The notes under the pieces were generated by a model. The model was given only the letters and a program-made list of their open reading frames with translations. It ran no database searches and was not told the origin of the DNA. Positions 1-64,000 of a DNA stretch of 64,000 nt are shown piece after piece. Position numbers and translations under genes: made by a program. This DNA is from Karstenula rhodostoma CBS 690.94 (taxonomy: Eukaryota > Ascomycota > Dothideomycetes > Pleosporales > Didymosphaeriaceae): positions 180,256 to 244,255 of the forward strand of contig MU001509.1 of the NCBI GenBank assembly GCA_010093485.1. Reading direction: 5' to 3'. Numbering within the stretch: position 1 is the stretch's first letter; every line of letters begins with the position of its first letter.

Positions 1-2114
1 AAAAAAAAAAATAAAAAAAAATATCTTTTATACCTTTAAAAAATTTCCTATTAAACTTATATAGTTATAGACTAGATTAGAGTATCCTACTCTAGTATAA
101 TTATATAGGGCTTTATAATTTCCTATATAAAAATACCTTTATTTAGAATTTTTCTAAGTAGTTAACTATATACTATTATATATATATTATATAGGGTTCC
201 CTAATTCTATAAGGAGAGGTTAAAATTTAGTTTAAAACCTTAAATTCCTTATTATAGTTAAAGGCTTAAAGTACTTAATATATAAAGCTTAATCCTTTAT
301 AATACTAAGAAGTATAAGGTAAGTATACCTTATAAATACTAGATAAACTATCTAGATTAAGCTACTATATTAACTAGCCTATTTTTAAGTAATCCTTTAT
401 TAACTACCTACCTTAATAGGCGTGTTATCTTTAGGATTACTATCTAAGAATACTTTATTAAGGATAACTTTCTTTTAAGTGTCTAGGTACTTAGGGGGCC
501 TAGCTACCTAAGAATTAGTATTATAAAAGTTACCTACTAGCTTTAGAATATTTCTAAAATTAAATACTAGATACTATATATTATTTAGGTTATAGTTTTA
601 CTATACTACTTAGTACTATAGTTTTCCCTAACTTAGTTAGTTATTATAAATAAGTAATACCTCCTACTTAAAGGTATTATTAACTTTAATTAGTAGTTCC
701 TATAGTTAGTATTATCTAAGAAGTAGATTATTAGGCACTTTCTAAAAATAGTCTATATAAAATACTAAATAAACTTTTATATATAATAGTAATTTAAACT
801 TATAGAATAACCCTTTTATCCCTATAATATAGTATAAACTATATATTTACTTATTAAGTTTAATAAAAAGATATAATATTAAAAAGCCTTTTAGAGTAAT
901 ATAGATAAAGTTACTAATAATAAAATTAAGTAGTTAATAGTATTTATTAGCTTATTTTACTATTAAGTCTTATACTATAATAAGGTTCTAATAGGTCTAA
1001 TTATAGACCTAAGTAATAGTTTTAAGGTAAGTAGTAATAAACTTATAGGCTTACTTAAAGCTAATATTATTAGGGGAGTCCTTAGGTAACCTAACTCTAT
1101 TTCTTTAGTTCTAAAAGACTTTAACTTTATAACTAAATTTAATTTTATATAGAAAGAAACTAGTAAATTTATTAGGTAAAGAGGCTTATACCTAGTCTAT
1201 TAAAGGGAGTAGATCTAACTAGTTATTCTAAAATTTATTAATAAATAGGTAGAAATACTAGTTAATATACTTATTATATATCTTAGTTTAGCTATCTATT
1301 TAAATATAACCTATAAATATAAGTTTCTACTATATATCTATAAAATAATATAGTTTACTAGTAAAATTAGAAGTAAACTATAGCCCTTAATCTAATATAA
1401 TAGATTTAGAAATACTAAAGATCCTCTAAATATACTAGTAGTAAAGGAAGGTAGTCTATTTTATAGTAATTATTTTATAGTATAATAGTAAAAAGGTATA
1501 TTTACTTAGATAGTATATATAAACTATAATATTATTAAAGCCCTTTTAGTCTAGTAGAAAGTTTTTAAAGTCTATAAAGATATCTTACTATATAGCCTTT
1601 AGAATAAGTAATAGCTAAAGTAGACCTAACTTCTTATTATAAGGGGGCTTAGTTTAGTAGTAGATTTTATAATTTTATATAAACTATTTAATATCTATAT
1701 ATATATAGCTCTAATAATATAATTTCTAGATAAGTTTATAGGTCTTTTTAGTACTAGAGTATATAATTATCTAGTAGGAGTAAACTATATTAATAAGGAT
1801 TATTTAAAACTAACTAGTTTTAGGGATAACTAGATAGTCTTAGTATAAAAGAAGTCTAGAAGGTATTCTATTATATTTACTATTTAGTTTAAAAATAGCC
1901 TTTTAAAATAGTTCTAAAATTAGGTTAGTATAATTTATTTTAAGTAGGTAGTTTACTAGTATAATAAAAGAGTCTTATAATTTAGCCTCTCTACTCTACT
2001 AGTTTAGCTTAGTAGTAGTAACTAATACTACTATTTTATAGTCCTTATTATTAGTATTATTATTAGTAATATCCTATTATTAGGGGAAGAAATATATTAT
2101 ATAGGCTAACTTAG

Positions 2115-2624
2115 CTTTTACCTTCTATATAACTAGTTTTTCCTATTTTTATAATAGTATATTAGCTATAATATTTATAGATTTAGGGTAAAATATAATT
2201 ATATAGTTATACTAGAATAATACTTCTAACTAATAAGTCTAGTAGAGTATAAGTTTTTACTTTATAGAGAAGTATTTAAGTATATAATAGTCTATAATAA
2301 TAGTAAATAACTTTTCTAACTATAAACTAATAAGCTAGGTATACTATATATATAACCTATCTATAATAATAAGTATTTCCTTATTATAAATATTATAATT
2401 TATCTCTATTAATTTTATTTTATATAAGTAAAAACTAAAAGGTTTCTAGATTCTATTATTTTATATTTATAAGATAACTTCTATAATAATATTATTATTA
2501 GTATTAGTCTTTATCTATATCTTATAGTAGGGGGAGTACTATATAATAAGATTATCTAAGTAGAAAAGGTCCTTTATAGCTTAAAAAGTAGTATATTCCT
2601 TATTTTTAAATTTATACTAGATAC
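2115..2624 (-). pseudogene. Gypsy RNase H fragment (downstream half of the split pol)
   Basis: On the minus strand the frame just below the copia insertion continues the RT-RNase H linker. Around 2300 to 2150 it reads like the gypsy segment with a D-H-x-x-L-x-Y-F core, then a basic stretch, then an A-x-x-L-S-like end. The visible order is DYYILKYFS, then a Lys-rich stretch, then YNYIIIFYPKS. Several codons are stops that differ from Gln codons by one C-to-T change. Family assignment rests on this motif spacing, read by eye. Confidence 0.65.
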
Positions 2625-2629
2625 CTTTT
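2625..2629. repeat. Target-site duplication, left copy (CTTTT)
   Basis: CTTTT lies directly before the left copia LTR. The same five bases follow the right LTR at 9858-9862. A perfect 5-base duplication is typical of LTR-element integration. Confidence 0.85.
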
Positions 2630-2835
2630 TATAGTAGTAAAAAGGAGCTCGAATATCCCTTTATTTAGGGAGCGAATTAATTAGATTACTATATAAGAAA
2701 AGATTACTAGAAAGGCTAGTTATATACTATACTCGTCCTAAATTAGTTTAGTATTTAGGTTAAGGTACCCCTTATCGCGGCTAATTAGAGCTCTATAAAC
2801 CCTAATATTACTAAGTATTATTTATATTTTTAATA
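2630..2835 (-). repeat. Copia LTR, left copy (3' LTR of the minus-strand element)
   Basis: Pairs base for base with 9652-9857 (offset 7022). The two copies differ at about ten positions, all C/T or G/A. Ends are TA...TA, as expected from the canonical TG...CA after RIP. This copy keeps several CG dinucleotides (near 2649, 2673, 2734, 2776) that the right copy has mostly lost. Confidence 0.9.
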
Positions 2836-3215
2836 TACCCCCTAGGCGAATAGTACTTATTATTTATCTACTAGTAGAATTTAATTATTTAGATTAGCTT
2901 CCCTTAGAAATATATAGCTTAGACTATAATTTCCTACTTATATTATACTATTATTAGTATCGCGATACTAATTAGCTAGAATAAGAGTCTTCTAGTACTT
3001 AATATAGTATTTATAAATAGTAGTAGCCTTATAACTAGGTATAGTAAATAATAGTAAATAAGGTAAGTAATTATTATATAATATAAACTAGTAGAGGTAG
3101 GTAGGATAAGAAGGTATCTTTTATACTTTTTAAACTTTTTTTTTTTATTCCTATTATCCTATTTTATAGTATATTCTTACTTTTTACTTTTTAATACTTT
3201 ACTTATACCTTTTAA

Positions 3216-4335
3216 ATAGCTAATAACACTGCTAAAGCTCGCGTTACTAAAGTATATAAATAAGAAGAGAGGTTTAAAGCTAAATAAATAGCTACTACTA
3301 AAAGATTTACTATAACTCCTTAAATAACTTATTAATCTAGTTACCCTCCTACTTAGTCTACTTCCTATACTTCTAGCTAAGCTCCTCTAATAGTATTATA
3401 TATTCCTCTAGCTATAAAAGAAGAGTATATTAGGGCTATCTAACTAATAAGCTACCTTAGCTATTTAATAAATATCTTAAGTAGTAGGTTAGATAGCCTC
3501 TACTATAATATTATAAACTAGTAAACTAGATACTACTTTTACTATTATATATACTTATATAAATTAATATAAACTAGATTCTCTACTTATCTAATTAAAC
3601 TTTACTAATTATTATAGTCTACTATTTCTAGCTATATATATAATATACTTTATCCTATTCTATAATAATCTAAACTCTAGTATAAGTTTCCCTTATCTTC
3701 TTTATTACTTAGATTTTTACTAACTATATATAGGCTTATAAGGTTAATTATTTATAGTAGTATATTTAAGCTATATTAAAGAATTAAAATAAGAGTTAAG
3801 AAACCCTTCTTATACCTTTATAGAACCCCTACTTAATAACTAGTTTTTTTCCTACTCTCTTTACTTTTATTTCTACTTTACCTATTTTTATTCTATTTCT
3901 ATCTATTTCTATTTTTACTTCTATCCCTACTCCTTTTACTCTTATCCCTATTTCTACTATTTCTATCCCTACTCTATCTACTTTCTAGTAGGTCTACCCT
4001 ATAAATAGCTAAGAGGTAGGCTTATAAAAGGCTATATATACTTTTAAGTATAATATATCTACTCCTTATAAGTACTATACTTTATAGTAGCTCTATAAGG
4101 TAGGTCTAAGTATTAGTTATTATAGTATAGATTAGTAGTAGCCTAATTTTAATTATTCTAAGGAGTATCTATATAGTTATAATAGGTATTTTAAAGCTAA
4201 GGAATTTTCTATTTATAGTTAGGGTAGCTTTAAATATAGGTATTTTAGGTGCTCTAATATATTAGAAGTATAGTAGTATACTTAGCTTTATAAGCTCTTT
4301 AATTAGATACTTAATATATTTAAGTAAGATAGATT
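3216..4335 (+). pseudogene. Plus-strand reading frame inside the copia element, opposite to pol; unknown function
   Basis: From ATA at 3216 (one G-to-A step from ATG) one frame stays protein-like for roughly 200 codons. Nearly every stop in it is TAA or TAG where Gln (CAA/CAG) would be expected. It starts with a basic, Ala/Thr/Lys-rich stretch (ANNTAKARVTKVYK). A run of T near 3842-3850 shifts the frame. The shifted frame continues through a Pro/Thr/Ser-Ile-rich linker (about 3850-3980) and a polar segment to about 4335. It lies downstream of pol and antisense to it. I do not recognise the protein. It could be an accessory antisense ORF of this copia family, or remains of a third element or captured gene. 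Confidence 0.5.
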
Positions 4336-4949
4336 TCTTTTATTTTTCCTTTATTTTTCTTTTATTCTCTAGTTAAAAAGTACTTTTTATAATTAAATCT
4401 AATAAATCTCTACTTACTTTACTTCTTTTATATCTATAATTATAAAACTTATATCTTAAAGGTTAAGTAGCTATATAAATCTAGTAAACTACTACTTTAA
4501 TAGTACTTTTATTAAACTATCTATAGGTATTTTACTTATTTTAAAATATAAAACCTTAAATAATCCCTTTATATACTTTTATTATAACTATATATTCTAG
4601 ATATTAATATAGTAAAAATATATAATAATTCTTTTATTTTTTCTAATTACTAGTCTAATTATCTACTAGTTATTATAGTAGATTTACTAGAGTAATCCTA
4701 AGTCTAGTATAAGTTTAGTAAAGAAGTACTTTAAAACTATTACTTCTTTACTAATATACTCTAGAGTAAGAAGCTCTATTTTTATAGTTAAAATTATAAT
4801 TATACTTTAGTAAGCTATCTTTTATAGAATAGTACCTCTAAATAGTAGAGTAATATACCTATAGAATAATTATTTTATTAGTAGATTATTTATAAAAGAT
4901 ATATCTCTATAGATAAGTAGGTCTAAACTATTATATCTACTAAACTAAA

Positions 4950-6000
4950 TTACTTTCTAGTGTATCTTATAGAGGTATAGAATTACTTAATTAACTATTA
5001 CTTTATACTTTATACTTAGGTTAGTAAGGAAGAAGGATAGCTTTAATATAGTAAATATAATATTTAGTTATAGTATAATCACTATATATAAAGCTAATCT
5101 AACCTTTTCTTAATAACTTTTAATTTACTATAGTAATACTTCGCCTTTACTCTTTTTAAACTTATTAATTAAGAAAGGAGTAGGTAGGAAACTACTAGCT
5201 TTATAAAGCTTAAATCTTTTTATAATCTTATTAATATATATATTATATATAAGCGTGATTATCTAATTATCTTAGTCTCTAATTACTTATATTTTAAGAA
5301 ACTACTTAACTAGTCCCTTATCTTTAATCTTATATTTATTTATAATCTTATTCTATAGTATTTAAGCTTACTCTTTATAGTTATTATAATATAGAAGTAG
5401 TATATTATCTATATAGAATAGTACTAGGATTTTCTAATCTCTAGAAAGGAATAAATAAGGCTCTTCTTTTAAAGCTTTAAACCCTTTAACTCTAAATAAG
5501 CGGGAAAACTCTTTATACTAGAAAAGTAGTAAGTCTCTTAAACTATAGAGAACTTAATTTAATCTTATATATATTTCTAGTATCTTAAACCTATCTAGAA
5601 GTTTATAGGTTATAGGATTATCTACTATAATTATAGTATTTAGAAATACTCCTATAATATTATATTATTTAATCTTAAGATTAAACTCTATAATAATTAC
5701 TATTACTACTTAGAATAACCTTACTATAAGTATAGTAGTATAGGTTAAGTATAAAATATCTTTTAATTAAAAGTCCCCTTTAACTATAATATAAGCTTTA
5801 TAGTTCTTAAACTAACTATCCTAATTAAACTTATATATAAATACCTATTTTAATAAAAGTAGGTATTCTATTATTTATAATTAGGGTAGTTTTATTTAAG
5901 TTCCTTTCTATTATAGGGTAGTAATCTCTTTAATTATAGCCTACTTAAATAGCTTTCCTAGAGGATAGGAAAGTAGATATTTCTAGAATATTAGTTTTAG
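4950..6000 (-). pseudogene. Copia reverse transcriptase remnant
   Basis: Minus-strand translation shows three hallmarks in order. The entry segment near 5960-5900 has a KEI-T-L...K-G-T-x-I-K-L-P pattern. The catalytic box at about 5405-5440 reads FYIDNILLLY, with the second Asp of the YVDD-type box changed to Asn. Then follows a KSKGEVLL...L-A-L-Y-I stretch near 5180-5050, matching the segment before copia RNase H. The Asp-to-Asn change is what RIP on the opposite strand would cause. Stops are Gln/Trp-type. Not functional. Confidence 0.75.
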
Positions 6001-9000
6001 TAGTAGCTTATCTCTATATAGATAAGCTAGTAATATTACTAGTTTTAATTTCTTAAATATAGCTACTATAACTATTATATTTAGTATCTTATAGTCTTTA
6101 TACTTATTCTAGGTTTTATCTACTCCTAGTATAAATATATACGCGAAGTTAATCTAGAAACTATCTTTTAAAGATAGATCTACTATTAGTATATATATAC
6201 TAAAATTTAATCTATCCCTTAGTTAATTATTATAATCTATATCTTATTATCTTAATTTTTAAACTAGTAAATACCTACTTATTAGTTAGTTAATTTTAGA
6301 TACCTCTTCTTAAAGTTATTTACTTACCCTACTTACTATAAGGAAGACACGCTATTATCTTTAGCTTACTAGTAAATTTTCTACTTTATCTAGTAGTATA
6401 GAGTTAGTTACACTAGATTAAGAGGTAGTAATAGGGTTTTAAAGCTCCTACTCTAGGGAAGTATTATTCTAAGGCTCTAGTTTACTAGCTCTTCTAGTTA
6501 AATTCTAATTCTAGTAGCTCCTAGTATCTTTATAATTATATTAATTAGTCCCTATAATATCTAGCTATAGTATTATATTTAGGGTTATAAGTTCTATACT
6601 TAAATTTTAGCCTATATAAATTCTTAGTTACTAGCTAGCTATACCTATAGCTTATATAGTAGTTAGTATTATTACTTCCTAATTCCTTAGCTAGCTATCT
6701 TTAGAATCTATCTACTCTAATTCTTTACCCCTAAGTAGTTACTTAGTATTCTTAATTTTTATAGTACTTATATACTTATTTAAGCTAGAAGTAAAATTAA
6801 TTATATTAAATATATCTTCTAGATTATTAACCTTATCCTTATAAATACTTTTTATAATTCTTAAAGCTTTTATTTTTAGAAGCTTAACTTTATATACTCC
6901 CTAGTAAAAGATTATTTTATTAAATATAATATTCCTAGTTATAATTACTTAATTAAGTATAGGAACCTATATTCTATAGATATTAAAAGTTTAATAGCCT
7001 ACTAAATATCTAATATAAGCTCTTAAATTTATTTTAAATCCCCTTTTATTATACCTAGCTTCGCGATTCTTTATTAGAGGATATACTTAGTATCTATAGG
7101 TATAAATCCTACTCTAGTCTAGATAGAAATCTACTATTATATATTATATAATTACTAGCTTATAGTACTAAAAGTATTATTAGAACTAGCTATTTAATAT
7201 TTTATTTAGTAATTAAAAGCTATATACTACGCTTAGACTTATATTATATAGCTAGACTACTATATCTATAATCTCTAGCTATAGCTTTATTAGTAGATTT
7301 ATACTAGACCTTATTTTTACTATTTATTTAATTAGCTCTTTTCTAGCTTACTCTGCCGAACTATTAGTTTTATATATATAAGGTAGTAAAGGGTTAATTA
7401 TAATTTCTTCTTTAATTACCTATTCCTTATATTATAATATCCCTTATTATAGGAGTATTACTATATTATTATCCTACTAGATTTATATAATTTAGAGCTA
7501 GTACTTATTCTTTATAAAGGTTAATAGGTGTTTTATTAATTATAGAATCTCTAAAAGTATCTTCCCTTATAGATTAAAATTATAGAACTTCCTACTAAAT
7601 TCTTTCTTTATTATAAGAATTTAGGATTTAAGTATTTACCCTTACTCTATATTAAATAGGTTCTATATAATATAGTAGAATAGATATAGTAAATACTTAT
7701 ATAATTATTATAAGATTATTTTACTTATATATATAACTATATAATACTTATATTCTTATTATCGCGTTCCTTTAATAGATATACTATATACACTAGAAAC
7801 TAGAGCTTATAAAGCCTTTTTCCTAAGGTATCCTAATTACTTATACTATAGTTCTTTACTATTTAAGCAGGAAATATTCTCTCTTAATAGTCTAGATAGT
7901 TAAATTATATTTATAATAGTAGGATAAAAGTATATAGGCTTATATTTAAGAAAAATAAGGTTATACTTATACTATAGGTCTACTATTATAACGCTTTATT
8001 TAATTATTCTAATCCTTAGGGTATTATCTAAGCCAAGATACTAAATACTAACTTTCTTAAGTTAAGCTTCTAAGATAATATTTATATAAAAGTTCTTAAC
8101 TACCTTTATATCTTTAAGTAGTAGATTCTCTAATTATTTCCTATTCTTACTATAAAGAATATTCTTAATTAGGTAATTTCCTATTTCTAAGATAGGTAGA
8201 GCTTAAATTCCTACTTTAACTTAGTCTTCTATAGTTACTTTCTTAAAAGAACTAATAACTAGAAGGTTTTAATTATTAATAAGGTAAATAGTAGTTATAC
8301 TATCTAGAATTATACTCTTAGAAAGTAGGTAAGAATTCTATATTATATTATAGATTCTATTCTTAGAGACTTTACTTAGAAGGTTAATTAGATTAATAAG
8401 AGCTACTATAATACTACTAAAATAGTTAATAGTAAACTACTTCTTATTACTTATTTTCTAATTAGTACTATTAATCTTAGTCTATAGCTTTAACTATTAT
8501 AGGAGCTTTAGATAGTTTAAAATCTTATTTTACTCTTTATTAGAAAGGTTAAATACTTAGGATCTATTAATTAGAGTACTAGTAATAGCTATCTATAAGT
8601 ATTAGTATTTAATTAGTTACTATTTATATTAGGTATTCTTATAGGGGTAGCTAAAATAATTATTATTTTATATATTATTAGATAATTCCCTACTAGGCTT
8701 AATAGTCTAACTACTAAATATTATATAGATACTAGTCCTTTTATAATTAGGATAGAGTAATTATTTCTAGATTAGTACTAAAAATACCTTTCTAATCTTA
8801 GAAAGTATTATTATAGGCCTTTTAAGTATCTTATTAAGTAGGATTTATTACTTAATTAAGTGGGACTACTTAGGGGTAATCTTCTCGCCTAAAGCTTTAA
8901 AGAAATTATAGATTATAAGTATTCCTTTAGTTTCTTTAACTAAGTATATAATTACTTTATAGTAGAAAAACTACTATTCTTTAAACTAGGTTTCTAGATT

Positions 9001-9249
9001 CTACTATCTACTCTTTACTTTATTAAAATAAATATAATATTATACTTAAATAAGGTTCTTAGTTACTCCTTTAGTAGGCGCTAGATTATTCTTTAGTATA
9101 TAAAGTAGATATTATAAGGTAGATTTATTATCTTTAACTATATTAATTATTACTAAAGTAAGGAGATCTTAGGAGATAGTAGTATAAATCTAGTTCTAGA
9201 AATTTTATAGCTTAGAATAGTATATTTACTAGTTAGAGACTATAATATA

Positions 9250-9450
9250 ATATTCTATAATTCTTAAAATATAGCTTTCCTTATCCTTTTTATATAATTT
9301 AAGCTCCTGCTTATAATCTTTAAGGTTATCTAAAGTAACTAGTTAGTATAGTTCCTCTAGAATAACTAGTTAAATAGGGTAATTATCCTTAATTAAGGGG
9401 ACTATTAGACTATCTAGATTAATTTTAGACTAAATACCTTTAAAGTTTAC
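9250..9450 (-). pseudogene. Copia gag-like remnant
   Basis: The minus strand reads a hydrophilic stretch including INLDSLIVPLIKDNYPI, then ELY and LVTLDNLKDYKQEL. The spacing resembles the L-x-x-x-N-Y-x-x-W segment of copia Gag proteins (the Trp codon is a stop here). It lies just inside the 5' LTR where gag is expected. The call is by position and weak sequence likeness. Confidence 0.5.
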
Positions 9451-9651
9451 TTAGAAATATAAGCTTATAAACTAATAAGGCTAGCTTATTTAATTAATAA
9501 GCTAGGTCTAAGTAACTAGAATAGTTAAATCACTTATAGCTTTATTAAATAAAAAAGGCTTTTAGTATAATAGAAGAACCTAAGAGGGCATATTTAAGTA
9601 GTAAAGTATATAGGGAGAATTATCCTATATTCTAAGTACTAGACTTATAAC

Positions 9652-9857
9652 TATAGTAGTAAAAAGGAGCTTAAATATCCCTTTATTTAGGGAGTAAATT
9701 AATTAGATTACTATATAAGAAAAGATTACTAAAAAGGCTAGTTATATACTATACTTATCCTAAATTAGTTTAGTACTTAGGTTAAGGTACCCCTTATCGT
9801 GGCTAATTAGAGCTCTATAAACCCTAATATTACTAAGTATTATTTATATTCTTAATA
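9652..9857 (-). repeat. Copia LTR, right copy (5' LTR of the minus-strand element)
   Basis: Matches 2630-2835 except for about ten transitions. It is the more heavily mutated copy: three CG sites of the left LTR read TA here and one reads TG. It is followed by the CTTTT duplication. Confidence 0.9.
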
Positions 9858-9862
9858 CTTTT
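9858..9862. repeat. Target-site duplication, right copy (CTTTT)
   Basis: The same five bases as 2625-2629. Beyond it the outer gypsy reading frame resumes. Confidence 0.85.
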
Positions 9863-10152
9863 TTAGTTAGTTTAGTAAGGGGTTAAATAATATATCTATA
9901 GTTTTTAAAGTAGATCTAATAGTAGTTATAAAATTCTAAAAAGGATTAGAGGGTATAAAGACTAGTAGGCTCTTTCTAGTCCTATACTATAGTTTCCTTC
10001 TTAGAATCCTTATAGATCCTATTAGTAGTAATAATAAAGCCTAGGAATTTAATTTCTTAAATAATAAATTCGCTTTTCTTAATATTATAATAGAGGTAGT
10101 ACTTTTTTAACTATTTAATAACTTTAGATATATAAGCCTTATACTCTAGGGG

Positions 10153-10567
10153 GTCCTTAGAATAGATAAGGATATTATTAATATAAATTATATAAATTAA
10201 GTTAATTATATTAGCTAGAATTATATTAATAAAGTATTAGAATAATACTAGTCTATTAGTTATACTAAAAGAAAGAATATTATACTTAAAGTTACTATAT
10301 TAAGTTTAAAATATAAAGAGGTTAGAGGTATATTTAGTAAGTTATATATAGTAAAAAGCTTATTATAGGTCTAGTTTAGTAAATATATATACCCTAGATA
10401 GGTATATAAGAGTTTTCTCTAGTAATAATATAAAAGTAATATCCTTTTTAATAATACTATTAAACCTCCTATAATTAATATAAAGATATTACCCCCCTTT
10501 AGACTTCTTTATATATAAAATAGAGGAGGTAAAGCTAGTATTACTAGGAGAGATAAACCTTTTCTTT
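10153..10567 (-). pseudogene. Gypsy reverse transcriptase remnant
   Basis: The minus-strand frame is almost continuous. It begins at about 10567 with KRFISPSNTSF, continues through ILYIKKSKGG, a NYRRFNSIIKKDI segment and FTKLDL, and ends at the catalytic box YINNILIYSKD (about 10183-10153). These are the ordered Ty3/gypsy RT blocks. Both catalytic Asp residues of the YxDD box read Asn and several Gln codons read as stops, all from single G-to-A or C-to-T changes. The enzyme is dead. Confidence 0.85.
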
Positions 10568-11929
10568 ACTATATTCTAAATATATAGATATAGTAATTCT
10601 AACTTATTAAGGGATATAGGGTATAGTAGAGAGGTCTTTAAAGTACTAATATCCTTAATAAGAATAATATTATAATTAATACCTTCCTATTATAGAGGTA
10701 AGGTATTTACCTTTTATTTACTAAAGTAAGAAATATCTATCCCTATCTATCTATAATAGAAAAGCTTAGCTTTAAGTTTTACTAGTAGTTATTCTTAAGA
10801 CTTTTTTAAAAAGTTAGCTATAATTTTCTTCTTATAATACTTAGCTTCTATAAGTTTAAATAACTTATATTAATTAATAGAGCTAATCTCTATACCTTAT
10901 ATACTAACTATAAATACTATAATAGAGATAATTAAAATATTAATACTAGTCTTAAAAAGCTATTCCCTTATTAGTATTTAATACTTAGGGGGTTTCTTTA
11001 GAGTTAGTAGCTCTAGATTAGATAGTACTTTATTTATTTTATATAAATCTTCCTTATATTAAAGTTATTTTATAGGGTAGAAGATAGTAATAACTTAGTC
11101 CTTTAGATAGTTTTTTAGTTTAATCCTTAACTTTTATAAGAGTTTCTTAGTAGCTTATTTACTAGAGTCTCTAGTAGGATTAGGCTTAGTAGAGGTAATT
11201 AATTCTCCTAGTAATAATTTATTATTATATAGTAATTTATTACTATATTTATATACTAGGGTATTATTCTTAATACTAGGCTTAACTAATTACTAACTCT
11301 TATCTCTAGACTCTAGTAGTTTAGCTTTATTACTATTTTTATTTAAAGATATATAGTATATTATAATAAAGTCCTTATCTAGAATAGGCTCTACTAAAGG
11401 TAGTTAATAATTATTATAATTCTAGGGGGTAGCCTATATTAGAGAGATAGATAATATCCTAAACTCTATAGGGATTTTAAACTCCTTTATAGGGGAGTAT
11501 TCCCTATAAAGTAATTATACTTATTAAAGTTAAATATCCTCCTTCTTAAAGTTAGTATCCTATTAATTAGTATTAAACTAGTATTCTTTATTAACTAATA
11601 GGAGTAGGTAATATAGTACTATAAATAGAGTAATAACCTATAATAGTATATTATCTAGCTATTTTAAGTACTAATTATAATAATTAATTAGTATTTTAAT
11701 ATCCTTAAAGAATTTTTATCCTATAATAAGGTTATAGTTTTTTATTTTATATAGAATAAACTATATAGTTATAGGGTATCTATTAATATTAAGTACTACT
11801 TAAAAGTAGTAATTAACTAAGGTAGCCTTTTTACTAGTAAAACTCTTAAGAGGGATTAGATATTTAAGCTATATTAACTTAATACTAAGTTAGTACCTTA
11901 GTACTTTCTTTAGCTATAAGATAATAAGA

Positions 11930-11990
11930 TTATATATAAATATACTAGAATTAATAAGGCTATATATATAAATCTTATATCTATTATTTT
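11930..11990 (-). pseudogene. Gypsy retropepsin active-site remnant
   Basis: Minus-strand translation reads IYSLINSSIFIYNLI, fitting the retropepsin D-S-G triad region with Asp to Asn and Gly to Ser changes of RIP type. It lies between the zinc knuckle and RT, where protease belongs. Confidence 0.55.
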
Positions 11991-12297
11991 AGAATATTAT
12001 AGAAAGTATAAAAGGTATTTCCTTAAATAAGTTAGGGATTTAAATACCTTTAGAGTTAGTATAATATTTCTTAGGGTAGAATACTAATTTTTATAGGTTA
12101 ATTAGTTCTATACTTACTACTCCTATTAAGGGTACTAGTCTAGAGTTAACTAGTACCTCTAGTTTTCTAATTTAAAGTTTAACTTAAAGTCTTTATTAGA
12201 GGTATATTTATTACTAGATTTTAGAAAAAAGTAAGTCTTATTCTTTTTTTAAACTTTTATAATAGTAGTAATAGTATATCTATTATAGGGTTTAATA

Positions 12298-12345
12298 GGG
12301 TAATTATAATAGATATAGTTCTTAGAGAGGTAATTATAATATACC
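12298..12345 (-). pseudogene. Gypsy gag zinc-knuckle remnant with all ligands turned to Tyr
   Basis: The minus strand reads YYNYLSKNYIYYNYP. Tyr residues sit at positions 1, 4, 9 and 14, exactly the C-x2-C-x4-H-x4-C spacing. RIP turns TGT/TGC and CAT/CAC codons into TAT/TAC, so a CCHC knuckle becomes four tyrosines. Position upstream of the protease agrees. Confidence 0.6.
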
Positions 12346-14501
12346 TAATTCTTATAATACTACTCTCTAGAGTATCTATATCTAGGGTTAGTAGATTAGT
12401 ACTTTAGAACTAATTCTACTATAGTATTTTTAGGTAGTCCTATAGTATAATAAGGGGCTAAAGTAACTATTTATAATAAAAACTCCTTATAATAGTATAG
12501 AGTAAAAAGAGTAAGTTAGTTATAGTTAGCCTAATAGTTGCGCTTAAAGGCTTTATATAGCTTATAAATAATAGTATAAAATTTATTATAATTTATAGTA
12601 GGGTTAATAATATTCTAAGTAAGCTAGTTAGTAAGCTTTATATAGAGTTTCTTATAGAGTATCTCTTTAAAATTATTAGAATAAAATCTAGCCTAGTTTA
12701 TAAATATATTATATTATATAATAAATAAATTTATATCTCCTTTAGATAGAAGTATTATCTTCTAAAGGTTAGTATAGGTATTAATATTCTAGTTTAGTAG
12801 TATAAATATAGCTTAGAGGTAGTTATATAAATTTATAAGAGATATAGTTAATTATTACTATTTTTAGGTATTAAAAATTTTAAAGGTATAGCCTTCTAGC
12901 TATATATTAATATAATTAGTAATAGTTATAGTATATTTTTTAGGAGTATCTTACTAAAAGTAGTCTATATTAAACTTAATCTTAACCTCTAGTAAATAGA
13001 ACTATAGCTTAAACTAAGCCTTATTACTATTAAATTTATTAGAGTCTAGAACCTTAGGGGATAGATATTTACTTTAGTAAGCTTAGTACTTTATATAGTA
13101 AAGGTTTAGTATTTTATAGAAAAGTTTACTAAAGGTATTTACTTTTAAGATATATTAATCTATAGTAGAATAGTCTATATCTTACTAACTATCTATTTTT
13201 AGAGTAACTAGTTTAGTATTATATTTAATAGTAAGTACTAGCTTAATAGAGGAAGCGCTAAACTAGTAAGGTAATTTAAAACTATTATTACTATTTAAAT
13301 TACTAATTATTTCCTATATTAGTTAATTCTTAACTTTAGTAGTCTTTTTTAGTTCTATAATTTTAGTTTATAGATAATTATTTTTCTTTTAAGTCTATAT
13401 CTAGAAGTCTATTATAATATTAATTTTATTATTTAAATTAGTATTTTATTAGATTAGCTTTTATTACTAGTCCTATACTTTATATATATATTAGAATAAA
13501 ACTATAAACTATAGCTTTATAATAAATAGGGCTATATTAGTCTTAATATAGCCTATATATATATTAGAAGTAGTAGTAAACTCTAGACCTTAGTAGTTTA
13601 AAGTCTTTAGATACTTTCTATCTAAAATAATTAGGTCTAGAATAATTATATTAATATTAGTAAAAGCTATATATAGTTTAAATACTTCTTTTAGCTCTTA
13701 TAGCCTAGCTACCTATAGACTAGCCTTAAAGTTATCTTCTTCCTCCTTATAGTTTCTAGTTCTAGAATTCTAATAAAGGCCTAATTCCTTTTTAATTTTA
13801 CTAATATTAGTTAGGTATTCTTTAATATCTTTAAGTAGTTAGATACTTAGTTCTAGTAGGAAAAGTTTAATTTAGAAGAATAGATCTTTTAACTTATAGG
13901 AAGGTTATATACTAGAGGCTTTAGCTACTAATACCTATTTTTATATTAGGATAAGTAAATAACTTTAAGGTAGTATATATAGTATCTTACCTATAGTTAT
14001 ATTATAATAGGGGTTATTTATTTTTAAAATATTATTAAAGTTTTCTTTATTAAAATTAAAAGCTATTATTATTTTAGTAGTATAGCTTATAAAATAAGTC
14101 CTAGTATAGTTTTAAAGAAAAGATATTAAGTCCTTATTAATAGACTATCTAAGTACTAAAGATTTTATTTTTATATACTTAATTATAAATAGTAGTATAG
14201 TAGGTATAGAGTTATTTAGAGGTAAAGTAGATAGGGAGAAAAGGCTATCTAAAATAAAGATATTATATAAATTAATATTTATTATAAAGATAAAAGATAG
14301 ATTTAAGTAAATAAGATATAAGTAATAAGTAGGTAATTAGTTATATTTTAAGTCTATTTACTAAAGGTATATATATTATTTTTAGTATATCTATAGTAAA
14401 TATATACTTCTATTTAAAAGGGATTTAATTTTTATAATAGTTAATTCTACTAAAGATACCTAATATTAGTAGGTCTTTAAGGGAGTTTAAAAAATTTAGG
14501 A

Positions 14502-14732
14502 GAATATTCTAGTGCCTTAATAGCTAGTTTTTAATAAGAACTTTAGAGGATATTCTAGTGTTTTAATAGCTAGCCTTTAATAAGGATTTTAAAAGATATT
14601 CTAGTACCTTAATAGCTAGCTTTTAATAAAAACTTTAGAGGATATTTTAGTACTTTAATAGCTAGCCTTTAATAAGGACTTTAGAGGATATTCTAGTACC
14701 TTAATAGTTAATTTAAAGAAAAATTTTAAGAT
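14502..14732. repeat. 46-base tandem repeat, five units
   Basis: The units begin near 14502, 14549, 14595, 14641 and 14687; the GATATT-type core recurs every 46 bases. Each unit contains a TTCTAGT...TTAATAGCTAG core, and units differ mainly by C/T and G/A changes. The fifth unit decays after about 25 bases, and a weaker partial copy may precede the first. Since 46 is not a multiple of three, this is probably non-coding. It sits at the presumed 5' side of the gypsy element. Confidence 0.85.
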
Positions 14733-15540
14733 TTTAGTAAACCTTTCTATACTTAAAGAACTAAAGGTAGATATTATAATTACTAATCTCTAGCTAAAAG
14801 AAGGGGTTTTAAATTTAATATAAGGCTAGAATATAGCTAAATAGGGTAAATACTTTTAGAATTAAATAGATAAAAGAAATTATATAAATTAAGACTAAAC
14901 TTAAAATACTAAGATAGAGAGGATTCTAGGAAGGAACTCTCTATATACTAGGTATTTAAGATTTACTAACTAATCTATATATAGGCTACTAGATAAGGTC
15001 TAAACTTAAAGGTAAGTAAATATTCTATAAGGGGATTTAACCTTAGATTAAATTAACCCTTATAGATAATATATATAATACTTTTATTATAGGTCTTTAG
15101 ATATATTAGGAGGATAGAGAAGTAAATTATTTCTTTAGTATATAATACTATACTAAGCTTCTTATTTATACTTTTAAGTATAAATAGTATTATTTATATA
15201 AATATATTATAAATATATTTAAAATATATTTAGGCTAAAAGTATACTATAATTAGTAGTTTAATACTCTTTTATAGTTCCTATAGCTAAAGGTTATTATT
15301 AGATTTAACTACTATATCTAAACTAATATTCTAAAGTAGATTAAGGTCTTTAAGTAATAGGGTAGGTTATAGTAATAGATTATAGATAAAATCTATATTT
15401 AAATATATTCTAAATAAGTTAGCTCTAGAAAGGTATTAGAAGGATAAAGAGATAAAGAGGATATTAATAATAACTTTATTCTTAAAATAACCTAACCCTA
15501 AAAACTCTATAATTACTACTTTAGGTAAGGTAGTTACACT
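14733..15540. other. AT-rich, RIP-type sequence without recognisable genes
   Basis: Same TA-rich, CA/TG-poor texture as the retrotransposon block. It may hold the gypsy 5' LTR, but I found no matching copy in the window. The texture ends abruptly around 15540-15560, where CG, CA and TG return. Confidence 0.7.
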
Positions 15541-15708
15541 AGTAAGGGGTATAGTCAGCCGAGGTAAAAACTATAGTCGGGTGAGCTACATCCTGACCTC
15601 TACTCGTATATTTGTCTCGCGGTAGACATCGCGCTCGTCTTAGGCATCTATATCTCTTCTCAAAGCTTCCACACGCGTACAAATATCAAACGTCTTCGCA
15701 ACCACCGC

Positions 15709-16197
15709 ATGCCCCACCCATCCTCCCAAGCAGCGCAGCGCATCGAAGCCGTCTCCGCCCACCTGTCCCCCAACCCACCTCCACCCACAATGTCCACCGA
15801 AAAGAAGCCCCCCATCACCTGCCACGTCCTGGACACCTCCCTCGGCCGCCCCGCCGCCTCCATCCCCGTCACCCTCACCCTGCACAACCCGCCCTCCTCG
15901 CTGTCCCAATCCGGCCTCACCTTCACCGGCACCACCAATTCCGACGGCCGCGTAACCTCGTGGACCCCGTCGTCGCCCTTCAGCGCCGACGGCCTGGACG
16001 TCATCTTCAAGCGCGCGGGCGACCAGAGATACAGCTTGACGTTTGACACGGAGAGCTACTTTGGAGAGCGGGACGTCAAGACTTTCTTTCCTGAGGTGGA
16101 GGTTAAGTTCGTGGTGAGGGATGACGCCAAGGCCGAGCATTACCATGTGCCGGTGCTGCTGAGTCCGTTTGGATATACAACGTACAGGGGGTCGTAG
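15709..16197 (+). CDS. 5-hydroxyisourate hydrolase (transthyretin-like protein), peroxisomal
   Basis: Hydrolyses 5-hydroxyisourate, the product of urate oxidase, in purine breakdown. The 162-residue single-exon protein shows the family marks: His39 in ITCHVLDTSLGRPA, Arg81 in NSDGRV, the HYHVPVLLSPF block (144-154) and the C-terminal YRGS tetrapeptide that separates hydrolases from transthyretin. Two starts are possible, 15709 and 15790 (MSTEKK). I prefer 15709 because residues 11-19, RIEAVSAHL, fit the PTS2 peroxisome signal R-I-x5-H-L, and PTS2 on this enzyme is known in animals and plants. There is no C-terminal PTS1. The gene begins only about 150 bases from the AT block and converges with the next gene. 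Confidence 0.93.
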   Translation: MPHPSSQAAQRIEAVSAHLSPNPPPPTMSTEKKPPITCHVLDTSLGRPAASIPVTLTLHNPPSSLSQSGLTFTGTTNSDGRVTSWTPSSPFSADGLDVIFKRAGDQRYSLTFDTESYFGERDVKTFFPEVEVKFVVRDDAKAEHYHVPVLLSPFGYTTYRGS

Positions 16198-16364
16198 GGG
16201 TCGATGGATCGGTGAAAGGAGATATCAGGGAATTTGTCAGGATATACTTTGAAATGCTAATACCCCAGTTCTTCCAGTCTGAGATGATTCTGAAACTACC
16301 CACCCCTCTGTCCACACTGCATGCGAGATGGCTATGGATTTCCTTGACAAGTTCAACGATTGTT

Positions 16365-18104
16365 CTACACAGCCCACTCCCCCGTCCGTCCGTTTTCCCA
16401 CCCAACCACTCCCCGCTGCCCAATCATCCAAAGACACTCGCACTGATGCGGGTCGTAAGTCCCGTCCGCGCGCCTGTAAAACCCTTTCCCCGTCCCCTCG
16501 CCGAGAGTGTTCGTCCACGCCGTGTCGCACATGACCACATCATCTTCATCATCCAGCACCAAGATCGGCGCGTGGCAGCCCGTACACTTTGGTATCAGCC
16601 CCTGCCTGCCCACCCGGTTGATAGGCAACGCGTCGTTCTCAACATCAACCCACATTCTCGGCGTAATCTGGAACGTGATGGCAGGGAAATACTCCTGGTA
16701 GTTGCCCCCGCCCTGCCAGTCTGCGTTGAAGTACCGCCCATCTTCCCACATGACAGGCGACCAGGCACCTTGGCGAGAGCCATCAGTGTAGCGGTACGGG
16801 TGCGCGTCGTGGGTCCCGACGAAGCCGAGTTTCTGGCGGTGCGCGAGCGACCACTGTAGTTTGAGCGAGGGGCGCTTGTCGTACATGGCCTGTAGCTCGG
16901 GGTGCAATCTTGCTCTTGCTCTTGCTTTGTCGCCACCAGTTGTGGCCCCAACTACAGTTTCAATGAAGTTTTTGATGTCTTTGACCATGCCGAGCTGACC
17001 TAGTTGGTAAGGCTGATGGTGGTAGTCCGGATGGTACTGCGAGGTGGTGCAATTAGGGCAAAAGATACTCTGGCCCAAGGGCGGCATGGGCCACGTCCAT
17101 GGGCCTAGCATCTTATTGCAACCTACGGCGGAGCAGACAGTGTAGTCTTGCCTGGGGCCGCGCGGCATAAGCACGTTGTTGGCCTGGGCCGATGAAGCTT
17201 GAAACCCGCTGGGGACGAACGGTCGCGCACTGGCTACCTGGATTCTGCGCTCTGCGGGACATCTGGAGTCAAACTTCGCTGTGTCGCAGCCTCCTATCTT
17301 TTCGCCTGTCGCGTGCCCAAACACTTCACACATGATGCACCACCGGTAGTGCGCAGCCAATGGCGGCAATCGACGGTCTTTCACATCGCTCATCTGCTGA
17401 TCCCACTGGTCGTCAAAATATGCCGTACGAAGTGCCACATTGCTGTACTTCTTCCATTCCTCCATGACCTCGCTAATCTTCGCTGCCCACAGATCCTTGT
17501 CGAGCTGGGCCTGCGCTCCTGTGCATGCCTTTGTCTTGTGGTCGACGTTTCTGCAATGCCAGCAGAAGTCCAAATCATCGTAAGCGTCCCGCTGGATACG
17601 TCGGATGTCCAACCTGAACTCAATCGCTTTGCTGCACTCGTCGAATGTGTGTCGACCGTCACCCGTGTCTTTGCACCATGTACAGAACTTGCCCTCTTTC
17701 CTGGCCTTTTTATCGTCGCGCTTAAACATATCGCCTTCATATGGGCATTGGTTCTGGTAATGGAACTCATTGCCACAGGGGCAGCGGCTGCCGATCGGAG
17801 TCTCTTTCGCTGTGCAAAAGTTTTCGCTGTGACCGGTTTTCTCGCACCGCTCACACTGGATGGTCTTATGCACTTGATTTCGACTTGGGTGATGATCCTG
17901 CTGTTCATCGAACTGATGGTTTGGGGGCTTTTTTTTATGTTTGTACTTCTGATTTGGATTCTGGCTGCTCCATTGCCTGGTTACTCCTTGGTTACCTGGA
18001 TTGTTTTGGTTCGGCTTTCCTCGGCGATTGGCCTTCCAATGTTGTAAATTCCGATTGTTTTGTTGCTGATCTTGGTTAAATTGACCTCGTTCCTTTCTTC
18101 CCAT
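16365..18104 (-). CDS. Multi-zinc-knuckle protein, function unknown
   Basis: An uninterrupted frame of 579 codons from Met at 18104 (MGRKERGQFNQ). It is open upstream to 18326, but that part is unlike the rest, and a CAG/GTAGGA donor near 18288 suggests a 5' intron or UTR. The N-terminal 80 residues are rich in Gln, Asn, Lys and His and probably disordered. Then come a true CCHC knuckle (CERCEKTGHSENFC), CPCGNEFHYQNQCPY, CTWCKDTG...HTFDEC, a second CCHC (CWHCRNVDHKTKAC), CIMCEVFGHATGEKIGGC, a CPNC pair and a C-terminal CTGCHAP pair. CCHC knuckles usually bind single-stranded RNA or DNA, so nucleic-acid binding is inferred. It could be a domesticated retroelement Gag, but no other retroelement domain is seen. 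Confidence 0.8.
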   Translation of the reverse strand: MGRKERGQFNQDQQQNNRNLQHWKANRRGKPNQNNPGNQGVTRQWSSQNPNQKYKHKKKPPNHQFDEQQDHHPSRNQVHKTIQCERCEKTGHSENFCTAKETPIGSRCPCGNEFHYQNQCPYEGDMFKRDDKKARKEGKFCTWCKDTGDGRHTFDECSKAIEFRLDIRRIQRDAYDDLDFCWHCRNVDHKTKACTGAQAQLDKDLWAAKISEVMEEWKKYSNVALRTAYFDDQWDQQMSDVKDRRLPPLAAHYRWCIMCEVFGHATGEKIGGCDTAKFDSRCPAERRIQVASARPFVPSGFQASSAQANNVLMPRGPRQDYTVCSAVGCNKMLGPWTWPMPPLGQSIFCPNCTTSQYHPDYHHQPYQLGQLGMVKDIKNFIETVVGATTGGDKARARARLHPELQAMYDKRPSLKLQWSLAHRQKLGFVGTHDAHPYRYTDGSRQGAWSPVMWEDGRYFNADWQGGGNYQEYFPAITFQITPRMWVDVENDALPINRVGRQGLIPKCTGCHAPILVLDDEDDVVMCDTAWTNTLGEGTGKGFYRRADGTYDPHQCECLWMIGQRGVVGWENGRTGEWAV

Positions 18105-18912
18105 GATAGTCCGGGCGTTCTCTGTGCCGCGAAGCGTAAATCTGAGGCGAAACTGATGAAATGAAGGCAAGAGGAGATAACGATGCAGATAGAGATCAGC
18201 GAGGAAGACTACGGTAAGAGTGAGAATCTGATGGTATGAAGCTGTAGCTGGTACTGAACAGTAGCTTGTCGTGTCAGATCCTCCTACCTGAGGCTTTTCC
18301 TTGATGGAGATGCCGGGTGCGAACAAAGCCCGCGGTCACAGCCACAGCTGCTTCCGGTGACCGATCTTGTCGCTTTCTTTTGTGCCACCAGACATTGCGG
18401 CGTCGCTGAACACAAAGGCATGCCATACGGATTTTGGTAGGACATTTGTATCTGAAAGCCGTGACACGGCGTGGCTTCAGACCATGCCGGAAGCTAATTG
18501 TGAGTGAATCAAAGCCACGACGTCGCCAAAAGGCCAGAACCGAAGTCGAAGGTGGGCGAAAGATGTGAGTCAGTGTCGGTGGGTCTTTCTAGGTGTCCTT
18601 GGGTCTTTCCAGGCGTGGTTGAGATTATCGAAATGGGCAGGACACTATAATGGGAGAAATGGACGGTCCCCTAGAGGTTCTCGTGCCGGTTTCCATAGAC
18701 AATATCAACGATGTGTTAGTTCAATCGACCGTCAAGGTCAGCAAAACATGCAGACCCTGGAGGGTCGACAAAATGCAGTCTACGAGCGGTGATGCGCATA
18801 CGCATTGACGAAAGGGCAGCAGGAGCGTTGGGTGCACGGACCCGTACCCCGCGGACAGGTGCGTCTGGCAACGCAGAACATAAACAGAAACACTCGACAT
18901 GGACGCGTCGTG
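18105..18912. other. Divergent promoter region between the zinc-knuckle and GCP3 genes
   Basis: About 800 bases between opposite starts. It may contain a 5' exon of the zinc-knuckle gene (18105-18326). No further gene or clear regulatory motif was seen. Confidence 0.5.
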
Positions 18913-21718
18913 ATGGCCTCCTTCAACCGGGAACGCGTCGAACACGCGTTGAACGAGCTGCTCGTACGCATTGTGCCCGAAGACCCGGACGAGGACGAGG
19001 AGGTGGCCAACGAGCGCTACGATGTCGCGTACGACCACGCCTACAGAGAGCTCAGCGAAGCCGGCGACCTTCGCGTTGTTGCCGACATAAACCACGTCGC
19101 CAGCCAGATCGACCGACGATGTGAGGGCCCATTCCAGATGCTGGGCTATCGACTTACATTGCGCAGTGCTCTCCGATGTGGGCGGCGCGCAGAAGAGCGC
19201 ACGCTTCAACAACCTTCTGTCCCGGCTGGTCTCGCAGCCGGTGCTTGACCAGAAATGGCGCATGCTTTACTTTCTCCACGAGCTCTCCGGCATACAGCGA
19301 GCCCCCGAAGCTTCAGAACGCCGCGGGCGATTGCGTGAGCCTGCCACTCCCCCACGGCATGAAGCCACCAGTGGCAGCCCGGCATTTCGCGACGCCTTCG
19401 CACGGCCCGGTCTCTCGCAGATTCCTGTCAACGAAGGTGGTCCAGATGAAACCAGCAAGGCGGGGACGACTCGTTCAGCTGCAGCAGCGAGGGCGGAACG
19501 GCCAGAGAGGCAGCGCGAGCGGCGGACGCAAGAGTCGGCACAAGAACGCCTTGGCGACGGAGAGCTGGCAGACGGGACAGAAGGCCCTACTGAGCCTGCG
19601 CTCCTGCGGGACTTGCCCTTCACGCTGCAAGGCCTATCGTCTACCAATCTCGCCTTCTCGTCATCCACCGTCATCAAGCTGCCACCGTCTCTACCAGTGC
19701 CGCTCGTGAGCCTGCTTCACACCCTCGCCGAGCCCTCTCTGCTATATCGCGGGCTTTCAGAATTCGTCGAGTCGACCGAAGGCGGCTTGGTCGGACAAAG
19801 TTTCCGTTCGGCGCTAGGCAAAGAGCTGAGGTCATATCTAGGCCTTGTCGCGACTCTGGAAGGGCAGATACGGCGGGCTCTGGCACAGCTGGACGAAGCG
19901 CAACCGCATTACGGCATTGGGAAGGCTGGCGTGACGCTCAAGCGCTGCGTTATATGGACTCGCGAAGCCACCCAAGGACTTCGCCTGATGAGCCTGATGG
20001 TCGAAGAATCAAGGAAAAAGAAAGGCGGGGCCCTCATATCACTCATCCACTCTTTCTCTCTCTCTCACGGGGATCCTTACGTTGGAGCATTTGCTGAGCG
20101 ACTGCTTTCGCATGTTACACGCCCCTTTTACGATATGCTGCGTCAATGGATCTACGACGGCGAGCTTGCAGACCCGTTTGGCGAATTCTTCGTATACGAG
20201 CAGAGCGAAGAGGAGATCAACGAAGCAGCTCTAGCCAACAGCAACGAAGGCAAGGGAGGCGCGACAAGCGTCTGGGAAGACAAGTACAAGCTGAACGACA
20301 AGATGATACCCACCATCATCACTCAGGAATTCGCGAACAAAGTCTTCTTAATCGGGAAGACCCTTAATTTTATCCGCTACGGCTGTGGAGATGCAGCGTG
20401 GGTGGATACTTATTCCAAGGAGGCGTCCAAAGAGCTACACTATGGAGACACAGCCAACCTGGAGCAGTCAATTGGCGATGCATACAAGACCACCATGGCC
20501 CGATTGATCGATTTGATGGCGAACAAATTCAAGTTGTTTGAGCATCTGCAAGCGCTCAAGAAATACCTACTTCTCGGCGCCGGGGACTTCATCGCCGTCC
20601 TGATGGAGTCGCTATCGGCAAATTTAGATCGTCCTGCAAATACGCAGTACAGACACACGCTCACGGCACAGCTCGAGCACGCCGTGCGGAATTCCAACGC
20701 ACAATTCGATTCGCCCGATGTGCTGCGACGGCTCGACTCTCGCATGCTTGAATTGTCCCACGGCGAGATTGGGTGGGACGTCTTCACGCTCGAATATAAG
20801 ATAGACGCGCCTGTGGATGTAATCGTTACGCCATTCGGCTCGAAGCAGTATCTCAAAGTATTCAACTTTCTATGGCGCGTCAAACGCGTCGAATTCGCCT
20901 TGGGCTCAACCTGGCGACGCTGTATGACCGGTGCTCGCGGCGTACTAGGCACAGTCTCTGACAAAGTCGGTTCAGACTGGAAAAAGGTTCGCTGCGGTAT
21001 TGCAGAGATGGTGCATTTTATCGATCAGCTGCAATACTACATTCTTTTCGAAGTCATCGAGGCATCCTGGAATGAGCTTCAAGAAGCGTTGCACAAACCA
21101 GAGAGTACGCTTGACGACATGATAGAAGCACATGCCAAGTATTTGAATAGCATCACGCGGAAAGGTCTATTAGGAAGCCAGAGCACTGACTTCACAGGAC
21201 AGCTCCACGAGCTTCTAAAGACGATGCTCGCGTACAAAGATGCTGTTGACGGTCTCTATTCGTTCTCTGTTGCCGAATTCACTCGGATCCAGGAGCAAGC
21301 CGCGAGAATCGAAACGCGCACAGCAGCAGGCCACTGGGGTCTGACCGAAAGGGACACATCCTCACCTGATCCATTTGCGAACAAACGTGCCTCACGTTCA
21401 GATGCCGGTTCTCCCTTCCCTCCCCCTCTGCTCAAGATTGGCGACGCTGGTGCTAGTGAAGACGACGTCCTTCCTGCCCTACGGAAGCGACTGTCACATC
21501 TCATCAAAGACTTCCGCGCAAGGATTACGATTCTCTTGGGGGATTTGATACATCAGCCCGACCACGACATGCGCTGGTTGGCCATGGTGATGAACTTCAA
21601 CGATGTGTATCAACCAAAGAGGCGGCATAGCCACAGGCGGGAGAAGAAGCGGGAAAAAGAAAAGGAGACTCCCACTGCGGCTATACCCAAGACTGGCGGT
21701 GGGAAGAACAGCTCGTAA
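18913..21718 (+). CDS. Gamma-tubulin complex component 3 (Spc98/GCP3 family)
   Basis: A subunit of the gamma-tubulin complex that nucleates microtubules at spindle pole bodies. Two exons, 18913-19120 and 19167-21718, with a 46-base GTGAGG...GCAG intron; the join keeps frame (phase 1) and gives 919 residues. The start MASFNRERV at 18913 opens the conserved N-terminus; an in-frame Met at 18805 looks like leader. The GCP core begins near the YFLHELSG segment. Blocks such as IYDGELADPFGEFFV, the DKYKLNDKMIPT region, KVFLIGKTLNFIRYG and the C-terminal FIDQLQYYILFEVIEASW fit GCP3 better than GCP2 or GCP4-6. A Lys/Arg-rich tail (RRHSHRREKKREKEKE) ends the protein. Confidence 0.9.
19121..19166 (+). 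other. Intron in the GCP3 gene
   Basis: GTGAGG donor and GCGCAG acceptor. Without it the N-terminal 69 codons and the main frame are out of register; with it the protein reads QIDRRLLSDVGGAQ across the joint. Confidence 0.85.
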
Positions 21719-22342
21719 CGTTGGTAGAGGAATGCACCAAGATCGACGAAGGCGAATGAGGCGTTCGAGGTGCCCACAAGATACTCTACTTGCATTTACG
21801 TCAAATGCAAACGTTGGGCCATTCCAAGTTGGCATGAGGCTTCTATTTCTGCATCCAGACAGTATTACATGAACTTGAGTCCACCTCGGGAGAGGAAGGT
21901 AGACGCTGTTATAAGATACCCTTGTTTCTTCGCTCAATCTGCCGTTTAGTTGGTCCTAGCTGAAGAATGCGATACTTTGAATATGAACGATACCAATATT
22001 AGTCGCCCCGTGTCAATGGGTAGCTTTCGCTCGTGTTATCTCTATCTAGCTCTTGCTCTTTTTCTATTTGCTTCTCTCTCACTCTTGCTCTTTCTCTCTT
22101 TCCCACACGTGGAGTCCCACTGATCACTCGTCGGCAGCCTTCTCTTTCCTGCCGTCACCGCTTCAAGCTGTCTCACGTCGTGGCTTTCGTGGGCCGCTGG
22201 CTGGCTTAGTGTTCTCTTACTATAAACCCCAGCGCGATCAAACTACTCCTTCACCGCCCATCCTTCGAAGCCTCCTCCTCCTCCTCCTCAATTCTCTAAC
22301 AGTCTACAACGCACCCGACTGCTGCTCACTGACAACGCTACC
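21719..22342 (+). promoter_or_regulatory. Upstream region of the BTB-like gene with a CT-rich tract
   Basis: Bases 22045-22107 are almost pure pyrimidine (repeats of CTCTTGCTCTTTTTCT type), the kind of CT-rich tract often found upstream of fungal transcription starts. A (CCT)n run at about 22270-22290 lies just before the ATG at 22343. Confidence 0.45.
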
Positions 22343-24058
22343 ATGATCCCGAACGAGCGCAACGCGATCCCACAGTCGACGGCGAGCGAGGTAAGTCCGC
22401 CAGTAGTAGGCAATTGCGTAGAGTACTGTTCTAACTTCCATTGTGAAGGACTCCCTACCGCTCGCGAAGCGGCGCCGAATCGAAATGCCAACCAAAGCTG
22501 AGCCCGGTGAGTTGCCTCGTCGATTAGTTCACGAATACCTGCTGACACGCACTTCACAGACAACAACATGCACTTGTTCACCCCACCGTCCCAGGATGCC
22601 AACATTGACGATGTGCCTAGGCTGGAAGGAGCCGAAGCCCACACGCTGCACCAAGTGGTATCATCCGGAGCCGTTTGTCCTGAAGCTATAGAGGACTCAA
22701 AGCACACATTCTCGCTCGAGTCAGTAGCTCTCGCTTTCCACTACCGGAAGACCGACTAACTGGCCACAGTATGCTTTTCAAGACGATCATCACTATTGAG
22801 TGTGGAGAGGACCTCAGCAGGCAATTCAAAATTCCTCTGGGCTTCCTCTGCGAACAAAGCCAGAAGCAAGTCGAGGTGTTCTGGGAAGCCGAGGACCTCC
22901 GCAAGCGCTACGCCAAGGTGAAGGCGCTGGGCAAGCGCGTGAATGCCGTGTTTCCTCTGCTGGAACTACATGGCATCAGACACACGGAGAAATGTCGGGA
23001 GAAGGTAGGACACTAGGTGCTAGCATCTCATGTTGAAGCATGCCGCTGACTGAATGCCGCAGGCCATGGCACTCATCCTGGAATCTCTGAACGACTTCCC
23101 ACTCCCCACATACGAAGCCGGCGTCGCGCAGAAACTCGCCGAAGCCACCGACGCCGTGTTCCGCAAGAACGACCTCTTCCTCAAGCCGCCGGGCAAAAAG
23201 TTTGACAGGCTGCAATTCCCCAAGAACGACGTCAAGGGTCGGCTGCGACAACTCCACGATGAAGCCGTGTATGCCGTGTTCGAGCAGCTCAGATTCTACC
23301 TCCATAGACTCAAAGACGTAGAGGCGGGGAACGCATCCAAGAGCGCCGTCAAAGCCGCCGCGCAGCAACGCGTGTTGCTCCCGAAGGAGGAGCCCGCAAC
23401 GGTAGAGGCTCTAGTCGAGTGGCTGTACAAGAACGGCCTTTCCTTCGTCGACGTCAACCACCTCTTCGGCATCCACGCGCTGGCCGACAAGCTCGGCATC
23501 GCGAGCCTCGCCGCTGAGTGCATGGATCTACTCTCCACAGCTACTTCGCGCATCCTCTGTCGAGCGAAGGCCGAGGGCCTCAGCTTGAAAGGCCTCCTCG
23601 AGGAGGGTGCGCGGGGTGACGAACAACTGCACGACCCGGATGCGAACGACGACCCGCTCTCCTCTTCTCGCGTGGTCGCTGAGGTGTTCAAGGCGACGCT
23701 GAATACGCCGAATCCACCCGCCGTGCTGCAGAAGCTAGTCGCGGATGCTATCGCGGCCAGCGAGGACGACGCGCTGTTGAACCGCCTTTTGCCCATCATG
23801 AATCTCGACATGCGGGGCAAAGTCACCATGGCGATGCTGCGCAACGTGAAAGCGAAGGCTGCTGCTGAAGCGCACCGGGAGATGCGTCTCTCCCACGTCT
23901 CCTCCGAAGCTTCTCGCAGCGCGTCCATCAAGTCCGAGACATCGTACGGGAAGGACCAAGGCGTAAAGCAGGCGTGGGGAAAGGTACTCGGTCCTGCCAG
24001 CGCGACTGAGACAGCGACTGGCTACGACGAGGAAGCTGACAGCCCTGCCGCCGACTGA
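22343..24058 (+). CDS. BTB/POZ-like domain protein, function unknown
   Basis: Five exons: 22343-22390, 22449-22506, 22560-22719, 22770-23004 and 23063-24058. Four short GT-AG introns give exactly 499 codons, 498 residues plus stop. The last third has a BTB-like pattern: RVLLPKEEPATVEALVEWLY, then LFGIHALADKLGIASL and AECMDLL, the helical part of fungal BTB proteins. The middle part (SLDMLFKTIITIECGED...) probably supplies the strand portion, with a basic KRRR patch near the N-terminus that could be a nuclear signal. BTB proteins are usually dimerising adaptors, often for Cullin-3 ligases; no partner domain is visible, so the substrate is unknown. It converges on the bZIP gene downstream. Confidence 0.75.
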
Positions 24059-25388
24059 GCAGCTGGAGCTTGCGCAGTACGACACGGAGCGCGCTCACTA
24101 TGCACTCTTGTCCCCCCCACGCGCTCACACACACCACCCGATCGTCTCGTCTCGCAAGGCAGCGCGACTCGATCACATAACACCCCAAACCCCAACGAGC
24201 CTCTCTTCTACAGCCCAACAACCTTTCCTTTCCTTTTCTCTTTCTCTTTCCCTCATCTCCCCACTATAGATCCCAACCAACCCAAATCATGTCCACGAGA
24301 CGAGACGAGACATACTACACAGATACTCAAATTCAATTCCCTCGACTATTTCCTTGAGTAGTGAGTGCACTTGTTTAAACCTTGACCGTGATGCCGTTCA
24401 AGCTGTGAGATATCTTCCATTCGAATGTCTTGCAACCCCCCACACACACAAGCTCCACACGCCCAACCGTCTACACCCTTGACTGATATCCCTATGAAAA
24501 AAAAAAGACCCACGGCCCATGATGAGACTGCCCAACATAGCACCCGCCTCGCAGCCTTCCAAAAGTGAGATGCCCTTTAAAGTACCAGCTTACGTTCACA
24601 CACACCGTTGGCTATCCTGGCGGAAGCGTAGTCAGAACTTCCGACCAGATACTTGATCAGTGCTTGCAAGAGGTGCCGCACGAGCGACCAGTTTTGAACA
24701 ATAAATTCCATTCAATTGCGTACACATACATGAATAGGTAGCTATCTATGGTCCCAAGCCTGGAGCTGCCTTCGCAAGCGCAAGCGTCTTCTACGCTTCA
24801 CTTCGTTCCCCAGTCCGCCCTAAGTGTTGCAGCCTAAACGAGAAACAAAAAGCCCTGCATGCTAACCGATACAACGCGAAGAAATGAATGCAAGTGCCGA
24901 AGAGCTTGCAACATCAACCAAAGATCCCAGGCCGCCCGAGGAGCTCAGAAAGCCGGTGTATATATACGCCAGAACGCCAGCCCCCCAATTACCACCCTTG
25001 TATGTACACCGCAGAGGAGGTTACTTAAGAAACGAGTAGGTATATAGATCGTGATCGCGTATTTTGGGTGCCATGCCATCCGGAGGGTGATATTTTGTCG
25101 TGATGACGAGGTTACGTACGCCAAGGAATTCCAAACGCCCAACCATGCATTGCCGGGGGAGAGGCGGAACTTCCGGGCGGGGAGAAATGGTAAGGTGCTG
25201 TAGATTACCAAGTGATATGGTTGGTGATCGCTGTTATGTGTGCCAGGGCGGCGTGGCCGAAGAGCTGCTGGCCGACATGCGATGGACCAGATCAGGTGGA
25301 GCAGTCGGTAAGGCGCAGTCGCACGATCAACGCACACTCAACGCACTCCCAGCATTGCGTTTACCTGGAAGTACGGTAAGCCATTATC
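24059..25388. other. Intergenic region between convergent genes
   Basis: About 1.3 kb, presumably holding the 3' UTRs of the BTB-like gene and of atfA. There is a pyrimidine-rich stretch at 24222-24260. No convincing ORF, tRNA or repeat was seen. Confidence 0.5.
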
Positions 25389-27582
25389 CTAGTACTTGGG
25401 TGGGTAAGATGCATTGTCCTGGTTCTCTGCACCTGGTCCACGTTGGGATGGGAATACGAACCGGTTCATCATCTGGCCGTTGGGTTGCATAGGCATGCCC
25501 ATATGCACACCGTTAGGCTGTAACTGGGCAATGCCGTATGGATTTTGATGGTTAATATCGCTCCCGAGGAAGCTGTTCATGGCCGAGCCATGTAAGCCTT
25601 GGGCCTGGGCGACGGGGCAGTCCTTGTGTGCAAGAAGGAGCGTCTTGAGGTTGACGATCTCCTCACGCAGTTGCGTTACTGTAGCTGAGAGAGCATCGTT
25701 CTCTGTACTGAACAGTTCCACCTTGGCCTGTAGATTGGCAAGCCACTGCTTCTTACGTTGACGGCATTTGAGTGCAGCAACCCTATTGATATCTCAGCAA
25801 CAGTCTTGATATCGGGCACGGGGCTGCGACTAACCTGTTCCGTTCGAGGAAGTTCTTGCGCTTCTCCTCGTCGGTCATCTTCCTGCCACCTATTTCTTCA
25901 TTCTTCATATCATCGTCAGAAGGCATGTCTTCGTCTTCGTCACCTAGAGACGCGGCGACACTCTTCTTCCTGCTGTTGCCCTTGGTTTCCTCTGCCTTTC
26001 GCTTGGTACCGGCAGTCTGCTTTCCATTGGCAGCGCCCTTCTTACCGCGTGTGCGACTGTTGGTTTTCGCTTCCTCACTCTGACCACTTTCAGAGAAGTC
26101 TCCAGTGTCCGCAGAGCCAGTCATGCTATTTATGGAACCCTTGGTGTTGCGGCGGCTGTTATCGTGACCAACGGGCTGAACAGGCATGTGTCCAGCATGC
26201 ATCGCCTGCTGTTGAGGTGGCATGGAATAGGGCTGTTGGCCGTTGCGAGCACCACCGTTCTGAGTTGCAAAAGAAAGCAGGTCATTGGCGGCGTTACTAA
26301 CGTCGTGATTGGCATAAGGGTCGTTCTGAGCACGACGCTGCTGAGGCTGTTGCAAAGGGAAGTTGTTTGCTCGATCCATTCCCGCAGTTACGTTGTCGGG
26401 CTGCGAAGTCGGACCCGATGTGCCGATGGCCTTGTTTTGATTGGCTTGAGCAGCGGCAGCGGCACGCAGAGCAGACTGCTGGAATTCAGCAGTGCCTGGT
26501 GTAACACCTGTGCTCTGAAGATTGAAGATAGCTTGGGTGTTGGGACTAGGTGCAGGAAACATAGACCCTCCCCCGCCAGGAGTCAATCCGGTCCTCAAGG
26601 ATGATTCGTTAGGCGTTGGAAAACCTCTGAACGACTCGCTAAAGTAATCACCTTGATTCGTGGGGCCTGTGAGCATAGCAGGGCTCAGCGGTCCCGCGCG
26701 CAACGATTGCCAGCCAGGGGTAATGCCTGGCAGTGGCGATGGCGACGTGATATTAGCGACAGGGGGCAGAACAGTCTTTCCGGGAGTTTCGGCTGGTCCC
26801 GACTGGCCTCCTGGATATAGATTAGTGGGACGGAATCGACACGTTGAACAAAGCGAGCCTACCGAAAGAAGCCTCAAATGGGTTGGGTTCGACGCTGAAG
26901 GTATTGTGCACCCTGTTCGGACGTTAGCGACGGTCAAAGGGCAACGACATTGAACGGAATGCATCAACCAGTCGGAGAAGTTCACAGGTTCTGAATGGAG
27001 CGGCGCATCACTCCCGTCGGGAGCCCACAGCATCTTGGTTCAAAGACGCCGGAGCAGCTCGAGGGAGAGGACGCGAGGGCGATCCAAAGCCCGGACTGAC
27101 AGCCTAGGGTGTGTGTGCATGAGCTCACGTACGTGTTGAAGTAGTCTGGAGTGTCGCCAGTGATGGTCGGTTTCGGTGGAGGGCCCAAGGGCGCATTGGA
27201 CAGGGCAGGCTTTGCGTCCGAGGTGGTTGGCTCTTGGATCGTCACGGCTGGTGGGCGTTAGCATTAGGCGCGTCGCTGATGGCAGGCAACGGCAGTCGCG
27301 AGCGCTGCACGGGGAACTTGCGCTGTATCTTGTCGGCAGCCTCGACCTTGACGGGTTCTGGAAGTCGCGGTCAGCGTCACTGCCATGACGACACCACGAT
27401 GCACGGCAATGTACAGAGGACTGGCACGAGTGTGGATGTCGAGGGCAGCAGGGCAGCAGGGCAGCAGGGCGGCAGGACGTGGCAACGATGATGGAGGGCA
27501 TGCGCCGGCGAGACGTACCTTCGACTTTGTTAAGAAGCGACGTGTTTGCGTTATCCTTGGGCGACATGCTCGAGGTTGCCAT
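25389..27582 (-). CDS. atfA: bZIP transcription factor of the ATF/CREB type (AtfA/Atf1)
   Basis: Stress-response transcription factor acting downstream of the Sty1/SakA-Hog1 MAP kinase in fungi. Six exons (27582-27519, 27247-27129, 27033-26969, 26912-26863, 26810-25835, 25782-25389) give 555 residues in frame. Exon 1 starts MATSSMSPKDN. The N-terminal part carries GPPPKPTITGDTPDYFNT and, after splicing, the SDW...FSVEPNPFEASFG segment of the Aft1 HRA region. Next come SPSPLPGITPGWQSL and FPTPNESSLRTGLTPGG, as in Aft1 HRR/OSA regions. The basic region (KNFLERNR, then VAALKCRQRKKQW) is split by the last intron, a classic position. Heptad leucines follow in ENDALSATVTQLREEIVNLKTLL. A small extra exon inside the 271-base first intron is possible. 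Confidence 0.9.
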
Positions 27583-29586
27583 TGTCAAGTGGTGGAATGA
27601 CGTCGGGCAGGTACGACTGCAGGGAGATCTACGCTTCGTCTGGCGCGTAACCTCCAACCTTTCTCTCCTCACCGAAAACTCGTCTCGGGCTTTCAACGGG
27701 GCAACACGCGCAGTCGGTTCGCAGGAATGTGATTTCTGGCAAACGATACGTCAGCTCTTGTGCGCTTTGCGAATGGCGGCGATGCGCTGCGCTGGGTGCG
27801 AGGGCGCGTCTGGGAAAAAAGGTGCCAAGGGCCAGCGCGACAGCATCAGCATCAGCACCAGCGACCAGACAGGCAGCCAGCGCAGCACTCTGGACGAGGC
27901 GCGTACAGCAGGGAACACTTGAGCGCAGCATCCGAAGCGGGGTTGCGCATCAAGCAAGTAATGCGATGCTGGACGCTCGAGGGCGTCGACGAGAAGGAAA
28001 AAGCGTGACGTCAACACGCGCGTGCCCCTTACCCAGTGCGATGGCGCTGCAGTCGTCTTCGCACCGCGTGCGCAAAAGATCATACGAGAGCAGGCGTCGA
28101 TGTTTGGTCGTAAATCCGTCTCAACGCGCGCGGCCGTGGTGTGTTGCTCGCGGGTGCGGCTCGAGGTGAATGCGTGACGTAGGTGAGGAAGGAGGTGATG
28201 AGGAAACGAACGTCATCGGTGACCGCTACCGCCCATAGAAAAGCGTGGTGCCTTCCTTCGCTGCCAAGCCCCGCTAACGTGTCGCAATCGCATTATTAAT
28301 CACCGCCCAGACTGTGAATCTGTGCCGTGTGCATCTGTGCCGTCAAAGACAACACTCGGTTGTCCAATTGCTCGCCAGCCCCGGCCCCGGCCACGACCTC
28401 CGGCGCGTCGACGCTCGCTGCGAAAGTCGTTGCAGTTGCTGACGACATGAATGCTGGACGCGCCCTCCGCAGCCATGGCCGACACGCCGAAAAGCCGCTG
28501 CAAACGGGTGCCGCCGGGTGAGGCTGCACGCTCGATCGCCATCTGATCTGGCGATCCCGGCCCTCGTTCATCTTCAACTGCCACCCTCTAGCGCGGTTGG
28601 GGCCATCGCTCCGACATGAGGGTAAATGGGAGCACACCAATCGCCTAGCCCTGGAGCCGGTCCTGGGCGCCTCTACACAACTCTACACATCCAGCTGGCC
28701 GTTGGACGAATCGGGTCCCGCGTGAATGTCCGAGTTACCCATCATACATCGGTTGCCCGTAGACAATATGTTGGGGAAGGCCCTCTCCTATGCCCGTCGC
28801 CCCGGTTATGCACTCTCCCATTCTCCCAGGCTACGGGTCTTCTGATTGTCCACACGAACCACGAAGTGGTGTCCTATAAAATGATGGACAAATATAGACT
28901 GCGACTGCCGCCTAAAGGTAACACAAAAGGCTACAATCATTCAAACTCGCGCGCCATTGTAGTCATTGGCACATTTCGCGCCCGCCCTGTTCGAGGGAGA
29001 GCCGCAGCTGTCCGAGCCTGCACATGTTGTTGCAGCAGTTTGCGCCGCCGTGGCTGGATGGTAGGGAGCATCTCGGTGGAAGGGGCGTTGTGTTGTGCGC
29101 TGGTGATGGTTGGGCCTGCGAGGCAGACAAGACATGGCAAGAGGTAGTCGCTTCCACATCCAGTTTGTACGAGGTCCTCAGATCATTAAACCATACATGT
29201 TCTGTTGCTCCTAATCTGTTATGCCACAAAGAAGACATGCCAGCTTGCAATAACATACGACCGGTAGACATGCCAGTGGGTTCGCCATGGTCGTAAACAC
29301 GTCAGTAGCTATTGTAACATCTATACACCAGCCTCATGCCTGCATGCCATGAATAAATGGAAAAAAAAAGGGGGTATATGTACCAACCAAGCCATCACGC
29401 ACCACCGCTCCTCATATTCCTTCCTCCCGAAACGTCCGATCGCCCTTCACCGCCCATTACCGCTCAAACCACATGGCCGGAGACTAGAAGTCGGCGCGCC
29501 GTCGACCATTATAGCTCCACAGTGCGACGGCGATAGCAGTCTGCCGGCGTGCTTTCTAAAGCTACTCCCTCCTCGCGTAGCCCTAC
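27583..29586. other. Intergenic region: atfA promoter and 3' flank of the GH72 gene
   Basis: Two kilobases, with the CRE cluster near 28.0-28.2 kb. Overlapping ORFs on both strands (for example 28626-29147) are rich in Arg, Cys and Pro without family marks and look like chance frames. Confidence 0.5.
28006..28215. promoter_or_regulatory. Cluster of CRE-type sites upstream of atfA
   Basis: A perfect CRE palindrome TGACGTCA at 28006-28013, with TGACGT cores at 28175-28180 (plus strand) and 28210-28215 (minus strand). They lie about 425-630 bases upstream of the atfA start. ATF/CREB factors bind exactly this sequence, so self-regulation is plausible; no binding evidence exists here. Confidence 0.5.
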
Positions 29587-31280
29587 TCACAACCAGATGC
29601 AAAATCCAGCAACCATCGCTACGAACCCGAGACCCATGCCCTGCAGTCCCCAGGCAGAGACCGTAGACGCAACGCCCTTTTCAGCACTCGGGCTGGCGCT
29701 CGCGCTGCCCTGGCTGGTCGGCCCAGCGCTGGCGCCACTGCCCGTCGTGCTGGCCGACTGCTTCGCTTCGTACGTCTGGCCTAGCGTGGGCATTTCCGAC
29801 TTAGCATCGACTTCCCAGTCGTTGCTCTGGAAGGCTGGGCAAGGCGGAGGCGTAAGCGTAGGGTTGTAGTTCGAGGCTTTGACTCCAGTGGGAGTAAGCG
29901 TCTTCCATCTACTGCTGAGATTGGGGAATTCAGGAGACATGGGTGTTGGCGTGCCAGAGCGCGGGAAGCCGTCTGGAGGGGCACCTGTGACGGGTTGTCA
30001 GTATTGCTGAAGCTTCGGTATTTTGCACGTTTCGGGAAGTGGATAAAAGAGCCGACTTACCGGGAGAAGCAGGGTCTACTTTGTCGCCGTAGCTCACGAT
30101 ACCGTACTCGTTGGCTTCGTTGATCCACTCATATACGATGGAACCACTCCAGTTCTCGGTCATATCGGGGCCAAAAATAGCTTCTTGGTCAGCCCAGTCA
30201 CGAGGGCGTGGCTTGATGCAACCGGTCTCTGACAGAAAGATGGGGATGTTGTAGTCCACGTTCGTCACATTTTTTATGAGAGCGGCGTAGCCTGGACCAC
30301 AGTTAGCCGTGATCCTATAGCAAGACATAGCGGGCGCAGCGGCAGGTTCCCAGTCGGTATGAAAACGCTAGTGTATGGATTGATTTGGGCGGGACGGGAT
30401 GGAAGTCCAGTTTTTTGCTCTGTTGGTCACACGTATCTCGGGGGAACTAACCTGACTGTTCGAAAGTGGAATCTCCGCACCACGAGTAAGCATTCAATGA
30501 GTAGAAGTCCAATGCCTCGGAGGCGTTGTCGCCACAAGCTAGGTAGTTTTGCAACATGGGGCGGAGTGTTGCAATATCAGCGGCCGAGTAGCCGATGGGT
30601 ATGTTGCGGTAGTTCTTCTTGTCGCGGTATGCCTTGAGATCGCGGGCGGCGGCTTTGACATACGGAGCAGCAACAGAGCCATCACCTAGTAAATTGTCAA
30701 TAACGCTTCCGAAGTGCAGGTGGAGCGAATCGCATACCCGTCGTCAGCACCTCGTTGCCCACGAAGAACCCTGCCAGATTGTCGTACTTGTGGAAGGTGT
30801 CCATGACGGCAGAAAAGCGGTCGAGCTGCGTCTGGTTCCATTGCGGGCGTGTCTAGTCTGATCAGCTTTCCGTGTGCGCATGTATTGCCCAGCGTGTCCG
30901 CGTACCTGCTCGATTTGCGTGTCGAAGGTATCGAGGTCAAGCCAGATGTAAATGCCGGCGGCAGCGAAGGTTTTCATGCAGTCGTCGTGGTTGGCCGAGG
31001 GATCGACGTGGTAAACACGTATCGAATTGGTGCCAATCGACTTCATGAGGTCCGAGTCGAGCTTGCATTGCGTGTTGTCGATGAGCGGGTCGTCGGGGAC
31101 GAGCTGGTATGCGATTCCTGCAGAGGTCAGTGTCGGGCTTGTGTGCAGGGCTCACTTGGACGCACCCTTGACGAAGAACTGGTCACCGCTCTTGGTGAAG
31201 AATTTGGCGCCCTTGACCGAGATGGTGTCGATGGCGCTGACGGCCGTGATGACGGCCGAAGCCAATAGTGCAGAGCGCAT
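29587..31280 (-). CDS. GPI-anchored beta-1,3-glucanosyltransferase, GH72 (Gel/Gas family)
   Basis: Elongates and branches beta-1,3-glucan at the cell surface. Six exons (31280-31166, 31117-30906, 30852-30738, 30685-30452, 30291-30061, 29984-29587) give 434 residues in frame. The signal peptide MRSALLASAVITAVSA is followed by the GH72 start IDTISVKGAKFF. The acid/base Glu is in GFFVGNEV (exon 3) and the nucleophile Glu in FLSETGC (exon 5). Other family blocks are IGTNSIRVYHVDP and SLNAYSWCGDSTF. The C-terminus is a Ser/Thr/Gly linker ending in a hydrophobic tail (MGLGFVAMVAGFCIWL), as for a GPI anchor. There is no CBM43 Cys-rich module, so it belongs to the shorter Gel1-like subgroup. Confidence 0.93.
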
Positions 31281-33014
31281 CGTGAACAGCGAGAGCAGAT
31301 GCAACTTCTGTGGGCGATGTGCAGGTACAAGCTGGAGACCAAGCAAAGGACGAATTAACCTCAGGTCCGTTTGATAAAGGCAGTCACGTCCGGCAGAGAA
31401 GCAAACAACGAGTGGATGCCGCCTTCGAGCGAGGGACGGTGGAGAAGGATGCAGCAGGCACAGAGGCAGGCAGAGTCGAAAGTCGCACCTGCGGCACCCC
31501 CAGCCGACCCCCTAGCGGCGGGTGAATACAAGATTGCATCGCGGGTTCCTGGGCTCTGTTGTAACTTGTTTAACTTGTTTGCGCATGAACGCCCGCCCAG
31601 GTCGGTAAGAAACGCGCCGCGCGGGTCATGGCCGTGGCGACGCGCGATGCTCGCCCCGTGATTGGCCACGCCTGCCCAAGCTACCTCAAGCCTTTGAGCT
31701 TGCACGGCAAGCGCATCCCGCCGCCTTGCGCCCACGCTGCTAGGCTTGTGCCAACAGAAAGATCTCTTGTTGCATCCAAGAACCTCGGAGATTGACGTCG
31801 TGGTTTGGAAGGACCCTGCATAGGAGCGATATGCATGAAACATTTCAGCGTCACACCCGGCGCGCCCTGAGACCCTGAGGTACCACGTATACGGCATGGT
31901 CACGTTGCCGACATCACATGACCTCGCCTTGGTACCAATGATGCGTTACTCTGCTTGTCCATCTGAACCAAAGGATGCGAGTAGTTGGGTGGCCAGGGGC
32001 ATAGCATTCTGCATGCGAAGATTGAGATAAGCACATCCGCTCAAACATGGAGGGGGAAAGGTTCTCCAAATGTCTCCGAAGTCTTGGGTTGATGTACGAC
32101 GTCGGACGCAGCATGAACTGGGAACCCCTTTCTGAGTCCATTGTTCACGGTAAACCAAGTTTCGCCGACCTAGCGGTGATCGCGTGGATTGTGGCACAAG
32201 AGGAACTGATGGGATGCGTACTTGGGTGGCCAGCCGAGTCGTGAGGCAGAGAGAACAAAACTGAACCGAACCGGATGAATGAGTTCTTTAACGACGGTAC
32301 CGGCCAGTGGCACTTACAATGGGCTCGCATATTCGTGAGCTCTGTGAGACTGCAAAGTCACAAGATTCACCAGAACATTGGCTGCGAAATGTCGAAAATG
32401 TTTAGAATTGGATATTGACCAAAGGATATGATCCATGCTCACTATTTAGCAAGGACAGAACAGACGGATAAGTACTGAGTGTTCATCAAAAACAGGCTCA
32501 GTGGAAAAATACTAACGTGCACCAATAGTAGTTATGGAGATGCTCAGATGTTCAGGAGGGCAACCATCCATTTTGGAACTCGAGTACGACGCTCTTGAGC
32601 ACGATAGTCATAAGGACAGCGCTGGAGTAAACCTTTCAGTAAGTCGGCCCTGTGCTGTGACAAGATCAACTTTTGCCTAAATATTGATGACGCTGTCATG
32701 GTTACGTATCTGAGAATAACTGATTTGAAAGCATTCCTAGGATGTGGGCGCATCTCATATTCGCTGCTTGCAAACGGCTTGAATTCCACTAAGCAGTTTC
32801 TCGTCTTCAAAAGTCTTACAATGTATCGACATGATCTTGCTAGGGTGGGCGTCCCCACATGCGACTGTTCGAGCCTAGTTCTGTTCAGGAAACATTGCTG
32901 CCTAGTGTGATGATGGCGGTACATATTGAACAAACCACCCACTTCGCTCACCAATACCGTTGTACTCAGCTATCACAGCCAACTTTCAGAATTGTTCATT
33001 TTCTATCGCTCAAA
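31281..33014. other. Intergenic region, no supported gene
   Basis: 1.7 kb between the start of the GH72 gene and the start of the next gene. A 180-codon minus-strand frame at 31361-31903 has no family likeness and faces a plus-strand ORF. Nothing else was seen. Confidence 0.5.
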
Positions 33015-34009
33015 ATGACCTCGTCTGCTAGCGGACCTTTCCCTTTTATGTCGCTGCCGAAGGAACTCCGACTCATCGTTTACGAGTTTCTCGCGGGCGA
33101 AATCCAACATGTTGTCCTCTACACTGGAGATAGTCAATATGAATGGTGTTGCTCGCCCTCCGAGGCCGAAGTCTACAAGCCTGGTGCGTTACTCGCATAT
33201 CTGTAGTGTTCGTCATCAAATGGGATGCACGGCGCAATTTCTTGTTGAAGTTCTCGTATTGATCAAGCAAGCTAGGTATTGTTACCTTGGTTGTCCCATC
33301 TGTCCCTGGCCTCGCCCTCCTCTCCACTTGCCGCACTGTATTTACGGAATCGCACTCTATTTTCACTCGTGGTCTCAGGAGATGTATAAGAAGGGCGCCG
33401 CGTGTGATTGTCTCCTATTCCGATCTCGTGACAATCACTTCCTCGCCGTTCTGGACAATGCTCCGCCGAAGCCTGCAAACTCTCGTAGGCCGGCGCTCAG
33501 ATGACGTTCCAAACTATCACCCCAGCTGCAGTATGGAAGAGGTGTACGCACATTACGACAGACCATGTGTGATCAAAACCCCAAAATCGCAGACGAAAAC
33601 GATCGAGCGAAAACTCCTCCACATGAAGCCTTCCCAGCGCTTCCTCTTCAACAAGTTCTTAAAACACGCACAGAGACATTATCGTTTCTTGGAAGAAATA
33701 GGAGTTCGCAAGCAAGACCCGAGTCGAGTAGAGCTGCAACTTTTGCTTGCTGGCGACACGGACAGGAAAACTTGGTACTACAGGTTCGACAGCCGCCAAA
33801 TGAGACCCAGCGACCTGAAGATCCAGGTTCTTGCTCTACAGACAGAGATAAATTGCCTATCCGAGGTAGATGCGTGGAGGAGAGAAGGAATGCGGTTGTT
33901 CTCGTGGCTATGGATGCATGCAGAAGAGCCGAATGATTGGCCAGGCTGGGTTCCGTTTGGTGATGCCGTGAAGCAGGTAGAATGGATGCAACATTGGTCA
34001 GAGGGTTAG
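33015..34009 (+). CDS. 2EXR/F-box-like protein
   Basis: Two exons, 33015-33183 and 33276-34009, joined in phase 1 (KPG/IVTLVVPSVPG) to give 300 residues. The N-terminal FPFMSLPKELRLIVYEFL is the start pattern of fungal 2EXR and F-box proteins. After the intron, LALLSTCRTVFTESHSIF is the usual second block (L-L-x-x-C-R-x-x-x-x-E). The rest is charged and unrecognised. Such proteins are numerous in Pezizomycotina and mostly uncharacterised; a role in Skp1-linked ubiquitination is possible only if the N-terminus is a true F-box. The next gene downstream is also an F-box gene. Confidence 0.75.
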
Positions 34010-34257
34010 ACCGTCAGACCTTCGGGCTGGATGCATTCGTTAGATGTCAATGACTCCAGTTGGGGATGCAAGGTGATGGAATACGGTATCTTGAGAGAAG
34101 TGGTTCTGTACGACAGGTGGGGTAAGGGACGTGGACGTGGATCCTTTAGGTGGGTGAAACTCTCCGGAGTTATCCCGAAATGCAGCCACTACAGTATTCC
34201 TTATAGAAACCTTATTTCTACATTAGAATTAATAAAATTTGCTAGAGAGGTAGGTGA

Positions 34258-36376
34258 ATGCTTTACCTAGATCTAGAGTTGACGCTAACGCCAAAGGGTG
34301 GTGACCTTATCGATAACGCATCTACTACATTTGAACTCGCTCTGGCGTCGACGCCACCGTCACGACGATCTGTGCGCGAGGAGCTTATAAGCCAAAAGCT
34401 TGCGCCCTTAATACCTCTATCCGACCAGGAGACCTTAATGCCAGATATCCAAACTCGTCAAGCAAAGAAGCGCAGAATCCACCACTTCCGCCCCATTTTC
34501 CGCCAGTCGAAACTACCGGCTATGATCGCAGATGTGCCGCAAACCGGTCTCCTGGCCCTTGTTGACGAGCTTCTCCTGTCGGTAATCGACCAAATAGATT
34601 CTCGCGATGCGCTTTGTAGTCTCGCAGCGTGCTGTCGTCGCTTCCAGGGACTCACGGAGCCCTACATTTGGCGGTCTCTGCTCGTCACTAATGGGGACCG
34701 TGCGAGGAGCATAGCTGCAGCCCTTGACGTTCGCGAAACACGGTCGTCTTATATTCAAGAGTTATCGATACGATATCCAGACAGCGACAGAGATGGGATC
34801 CAGGAGCTCAATCACTTCATTGTCTTGATGGACAAGCTTCGTCATCTTACGATTGAATCACCTTGTCCGAACAACAGCGAGTGGAAGCACGACATGGAGT
34901 TTGACGGTTGGACGAAAATCGACTACACGACGCTCTTGGAAGCATCCGTATACCCTCGCAAAGGGATTCCGCATACGCTGCCCATGCTGCAATCTCGTAA
35001 GTCGCGTTTTGATTTCCACATGCTTGAGGCAGAAGCAAACATTTATACATGTGGTACAAATGTTATGTCGATGCAGAAACTACTGTACGCAGTATAAGGT
35101 ATCGTACGAGCCTGCGCAATATACGAAAAATGAAGAAAACATCTGCCCGTCACGTTTTCTACAGAGAAGATGGTACAATCGACTAACTGCTCACTAAGTC
35201 ACCCTTCATGGCCACGGTCCCGACGAGAGAAAATTTGTATTCGGTCGTTGTGCAGTAGTGTTTCTACATCCTACTCTAAAACGCATAACCATATCATGCA
35301 CCAATTTTGATGCCAAAATAACACACGCCGACATCACAGACCAGCAAAAGCGATCAACTCCGCTGAAATCCTTGACACTTATTGAATGCAATGTCAACGT
35401 TCAATTCCTAGACGTAGTTCTGAGCCTGCCCAAGGCACTCAAGGAACTCGACATCGGCGAGCGCCTGCATGCATTCCCAGGTTGCTTTCCCAGCACTGAC
35501 AGTACAACCCGCACATCACAGCCTGCTTTCCTCAAAGCTTTGGTCCGGCAAGCGGATTCTCTTGAGCGCCTCTCCCACATCAGCGGTGCCACGCAGTACC
35601 TCCCCCCCGAGGATCCGACTTCTGGCGGCGGAAGCGTCAGGCTAAGTCATCTCTACAACTTGCGCTCCCTCTCGCTCGGCATCGAAACCATGCTCCTCCG
35701 CCACCTTCAGCGTGACGACTACCCAGCCTCTCTCCGCGAGCTCAAAGTGATGGATGTGTCCTGGGCCAACAACCTAAAAGGCGTATCCGAAGACACGCTG
35801 AGGCACCCTGGACGTGTTCTTCGCCGCTGTACCGATGTGGTCAAAGGAATGGATCGCCCTGTCGATCTCTCTATCGTCTTCAGCAATTACAACCCGGAGC
35901 AGATCCTTTCCACGATTCCCACAGCCAACATCGCCCTCGTCCTGCAGTCCATCATCGACGGACCGCTGCGCACACCGATGTACACTTTATCTTCGCTCTT
36001 GCGCTCTTCTGGTCGTCGCTTGACGCTCCTCGCGTCCAAATTCTCGACCAGGCAATCTTACATCCCGCCGTACATGTATGGTGAGGAATTACCGTTCGAA
36101 GAGAAGTTCTACGACTCGGACGACTTTTGGCGGGTCTGCGGGCTCAACTTTAGAGTCATGGACGACGAGGTGTTTGTTGAAGAAGTCAAGAAGAAGCCGA
36201 GGATGGTATGCACGGGGTGTAAGGACCGCATGGGGAGGTCGGAATGTTTCAATGCGGGGGATGGGAGCATGTGTATCCATTGTGAGAGGGATAAGAGGGA
36301 CAGTGGCATAGATGGGAGGGATATCGAATGCGTGTATGATGTAGATGCTGGCGCGTGGCCCGGTGAGGCTGAATGA
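34258..36376 (+). CDS. F-box protein with C-terminal Cys cluster
   Basis: Two exons, 34258-34996 and 35199-36376, with a 202-base intron. The join reads MLQSLTLHGHGPDER in phase and gives up to 638 residues. The start is uncertain: Met at 34438 (MPDIQTRQAKKRR) is as likely and gives 578 residues. The F-box is LVDELLLSVIDQIDSRDALCSLAACCRRFQGLTEPYIW. The long middle part has Leu-rich segments (LKRITISC, LKSLTLIECNV, LKELDIGE) suggesting irregular leucine-rich repeats, as in substrate-binding F-box proteins. The end has two Cys pairs, CTGCKDRMGRSEC and CIHCERDKRD, perhaps a small zinc site. Expected role: substrate receptor of an SCF ubiquitin ligase. Confidence 0.78.
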
Positions 36377-37153
36377 GGTGAGATGTGCGAAAAAAGCTCG
36401 TTGTTTTTGCATGACCCTTGGGAAAAGTTAGCGTCCAGCCAAACGGCGTTGTTTATTGAGATTGCATGGTGTTCGAGGGAAAACCGCATCTGAGTATTCT
36501 AACAATGGGAAGATTACCATACGTAACTTGACAATATCTAGAAGCAATGGTGTTGGTCTTGGCCAGCTCTTATGAAATAGCTCTCCGTAGCGATCCCCGA
36601 TGATCTGTATACACCTACGCGGCTGAAACAAGTATTATGCATTCAGTAAAAGATATGCATAATAACGAGCATGCATAACCATCGTCAAGATCTTCTCTTC
36701 GGACTGATGTTTAAGTCTTTACTTGACATCGACAGCTTGTAGGTGCAAATCATCACAGCGAGGCTTATGATTACAATGAACCACACAAACTTGGAAATAG
36801 CATGATCAGAAGTAGGTTAACTCGGTTACTTGTTCACGATACCCACACCATTTGAAGGCACGAGGGTGCTACGCGATGCAAAACTCTGACAAAGTTCCCG
36901 ATGGCCAGATCGTCCCAGTGGGCGACTAATGTAAACCGCAGGACCGCCACCGATGCAACCGCCTGTCAGAACATCGCAGCGCGTGAGTTTGGGAGATCGG
37001 CCGGATGGACAACGTGACACGGTAAGACGGTGCGGAGGAGACTAACTTCCACCAGGAAGCACTAGATAAACAGTTAAGCACCGTTGAATGTGAAAAAGAT
37101 GTAAACCTGAGATCTTTATGGTAACAGCGAAATGTATGGGAAACAACCCTATC
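36377..37153. other. Intergenic region between convergent genes
   Basis: Slightly AT-richer than the coding sequence around it. No ORF with family likeness and no repeat was seen. Confidence 0.5.
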
Positions 37154-37672
37154 TCAAGCAGTGCAACTCGCTGGTATGAAAATTCCAAGATCATAAAGCC
37201 AAGCGCCGCTGTTAAACTCTGAATAGACAGTCTGGATCACGAAGGGCTCCTCCCCCTTAGACCGCGTAGTCTCCAGCACAATAATGCCAGTGACTTGTTC
37301 TTCCGGCTGAACAAAGCCTGGCGCAACCGATCTCCAACGCACGGTGATGGTGTCGCAGTTGTACCAGATTTTGAGAATCTCGAAGGGGATTGGAGGCTGG
37401 GTGCCCTGGGCGGCTTGGAACTCTGCGAGAGAGGAGAAGGTTGGGCTTCCGAGAGGCTTGGGACCATTGGGGCATCCATTGTTCATCAACTCGTTTACAC
37501 TGTCGGAGTAGTCGAGGAGCTTCTCTGAGAAGACTCTTGCAGCGGTGGCGTTGCTGTAGTCGCTGATGGTGCTTCTGAAGTTATTTGCGACTCGATTGGC
37601 AGTATCTTCAGTAAGGCACTTTGCTACGGCGTCCAAGGCAAACAAGGTGACCGCACAGAACGTCAAACGCAT
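37154..37672 (-). CDS. Secreted NTF2-like domain protein
   Basis: 172 residues from Met at 37672. The frame is open to 37786, but only the inner Met gives a normal signal peptide (MRLTFCAVTLFALDAVA, then KCLTED). The body (DTANRVANNFRSTISDY, FEILKIWYNCDTITVRWR, VTGIIVLETTRSKG, QTVYSEFNSGAWLYDLG) matches the small secreted NTF2-like/SnoaL-like proteins common in Dothideomycetes. Three mature Cys (CLTED, NNGCPNG, NCDT) and a C-terminal one could form disulfides. The NTF2 fold often has a small-molecule pocket, but no enzyme activity can be assigned. The small size and secretion make an effector or extracellular role possible. Confidence 0.85.
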   Translation of the reverse strand: MRLTFCAVTLFALDAVAKCLTEDTANRVANNFRSTISDYSNATAARVFSEKLLDYSDSVNELMNNGCPNGPKPLGSPTFSSLAEFQAAQGTQPPIPFEILKIWYNCDTITVRWRSVAPGFVQPEEQVTGIIVLETTRSKGEEPFVIQTVYSEFNSGAWLYDLGIFIPASCTA

Positions 37673-38327
37673 GTTGATAAGTAACTGGTGTTTGTCGATG
37701 ACTGAGAAAAGGGCGCAAGGACAAGTATGAGCTTGTGGTTTAAACAAGATGCAAAAAGAAGTATGTAGGTAGTAGTGGGACAGCAATGAGTGGTAGCTAG
37801 CGAATACCTATTTGCTGAGTAGATGCCACATCAATGTAAGAAAGGTACTTGCTACAGCGACCCAATGTACCCCTGTAGTTTGTTAACCATGACGCACCTG
37901 AATGCTACTTTCGGTCAGGCGGCTTGGTAAACTTGAGTTGGCTGACGTGCACCGTCTCTCGGTTGATATCGCTATACCTGGGGTCAACAACAATTGGTAG
38001 GGGCAATGTTGTGAACAATACTTTGAGCACACTCGTATCTGGCCAGCTTGCACGAAATGACACCGCCGTGGGGCTGAAGAGACGAACGAATATGGTTTTC
38101 ATAGATGTTGAAGTTAAGCATGATGGATGTGGCGGTTCCTGCTGTCAGAGTGTACACATGCGGCTAGCGTGCTCGTGACGGCGCGTCAATTTGGAAGCCG
38201 CGCTTGGGCGTCATCGCGCCTTCCTAGTGTTCACACCCCACCACGCGATGCCGTCGCTCAAGCATCCGTACCGTCAAGACTCGGGCCCACCACCGCACTC
38301 TCCTGCAACTATGGTACCTACAACAGG
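37673..38327. other. Divergent promoter region
   Basis: Between the starts of the NTF2-like gene (-) and the next gene (+). The open frame from 38127 extends into it but lacks a convincing start. No regulatory motif stands out. Confidence 0.45.
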
Positions 38328-39554
38328 ATGCCGCTCCAAACACCTTCACCGCACCGCTTCCTAGCGCCAGCCCCGCCTGCCACTCAGAGACGGCAGCAGA
38401 AGCCGCGATCAGGCCTTCGCCATGTACAGACACCAAGACCAACAGCCCTGCACTCGCGAGGCACACACGACGAAACGGATGAGCCAAGGCGGGTGATTCC
38501 GGCGAAGCGATTCGTCGTGCCGCCGCCTTCGTCGCGTAACCCGCCAAACGGTGGGGAGCGGAGGAGAGGGAGAAACCAGGTCGGTGAAGCATGGCCAGAT
38601 ACTCAGGCCACACCGCGGCCGAAACCGTGGCTTAGCAAGGCGGAGAGTATCGACTGTACCTCTCCGTCATCTTCGCCGAACACGGTGGCTCGCGGGAGCC
38701 TCAACGTTCTGCCAAGTGTCGAGCAATCGTCTATACTCGTAGAAGACGAAGATCAGGAAGATGAAACAGAGGAAGAGGAGATATTGTTTGGTGTGGAAGA
38801 GCGCAACAAGCGGCGCCGTGTCTCGCCACACCCTTCGACGTCTCCAATCCATGCACACGCGGGCCCCGCCACTCCACACCAGCAGTCCTCACCGCAGATA
38901 GCTTCTCCCGTGTCGCATCGCTTTAAAGTAACTAGTTCCCGACCTACTGTACCGGTAGACGCATCCACACCCATGGTTGACCGCCAGACTAATTCTCGAC
39001 CCCACTTCATCTTACCACACCTCTCGCCCTCTTCAACCAAATCCGCCGTTCCGCTTCCGGAAACCTTCTCACCTAGTCGCAAACACGGAAAGTATATACT
39101 GAATGGCATGGCCTCCACCTTACAAAGTTGGATCCACGAGACGGCGAGCGCGGGCTACACGGCAAATACAAGTTCAGCCGTGACATGGGGGAGAGACAAG
39201 GAAGATGGAGTGAAGCTCAGAGTGGAAGTCCTCAGCATTATGGGTGGCCGAGGCGGTGAAGAGTCGGAAGTAGAGTGCTGGCCGGGCGGTGTCATTTTCT
39301 TGCGCGGCGTCACTGATGCGAACCTGTCTAATGCGGCAGGAGCTTCAGGCTTCACACAGCCCGAAGGCAGTCACAACGGATGTACCGAGATCAAGATCAT
39401 GCTTGCGGGTCAAGGTGGTGCAAGAGGGAAGGGAGGCGTACGGGTGCGAGAGGGTGGCTTCGTGGGCGTGAGGGCGCCGATTTGGGATGTGCACGTCGGC
39501 CAAGGACCCGAGGAAGAGAAGTGGCTTGTTGGTGTGGAGTGGATGGTTCTTTGA
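38328..39554 (+). CDS. Unrecognised protein with disordered N-terminus and compact C-terminal domain
   Basis: Single exon, 408 residues from MPLQTPSPHRF at 38328; the frame is open from 38127, but that part looks like promoter sequence. The first 270 residues are Pro/Ser/Arg-rich with a short acidic block (EDEDQEDETEEEEILFGVEE) followed by a basic KRRRVSP that could be a nuclear signal. The last 125 residues look folded: KYILNGMASTLQSWIHETA, then alternating hydrophobic strands (VKLRVEVLSIMG, CTEIKIMLAG, GFVGVRAPIWDVHV, KWLVGVEWMVL). That could be an OB-like beta barrel, which is inference only. I do not recognise the family. Confidence 0.7.
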   Translation: MPLQTPSPHRFLAPAPPATQRRQQKPRSGLRHVQTPRPTALHSRGTHDETDEPRRVIPAKRFVVPPPSSRNPPNGGERRRGRNQVGEAWPDTQATPRPKPWLSKAESIDCTSPSSSPNTVARGSLNVLPSVEQSSILVEDEDQEDETEEEEILFGVEERNKRRRVSPHPSTSPIHAHAGPATPHQQSSPQIASPVSHRFKVTSSRPTVPVDASTPMVDRQTNSRPHFILPHLSPSSTKSAVPLPETFSPSRKHGKYILNGMASTLQSWIHETASAGYTANTSSAVTWGRDKEDGVKLRVEVLSIMGGRGGEESEVECWPGGVIFLRGVTDANLSNAAGASGFTQPEGSHNGCTEIKIMLAGQGGARGKGGVRVREGGFVGVRAPIWDVHVGQGPEEEKWLVGVEWMVL

Positions 39555-40030
39555 CCTCGATGCCGCAAGAAGCTATTGACCTTGGGAAGAGATTTGCCTT
39601 GACCTGAAATGTATGGACTGGGCGTCGGACAACGAATGATGAGATCGCTCTCGCATATCGAAATCATTTCACACAGCGAGTTCACGGCGTGCGTTCCACC
39701 TGTAACAGCTTGAACCTTGGAACGCGTTTGATCACTTTCTGGGTTGTGGCCGCTCAGTTCCTTGGGTCTGAGGATCCACATGCTATTGATGAGGATCCAC
39801 TTCCCATTGATGAAGTTTGGTCACGAATGCATTTTTTTGCGAACGCACTCAACACATGCTGTCCACTCTCCTATATATAACGCTCCGCGCCGAGCATTCG
39901 CAGCTACGCCGTTTCGGTCCAATCTACGTTGGATCAAATACAGACGTGCATCGTGGCAGACTTTGTCCCAGGCTTCGATCCAGTCTACTCTTGAGTATCT
40001 AGACCAGAGTAACTGACACGAAATACATCC
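39555..40030. other. Intergenic region / upstream region of the next gene
   Basis: A direct repeat TGAGGATCCACxT appears twice near 39768 and 39789. A TATATA stretch at 39872-39878 lies about 150 bases before the ATG at 40031 and could be a TATA element. Confidence 0.4.
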
Positions 40031-41266
40031 ATGGCGAATCCGCAAGGAACCCCAGAGCGCGATCAGGCTTCCAGGAGGCAAGAATCCCCCAGTCCGGATG
40101 CAAACCACTCCAGGAGTTGCTCCACTCCCGAGGACGATGCGCGAAGGGGGAATTACCATAACAGCAACCATGGAGCTGCAGCAAGCCCACAGGCTGAGAC
40201 ATCCACCCGCTCCACGCCTGCAAGACCATTTCGCCAATCCGAAGAGCCCCTCTCCGAAGAGCCTCTCTCCGCCGTTGTCGCGCGGTCGCTCTTGAGCCGC
40301 GCACCCACCACGTACAACGAGCCTCTCTCCGCCATCCTCGCTCGGTATCCCCCTCGCCGCGACACACCGCTCAGGACGCACTTGCCTTCCGAACCTGAAC
40401 AGACTCTCTCCGCCAACCTCGCGCGGTTGCACCTGAGCCCCGCATCTACTACGCACGACGAGTCTCTCTCTGTTATCATCACGCGGTTGCTCCGCGTCCT
40501 TACTATATATAATAAGTTACTCTCCGCCGTCCTTGCGCTGTTGCTCCTGAGCCGCGACACACCGCCCAGGACGCACCTGCCTCCTCATCCAGGGCGAGAC
40601 CCCCAACCAGAATCTTCACGCCCGGTGACACGTACAATCCCAGATCCAACGTTCCTCTGCCCGCGAGAGGGCAAGAAAATCCCCAAACGCTTGTCATACA
40701 TGCTCCCTAAGCAGCTCTCCCAGATCAAACGCTCCTGGCACACCAAGGCCCTCTTCTACGAGGACGCCACGCGGCAGGCACGCGCATCCTCATCTACAGA
40801 CCTCACGGCGCAGTCCCACACGCCGATTACGGATGGCGTCATCCCGCTGCTCGGCCAGAGAGGCGCGAGGCCTGGTATCGTGCTTACGGGACCGGAGCAA
40901 ACACATCCGTCCATGTGCCTGTATACGTGGGAGGACCTGGGCGCGGATACGTACAAGGCGTTTGAGGTTGTTGTTGCGATACCGCTGTTTGGGTCAAAGG
41001 AGTGGAAGGGGTGTGAAGATAGGGAATGTCGAGAGAACGGGGTGAGCTTGAGGTGTGATAAGTGCTCTACTAGGGCGTTCATTTCTTCCGAGGCTAACAA
41101 ATGTTTTGCGGCTGGGATGGCTAGACTGGCGCAGGGGGGGAAGGGGAAGGGGAAGGGGAAGGAGGTGGTGAGGGTGTATGAGAGTGAGAGTGAGGATAGC
41201 GATAGTGATAGCGATAGCGACAGCGATAGCGATACTGACGAGGAGGAGGTTGATGGAGATGAATGA
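40031..41266 (+). CDS. Unrecognised repeat-containing protein with acidic tail
   Basis: Single exon, 411 residues. Residues 75-190 hold five degenerate copies of a Leu-Ser-Ala unit (EPLSAVVARSLLSR, EPLSAILARYPPRR, QTLSANLARLHLSP, ESLSVIITRLLR, KLLSAVLALLLLSR) separated by Pro/Thr-rich spacers. This recalls a duplicated amphipathic or hydrophobic helix. A globular-looking part follows (GARPGIVLTGPEQTHPSMCLYTWEDLGADTYKAFEVVVAIP), with Cys pairs CEDREC and CDKC. A GKGKGKGKE run and an SDSDSDSDSDSDTDEEE tail end it. The Asp/Ser tail is encoded by a GATAGC microsatellite. No family recognised. Confidence 0.6.
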   Translation: MANPQGTPERDQASRRQESPSPDANHSRSCSTPEDDARRGNYHNSNHGAAASPQAETSTRSTPARPFRQSEEPLSEEPLSAVVARSLLSRAPTTYNEPLSAILARYPPRRDTPLRTHLPSEPEQTLSANLARLHLSPASTTHDESLSVIITRLLRVLTIYNKLLSAVLALLLLSRDTPPRTHLPPHPGRDPQPESSRPVTRTIPDPTFLCPREGKKIPKRLSYMLPKQLSQIKRSWHTKALFYEDATRQARASSSTDLTAQSHTPITDGVIPLLGQRGARPGIVLTGPEQTHPSMCLYTWEDLGADTYKAFEVVVAIPLFGSKEWKGCEDRECRENGVSLRCDKCSTRAFISSEANKCFAAGMARLAQGGKGKGKGKEVVRVYESESEDSDSDSDSDSDSDTDEEEVDGDE

Positions 41267-43421
41267 TAGGAGAGTCGTCGGACGTGGATAGTGGGAATAT
41301 TCTTTGGTTTAGTTACCACATGTGATACTTCGCGCGCTTTTGCAAGCCGCGGCAAAACACAGTAAAGGAACTCGGTGGGGTGCCAAAACACAAAGATTTC
41401 AAGCAGCTCAATTTGGTTTTGTTACAAAAGACATGTTTATAGGATTGGGTTCAGGATTTCTTTTCAGACAATGCTTTATTTATACACTCTTCTCAAGAAG
41501 ATGGTGGGATTCGAATCGCTGGACGGATCGAAGGTGTCGCGTGAGGCTTCTCGAGGAGTGCTGCCAACGCTGAAGGAAGCAGTCAGGAGCCTCTGCTAAA
41601 GCACAGTTACAATCTGGGAGACGAGGTCTCTTCAGGGAAACGATTCTCCTAGCGATTACTAGGTCCTGTAAGAGAGGGTGACAAGAAATAATGATAGATT
41701 CGAAAATGCTTCATTGATCGCATGTGCGTCTTGTTTTGCATGTAGTCTGGCTGGATACCCGCGTGCACACATACAGCTTGGCACTTGCTATGGATTTACC
41801 GTGTACGACTGATACTGTTCATCCAGATTCGGACCCCGAAGTTGAGTACAGTGGCGAAACCCGAGTGCAATGTGATGTGTGCACGGTGGGACCGGTGAAG
41901 AGTAGACGCGGGTTAGACGCCTCATTGTGGTTTCAGCGCGTGGACACAGCGATGGAACGCAGCAACGTATCCAATACCAGTACATGCGAGGTTGGACAGT
42001 CAGCGCTGCGATGACGATGTTGGCGCGACATGCCGGGTGCTCAATTGGGATGAGCTGCTGCGAGGCGAGCCGCGATCTTGAATTAGAATACACTTTCTGA
42101 CCGGTCTCTCCAGCCACGGATGGCCAGACGTAAAGTTGATTCGCGATGGATACATGTTCACAGCGCGGTCACGTCGTCTCCAGGGACAGCGATACCGAAC
42201 TCTAAGCAACTGCACCACCTGCTGGGATGAGCAGCCACACTGCCGCAGCCGCCTGAAGCGTCCGGCACTGAGGTTGGGACACGTTCACTGACGGCATTCG
42301 TCGCCAGCCGCATCGACGATAGACTCGATAGTCGCTGCAACTTGCGGCTACTGGATGCACGTCACTCGCAAGGGCCGGGGATAGATTGCGGGTGGGTGTC
42401 GCGCCATCGGTGGGCACCATGGCGGTCTTGTCTGGTGTTGTACAGCGGCCAGCGGTGCCTCGAGGACGAGGATGCAGCGCAGGTGTCCGCTCCCCGTGTC
42501 CCACGTTGCGCGGCTTGAGAGGGAGGCGCCCAGGTAGCAAACTGAGCTTCTTCGCCGTCTCAATGCCGTGGCACGTGCAGGGAAGATGTATGCAACCGAA
42601 GCTCCAGTCCGTTCGGCCGCCCCACGCTCGCCACGTCAGTCGCCCACCACCCCGTCCACCACCCACCCTCTACCACCCACCACCCACCATCCACCCTCCA
42701 CCCGCTCAGGCCCAAATCGTCCCCAGCACTCTAGACGCATGCCCCTGCATCGCTGCCAGCCCGAACGCGCCCGCATGGCGCCGTCGCTGCCCGTCCCTCG
42801 TTGTCGCGGCCCGCTAGAGACCGTTGCGAGGCGACCACGAACGCTGCATCACGATCCACGACCAACTAGAAGCCGGTACCATGCAGCTAACACCCAGCGT
42901 CGGACACGGCCAATGGCCCCAGGCCGTGCATGCCAGACACCCACTTCCCGGCCTTCCAGTTCTCTCATTCCAAGCACCACCAAGTCGTCTTGACGTGGCT
43001 CCAATGGCAACCGGCCAAGCCTCGTCTCCCAAATTCATTCCTGTGTGGTCACGGGACTGCCAATGTGAGGCTTCCGAACTGTTTCGACCACCTGCATGGG
43101 CTTGGGCCGACTTTGTGGACCTTTGCGAATTCGTCTGCGTGCCATCTGTCTGCACTTCCCCTCCCTCCCACGTTGCACGCTGTTCACCTGTCGCCCCATT
43201 GAGCCACGACAGCCCCCATACACATGTTTTCCCTGAGTCGTCTCCCATTCGCTTCCCCACAGCCAAATCCCGCTTCCCACGTTTTATGTCGCCAGTACGC
43301 TTCTTGTCTTGTCGATTCCACCCGCAATGGCTCCGAGATGCCATTCAGTATAGCTAGCTAGTAGCACAAGTCATCATATCTTTGGACGCCTACCCAGCGC
43401 AATCCAACCCTCTGTCCAACG
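41267..43421. other. Long intergenic region upstream of the giant gene
   Basis: About 2.1 kb. A C-rich CCACC/CCACCC tract runs at about 42648-42706. ORFs on both strands (such as 42824-43357) lack family marks and show His/Pro/Cys-rich random composition. It may hold a long 5' UTR of the downstream gene. Confidence 0.5.
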
Positions 43422-46400
43422 ATGCGCCAGTTTTCCACTGTCTCGTACTCGCCCTGGGCGAATCCCTACTCCACAGGACCCAATGCCGGTAAGAACGTCT
43501 ATGCAACACCAGCCGCACAGCAGCCAGTAGTTCGCCGTATATTGCTCCCACCCGCCCCCACATTCTACCATCCGGGCGTCGAACAGGTCGTTGGAGAAGA
43601 GAGCGATGACGATGATTCCGAAGAGGGTATGTTGTGGTGTTTAGAGCACGTCTTTTGACCCACTGACAGTACGAAGTTCAATCCGATGTACCCGTGGATA
43701 ACGCCTTGGTAGAGGCTCCAGAACCACCGCCACCCACCGCGCCCGAGCCGACACCTGCGCCAGAGCCACCGAGTGAAGCTGTGCCAGAGAACGTCCCGGG
43801 GGATCAACCAGCAGAGCAGCCACCGCCTTCCGACCCGCCAGATGACCCAGTACTTGAGCCAAGTACAGATGATGCGGCCGCACAACCAGAGCCGCTAGAA
43901 GCATCACCCCCTTCTGCGGAAGATGATGTCGGTGGAGCGGCCGGACCAGACGATGTCAAGGACGAACCGCCTGGGGAAGACGCGGTCGCTGCGACGGCAA
44001 CAGAGGGCGAGGACACGACACCGTCTGCTCCGGCGGAAACCCCCGTGCCTGTTGTAGACGAGCCTAGCCCTATCGACGATCCGATAGACGTACCTGCCGA
44101 TGATGTCTCGCCCCTACCACCTTCCGAGCCTGCGCCTGCCGCCCCAGAAGAGGCCACGACGTTCCAGGAACCCGAACAGGTCGCTCTAGTTCCTCCCATT
44201 GACACAGCCCAAGAGCCTGTTGAGAAGAGTGGTGAGTGCGAGCCGGCTGCTCAAGAGCCCCCGATGTCCCCAACTACAAAGTCTGTTCATTTCTCCCCTG
44301 ACGTTAAAGACCCAGACGCCGCTAGCATTGGTAGCAAGAAGAAAGGGATCGCCAAGAAGGTCGGCAAAGGCAAGGCCACCGGTTTTGTGCGTCTCAGAGA
44401 CCCTATCCCAGTCCGACCAGCGTCGCCAAAGGAGGAGAGGAAGCCTGCCAAAGACGACAAGAAGAAGGCTGTCAAGGACACCAAGAAAAAGGACAAGCCA
44501 TCGAGTGCCAAGGAGCCTGTGGAAAAGGAGCCCGCGCTGTCCACGTCATCGAAGAAGAAGCCCAGCAAACCAGACGAGCGAAAGAAGAAGAAGCACGACG
44601 ACAAGGATAAGAAGTCAAAGGACAGGAAGACTAGGAAGGGGAGCGATGCTTCTCACACCGAAGATGATGCCGCAGTCGTCGACGATGAAAAGCTTGACGG
44701 CTCCGTGACCGATTCGGTCGAAACAGCGCCCTCTGGCGACCCTCAACAAGCAGAAGCTAACACTGATCGAAATACCGATCCACCCACCGAAGACCAGCGG
44801 GAGGATAGCACCGATGTTGTTGAGCAGAGCGCGCCGGAAGCAAGCCCACCAGACGAAAACGGCCAATCTGCAGAGCAAACTCCAGTAGAGGAGGGTGCAG
44901 TAGAAGAAGCTACTACTCATCCACCCACCGAAGACCAACATGAGGATAGCACCGATATCCTTGAGCAGAGCGCGCCGGAAGCAAGCCCACCAAGCCCACC
45001 AGATGAAAACGGCCAACCTGCAGAGGAGAGCGAGCCTACGGTGGAGGATGCGCTCATAGACCAGGCTGTTGCTGAGAGTGTAGCTGCTGAGGATACCCAG
45101 GCTCCAGCAACAAATACTGCAGAAGACAACGAAAGCTCAAATAAGGGTGCGACATCAGACGACCAGCCCGACAGCCTACTCGATACTGCACCTTCGGATA
45201 TAGTGCAGCCCGAAGAGACCCAGCTCGACCAGCCCAACAGCCTACGCGATGCCGAAGAAAACGGCCAACCTGCAGAGCAAACTCCAGTAGAGGAGGCAGT
45301 AGAGGAGGTTGCACCTGTAGCTGAGAGTGTAGCTGCGGAGGATACCCAGGCTCCAGCAACGGATGCTACAGAGGACACCCAGCCCGCAGAGGATACCCAG
45401 GCTCCAGCAATAGATATTGCAGAGGATACCCAGGCTCCAGCAACAGATGCTGCAGATACCGAGGCTCCAGTAACAGATACTACTGAGGATACCCAGGCTC
45501 CAGCAACAGATGCTACTGAGGATACCCAGGCATCAGCAACAGACGCTACAAAAGACAACGAAAGCTCAAATAAGGGTGCAACACCAGACGACCAGCCCGA
45601 CAGCTTACTCGATGCCGCACCTTCGGATATAGTGCCGCCCGAAGAGAGTCAGCTCGATGCCGACGCACCTTCGGAATCATGTCCTGAAGAAGACACCCTT
45701 GCAGGAGAGCTGCCTAGAGACAACGCTGCCTCAGAGAATCAACCCGCAGAGGACCAGTCTGGGACAACTCCGCCTGAAGGGCCCGAGCCAGAACAAAGCC
45801 GAAACAACGAGATCGAACCCGGAGATAGCCCGCCTGAAGTAAATCCCGGCTCGGGGGAGGCCAATGAGGAAGGAGACGATACGAATGAAGAGGCTAATGC
45901 AGAAGTGGAGCCAGTCCCTCCTGTCCAAGCGACAGATACAGGCAATGTCCTGCCAGACGACATGCAAGTCAACCCGGGGCCAGACACGCTTGAACCCGAA
46001 CCAGAGTCACCGAGCGACACGCCAATTGAGGCCGCAGTTGAAGCTCCAAAGACAGATGAAGAGCCCATTGATGACGTGACAGAGCATCCGGACGATGATG
46101 CATCGACAAATCAACCAAGCCAAGCCGGAAATGATGAGTCACAGAATGAGACTCCCGCAACAGTCGAGAATGAAAGCGTTAACCCAGCGGCTATTGAGAA
46201 CACCGACACCCTGAGTTCCGACAGGAACGACCATCCTGAAAACAGTCATGTCATCGACGCCGAGACGACTGCGGAGCAACTTGCGTCTGAGAACACCCAG
46301 GCAGTAGGTTCTCCACCTACAACTACGATACCGGCACATGAGAACGACAGCGTTGCGGAGCCTGGGATTAATGAAGACCCGGTAATTGTAACAGAGCATG

Positions 46401-49400
46401 ATGGCGAGGAAAACCCTATCAGCGAAAGTGTCGCTAGCCCAAACGACGATTCATCCGAACCTTGCAGTGAGAGCGATGCGGTGTCGGAGAGCGAAATACA
46501 AGACGAGCCTACGGTACAGAGCGAGGCCGGATCAAATTGTGCTCTCGTCGAAGACAGCGTGCCAAACCCCCTCGATGTTGCTATAGTCGAGAGTGTCATG
46601 AAGGCGCAGTCCGTGACATCAAGCGAAAACGAGGAGGGTAAAGATACGGATACTCCATCAAGTATACCCAAGCTGGACCAAGGCGAACCGTCGAAGGAGA
46701 ATGATCAGCAAGATTCTAGTGGCGCGACTACTCTTGCCTGCGATGCCGATGGCGGCAAAGAGGAATGTGTCTTGGAGACTTGTGAAATCGAAACTGGAAG
46801 TGAGGACAACATTGTGCACGCTGATGCCGAAGACCATCTCTTGCAGGCAAACTCGCCTAAAAGTATCGAATCCAACGACGCGGCCGATTCTGGGAATGTC
46901 ACAACGCTTGAGGCTGAGACTTCAGAGAGTGAAGCTATTGTGGCCGCATCAAGGAGCGGGACGCCAATCCAAATGCCACTTGGCAACGCCGGATCAGACA
47001 ATCTCAACGTCGGGAACAATGATCCCGATGCGCCGCCGGTGGCGACCAGCGACACACCCGCCACCGAAGATACAACAATTTCTCATCTGCCAGATGAGAG
47101 CGAACAGGAGGCACAAGTTTCTGGCGATGGCCCCGTTGACAATGGTACGACAGACGCTAGTGAGCTTGACAATCCTGGTGAGGTGCTGGGGCTGGAAGGA
47201 AATAAGGCAAATGACAACACTTGCGAAGGCCAGGAAATAAATGATTACAACCCCGAGGAGCATGCTGGACACCCTGATGAAAATTCCGATGAAGACAAAG
47301 ATGCCATTGCAATTGTTGCGGATGCGGCCGGATCGGATCCTCAGAGCGACGACAGCGCAAATGACCCCGTTGACGCTCAGGTCGATCAAGGCGATCATGG
47401 GAACGACGGCAATGGCGTAGAGGAGACGACTAGTACTACAATTTCTGGCAGCGAGAGCGAACCCCCAGCCACCGAAAATGAGACTGCAGTTGCCGTCAAC
47501 GTGGAGCCTGTTGAGCCCATTGCGGACTCCAGTCATGATCCGAATGCTGATTCATCTGTAGCTGACGAGGAAGAGGATAGCGCCGTTGTTGCCGACCTGC
47601 AAATCCCGTCCGACGCGCCTACTAATAATGATCCGGCGCAGCAGGCTTCAAACACCTCAAGCTCAGACGATGAACCCGACCAGGTGCATGCAGCGTCTGA
47701 ACTCTCTACCGTTGGCAGCATGGACGACGTCGTTGATGAGCCGGCGGACGGCGATGCGGAACGCAGTCATCAAAACTCGGATACCGAAGCAGAAGCACAA
47801 CCTGAAGTACCTGCCCCAGCGACTCCAGACGTTGTCAGCGCTGAGACAAACAACGATGCGGAAACTGATGCGACCGACGAGCAGGACCCAAAGGCCAGCG
47901 CTGAGCCTCTAATTGATCTTGTTACGGTCAGTGAGGATACGACTTCGCAAGAGCCTCTGCCTGAGGACTTGCCAGAGAATATAGGTAAGAAAAAATTTCT
48001 GTTACACATTTGCTTGTTCTAAGATTCGTCCTTGAACTATGTCCAGGCTTAGTTAACCATGCGCTAGTTGTTGAAATCGAGAGTCCGATCTCAATCGAAC
48101 CACAAGCTGACCCAAAAGCTACATTGGACGTCAATGAAACTATCCCGACAAGTCCTACACCGGATACAGAAGAGCGAGTGAGCGAGCCAAACGGCATCGA
48201 ACCCTCCCCACAGATTGAAGTAAATGAAGCTACGATGGGGGAGTCTCAGGCGTCCGTTCCGGACCAGGACTCTCAAGCTGAGACTGAAGCGAGCCAAATT
48301 GAAGTAGCTGCACAGACCGAAGAGGCCCCGGCGCTAGAAGAAGCGGTGATGGAGGAGGGACCGGTTCTGCAAACTGCGGAGGATGTGGTGGCCGAGCCAG
48401 TGCCTCAAGACGCAATACCTGAGCCTACGACCCAGCCTGAAGTCGAAGAAGTCAATAGTGAGAGTGCCCCCGAGCCAGTGCCTCAAGACGCAACACCTGA
48501 GCCTACGGCCCAGCCTGATACCGAAGAAGTCAGTAATGAGAGTACCTCCGAGCCTACGACTCAGCTTGAAGTCGTCGAAGAAGTCAGTAGTGAGAGTACC
48601 CCCGAGCCAGTGCCTCAAGACGCAATACCTGAGCCTACGACCCAGCCTGAAGTCGAAGAAGTCAGTAGTGAGAGTACCCCCGAGCCAGTGCCTCAAGACG
48701 CACCTGAGCCTACGACCCAGCCTGAAGCCGAAGAAGTCAGTAGTGAGAGTACCCCCGATCCAGATGTGATTGAGGAAAGTGAGATGGCTTCGACCCAAGA
48801 ATCTAGTCAAGAATTGGAAGGAGCTTGTGTTGCTGGGGATCAAGAGACTTCCGCCGAAGCCGGCGTCACATTCGAGCAGGCATCTCCTTCTCCAGATGCT
48901 ACTGCCGAGCCGCCACAAAGCGAAGTCGAAGCAGCAGCCATTGAGCAGAGTGATGCCGTAGCGGCAGGTACTGATGGGGTTGATGCGCAAGAGGAACCTT
49001 CGAGTGGACGCGAAGATGAACAAAATGAAGCCAATCCTGAAAATTCCGGAACCGATGATGCACCAGAAACTTCAGTGCCAACAAACCAGCCACCTGTCGA
49101 GCAGCCCGGATCGAACGAACCAGAGATAAGCCCCGTAGCTGCACACCCAATCGACACCGGATCACAGGATTGTGCTGCCGAGGAAGCTGCACAGCCCGTT
49201 GAAGCGGAGGAAAGCACAGAGCGTGTTGGTTCCGATGATACTGCCCAGGAGCCACTGCCAGAGATGACTGCACCGCTAGTTGAAGAGACCACTGAAGAGC
49301 CTTCTAACGAAGACCCTGTCGGGGTTGAAGAAAATCAATCGCCACAAGAAGCACCTGTCAACTCAGATCAACCGGAGGTCGAGGACGACAGCAAAGCTGA

Positions 49401-51639
49401 TGCTGATGCATCTTCTCAGGCAGGGGCTGCGGAATCCGTCGATCAGCCTCAAGAGGCCACACGAAACGAATCCGAAAATGCTTCACACACTCTACTCGAC
49501 GAGATGGATGAGGTGCAACCGATCACACCCCCCGTAGAACTTGAAGAAACGTCTACGGAGGTGCCTATGGAGGATGTTGGAGTCTCTCATGAACAGAAGG
49601 AAGCTGAGGAACCGGGCACTGAAGGACCAGACCTTGGGTCCTTGGGAACAGAGCAAGCTCAAGAGCCTGTCCCAAGTCAGGTCATGGAACCGGAGCCTGA
49701 ACCGGAGCCGGAGCTACAGCAGGAGTCCAACATTGTTGCCCCTGAAGTTGGCGAGGAAGCACTTGTTGAACAAATGCAAGACCCTGCAACGCAGCCCGTT
49801 ATTGAAGAGCCTCTCCAGGTCGAGCCCGTGGATGATGTTGCAGCCGCCCATGAACCCTTGGAGCAGCATGGGGAAGCGGAGGAGCCTGAAAGCTCTCGAG
49901 AAGCAGTTCCGTCCACAACGAAAGAAACCCTTGATCCTGCTGGTCTTCCCGACGATAAACAGCCACGAACACCGCCGAATGAGTCAGCATTGGTTGACGA
50001 GCCCACCGCCGACACAACGCCGAGAGAGAAACACCGACGTCGACACTCCCAAGCCCACCGCGACAGCAAACACTCACATCGTCGACACGAGAGCAATGCG
50101 AGCACCAGTGAGCGGCCCTCATTGAACCCCATGGCTTTGTTAGCTGCTGCAAAGCTCGCTGGATCAGCCAAGAACAAACGAAGGGATAGCCTAACGGACC
50201 GTGAGTATGGCAGACACAAGGACAGATTGCGAGAGGCCGAAAAAACGAGCAGCAGCAGCAAGGAAAGATCACACCGCGAACACAAATCACACAGACACCA
50301 CCGCGACAAGGGTGACGACAAGGAAAGCAAGCGTCGCACTCTCGAGGAGGTTGAAGCCGAAGCTGAGCGAAAGCAGCGTCGTGAAGCCCGACGTGCAGAG
50401 AAAGGAAGGAGAGCCCAGGAGGAGGCGGCTAGAGAGAGAAAAGAAGAAGAGGAGCAGAGACGGAAGCATCGTGAGGAGCGCCGTGCAAGACAAGAGCGAA
50501 CACGCAGAGAAGAGGAAGGACGGCTTGCGAGAGAGGCTGGAGAAAGGCATGCAAGGGAAGAGGAAGAGAGACGAAGAAGAGATGAGAAGCGAAAGCAAAG
50601 GCACGAGGCTGGGCAAGAAAGTAGGCGCTCAGAACGCGAGAAGGCCGACCACGAAGAGGAAGAGAGAAGGTTGCGCCGTAAACGTCGCGCTCAGCTCGAA
50701 CGGGGGAAGTTGGCCGCGAAAGAAGCTGGAGCCTACGATGCCGAACCTCGCGACGCGGCTCGTCGTGCTGCCGAAGAAGAGGACGACCCGGTTCCAGAAT
50801 CCCCCGTCACTCCCCGAGAATCCACACGGAAACGCACAAGCGACCGCCGCCGAGACGCCCCGCCTCCGCGCGGAAACAGTCTATTTGGCGGGATTTCGCT
50901 CTTTGGCCGATCGAAAACGGACCCGGTCGTGCCTACTGCCAAGTCAATCAAGCCAGTAAATCGCGTCCGTACGGATCCTGCAGAGGCACCATCAAGCCCT
51001 GTAGAGACTTTGCGGAAGGAAAAAGAGGGGCGAACGAGTAGCCAGCATTCTTCCAACGAGAGCCGAGAAAGGGCAGAGCGGCCACACCGCAGCCGTCGCC
51101 ATTCACACACACATCACCGACGGTTCAACTCGGCGGAAGAGGAAGCTGAATACCGTGCGCGAAAGGAGGAACGGCGCAAGGCCAAAGAACACGAGCTCGA
51201 AATGTCCGGTGCTCGCGATGGAGGCGTCTCGTTGACGGCGACTTTCGACGACGTCCCGCCACCCGATCCGGCAGAGGTAGCTGTCGCTCACGAACCTCAA
51301 GAAGACACGGAAGAGCGTCCGCAGTCCATGCCTCTCGACGACGCCGCTGGCATCACGTCATCGTCTTCCAGCGAACGCCGTGAGCGCCGCCGAGCTGACC
51401 GCCACGTTTCCATCGTCGAGCACGAGCCCGAGCGTCCGAAGAGTCGGCGCATCTCGGTCACGGAGAAAGAGAGACCGGCAAGCAGACGCACGGAGAGCGA
51501 TAGACCGCGCACCAGGGGCGGCGGCGAGGAGCGCCCGAGGCCGCGCCGCAGCGAGACGGAACGGGGCAGTCGGAGTAAGAAGAAAGACGATAATGGGATC
51601 AAGGGCTTCTTTGGCGGGCTGAAGAGGATCGTGGCTTAG
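43422..51639 (+). CDS. Giant disordered, Glu/Pro-rich protein, function unknown
   Basis: Three exons (43422-43626, 43677-47984, 48047-51639) join in phase to 2701 residues. Exon 1 starts MRQFSTVSYSPWANPYSTG and ends in an acidic DDDDSEE block. Then follow a Pro/Glu/Ala-rich part and a Lys-rich part (about 280-410). A repeat zone of AEDTQAPATDAT type lies near 540-695 and a 26-residue repeat (EPTTQPEVEEVSSE...) near 1620-1740. A highly charged Arg/Glu coiled-coil-like stretch lies near 2160-2400, followed by a Ser/Arg-rich end closing with GIKGFFGGLKRIV. No enzyme domain was seen. The size, acidity and charged tail suggest a scaffold or tether; septal-pore proteins such as leashin are comparable in style, but I cannot show homology. 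Confidence 0.8.
45090..45560 (+). repeat. Coding minisatellite in the giant gene (AEDTQAPATDAT type)
   Basis: About eight near-copies of GATACCCAGGCTCCAGCAAC with varying linkers of 10-30 bases. The frame is always kept, so the copies vary the number of Asp-Thr-Gln-Ala-Pro-Ala units in the protein. Confidence 0.85.
48394..48760 (+). repeat. 78-base coding tandem repeat in the giant gene
   Basis: GAGCCAGTGCCTCAAGACGC recurs at 48394, 48472, 48604 and 48682. Spacing is 78 bases except one 132-base interval that carries an extra 54-base partial unit. Each unit encodes 26 residues. Third-position differences are few, which points to recent expansion or homogenisation. Confidence 0.85.
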
Positions 51640-52062
51640 TGTAGGTTGCGGTGACTTTCGTCTTTTACGCCACATGCGGTTTTTATCTTTTCATTTTTGG
51701 CAATGCGTTTGGGCATGACACTCAGAACGGGGCTTCGTTGATTGTCGTTTGGGGTGCGATATACCACGGGTTGGGCTTTTTTTTTTGGACCTGGCGTTGG
51801 GTGCCATGGGGAGTCTGGGGCTGGGGTTAGGTGGCATTTGTGTATCTGTACGACTTGTATGTGTTATGACTGATGTTTGTGGTTTGGAGGTTTCGAACGA
51901 GGATTGCGTATTACTAGTATGATCTATGAATTACGAATCTATCTCTGAGAGCGATGAAGGTTGTTGGGCGGTTCGTGGTGAGGCATGGTTGTTGCTGGGT
52001 GGCATCGGGCAGACTTGTCAGCTGGGCCGGTCTGTACCATGTATGCTTCGAATACGGATCCC
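51640..52062. other. Intergenic region between convergent genes
   Basis: 3' flanks of the giant gene and of the F-box gene. It contains a T-run at 51778-51787. Nothing else was seen. Confidence 0.5.
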
Positions 52063-53347
52063 TCAGTAGGCCTCGACAGGCTCACTCGACGAAGACGACG
52101 GCGGTCTGACGCCCCTCGCCTCAGCCTTGTCCTTGCCCCCCAGCACAACCCTGTCGCACCACGAGCACCAACTCCTCAGCCTCCCCCCAGCCTCGCGCTC
52201 CAGCCAGCGAATCGACTTGTCCCGCTCGTCCTCGTACACCTTGACGCACTCGCCGACGCGCACCTGCTTCTTGAGCTTCATCTTGACGACGCCGCCAATG
52301 CCCTCCATCTCCTGGGCGAGGTAGCTCGTGCCGGTCCAGCGCTCGGGGCTCTCGGGCCCCTCGTAGTCGACCTCGTGCTCGACGGCGCGCGCACCCAGGC
52401 ACCGCGCGGCGCGCCCGCACTCGACGCCCTCGTTGCCTTCGCCCGCGCCCGTCCCCACGCCCCCGAGGTAGTGGCTGTACCGCGTGCGCCACGTCCACGC
52501 GCGCACGTACAGCGTGTCTGCGTTCTTGAGGTGCGAGCCGCACGGCTGGCACAGCCAGACGGTGTCGTCGCATATGCAGGGGGTTCGCTCGAAGGCGGGG
52601 GCCGTGAAGGCGCGGGGCGCATCGTCGTCGTCGTCGTCGTCGTCGAGCAGCGCAGGCCGCCGCGGGGAAACTGGGGTGTCTGGGAGCGAGGACTCGGACG
52701 AGGCGCGTAGGCGTGGGGCCGCTGTTAGCAAGGCGAGGGGCGCCCGCGTGCAGGTCCTGCATAGGCGGCGGTGTCTTGCACGCAGCGTGGGTGCGGGCGG
52801 CGGCTTCACGGTGCAGTTCTGGGGCGTTCAGCGGGGCACTTCAGGCTGGCTGGCAGGGGGATGGAGGGGTGGAGGGGTAAAATACCCTGCAGACGACGGC
52901 GGCGCAGCGCTGGCACTCAGCGACCATGTCGCGGGCACAGCGGGCGACGCGTCCGGTGGTGAGCAGACGGGAGCCGGGCGGGGGAGGGGTGGCTTCATCG
53001 TCGAAGGCGCAGTGCAGGGTGTGGCGGATGAGCTGGTCGCGGTACTCGAGCAGGTTTGCGCGGAACTGGCGGCAGGTGCGCGACAGGCTGTGCAGCGAGT
53101 TGAGGTCGAGCTGGCGTGCGAGCTGGCGGACGATGCTGTGTTCACCTGCGTGGTCAGCAATCCGCGCTGCTGCGGACACGAGCGAGCGACGCGAGGTGCT
53201 GGCTCACGGATAACAGCTCAGGGCAGCTGAAAATCCATTCACGTTGGGATTCGGCCGCCCGTCGGCGTCGTCGTCGCCTGCTGCTGGTGCGGGCGGGAAG
53301 CCGTGCGGCGGCGCGTCGTCGTCGTCGAGGTCAACGAGGACCACCAT
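52063..53347 (-). CDS. F-box protein with Cys-rich zinc-binding region
   Basis: Three exons, about 53347-53215, 53145-52886 and 52818-52063, 382 residues. The second join (GTATTT donor, CCCCAG acceptor) is solid: it creates CQRCAAVVCRNCTVKPP, after which comes LRARHRRLCRTC. The first donor (GTTATC) is weak, so the exon 1 end may differ by a few codons. The F-box is degenerate (HSIVRQLARQLDLNSLHSLSRTCRQFRANLL). Cys pairs continue with CICDDTVWLCQPCGSHL and end with CSWCDRVVLGG. This layout of F-box plus Cys pairs is a known fungal F-box type. The exon 3 Asp run is encoded by a (GTC)n microsatellite at 52622-52647. Confidence 0.8.
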
Positions 53348-54686
53348 GGCGGAAGGCTGCGGCGCGTGTGGGTGGCATCCAAGCTGTTTTGGACCACCAC
53401 GCGTGGGTGAGGTTATCGGACTCACCAGGCGTCTTGGCAGCATCTGATAATGGGAGCATCTGATAACGCGCATCTTCACTTCGTTTTGTGCACTCCACCT
53501 GTACAACAAACGCGTCGACGGGTCTCTTACAGGCTTCCTATATCGAAGTTCTCGTTTAATTACCACTTCGCTTCCTAAGTGGTAGCTTTGTCGGCGTGCT
53601 GGGCGTGGTCCATGTGTGAGGGTTGGGGGGTGGTGGACGCGTCGTTGGGTTTGAGGAGCTTGTGCCAGAGCTTCATTACTAGATATTTCAAGCGGGTTTA
53701 TTTCGTGCAGATTTGGTCTGGGTGTTGGGTATGCGTGGAGGGATCGTCGGGCGTCATGGGAAGCGTTTGCGAGAAGGGTTTTTGTGAAGGTACATGCGTG
53801 CTTGAACGGTCGATGCTCTATTGGCGACTGTGTCGCTTGCAGTGGCACGACACTACCACATGTCCTTTCCGTTTGCATTTTATCCTGAAACTCGGCCTAC
53901 AGCGTAGCTCGAAGAAAGCAACATGCATTAGAAATGCTATACCACCCTAGCAGCGTTTACACAACTACACTCCCAGCTAATCCAAGGTTGATTCACAAGC
54001 AGAGCACTGGCAAAGAGTCGGGTGGAAAATGCTACCTTGAGAGCCATGGTAGCCACATACACAGTCGCCACTCGCAAGTCAATCTTAGTGTCTACCCAGC
54101 CTGGCATGATTCAAAGCCGCCACTTCCCTTCCTGCAAACGCCCTTGTGTTCTCTTTCTCCGCCCCACCCACCTCCCGCAGAAAATTCATATCATGTAATG
54201 TGGAGCAGAGGATCCGACGGATCTCGTGTGATGGCTTCCCCAACGACGTCTTCTTTTTATGTGAATGGTGGTAGTGTTTCAGGGCCGGCACGTGATGTGG
54301 AGACAGTGATTAGTACGTTCATCCAGCTGTTGGGCATACATACTGAAAAAGAAAAACCCAAGTCAGCGTGTGTGGAGGTCTTACATCTAGGTATAAGTCA
54401 GGAGAGCTCGTCGGGGAATTATAGTAGGCATGAAGTTCGGTCTGCAAACTGACATGTGACTGTTGTACTTGGTCATGAAATCCGGGCCTGCGCAAGATGA
54501 TCGTACGCCGATCCAACTGCTACAGACCCTTTCCGCTTTTCATGTGCTTCCCCGCGGGATCGGGTCATAAAACCATTTCCCGACACGTGCGGTCCGGGCC
54601 TGCATAAAACGGTGTTGATTGATCATTGCGGAACCTCTATAAGTCTATACTATTCATCAATTCGTTACAGCCCCCCGAAACCCATT
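53348..54686. other. Intergenic region with GATA motifs near the F-box gene start
   Basis: 1.3 kb. GCATCTGATAA occurs twice (about 53440-53468), and a TTATCG lies at about 53413, all within 120 bases upstream of the F-box start. Other ORFs (53579-53950, 53934-54452) look random. The right end is the 3' flank of the membrane-protein gene. Confidence 0.45.
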
Positions 54687-55864
54687 TCACGCTCTCGAGA
54701 TCTCGGATATCTGCGTTTGTGTTCCTGGCGGTCCACCCACAACACCAGCTTCGAGATCCTTCTCCCTCTCCGTCCTGCTTCCATCTTTGCTCTCTCCAAT
54801 GCTAACTATATACCTCTGCCAAATATCCGCAAATTCAGATTCGCTTGCAGTCATGTCGTCATTGCGCAACGGATCAGCTTTCTTTCGCGTCAAGATGCCA
54901 CGGTAGCATGGTAGCGCGCAGACAATGACGGCGCCGCTCGCTTGCAGAAAGCACCATAGGACGTTTTGATCTGGAAATCTTGCGAGATCCACATCGATAC
55001 TGTACACGGTGCGGAGAATCGTGAGCACCATGTTGACAGCCACTAGGAGGAAGATGAAGGCGAGCTCGAGCTTTTGAGCCGTGCGCATTAGGAGCGGCCT
55101 CAGCATCGCCAGGGGAAGTACGGCTACTGGTCGGTTGTTAGTTTGGAGTTCCAGAGCTGCGGGAAAGATTCGGCTCACGGAGAAGATCTCCTATGAGATC
55201 CAGAGTGCACCAAGCCGATAACATTGGAATGACCATGGCTGGGGCATTGTCGTGGCATTGAGCTGGAGACTGGTAAGCACAATGCCACACGCGTGTCAGT
55301 TGAAGACCTACGCTGAGCATCCGGAAAGTATTTAGGGTTGCCGCACAGGAAGAACGACCACATGAAGGTTATGGCAAAGCTTGTGGGGATGTAGGCGGTT
55401 GTCACCGCCCATGCGATCCGGAACTTTGTCGAAAAGGCAAAAATGTGCCAATACAGCGCCAAGAAGCTCGCCTTCGCCGCGTAGATTACGCACCAGAAGA
55501 GCAGGGCATTTGCAGCATTGTACCTGGCATTTCTTGTTTCGTCGCTGTGGATGACGTCGTCTTCTTTGATCAGGCCCATGGCATATAGCTGTTTGGTGTA
55601 ATCTGCTGGCCCGTACACCTGATAGGTGGCGGTGAAGGCCAACAGAAAAGCCATGGCCAGTCCGTTGAAGAAGTCATCCCAAGCAATGCGTTGGCGACGG
55701 TGCCAGTGGATGGCAAAACGACCAAGCGTGACCAGAAGTGCGATTACGGTCAGCGACCAAGCAACTGTCTACGCCCCCCACAATCAGATCAGCGACCGAA
55801 GCCAGATAAGGGGTAATAAGAGGCGCCGACTTACAATAACCTGATGGAGCTCAAGGGTATGCAT
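54687..55864 (-). CDS. Seven-helix membrane protein, fungal rhodopsin-like (PTH11-related) family
   Basis: Four exons (55864-55835, 55768-55312, 55262-55179, 55126-54687) give 336 residues in frame. The start MHTLELHQV continues into a first helix TVAWSLTVIALLVTLGRFAIHW, then the family motif RRQRIAWDDFFNGLAMAF. Further helices include ANALLFWCVIYAAKASFLALYW, WAVTTAYIPTSFAITFMW, DLIGDLLLAVLPLAMLRPLL and LELAFIFLLVAVNMVLTILRTVY. The R-x-x-x-x-D-D block and the P-L-x-M-L-x-x-L segment are typical of the fungal rhodopsin-like domain. A charged cytosolic tail follows. Ligand and pathway are unknown; some relatives act in surface or host sensing. It is a neighbour of the UstYa-family gene, same strand, 870 bases away. 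Confidence 0.85.
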
Positions 55865-56735
55865 TGTTCACGAGGTGAGGGTTGGAGGCGATCAGCATGG
55901 GAAACTAGACGTCTGGCATGGCAGATGAAGGCGGCGATGTCCAACAGATGAAGAGTGGAGCCAACATGTGGGAAGTCGCCATTGCATCCTTGCAGGATGC
56001 GTGATGGAAACCGAAAGACGCAAGGAATTGTTAGCATGGCAGCGACGGCTGGGTTTCGCGAAACATCGAGCCAGTGCAGTTCCACGGTTGAGCTGACGGG
56101 CTGTCGCGACCGCGTGTTGTGAGCGTTGGTGGCATCCGGTGGCGTCGTATGATGAGACGGGGAACAGACGGGGATATACTTTCGCTTGCCGTGTAGAAGC
56201 GTGAGTCTTCTCATTCGTCAGCCTTGCACGCTCCTCGGGGATCACTAAAGAAGCGCGCTCGTGTAATAAGAGCCTAGCCGCATTGGGCTTAGCAGTAAGC
56301 GCTCGCTTCGGTGAACGACTGTAAGCGGCGGGTCGACATAGACGACGGCCGCAAACTTCTGCCAGAGCCGCCCTTCTTCACGGAGCTCTCGAGTCGAACG
56401 GAAAGATATCGCCTGGCGCGCGGATGAAATGCAGAAAATAGCTACACGAGGTCTGCGAATTTGCACGAATCGTAACCGACTCGACTACCGGCATCAAAGC
56501 TGCATGCAGGATGAATCCTATACGCGGGATGAGCTGCCATTTGACGAAGGCGCCCAAAACCAACACTGGCGCTTCCAAGGCGCATGTGGCGGATGTCACT
56601 TCCACAGCTCACATGTCAATGACAAGATACTTCAGACCATCGGGGTGGTTAGGCGCCTTACGAAAACGTACTTTTTGCAGCGCTTGCTGTCGTCCGCCTC
56701 GTTGGCTCTGATAAACCACGTTCCGCCAATTACGT
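55865..56735. other. Intergenic region, no supported gene
   Basis: Upstream region of the rhodopsin-like gene and 3' flank of the UstYa-family gene. The frame at 56429-56899 lies mostly antisense to the UstYa-family gene end and looks random. Confidence 0.5.
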
Positions 56736-57672
56736 TCATTCCTCGACCGAAGCATCGAATGGAGGCTCCACAAAATCGACCACTTTCCCACCTTCCGGAC
56801 GCCGTATGCCCTCTTCAGGAAGACTCTCCATCTCCACCCCATATTTTGCCGAAACCTCCAGAAGCTTGTTGTAATTACGGCACTTGTGCTGGACGTTGAA
56901 GTTCGGATGGGGGTTGTAGTGGTTTTTCAACCAGCTGTACGTGATGAGGCCCGGATCGGCATCACATACAAGCTTCTGGCGAAGCATGTCCACGCAGTGA
57001 TCGACGTGTTCTAGCCACTCGTCGCGGTGCTCTCTTGCAAACTCGGCTTCCTCGGTGTAGTATTGAGGGTAGTGTGTCTTCCAAAGGTTGTGCAAGCAAT
57101 GGATATAGTGGAAGCCCTCGAATGCCGCAAGCCGGCCCTTTCCTAGGCTAGATGGCGCCTTTACTGCATGCTTTGAGGCGTTGATGGTTTGGAAGACGTC
57201 CTCGGAAATGACCATCATGCGTTCTGCTGTGCGGTCACTGCGATGTTCTCTTGATTGGCGTCGCGATCAACCTACCAGGTACGAGATCTGCCCAAAGTTT
57301 GTCGACCTTCTCCGAAGGCGGGCCTTTGAATGGGGATGAATCGCGACTGAGGGAACCATCAAACCTTACTGTCAGGTCCCATGGATGTTCGCCAAGTAGC
57401 TCGTCTGTGATAGATGTTAATGACAGTCCTTCTTCCTGGAATCCTGGAATACCTTTAACAGAGGAGCATGTGCTTGCTGGCTTCACAAGTAGCCCTGCTG
57501 AGATTGATAGAACGAAAAGCACCAGATGCAGGCACCATGGCAGCCACCTCACTGCGCTTGGACGCACCACTGCTGCATCCGAAGTGATCCCCGACTCTGA
57601 TGCCGAATCGATTAAATACAATGAAGTCTCAACATCATACTCTTTGGAAGGTAAGGTTGTGTATGTTGCCAT
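56736..57672 (-). CDS. UstYa-family (DUF3328) protein, likely RiPP cyclisation/oxidation factor
   Basis: Two exons, 57672-57276 and 57223-56736, joined in phase 1 (DLVPGERMMVISEDV), 294 residues. Start MATYTTLPSKEYDV; an upstream in-frame Met at 57774 is less typical. One transmembrane helix lies at about 43-63 (WLPWCLHLVLFVLSISAGLLV without its last residues), giving a type II membrane protein. The luminal part carries two HxxHC motifs, HYIHC (171-175) and HVDHC (205-209), the hallmark of UstYa/DUF3328 proteins. UstYa and UstYb are needed for oxidative macrocyclisation in ustiloxin biosynthesis. The divergent neighbour is a repeat precursor with Kex2 sites, so the pair looks like a small RiPP locus. 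The substrate link is inferred. Confidence 0.9.
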
Positions 57673-58570
57673 TGCTCGTGTCCCGTCTGTTCTGGGTGAC
57701 TTGTGAAGGAATGGAGCAAAAGCAGGTGGTAATGCTCGATACACGGACCACATCCGGACCGTTTGAAGATCCACCCAAATCCTATTCGGCTAACGGTAAC
57801 GCAATCTTGGATCAATCCTCAGGTCCACGTTTCCCTGCTTTTGCGGGGCCAGCTCGATCATATAATCGACGAGGTAACGCCGCTGCACCAATGCTTACCG
57901 TTCCATCCAGCTCGCCGTCCTCCACGACTCGTACAAACACGGCGCCTCGGTCTCAGATACGAAATTGCCGTTTACGAGCGCTTACACCCAAAAGAAGAGC
58001 CCCCACGTTCCGGCCACCGATCAGCTCACCATCCGAGATAGCAGTAGAGGGCAAGCAGCATAGTGGCGGACGTTTGCGCCTGGACCATCTGTTGGATCAA
58101 TATTGGCCGGTAAAACGCGGACCTGCCGATCAATCGTTAGGATGGCGCTTAGGGAAGCCACTTGCCGGATTGGTACGGCCGACATGGTGCGGAAGCCGTC
58201 AAGGCATAATCCAATGTTCACTGTTGAGATGATACCGGCGCTTCCATGTGCCAAACGCGTGGCATAAAGCTGGAGATCTGCCCACCTTTACTTACGGAGT
58301 ATCACATATCTCTAGTCCCAGTGTCTGTTGAGAGCAATCTCCCATCGATTTCAGCAACCAGCTACTCCGCTATCAGAAGTTGCAAGACCAGAGAACTTTC
58401 CCAGTTGAACTCAGCAGCTACCTGTCTACATCCAAGAACTTGCCGAGCCGATCGATTACCATACAGCAACCGAAGGTAGCAGTGACCATCGAAAAACCCA
58501 AGCTCCACGCTATTCCAGTATAACCCTCAGATAAACCGCCTCCCCCACTTAATCCCGCCCTCCCGCCAAA
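57673..58570. promoter_or_regulatory. Shared divergent promoter region of the UstYa-family and precursor genes
   Basis: 898 bases separate the two start codons, consistent with joint control. A TATA-like AGTATAAC lies about 50 bases before the precursor ATG. ORFs inside (57600-58232) overlap exon 1 of the UstYa-family gene and look random. No factor site was assigned. Confidence 0.45.
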
Positions 58571-58923
58571 ATGAAGCTCGCCATCATCCTTTCCGCGCTC
58601 CTACCCACCGCCCTGGCACTCCCCTTGACCATTCCGGGTAAGCACTGACCTCCAATCCACTCCTACCCACCTCGCGACTGACAGTCTCGACAGCCGCCGC
58701 TAAGACGGAAGTTACAACTCGCGACTCCACCGCAACCCCAAACAGTCTCTTCGCGGTCCGCTACAGGAAAGACCTCATCAACGACCCCCAGAAGCGCGCG
58801 GAAGACGTTAACAGCATCTTTGCTGTGCGCTATAGCAAGGATGTCGTGCAGGATTCTGACAAGCGCGCGGAAAATGTGGGATTCCCTGTGAAGTACAGCA
58901 ACGATTTGATCGACGACGAGTAG
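58571..58923 (+). CDS. Candidate RiPP precursor: secreted repeat peptide with Kex2 sites
   Basis: Two exons, 58571-58637 and 58685-58923, with a 47-base GTAAGC...GACAG intron; 101 residues in frame. A second acceptor 9 bases on (58694) would drop three residues. Signal peptide MKLAIILSALLPTALA, then a spacer, then three related segments: NSLFAVRYRKDLINDPQKR (42-60), NSIFAVRYSKDVVQDSDKR (65-83, preceded by AEDV) and AENVGFPVKYSNDLIDDE (84-101). Two Lys-Arg sites (59-60, 82-83) would release them by Kex2. The Phe-x-Val-Arg/Lys-Tyr core with its Tyr is constant. This matches ustiloxin/epichloecyclin-type precursors (Kex2-processed repeat proteins). There is no Cys or Trp, against an alpha-factor-type pheromone. 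Confidence 0.8.
58741..58878 (+). repeat. 69-base tandem repeat in the precursor gene
   Basis: The AAC-AGT/AGC core recurs at 58741 and 58810 (69 bases, 23 codons). A third, shorter unit starting GCGGAAAATG at 58867 has lost two codons. Protein is better conserved than codons in places (CGC-TAC against CGC-TAT), hinting at selection on the peptide. Confidence 0.75.
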
Positions 58924-60141
58924 GAGCGCTGCTAGATGCTGGGTGTTTTTGTGGTGGGCTGTGGGAGGGATGGGATTGATGGTATGGTTGCTATGGCGGG
59001 GCTGGAGAAAGGGGGGTCGTTGAGCAATATACTGGCTGAATCTGTTTGGGGACCTCATGTTAGAACTCTTCTATATCAGCGAGGCAGTCTCTATTGCATT
59101 TTCAATGACACAGCTCTAGCTTCGGTTCACAATGCAGAATGTACCAACTAGATCATCCCTCCGCAGCGCCTCCTCGATTTATATACTACGTCTGTAACCC
59201 ATCTCGCTCTGTTAGCCCTTGGATCTGTTCTGTTCCATGGTGGTTAAGTGTTGAGATGGTTGAGGCGACGATAATCCCAGAGCCACGGTCACACGTGACT
59301 CACCCCACCGATCACCCCAACACTCCCTCCTCCTCGCGGGCGCCTCCCTATTGTATTCCACGACTCCGGGATCCCCACATGTAGATCATCCCTTGTAATA
59401 CGTGCGTCACGCTGCTTGGAGGAAGGAATGGTCGACAACGACCTACAACGGTAATCAAGCATTTATGGATGACTCTCCCTCCCACAAACAGGAAGAAACC
59501 GACTTCGAATCCAACAGATCCAGCAGACGCGAACAGGTACTGACGGCCTCTTATTGCTAAGAGCGGCTGGGAACCTTGGAATGTCCATAGCCACGTGTTC
59601 CTCATACGGATCGAAGCACCAGCCCGGAACGCCTCCCACCATTCGTTCGCGGCCCTGCCATCTACACCTTCCACTCCGACATATGCCTTCTTTGACTAGC
59701 GTCACACCTTCCAGCACCCTCATGCCCCGCGCACGTACATCCTCCCCATGCCATTCCTCAGCCTAACTGCACCCGTGACTAGTTTTCTTTGCCGACCTTG
59801 GACGGAATTGCACCCGCTCGACTGATCTGACGCTTTATTGAATGTGTAAAAAAGCTTCACGCCAGCGGACGAGACCAGGTTTGCAGCTGGAATGAATAGA
59901 GCATATCACGTTCGGAGCTACGATATCCAAAAGAAGAGCAGTGCAGAAGCCGGATTTACCCGAAGAGTGGGAGGATGAACGCGAAGAAAGAGCTCAGGCG
60001 GAGGAGTACAGACCGCGTGCGACGCAGTCTATTAACGACCAGGGGAACAGACCCTGATTCCAGGCTCACGCACTAAGAAACTGTGGAGCGGTGAGGAACT
60101 CAGCTTAGAGAGACAAAAGCGCTTCAGGCAGTCGTACATAA
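58924..60141. other. Intergenic region between the precursor and GH43 genes
   Basis: 3' flanks of convergent genes, 1.2 kb. Several short frames on both strands lack signal peptides or repeats. No second precursor-like repeat and no Lys-Arg repeat frame was seen. Confidence 0.5.
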
Positions 60142-61782
60142 CTATATCTTCTCCATCGTAAAGCTCTTTACCGTGACGGACCCGCCTAGCGCCTTCGTCG
60201 CGAAGTTGAAAGCCGCGAACCTGAACCCCGTGAAGAACTGCCAGTCGTTAATCATGGGGAACGCGCTGCCCAGCTGTCTGAATTTCCTCCCGTCGGTGCT
60301 GTACCAGAAGGTCGTGGTGCGCTGCGTCGACGAGCCGAACGCGGGCGTGATGTCGGCCTGGACCTTGAACCACACCCCAGCGGTCCCCGCAGCGAGCGTC
60401 GTGCTCGCGGCAACGGTGCCGGTGGCACTGGTGTTCCACGCATTATTCTGGTCGAGCTTGAGGTTGTTGACGTACACGAGCTTGTTGGTCGTGCCCTCGC
60501 GGTGGATGCCGATGTATGCCATATTGTCACGGAAGAGTGCGGCGCCGGCTCGGTCGCCGTCGGCCATCTTGCTGATGTCCAGACGAAAGGTACCCGCGGA
60601 CTTGGGTCCGATGATGCGGTGTGTGAGGGTGTTCCGAGCCGTGTAGAGGTCACCTGTCACGGTTGCGGTGGATAGTTGCAGTCCACCAGTCGAGCCGCCG
60701 AGGAGCTTGAATTTGGAAGTGTCGGGGTTGTGGTTCCATTCCCATTCGTGGCTGAGCGAAGTGCCTCGGAAGGTGTCTGTTCCAGTAACTGGTGGGACGG
60801 TTTTGCTGGTTGAAACGGGGATGGGATATGTTTTTCCCCATGCGCCGCTGCTGTCTTTGACGAGCAAGGGCCAACCGTCCGAGGACCAGGTGATGGGTGC
60901 TGCCACGGGGATGCGACCGCCTGGGAAAGAGTCCATGAATGCGACGTAGTACCAGTTGTTGTCCTTCGTACTAACGATTCCACCTTGATGTGAAAAGCCT
61001 GCACTTGACAAAGGACCGGCAATACTCTGCACAAGGACTTTCATTTCGTAGGGACCCCAGGGACTCTTGCTCCTGAGTACCCACTCGTCGGACGCGGGCT
61101 TGGTGACGAATATGTAATAGTATCCGTTGATCTTGTACATGCGGGAGCCCTCAATGTACGTGTTGCCGGCGTACACCTGCTGCGACTTGACCTCTGCAGT
61201 GCCGTCCTTGTTGAGCTGAGCGACCATGATGTTTGTGCTGCCATAGGCAACATAGATTGTGTCGTCATCATCGACCAGCAGACCACAGTCGTAGTAGCAC
61301 TTGTTGACTGAAGCAGTAGACTTCCAGTTCCAACCCGAGACCTCGCCGTTGTTGCTCTTTGCTCCGCCACCGCTCGCGGTCCAAACATAGGACTTACCGT
61401 CGACGCATCCAATCCACATAAATGTGTCGGTGGAGTCGCGATAGCGGAGGCTGCTGGCCCAGATGCCCTTGACGTAGGCGCGGTCGGCCGCGCTGTTGAG
61501 GTTGTACTTGGTGCCGAAGTTCAGCGTGGGCACGCTGTGACTGACTGGCGTCCAATTGACGAGATCGTAGGACTTGAGCACAGGTGCGCCGGGGGAGAAG
61601 GCAAAAGTTGACGAAGTGTAGTAGAAGACTTCGCCCACGCGAATGACCTCGAGGTCAGGATAGTCTTCCCAAAGTATTGGGTTTGTAAAAGTAGTTGCTC
61701 TAGCGTCGAGATTGTCCACGGCCAGCGGACCGGCGTGGACTAGAGCGAGCAATGCAGAGCACGCAACTGCTGAGAAACGCAT
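60142..61782 (-). CDS. Secreted GH43 glycosidase (beta-xylosidase / arabinofuranosidase type)
   Basis: Single exon, 546 residues. Signal peptide MRFSAVACSALLALVHA. The GH43 five-blade propeller starts with TNPILWEDYPDLEVIRVG (the general-base Asp is in this block), then FAFSPGAPVLKSYDLVNW. The general acid Glu is likely in YIEGSRMYKINGYYYIF, and the pKa-setting Asp probably lies in the DRAYVKGIWASSLRY to CGLLVDDDDTIYVAYG region. The last 200 residues (GTDTFRGTSLSHEWEWNHNPD..., ending KSFTMEKI) form the beta-sandwich found at the C-terminus of many GH43 enzymes. It would act on arabinoxylan side chains or xylo-oligomers outside the cell; exact substrate not readable. It is probably unrelated to the adjacent peptide locus. 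Confidence 0.9.
   Translation of the reverse strand: MRFSAVACSALLALVHAGPLAVDNLDARATTFTNPILWEDYPDLEVIRVGEVFYYTSSTFAFSPGAPVLKSYDLVNWTPVSHSVPTLNFGTKYNLNSAADRAYVKGIWASSLRYRDSTDTFMWIGCVDGKSYVWTASGGGAKSNNGEVSGWNWKSTASVNKCYYDCGLLVDDDDTIYVAYGSTNIMVAQLNKDGTAEVKSQQVYAGNTYIEGSRMYKINGYYYIFVTKPASDEWVLRSKSPWGPYEMKVLVQSIAGPLSSAGFSHQGGIVSTKDNNWYYVAFMDSFPGGRIPVAAPITWSSDGWPLLVKDSSGAWGKTYPIPVSTSKTVPPVTGTDTFRGTSLSHEWEWNHNPDTSKFKLLGGSTGGLQLSTATVTGDLYTARNTLTHRIIGPKSAGTFRLDISKMADGDRAGAALFRDNMAYIGIHREGTTNKLVYVNNLKLDQNNAWNTSATGTVAASTTLAAGTAGVWFKVQADITPAFGSSTQRTTTFWYSTDGRKFRQLGSAFPMINDWQFFTGFRFAAFNFATKALGGSVTVKSFTMEKI

Positions 61783-64000
<2,218 letters not shown>

What the first reader, a model, noticed from the sequence alone, without database searches (positions are those of the whole stretch)
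56736..58923. A compact two-gene RiPP locus: UstYa-family protein facing an unrecognised Kex2-processed repeat precursor
Seen: a DUF3328-type protein with two intact HxxHC motifs and one TM helix, divergent from a 101-residue secreted precursor with three related segments and two Lys-Arg sites. Known: in ustiloxin, phomopsin, asperipin and epichloecyclin biosynthesis, UstYa-family proteins modify Kex2-released core peptides, usually at a Tyr. Inferred: the Phe-Ala-Val-Arg-Tyr / Phe-Pro-Val-Lys-Tyr cores are the substrate here. I do not recognise these cores from described dikaritins. The precursor is split by an intron and short, so ORF-based annotation misses it. No second UstYa, peptidase, methyltransferase or transporter is nearby, so the pathway would be minimal or scattered.
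Basis: partly seen in the sequence, partly recalled or inferred. Interest (0 to 1): 0.92.

Follow-up and report, generated by a model that had tools for sequence, protein, structure and literature searches.

The report
Two-gene fungal cyclic-peptide locus
A fungus carries, back to back, a gene for a small secreted protein built of near-identical short peptides and a gene for an oxidase of a family that ties such peptides into rings; it looks like a new member of a known kind of system, and the same genome holds at least ten more such pairs.

Summary
A UstYa-family (PF11807, DUF3328) gene with one predicted TM helix and two HxxHC motifs (minus, 56736-57672) lies divergent from a two-exon precursor gene (plus, 58571-58923) with three related segments and two Lys-Arg sites. 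Relatives suggest a 56-nt intron (58638-58693), not 47, hence 98 rather than 101 residues. Seven relatives of the precursor were found, including annotated proteins of Kalmusia sp. and Didymosphaeria variabile. Cut at every KR, the eight proteins give 32 pieces; 30 hold one Phe-x-x-x-Tyr-x-x-Asp motif each. In the window, cores 1 and 2 differ by four synonymous and no amino-acid-changing codons. In the same genome, 11 of 28 fetched UstYa regions hold a Kex2-repeat precursor within 3 kb of a UstYa match, 10 of 11 divergent from one, with unrelated cores, so the pairing is unlikely to be coincidence. Best reading: a minimal dikaritin-type RiPP pair, in which Kex2 releases FxVxY peptides and the UstYa enzyme oxidatively cross-links them, most like asperipin-2a. 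Chemistry, expression and the gene pair in relatives are not shown. New member of a known kind; I found no description of this core family, in limited searches.

The parts
57276..57672 (-). UstYa-family gene, exon 1 (N-terminus; predicted TM helix about 57484-57540)
57224..57275 (-). UstYa-family gene, intron (52 nt; a 49-nt alternative ends at 57227)
   Evidence: the 52-nt version matches the length of P0003 (LVPQRMMV)
56736..57223 (-). UstYa-family gene, exon 2 with stop codon; most of the PF11807 domain
57096..57110 (-). first HxxHC motif (HYIHC, residues 171-175)
   Evidence: nearly invariant in 22 rows
56994..57008 (-). second HxxHC motif (HVDHC, residues 205-209)
   Evidence: invariant or nearly so in 22 rows
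58084..58185 (-). intergenic stretch whose translation matches the start of the P. brasiliense UstYa gene model P0008 (22 of 34 identical): conserved DNA in the divergent promoter, probably not coding (inference)
58571..58637 (+). precursor gene, exon 1 (signal-peptide-like N-terminus)
58638..58693 (+). precursor intron, 56 nt preferred (47-nt alternative ends at 58684)
   Evidence: relatives
58694..58923 (+). precursor gene, exon 2 with three repeat segments and stop codon
58750..58773 (+). core motif 1, FAVRYRKD
58792..58797 (+). Kex2-type Lys-Arg site 1
58819..58842 (+). core motif 2, FAVRYSKD
58861..58866 (+). Kex2-type Lys-Arg site 2
58882..58905 (+). core motif 3, FPVKYSND

Best explanation
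The locus is a minimal dikaritin-type RiPP pair. The small precursor enters the secretory pathway by its signal peptide, Kex2 cuts after the two Lys-Arg sites, and the membrane-anchored UstYa-family oxidase, facing the same lumen, acts on the released peptides, each of which carries one F-x-[VT]-x-Y-x-x-D motif. The most likely reaction is an oxidative cross-link from the Tyr phenol oxygen to the beta-carbon of Phe (as in asperipin-2a) or, second, of the Val/Thr two residues before the Tyr. Both genes are driven from one divergent promoter. Shown here: gene structures, repeats, KR sites, motif conservation, and the frequent pairing in the genome. Inferred: secretion, Kex2 cleavage, shared promoter, UstYa acting on this precursor, and the bond formed (I put about 0.5 on a Tyr-O to Phe or Val cross-link, given that UstYa acts at all).
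For: PF11807 at E 3.1e-37. Two HxxHC motifs in the window's protein. Of 21 UstYa homologues checked (P0003-P0023), 17 show both motifs by exact pattern and four (P0008, P0019, P0022, P0023) show one; in the alignment of all 22 rows the motif positions are invariant or at least 90% conserved. Precursor family of 8: 30 of 32 KR-delimited pieces hold exactly one F...Y..D; the two that lack it are N-terminal pieces. Cores 1 and 2: 4 synonymous, 0 non-synonymous changes in 5 codons, against 4 synonymous and 7 non-synonymous in the 15 codons that follow. In the same genome 11 of 28 fetched UstYa regions hold a precursor, each starting within 3 kb of a UstYa match, 10 of 11 divergent from one. Literature: 1758 (22%) of 7878 KEP genes lie near DUF3328 genes, most often in the next position, and 65.6% of their repeats contain Tyr against 38.2% otherwise (PMC7329392, passages). 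Asperipin-2a has a single UstYa homologue, AprY (PMC6514808, passages), and UstY enzymes are described as using a dicopper site to make its Tyr-O to Phe-Cbeta ether (PMC12186524, passages of the introduction).
Against: No transcript or mass-spectrometry evidence. The gene pair was not seen in any relative: precursors and UstYa relatives came from separate records, and the fungi named for UstYa are not those named for the precursor (only cluster representatives are named). No transporter, reductase, tyrosinase or peptidase family was recognised in the 20 of 75 window frames scanned. 17 of 28 UstYa regions showed no precursor. The core spacing F-x-x-x-Y differs from that of asperipin-2a (FYYTGY). 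The predicted structure of a UstYa orthologue is low-confidence (mean pLDDT 58.4), and no solved structure matches.
Confidence: 0.82

Rival explanations
1. The precursor is a linear secreted peptide precursor (a signal or pheromone-like peptide) and the UstYa gene is a chance neighbour.
For: Most KEP genes (78% of 7878, PMC7329392, passages) have no DUF3328 gene nearby. The genome has 59 exon-level UstYa matches, about 43 genes by my grouping by eye, so some chance adjacency is possible. The gene pair was not directly seen in relatives.
Against: A precursor stands beside UstYa at 10 further loci of this genome, head-to-head at 9 of them. With the detector's limit at 50, none was found in 130,871 bases that are either more than 3 kb from a UstYa frame in the fetched regions or in the window outside L013, against 11 in 164,855 bases near one (0.0016 by simple proportion, 0.0029 for ten). 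F and Y are fixed in the core. In the cited survey no yeast alpha-factor gene and only three fungal pheromone genes were accompanied by DUF3328 genes.
Confidence: 0.12
2. The pair is a real RiPP unit, but the UstYa enzyme performs another oxidation (desaturation, hydroxylation, or a C-C or C-N link) rather than a Tyr-O ether. This is a sub-case of the best explanation at the level of the bond formed.
For: UstYa-family proteins are reported as essential for desaturation of residues in phomopsin biosynthesis (Sogahata 2021, as told in PMC10512285, passages) and to hydroxylate and chlorinate in the cyclochlorotine cluster (PMC12048977, passages). Val/Thr at the middle position (27 of 30 units) could be a desaturation site.
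Against: Phe and Tyr stand in 30 of 32 KR pieces (the count finds units by F...Y and is circular for those two positions). The single-UstYa dikaritin described in the papers seen, asperipin-2a, has Tyr ethers.
Confidence: 0.3
3. The locus is a decaying relic that no longer makes a product: only two KR sites and three units are left, while a relative has five.
For: Fewest pieces with the motif (3, as P0002 and P0030; P0026 has 5). Second weakest repeat score among the 11 precursors of the genome (52; L026 51, the others 61-92).
Against: Intact frame and intron signals, synonymous-only change between cores 1 and 2, and an intact UstYa frame with both motifs.
Confidence: 0.04

Closest known systems
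Asperipin-2a (aprA/aprY/aprT/aprR, Aspergillus flavus)
   Same: Kex2-repeat precursor, a single UstYa homologue, no tyrosinase, aromatic core with a Phe at the start and a Tyr at the end (FYYTGY)
   Different: Here the core is F-x-[VT]-x-Y followed by x-x-D; no transporter or reductase was recognised in the 20 of 75 window frames scanned; the precursor and enzyme sequences were not compared directly
Ustiloxin B / phomopsin A (dikaritins)
   Same: Secreted precursor, KR-separated repeats with Tyr, UstYa-family proteins
   Different: Those clusters have two or five UstYa genes, a tyrosinase and further tailoring genes, and Tyr-x-Ile cores; here there is one UstYa in the window and no recognised tailoring gene
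KEPs with neighbouring DUF3328 genes (Umemura 2020 survey, PMC7329392)
   Same: The class to which this pair belongs: KEP gene with DUF3328 in the next position
Lichen RiPP clan R2 (single ustY gene; PMC12048977, passages)
   Same: Single UstYa gene without the other dikaritin tailoring enzymes
   Different: No repeated precursor was found there, and many GNAT genes are present; here the repeated precursor stands beside the UstYa gene

Membership tests
Dikaritin-type RiPP locus | precursor with signal peptide | tested here: met
   hydrophobic residues 3-21, Kyte-Doolittle mean 2.2; no signal-peptide program was run
Dikaritin-type RiPP locus | repeated cores separated by Lys-Arg | tested here: met
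   three segments, two KR; repeat score 81, maximum of 5000 shuffles 47
Dikaritin-type RiPP locus | UstYa (PF11807/DUF3328) gene near the precursor | tested here: met
   E 3.1e-37; start codons 0.9 kb apart, divergent
Dikaritin-type RiPP locus | two HxxHC motifs in the UstYa protein | tested here: met
Dikaritin-type RiPP locus | aromatic (Tyr) residue in the cores | tested here: met
   3 of 3 window segments; 30 of 32 KR pieces in the family
Dikaritin-type RiPP locus (original five-gene definition, Ding et al., as told in PMC12048977) | tyrosinase, methyltransferase, several DUF3328 genes, peptidase or transporter in the cluster | tested here: not met
   none among the 20 of 75 window frames of 150 residues or more that were scanned with Pfam, and one UstYa match in the window; PMC12048977 says that the later definition rests on the DUF3328 protein
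Dikaritin-type RiPP locus | side-chain cross-linked product | not testable with these tools
   needs LC-MS/MS
Asperipin-2a family | precursor homologous to AprA with FYYTGY core | not tested
   the AprA sequence was not fetched; the core differs by eye
Fungal alpha-pheromone precursor | Pfam pheromone domain | tested here: not met
   no Pfam family at E <= 1; the Trp- or Cys-bearing core of many of them (recalled) is absent, no C or W in the precursor

The most novel reading that the evidence does not exclude
The genome runs a repertoire of at least eleven Kex2-repeat precursors each paired with a UstYa oxidase, ten of them divergent from it, with unrelated cores. At least five of these (the window's, L019, L026, L027, L029) would be self-contained two-gene RiPP cassettes set among genes of other business, in which one copper oxidase alone turns a linear secreted peptide into a cross-linked one, here F-x-V-x-Y, without any other dedicated gene.
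Probability: 0.4. Interest if true: 0.62.

Novelty: new member of a known kind. Interest (0 to 1): 0.45.

Why it matters
One review (PMC10512285, passages) counted only five reported dikaritins by 2022, although 22% of 7878 KEP genes sit near UstYa genes. A two-gene pair is the smallest unit in which the match of precursor and enzyme can be tested directly. With eleven precursor-UstYa pairs of unrelated cores in one genome, this species would be a compact test bed for how UstYa enzymes choose their substrate and which bond they form.

Tried and rejected
Phage collection search of the locus: no match, as expected for fungal DNA. PDB by sequence and by fold: nothing at E <= 1 by sequence and nothing at E <= 0.001 by fold. 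The AlphaFold2 model of the Bimuria protein P0004 is too weak (mean pLDDT 58.4) to use beyond noting that both HxxHC motifs fall in neighbouring predicted helices (157-172 and 188-205). Its alignment A5 used 18 of the 21 homologues; I left out P0008, P0019 and P0023, three of the four that show only one exact motif, so A5's invariant motifs are partly a result of that choice; alignment A4 keeps all. Precursor paralogues in its own genome: none besides itself at E <= 10.

Literature: for FAVRY, FPVRY, FAVSY, FPVKY as whole words 133 papers hold at least one; the 20 listed match FAVRY only and none concerns fungal RiPPs by title or abstract start; the other 113 were not seen. Didymosphaeriaceae with RiPP: 2 papers, neither about RiPPs by abstract start. 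So I found no description of these cores in print, within those two searches only.

A tree of own-genome UstYa C-terminal fragments: 24 fragments from 22 of 28 regions plus 7 relatives; regions L012, L019, L023, L025, L028 and L030 gave no usable fragment. The window protein groups with its relatives from other fungi and has no close paralogue; proteins beside precursors do not form one clade. It rests on short fragments and carries little weight.

Could the precursor-beside-UstYa pattern be an artefact of the detector? Of 3480 residue-shuffled frames one reached 28 and none 40, while the 11 accepted precursors score 51 or more. One further frame (L020, score 35, a short proline- and glutamine-rich stretch) was not accepted. 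Two regions (L023, L028) gave no UstYa frame with my own profile, though one search lists weak matches there.

Full report
What is there. On the minus strand, 57672-56736 encodes a 294-residue protein in two exons. It matches Pfam UstYa (PF11807) at E = 3.1e-37, has one strongly hydrophobic stretch (residues 45-63) and two HxxHC motifs, HYIHC and HVDHC. On the plus strand, 0.9 kb away start to start, 58571-58923 encodes a small protein in two exons with a hydrophobic N-terminus and three related segments, NSLFAVRYRKDLINDPQKR, AEDVNSIFAVRYSKDVVQDSDKR and AENVGFPVKYSNDLIDDE. The repeat is beyond chance: self-repeat score of the last 77 residues 81, maximum of 5000 shuffles 47.

Correction of the intron. 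Introns of 47, 56 and 74 nt keep the frame. With the 56-nt one the protein reads LPLTIP-AAAKTEVTTRD and in this stretch aligns without a gap to P0027 of Didymosphaeria variabile (LPFTIP-AAAKAEV) and to P0001 (FPFTIP-ISSKAEVTTRD), and with a one-residue gap to P0026. A CTGAC branch-point-like site (consensus recalled) stands at 58678-58682, its A 12 nt before that acceptor's end. P0028 and P0029 read on through PGK at the same codon, as unspliced DNA would. I therefore prefer a 98-residue product; the searches used the 101-residue version.

The precursor is conserved. A single-sequence search found two relatives. A profile of the three found seven in all: P0001 and P0002 (both in the profile), P0026 (Kalmusia sp. 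IMI 367209), P0027 (Didymosphaeria variabile), P0028, P0029 and P0030; the five new ones have E from 1.8e-33 to 3.6e-9. Cutting all eight proteins after every KR, with no reference to the core, gives 32 pieces; 30 contain exactly one F-x-x-x-Y-x-x-D, and the two that do not are N-terminal pieces. V or T stands at the third position in 27 of 30 units (where units were found by F...Y, so that call's Phe and Tyr counts are circular). Between the window's cores 1 and 2, 4 of 5 codons differ and all four changes are synonymous; in the 15 codons after them 4 changes are synonymous and 7 not. Core 3 differs from cores 1 and 2 at two residues, A to P and R to K. This is a comparison of five codons, so it is suggestive, not a test.

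The enzyme is conserved. The homologue search gave 23 proteins, the nearest from Paraphaeosphaeria sporulosa (85% over 71% of the query) and Bimuria novae-zelandiae (65% over 100%), which places the genome in or near Didymosphaeriaceae (inference). Of 21 of these, 17 show both HxxHC motifs by exact pattern and four show one. In the alignment of all 22 rows the motif positions are invariant or at least 90% conserved. The Paraconiothyrium brasiliense gene model P0008 begins with a stretch that matches, 22 of 34 residues, the minus-strand translation of window 58084-58185. That stretch lies in the middle of the divergent promoter, so part of the intergenic region is kept beside UstYa in that species. 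Whether the precursor follows it there I could not see.

The pairing is frequent in this genome. The genome (44.3 Mb) has 59 exon-level UstYa matches, which I group by eye into about 43 genes. A detector for similar segments beside KR sites found 174 frames with two or more KR in these regions and the window; 14 score 28 or more and 13 score 50 or more. The 13 are 11 distinct precursors: the window's is counted twice (window and L013) and L019 shows in two frames. Of 3480 shuffled frames one reached 28 and none 40. The 11 precursor frames lie 0.65-2.8 kb from a UstYa match, and 10 of 11 are divergent from one; L026 is in tandem. The cores are unrelated by eye, for example TEFAPWYRATNILPASDEKR, ITYVDKR and DSDDVWLWKKR. 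No precursor was found in the 76,772 fetched bases more than 3 kb from a UstYa frame, nor in the 54,099 window bases outside L013, against 11 in 164,855 bases near one (0.0016 by simple proportion, 0.0029 for ten). The far bases were not chosen at random, so this is a weak control. 17 of the 28 regions showed no precursor; the detector misses single-core precursors and those not cut at KR, and two of these regions (L023, L028) gave no UstYa frame with my profile.

Surroundings. Of the window's 75 frames of 150 residues or more, the 20 scanned gave a fungal rhodopsin-domain membrane protein (54690-55768), a GH43 enzyme (60145-61857), a dehydroquinate synthase domain (62516-63433), a gamma-tubulin complex protein, an Aft1-domain protein and an F-box-like match just below its cut-off: nothing of a RiPP cluster. 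Around the ten other pairs, 20 of the 56 frames of 190 residues or more listed were scanned. They gave Het-C and a mitochondrial carrier (L019), a rhomboid and a sub-threshold sugar-transporter match (L026), an acyl-CoA dehydrogenase (L027), an aldonolactone oxidase (L029), a TPP enzyme and an MFS transporter (L015), an MFS transporter (L016), an RTA1-like protein (L011), an aminotransferase (L012) and a rhodopsin-domain protein (L014). No tyrosinase, methyltransferase or P450 appeared among those frames; shorter exons were not scanned. L011 and L012 adjoin and hold three UstYa matches and two precursors, so not every pair is an isolated one.

How it most likely works. By analogy with asperipin-2a, where one UstYa homologue (AprY) is essential and a sequential cyclisation by it was proposed (PMC6514808, passages; PMC12186524, introduction passages, which describes a dicopper site and a Tyr-O to Phe-Cbeta ether), the peptides released by Kex2 would be oxidised between the fixed Tyr and the fixed Phe, or the Val/Thr between them. 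The x-x-D and the tail before KR would serve enzyme recognition and be trimmed later. None of these steps is shown here.

What is known. KEPs with a neighbouring DUF3328 gene are a described class: 1758 of 7878, most often in the next position (PMC7329392, passages). The finding is a new member of that class, with a core family that I did not find in print (searches only; the survey's supplements were not open). The less usual features are the minimal two-gene form and the number of such pairs in one genome.

Verdict. Observation confirmed with corrections; interpretation supported; chemistry open. Interest 0.45.

Noticed in passing
Own genome, L011-L031: C18:127048, C18:136600, C18:993350, C5:63460, C5:75190, C5:482755, C1:222121, C1:1724685, C12:772062, C14:664046: Ten further Kex2-repeat precursors beside UstYa matches, nine divergent from one, with unrelated cores; by eye nine of ten bear Trp or Tyr, the DLSGLKR repeats at L014 do not.
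   Followed up: partly
window 58084-58185: Stretch of the divergent promoter conserved in Paraconiothyrium brasiliense, read there as the start of the UstYa gene model; perhaps a regulatory element and a gene-model error.
   Followed up: partly
G000:C21:65457-73273 (not fetched) and G000:C4:1537590-1541272 (L032): Further small groups of UstYa matches in the same genome. The C4 group was fetched in L032 and showed no precursor; the C21 group was not seen.
   Followed up: partly
window 43667-51636: Two very long adjoining frames (1451 and 1216 residues) with no Pfam match, perhaps one large protein of unknown family.
   Followed up: no
window 54690-55768: Fungal rhodopsin-domain gene about 1 kb from the UstYa gene; a similar gene lies near the pair of L014. 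May be coincidence.
   Followed up: no
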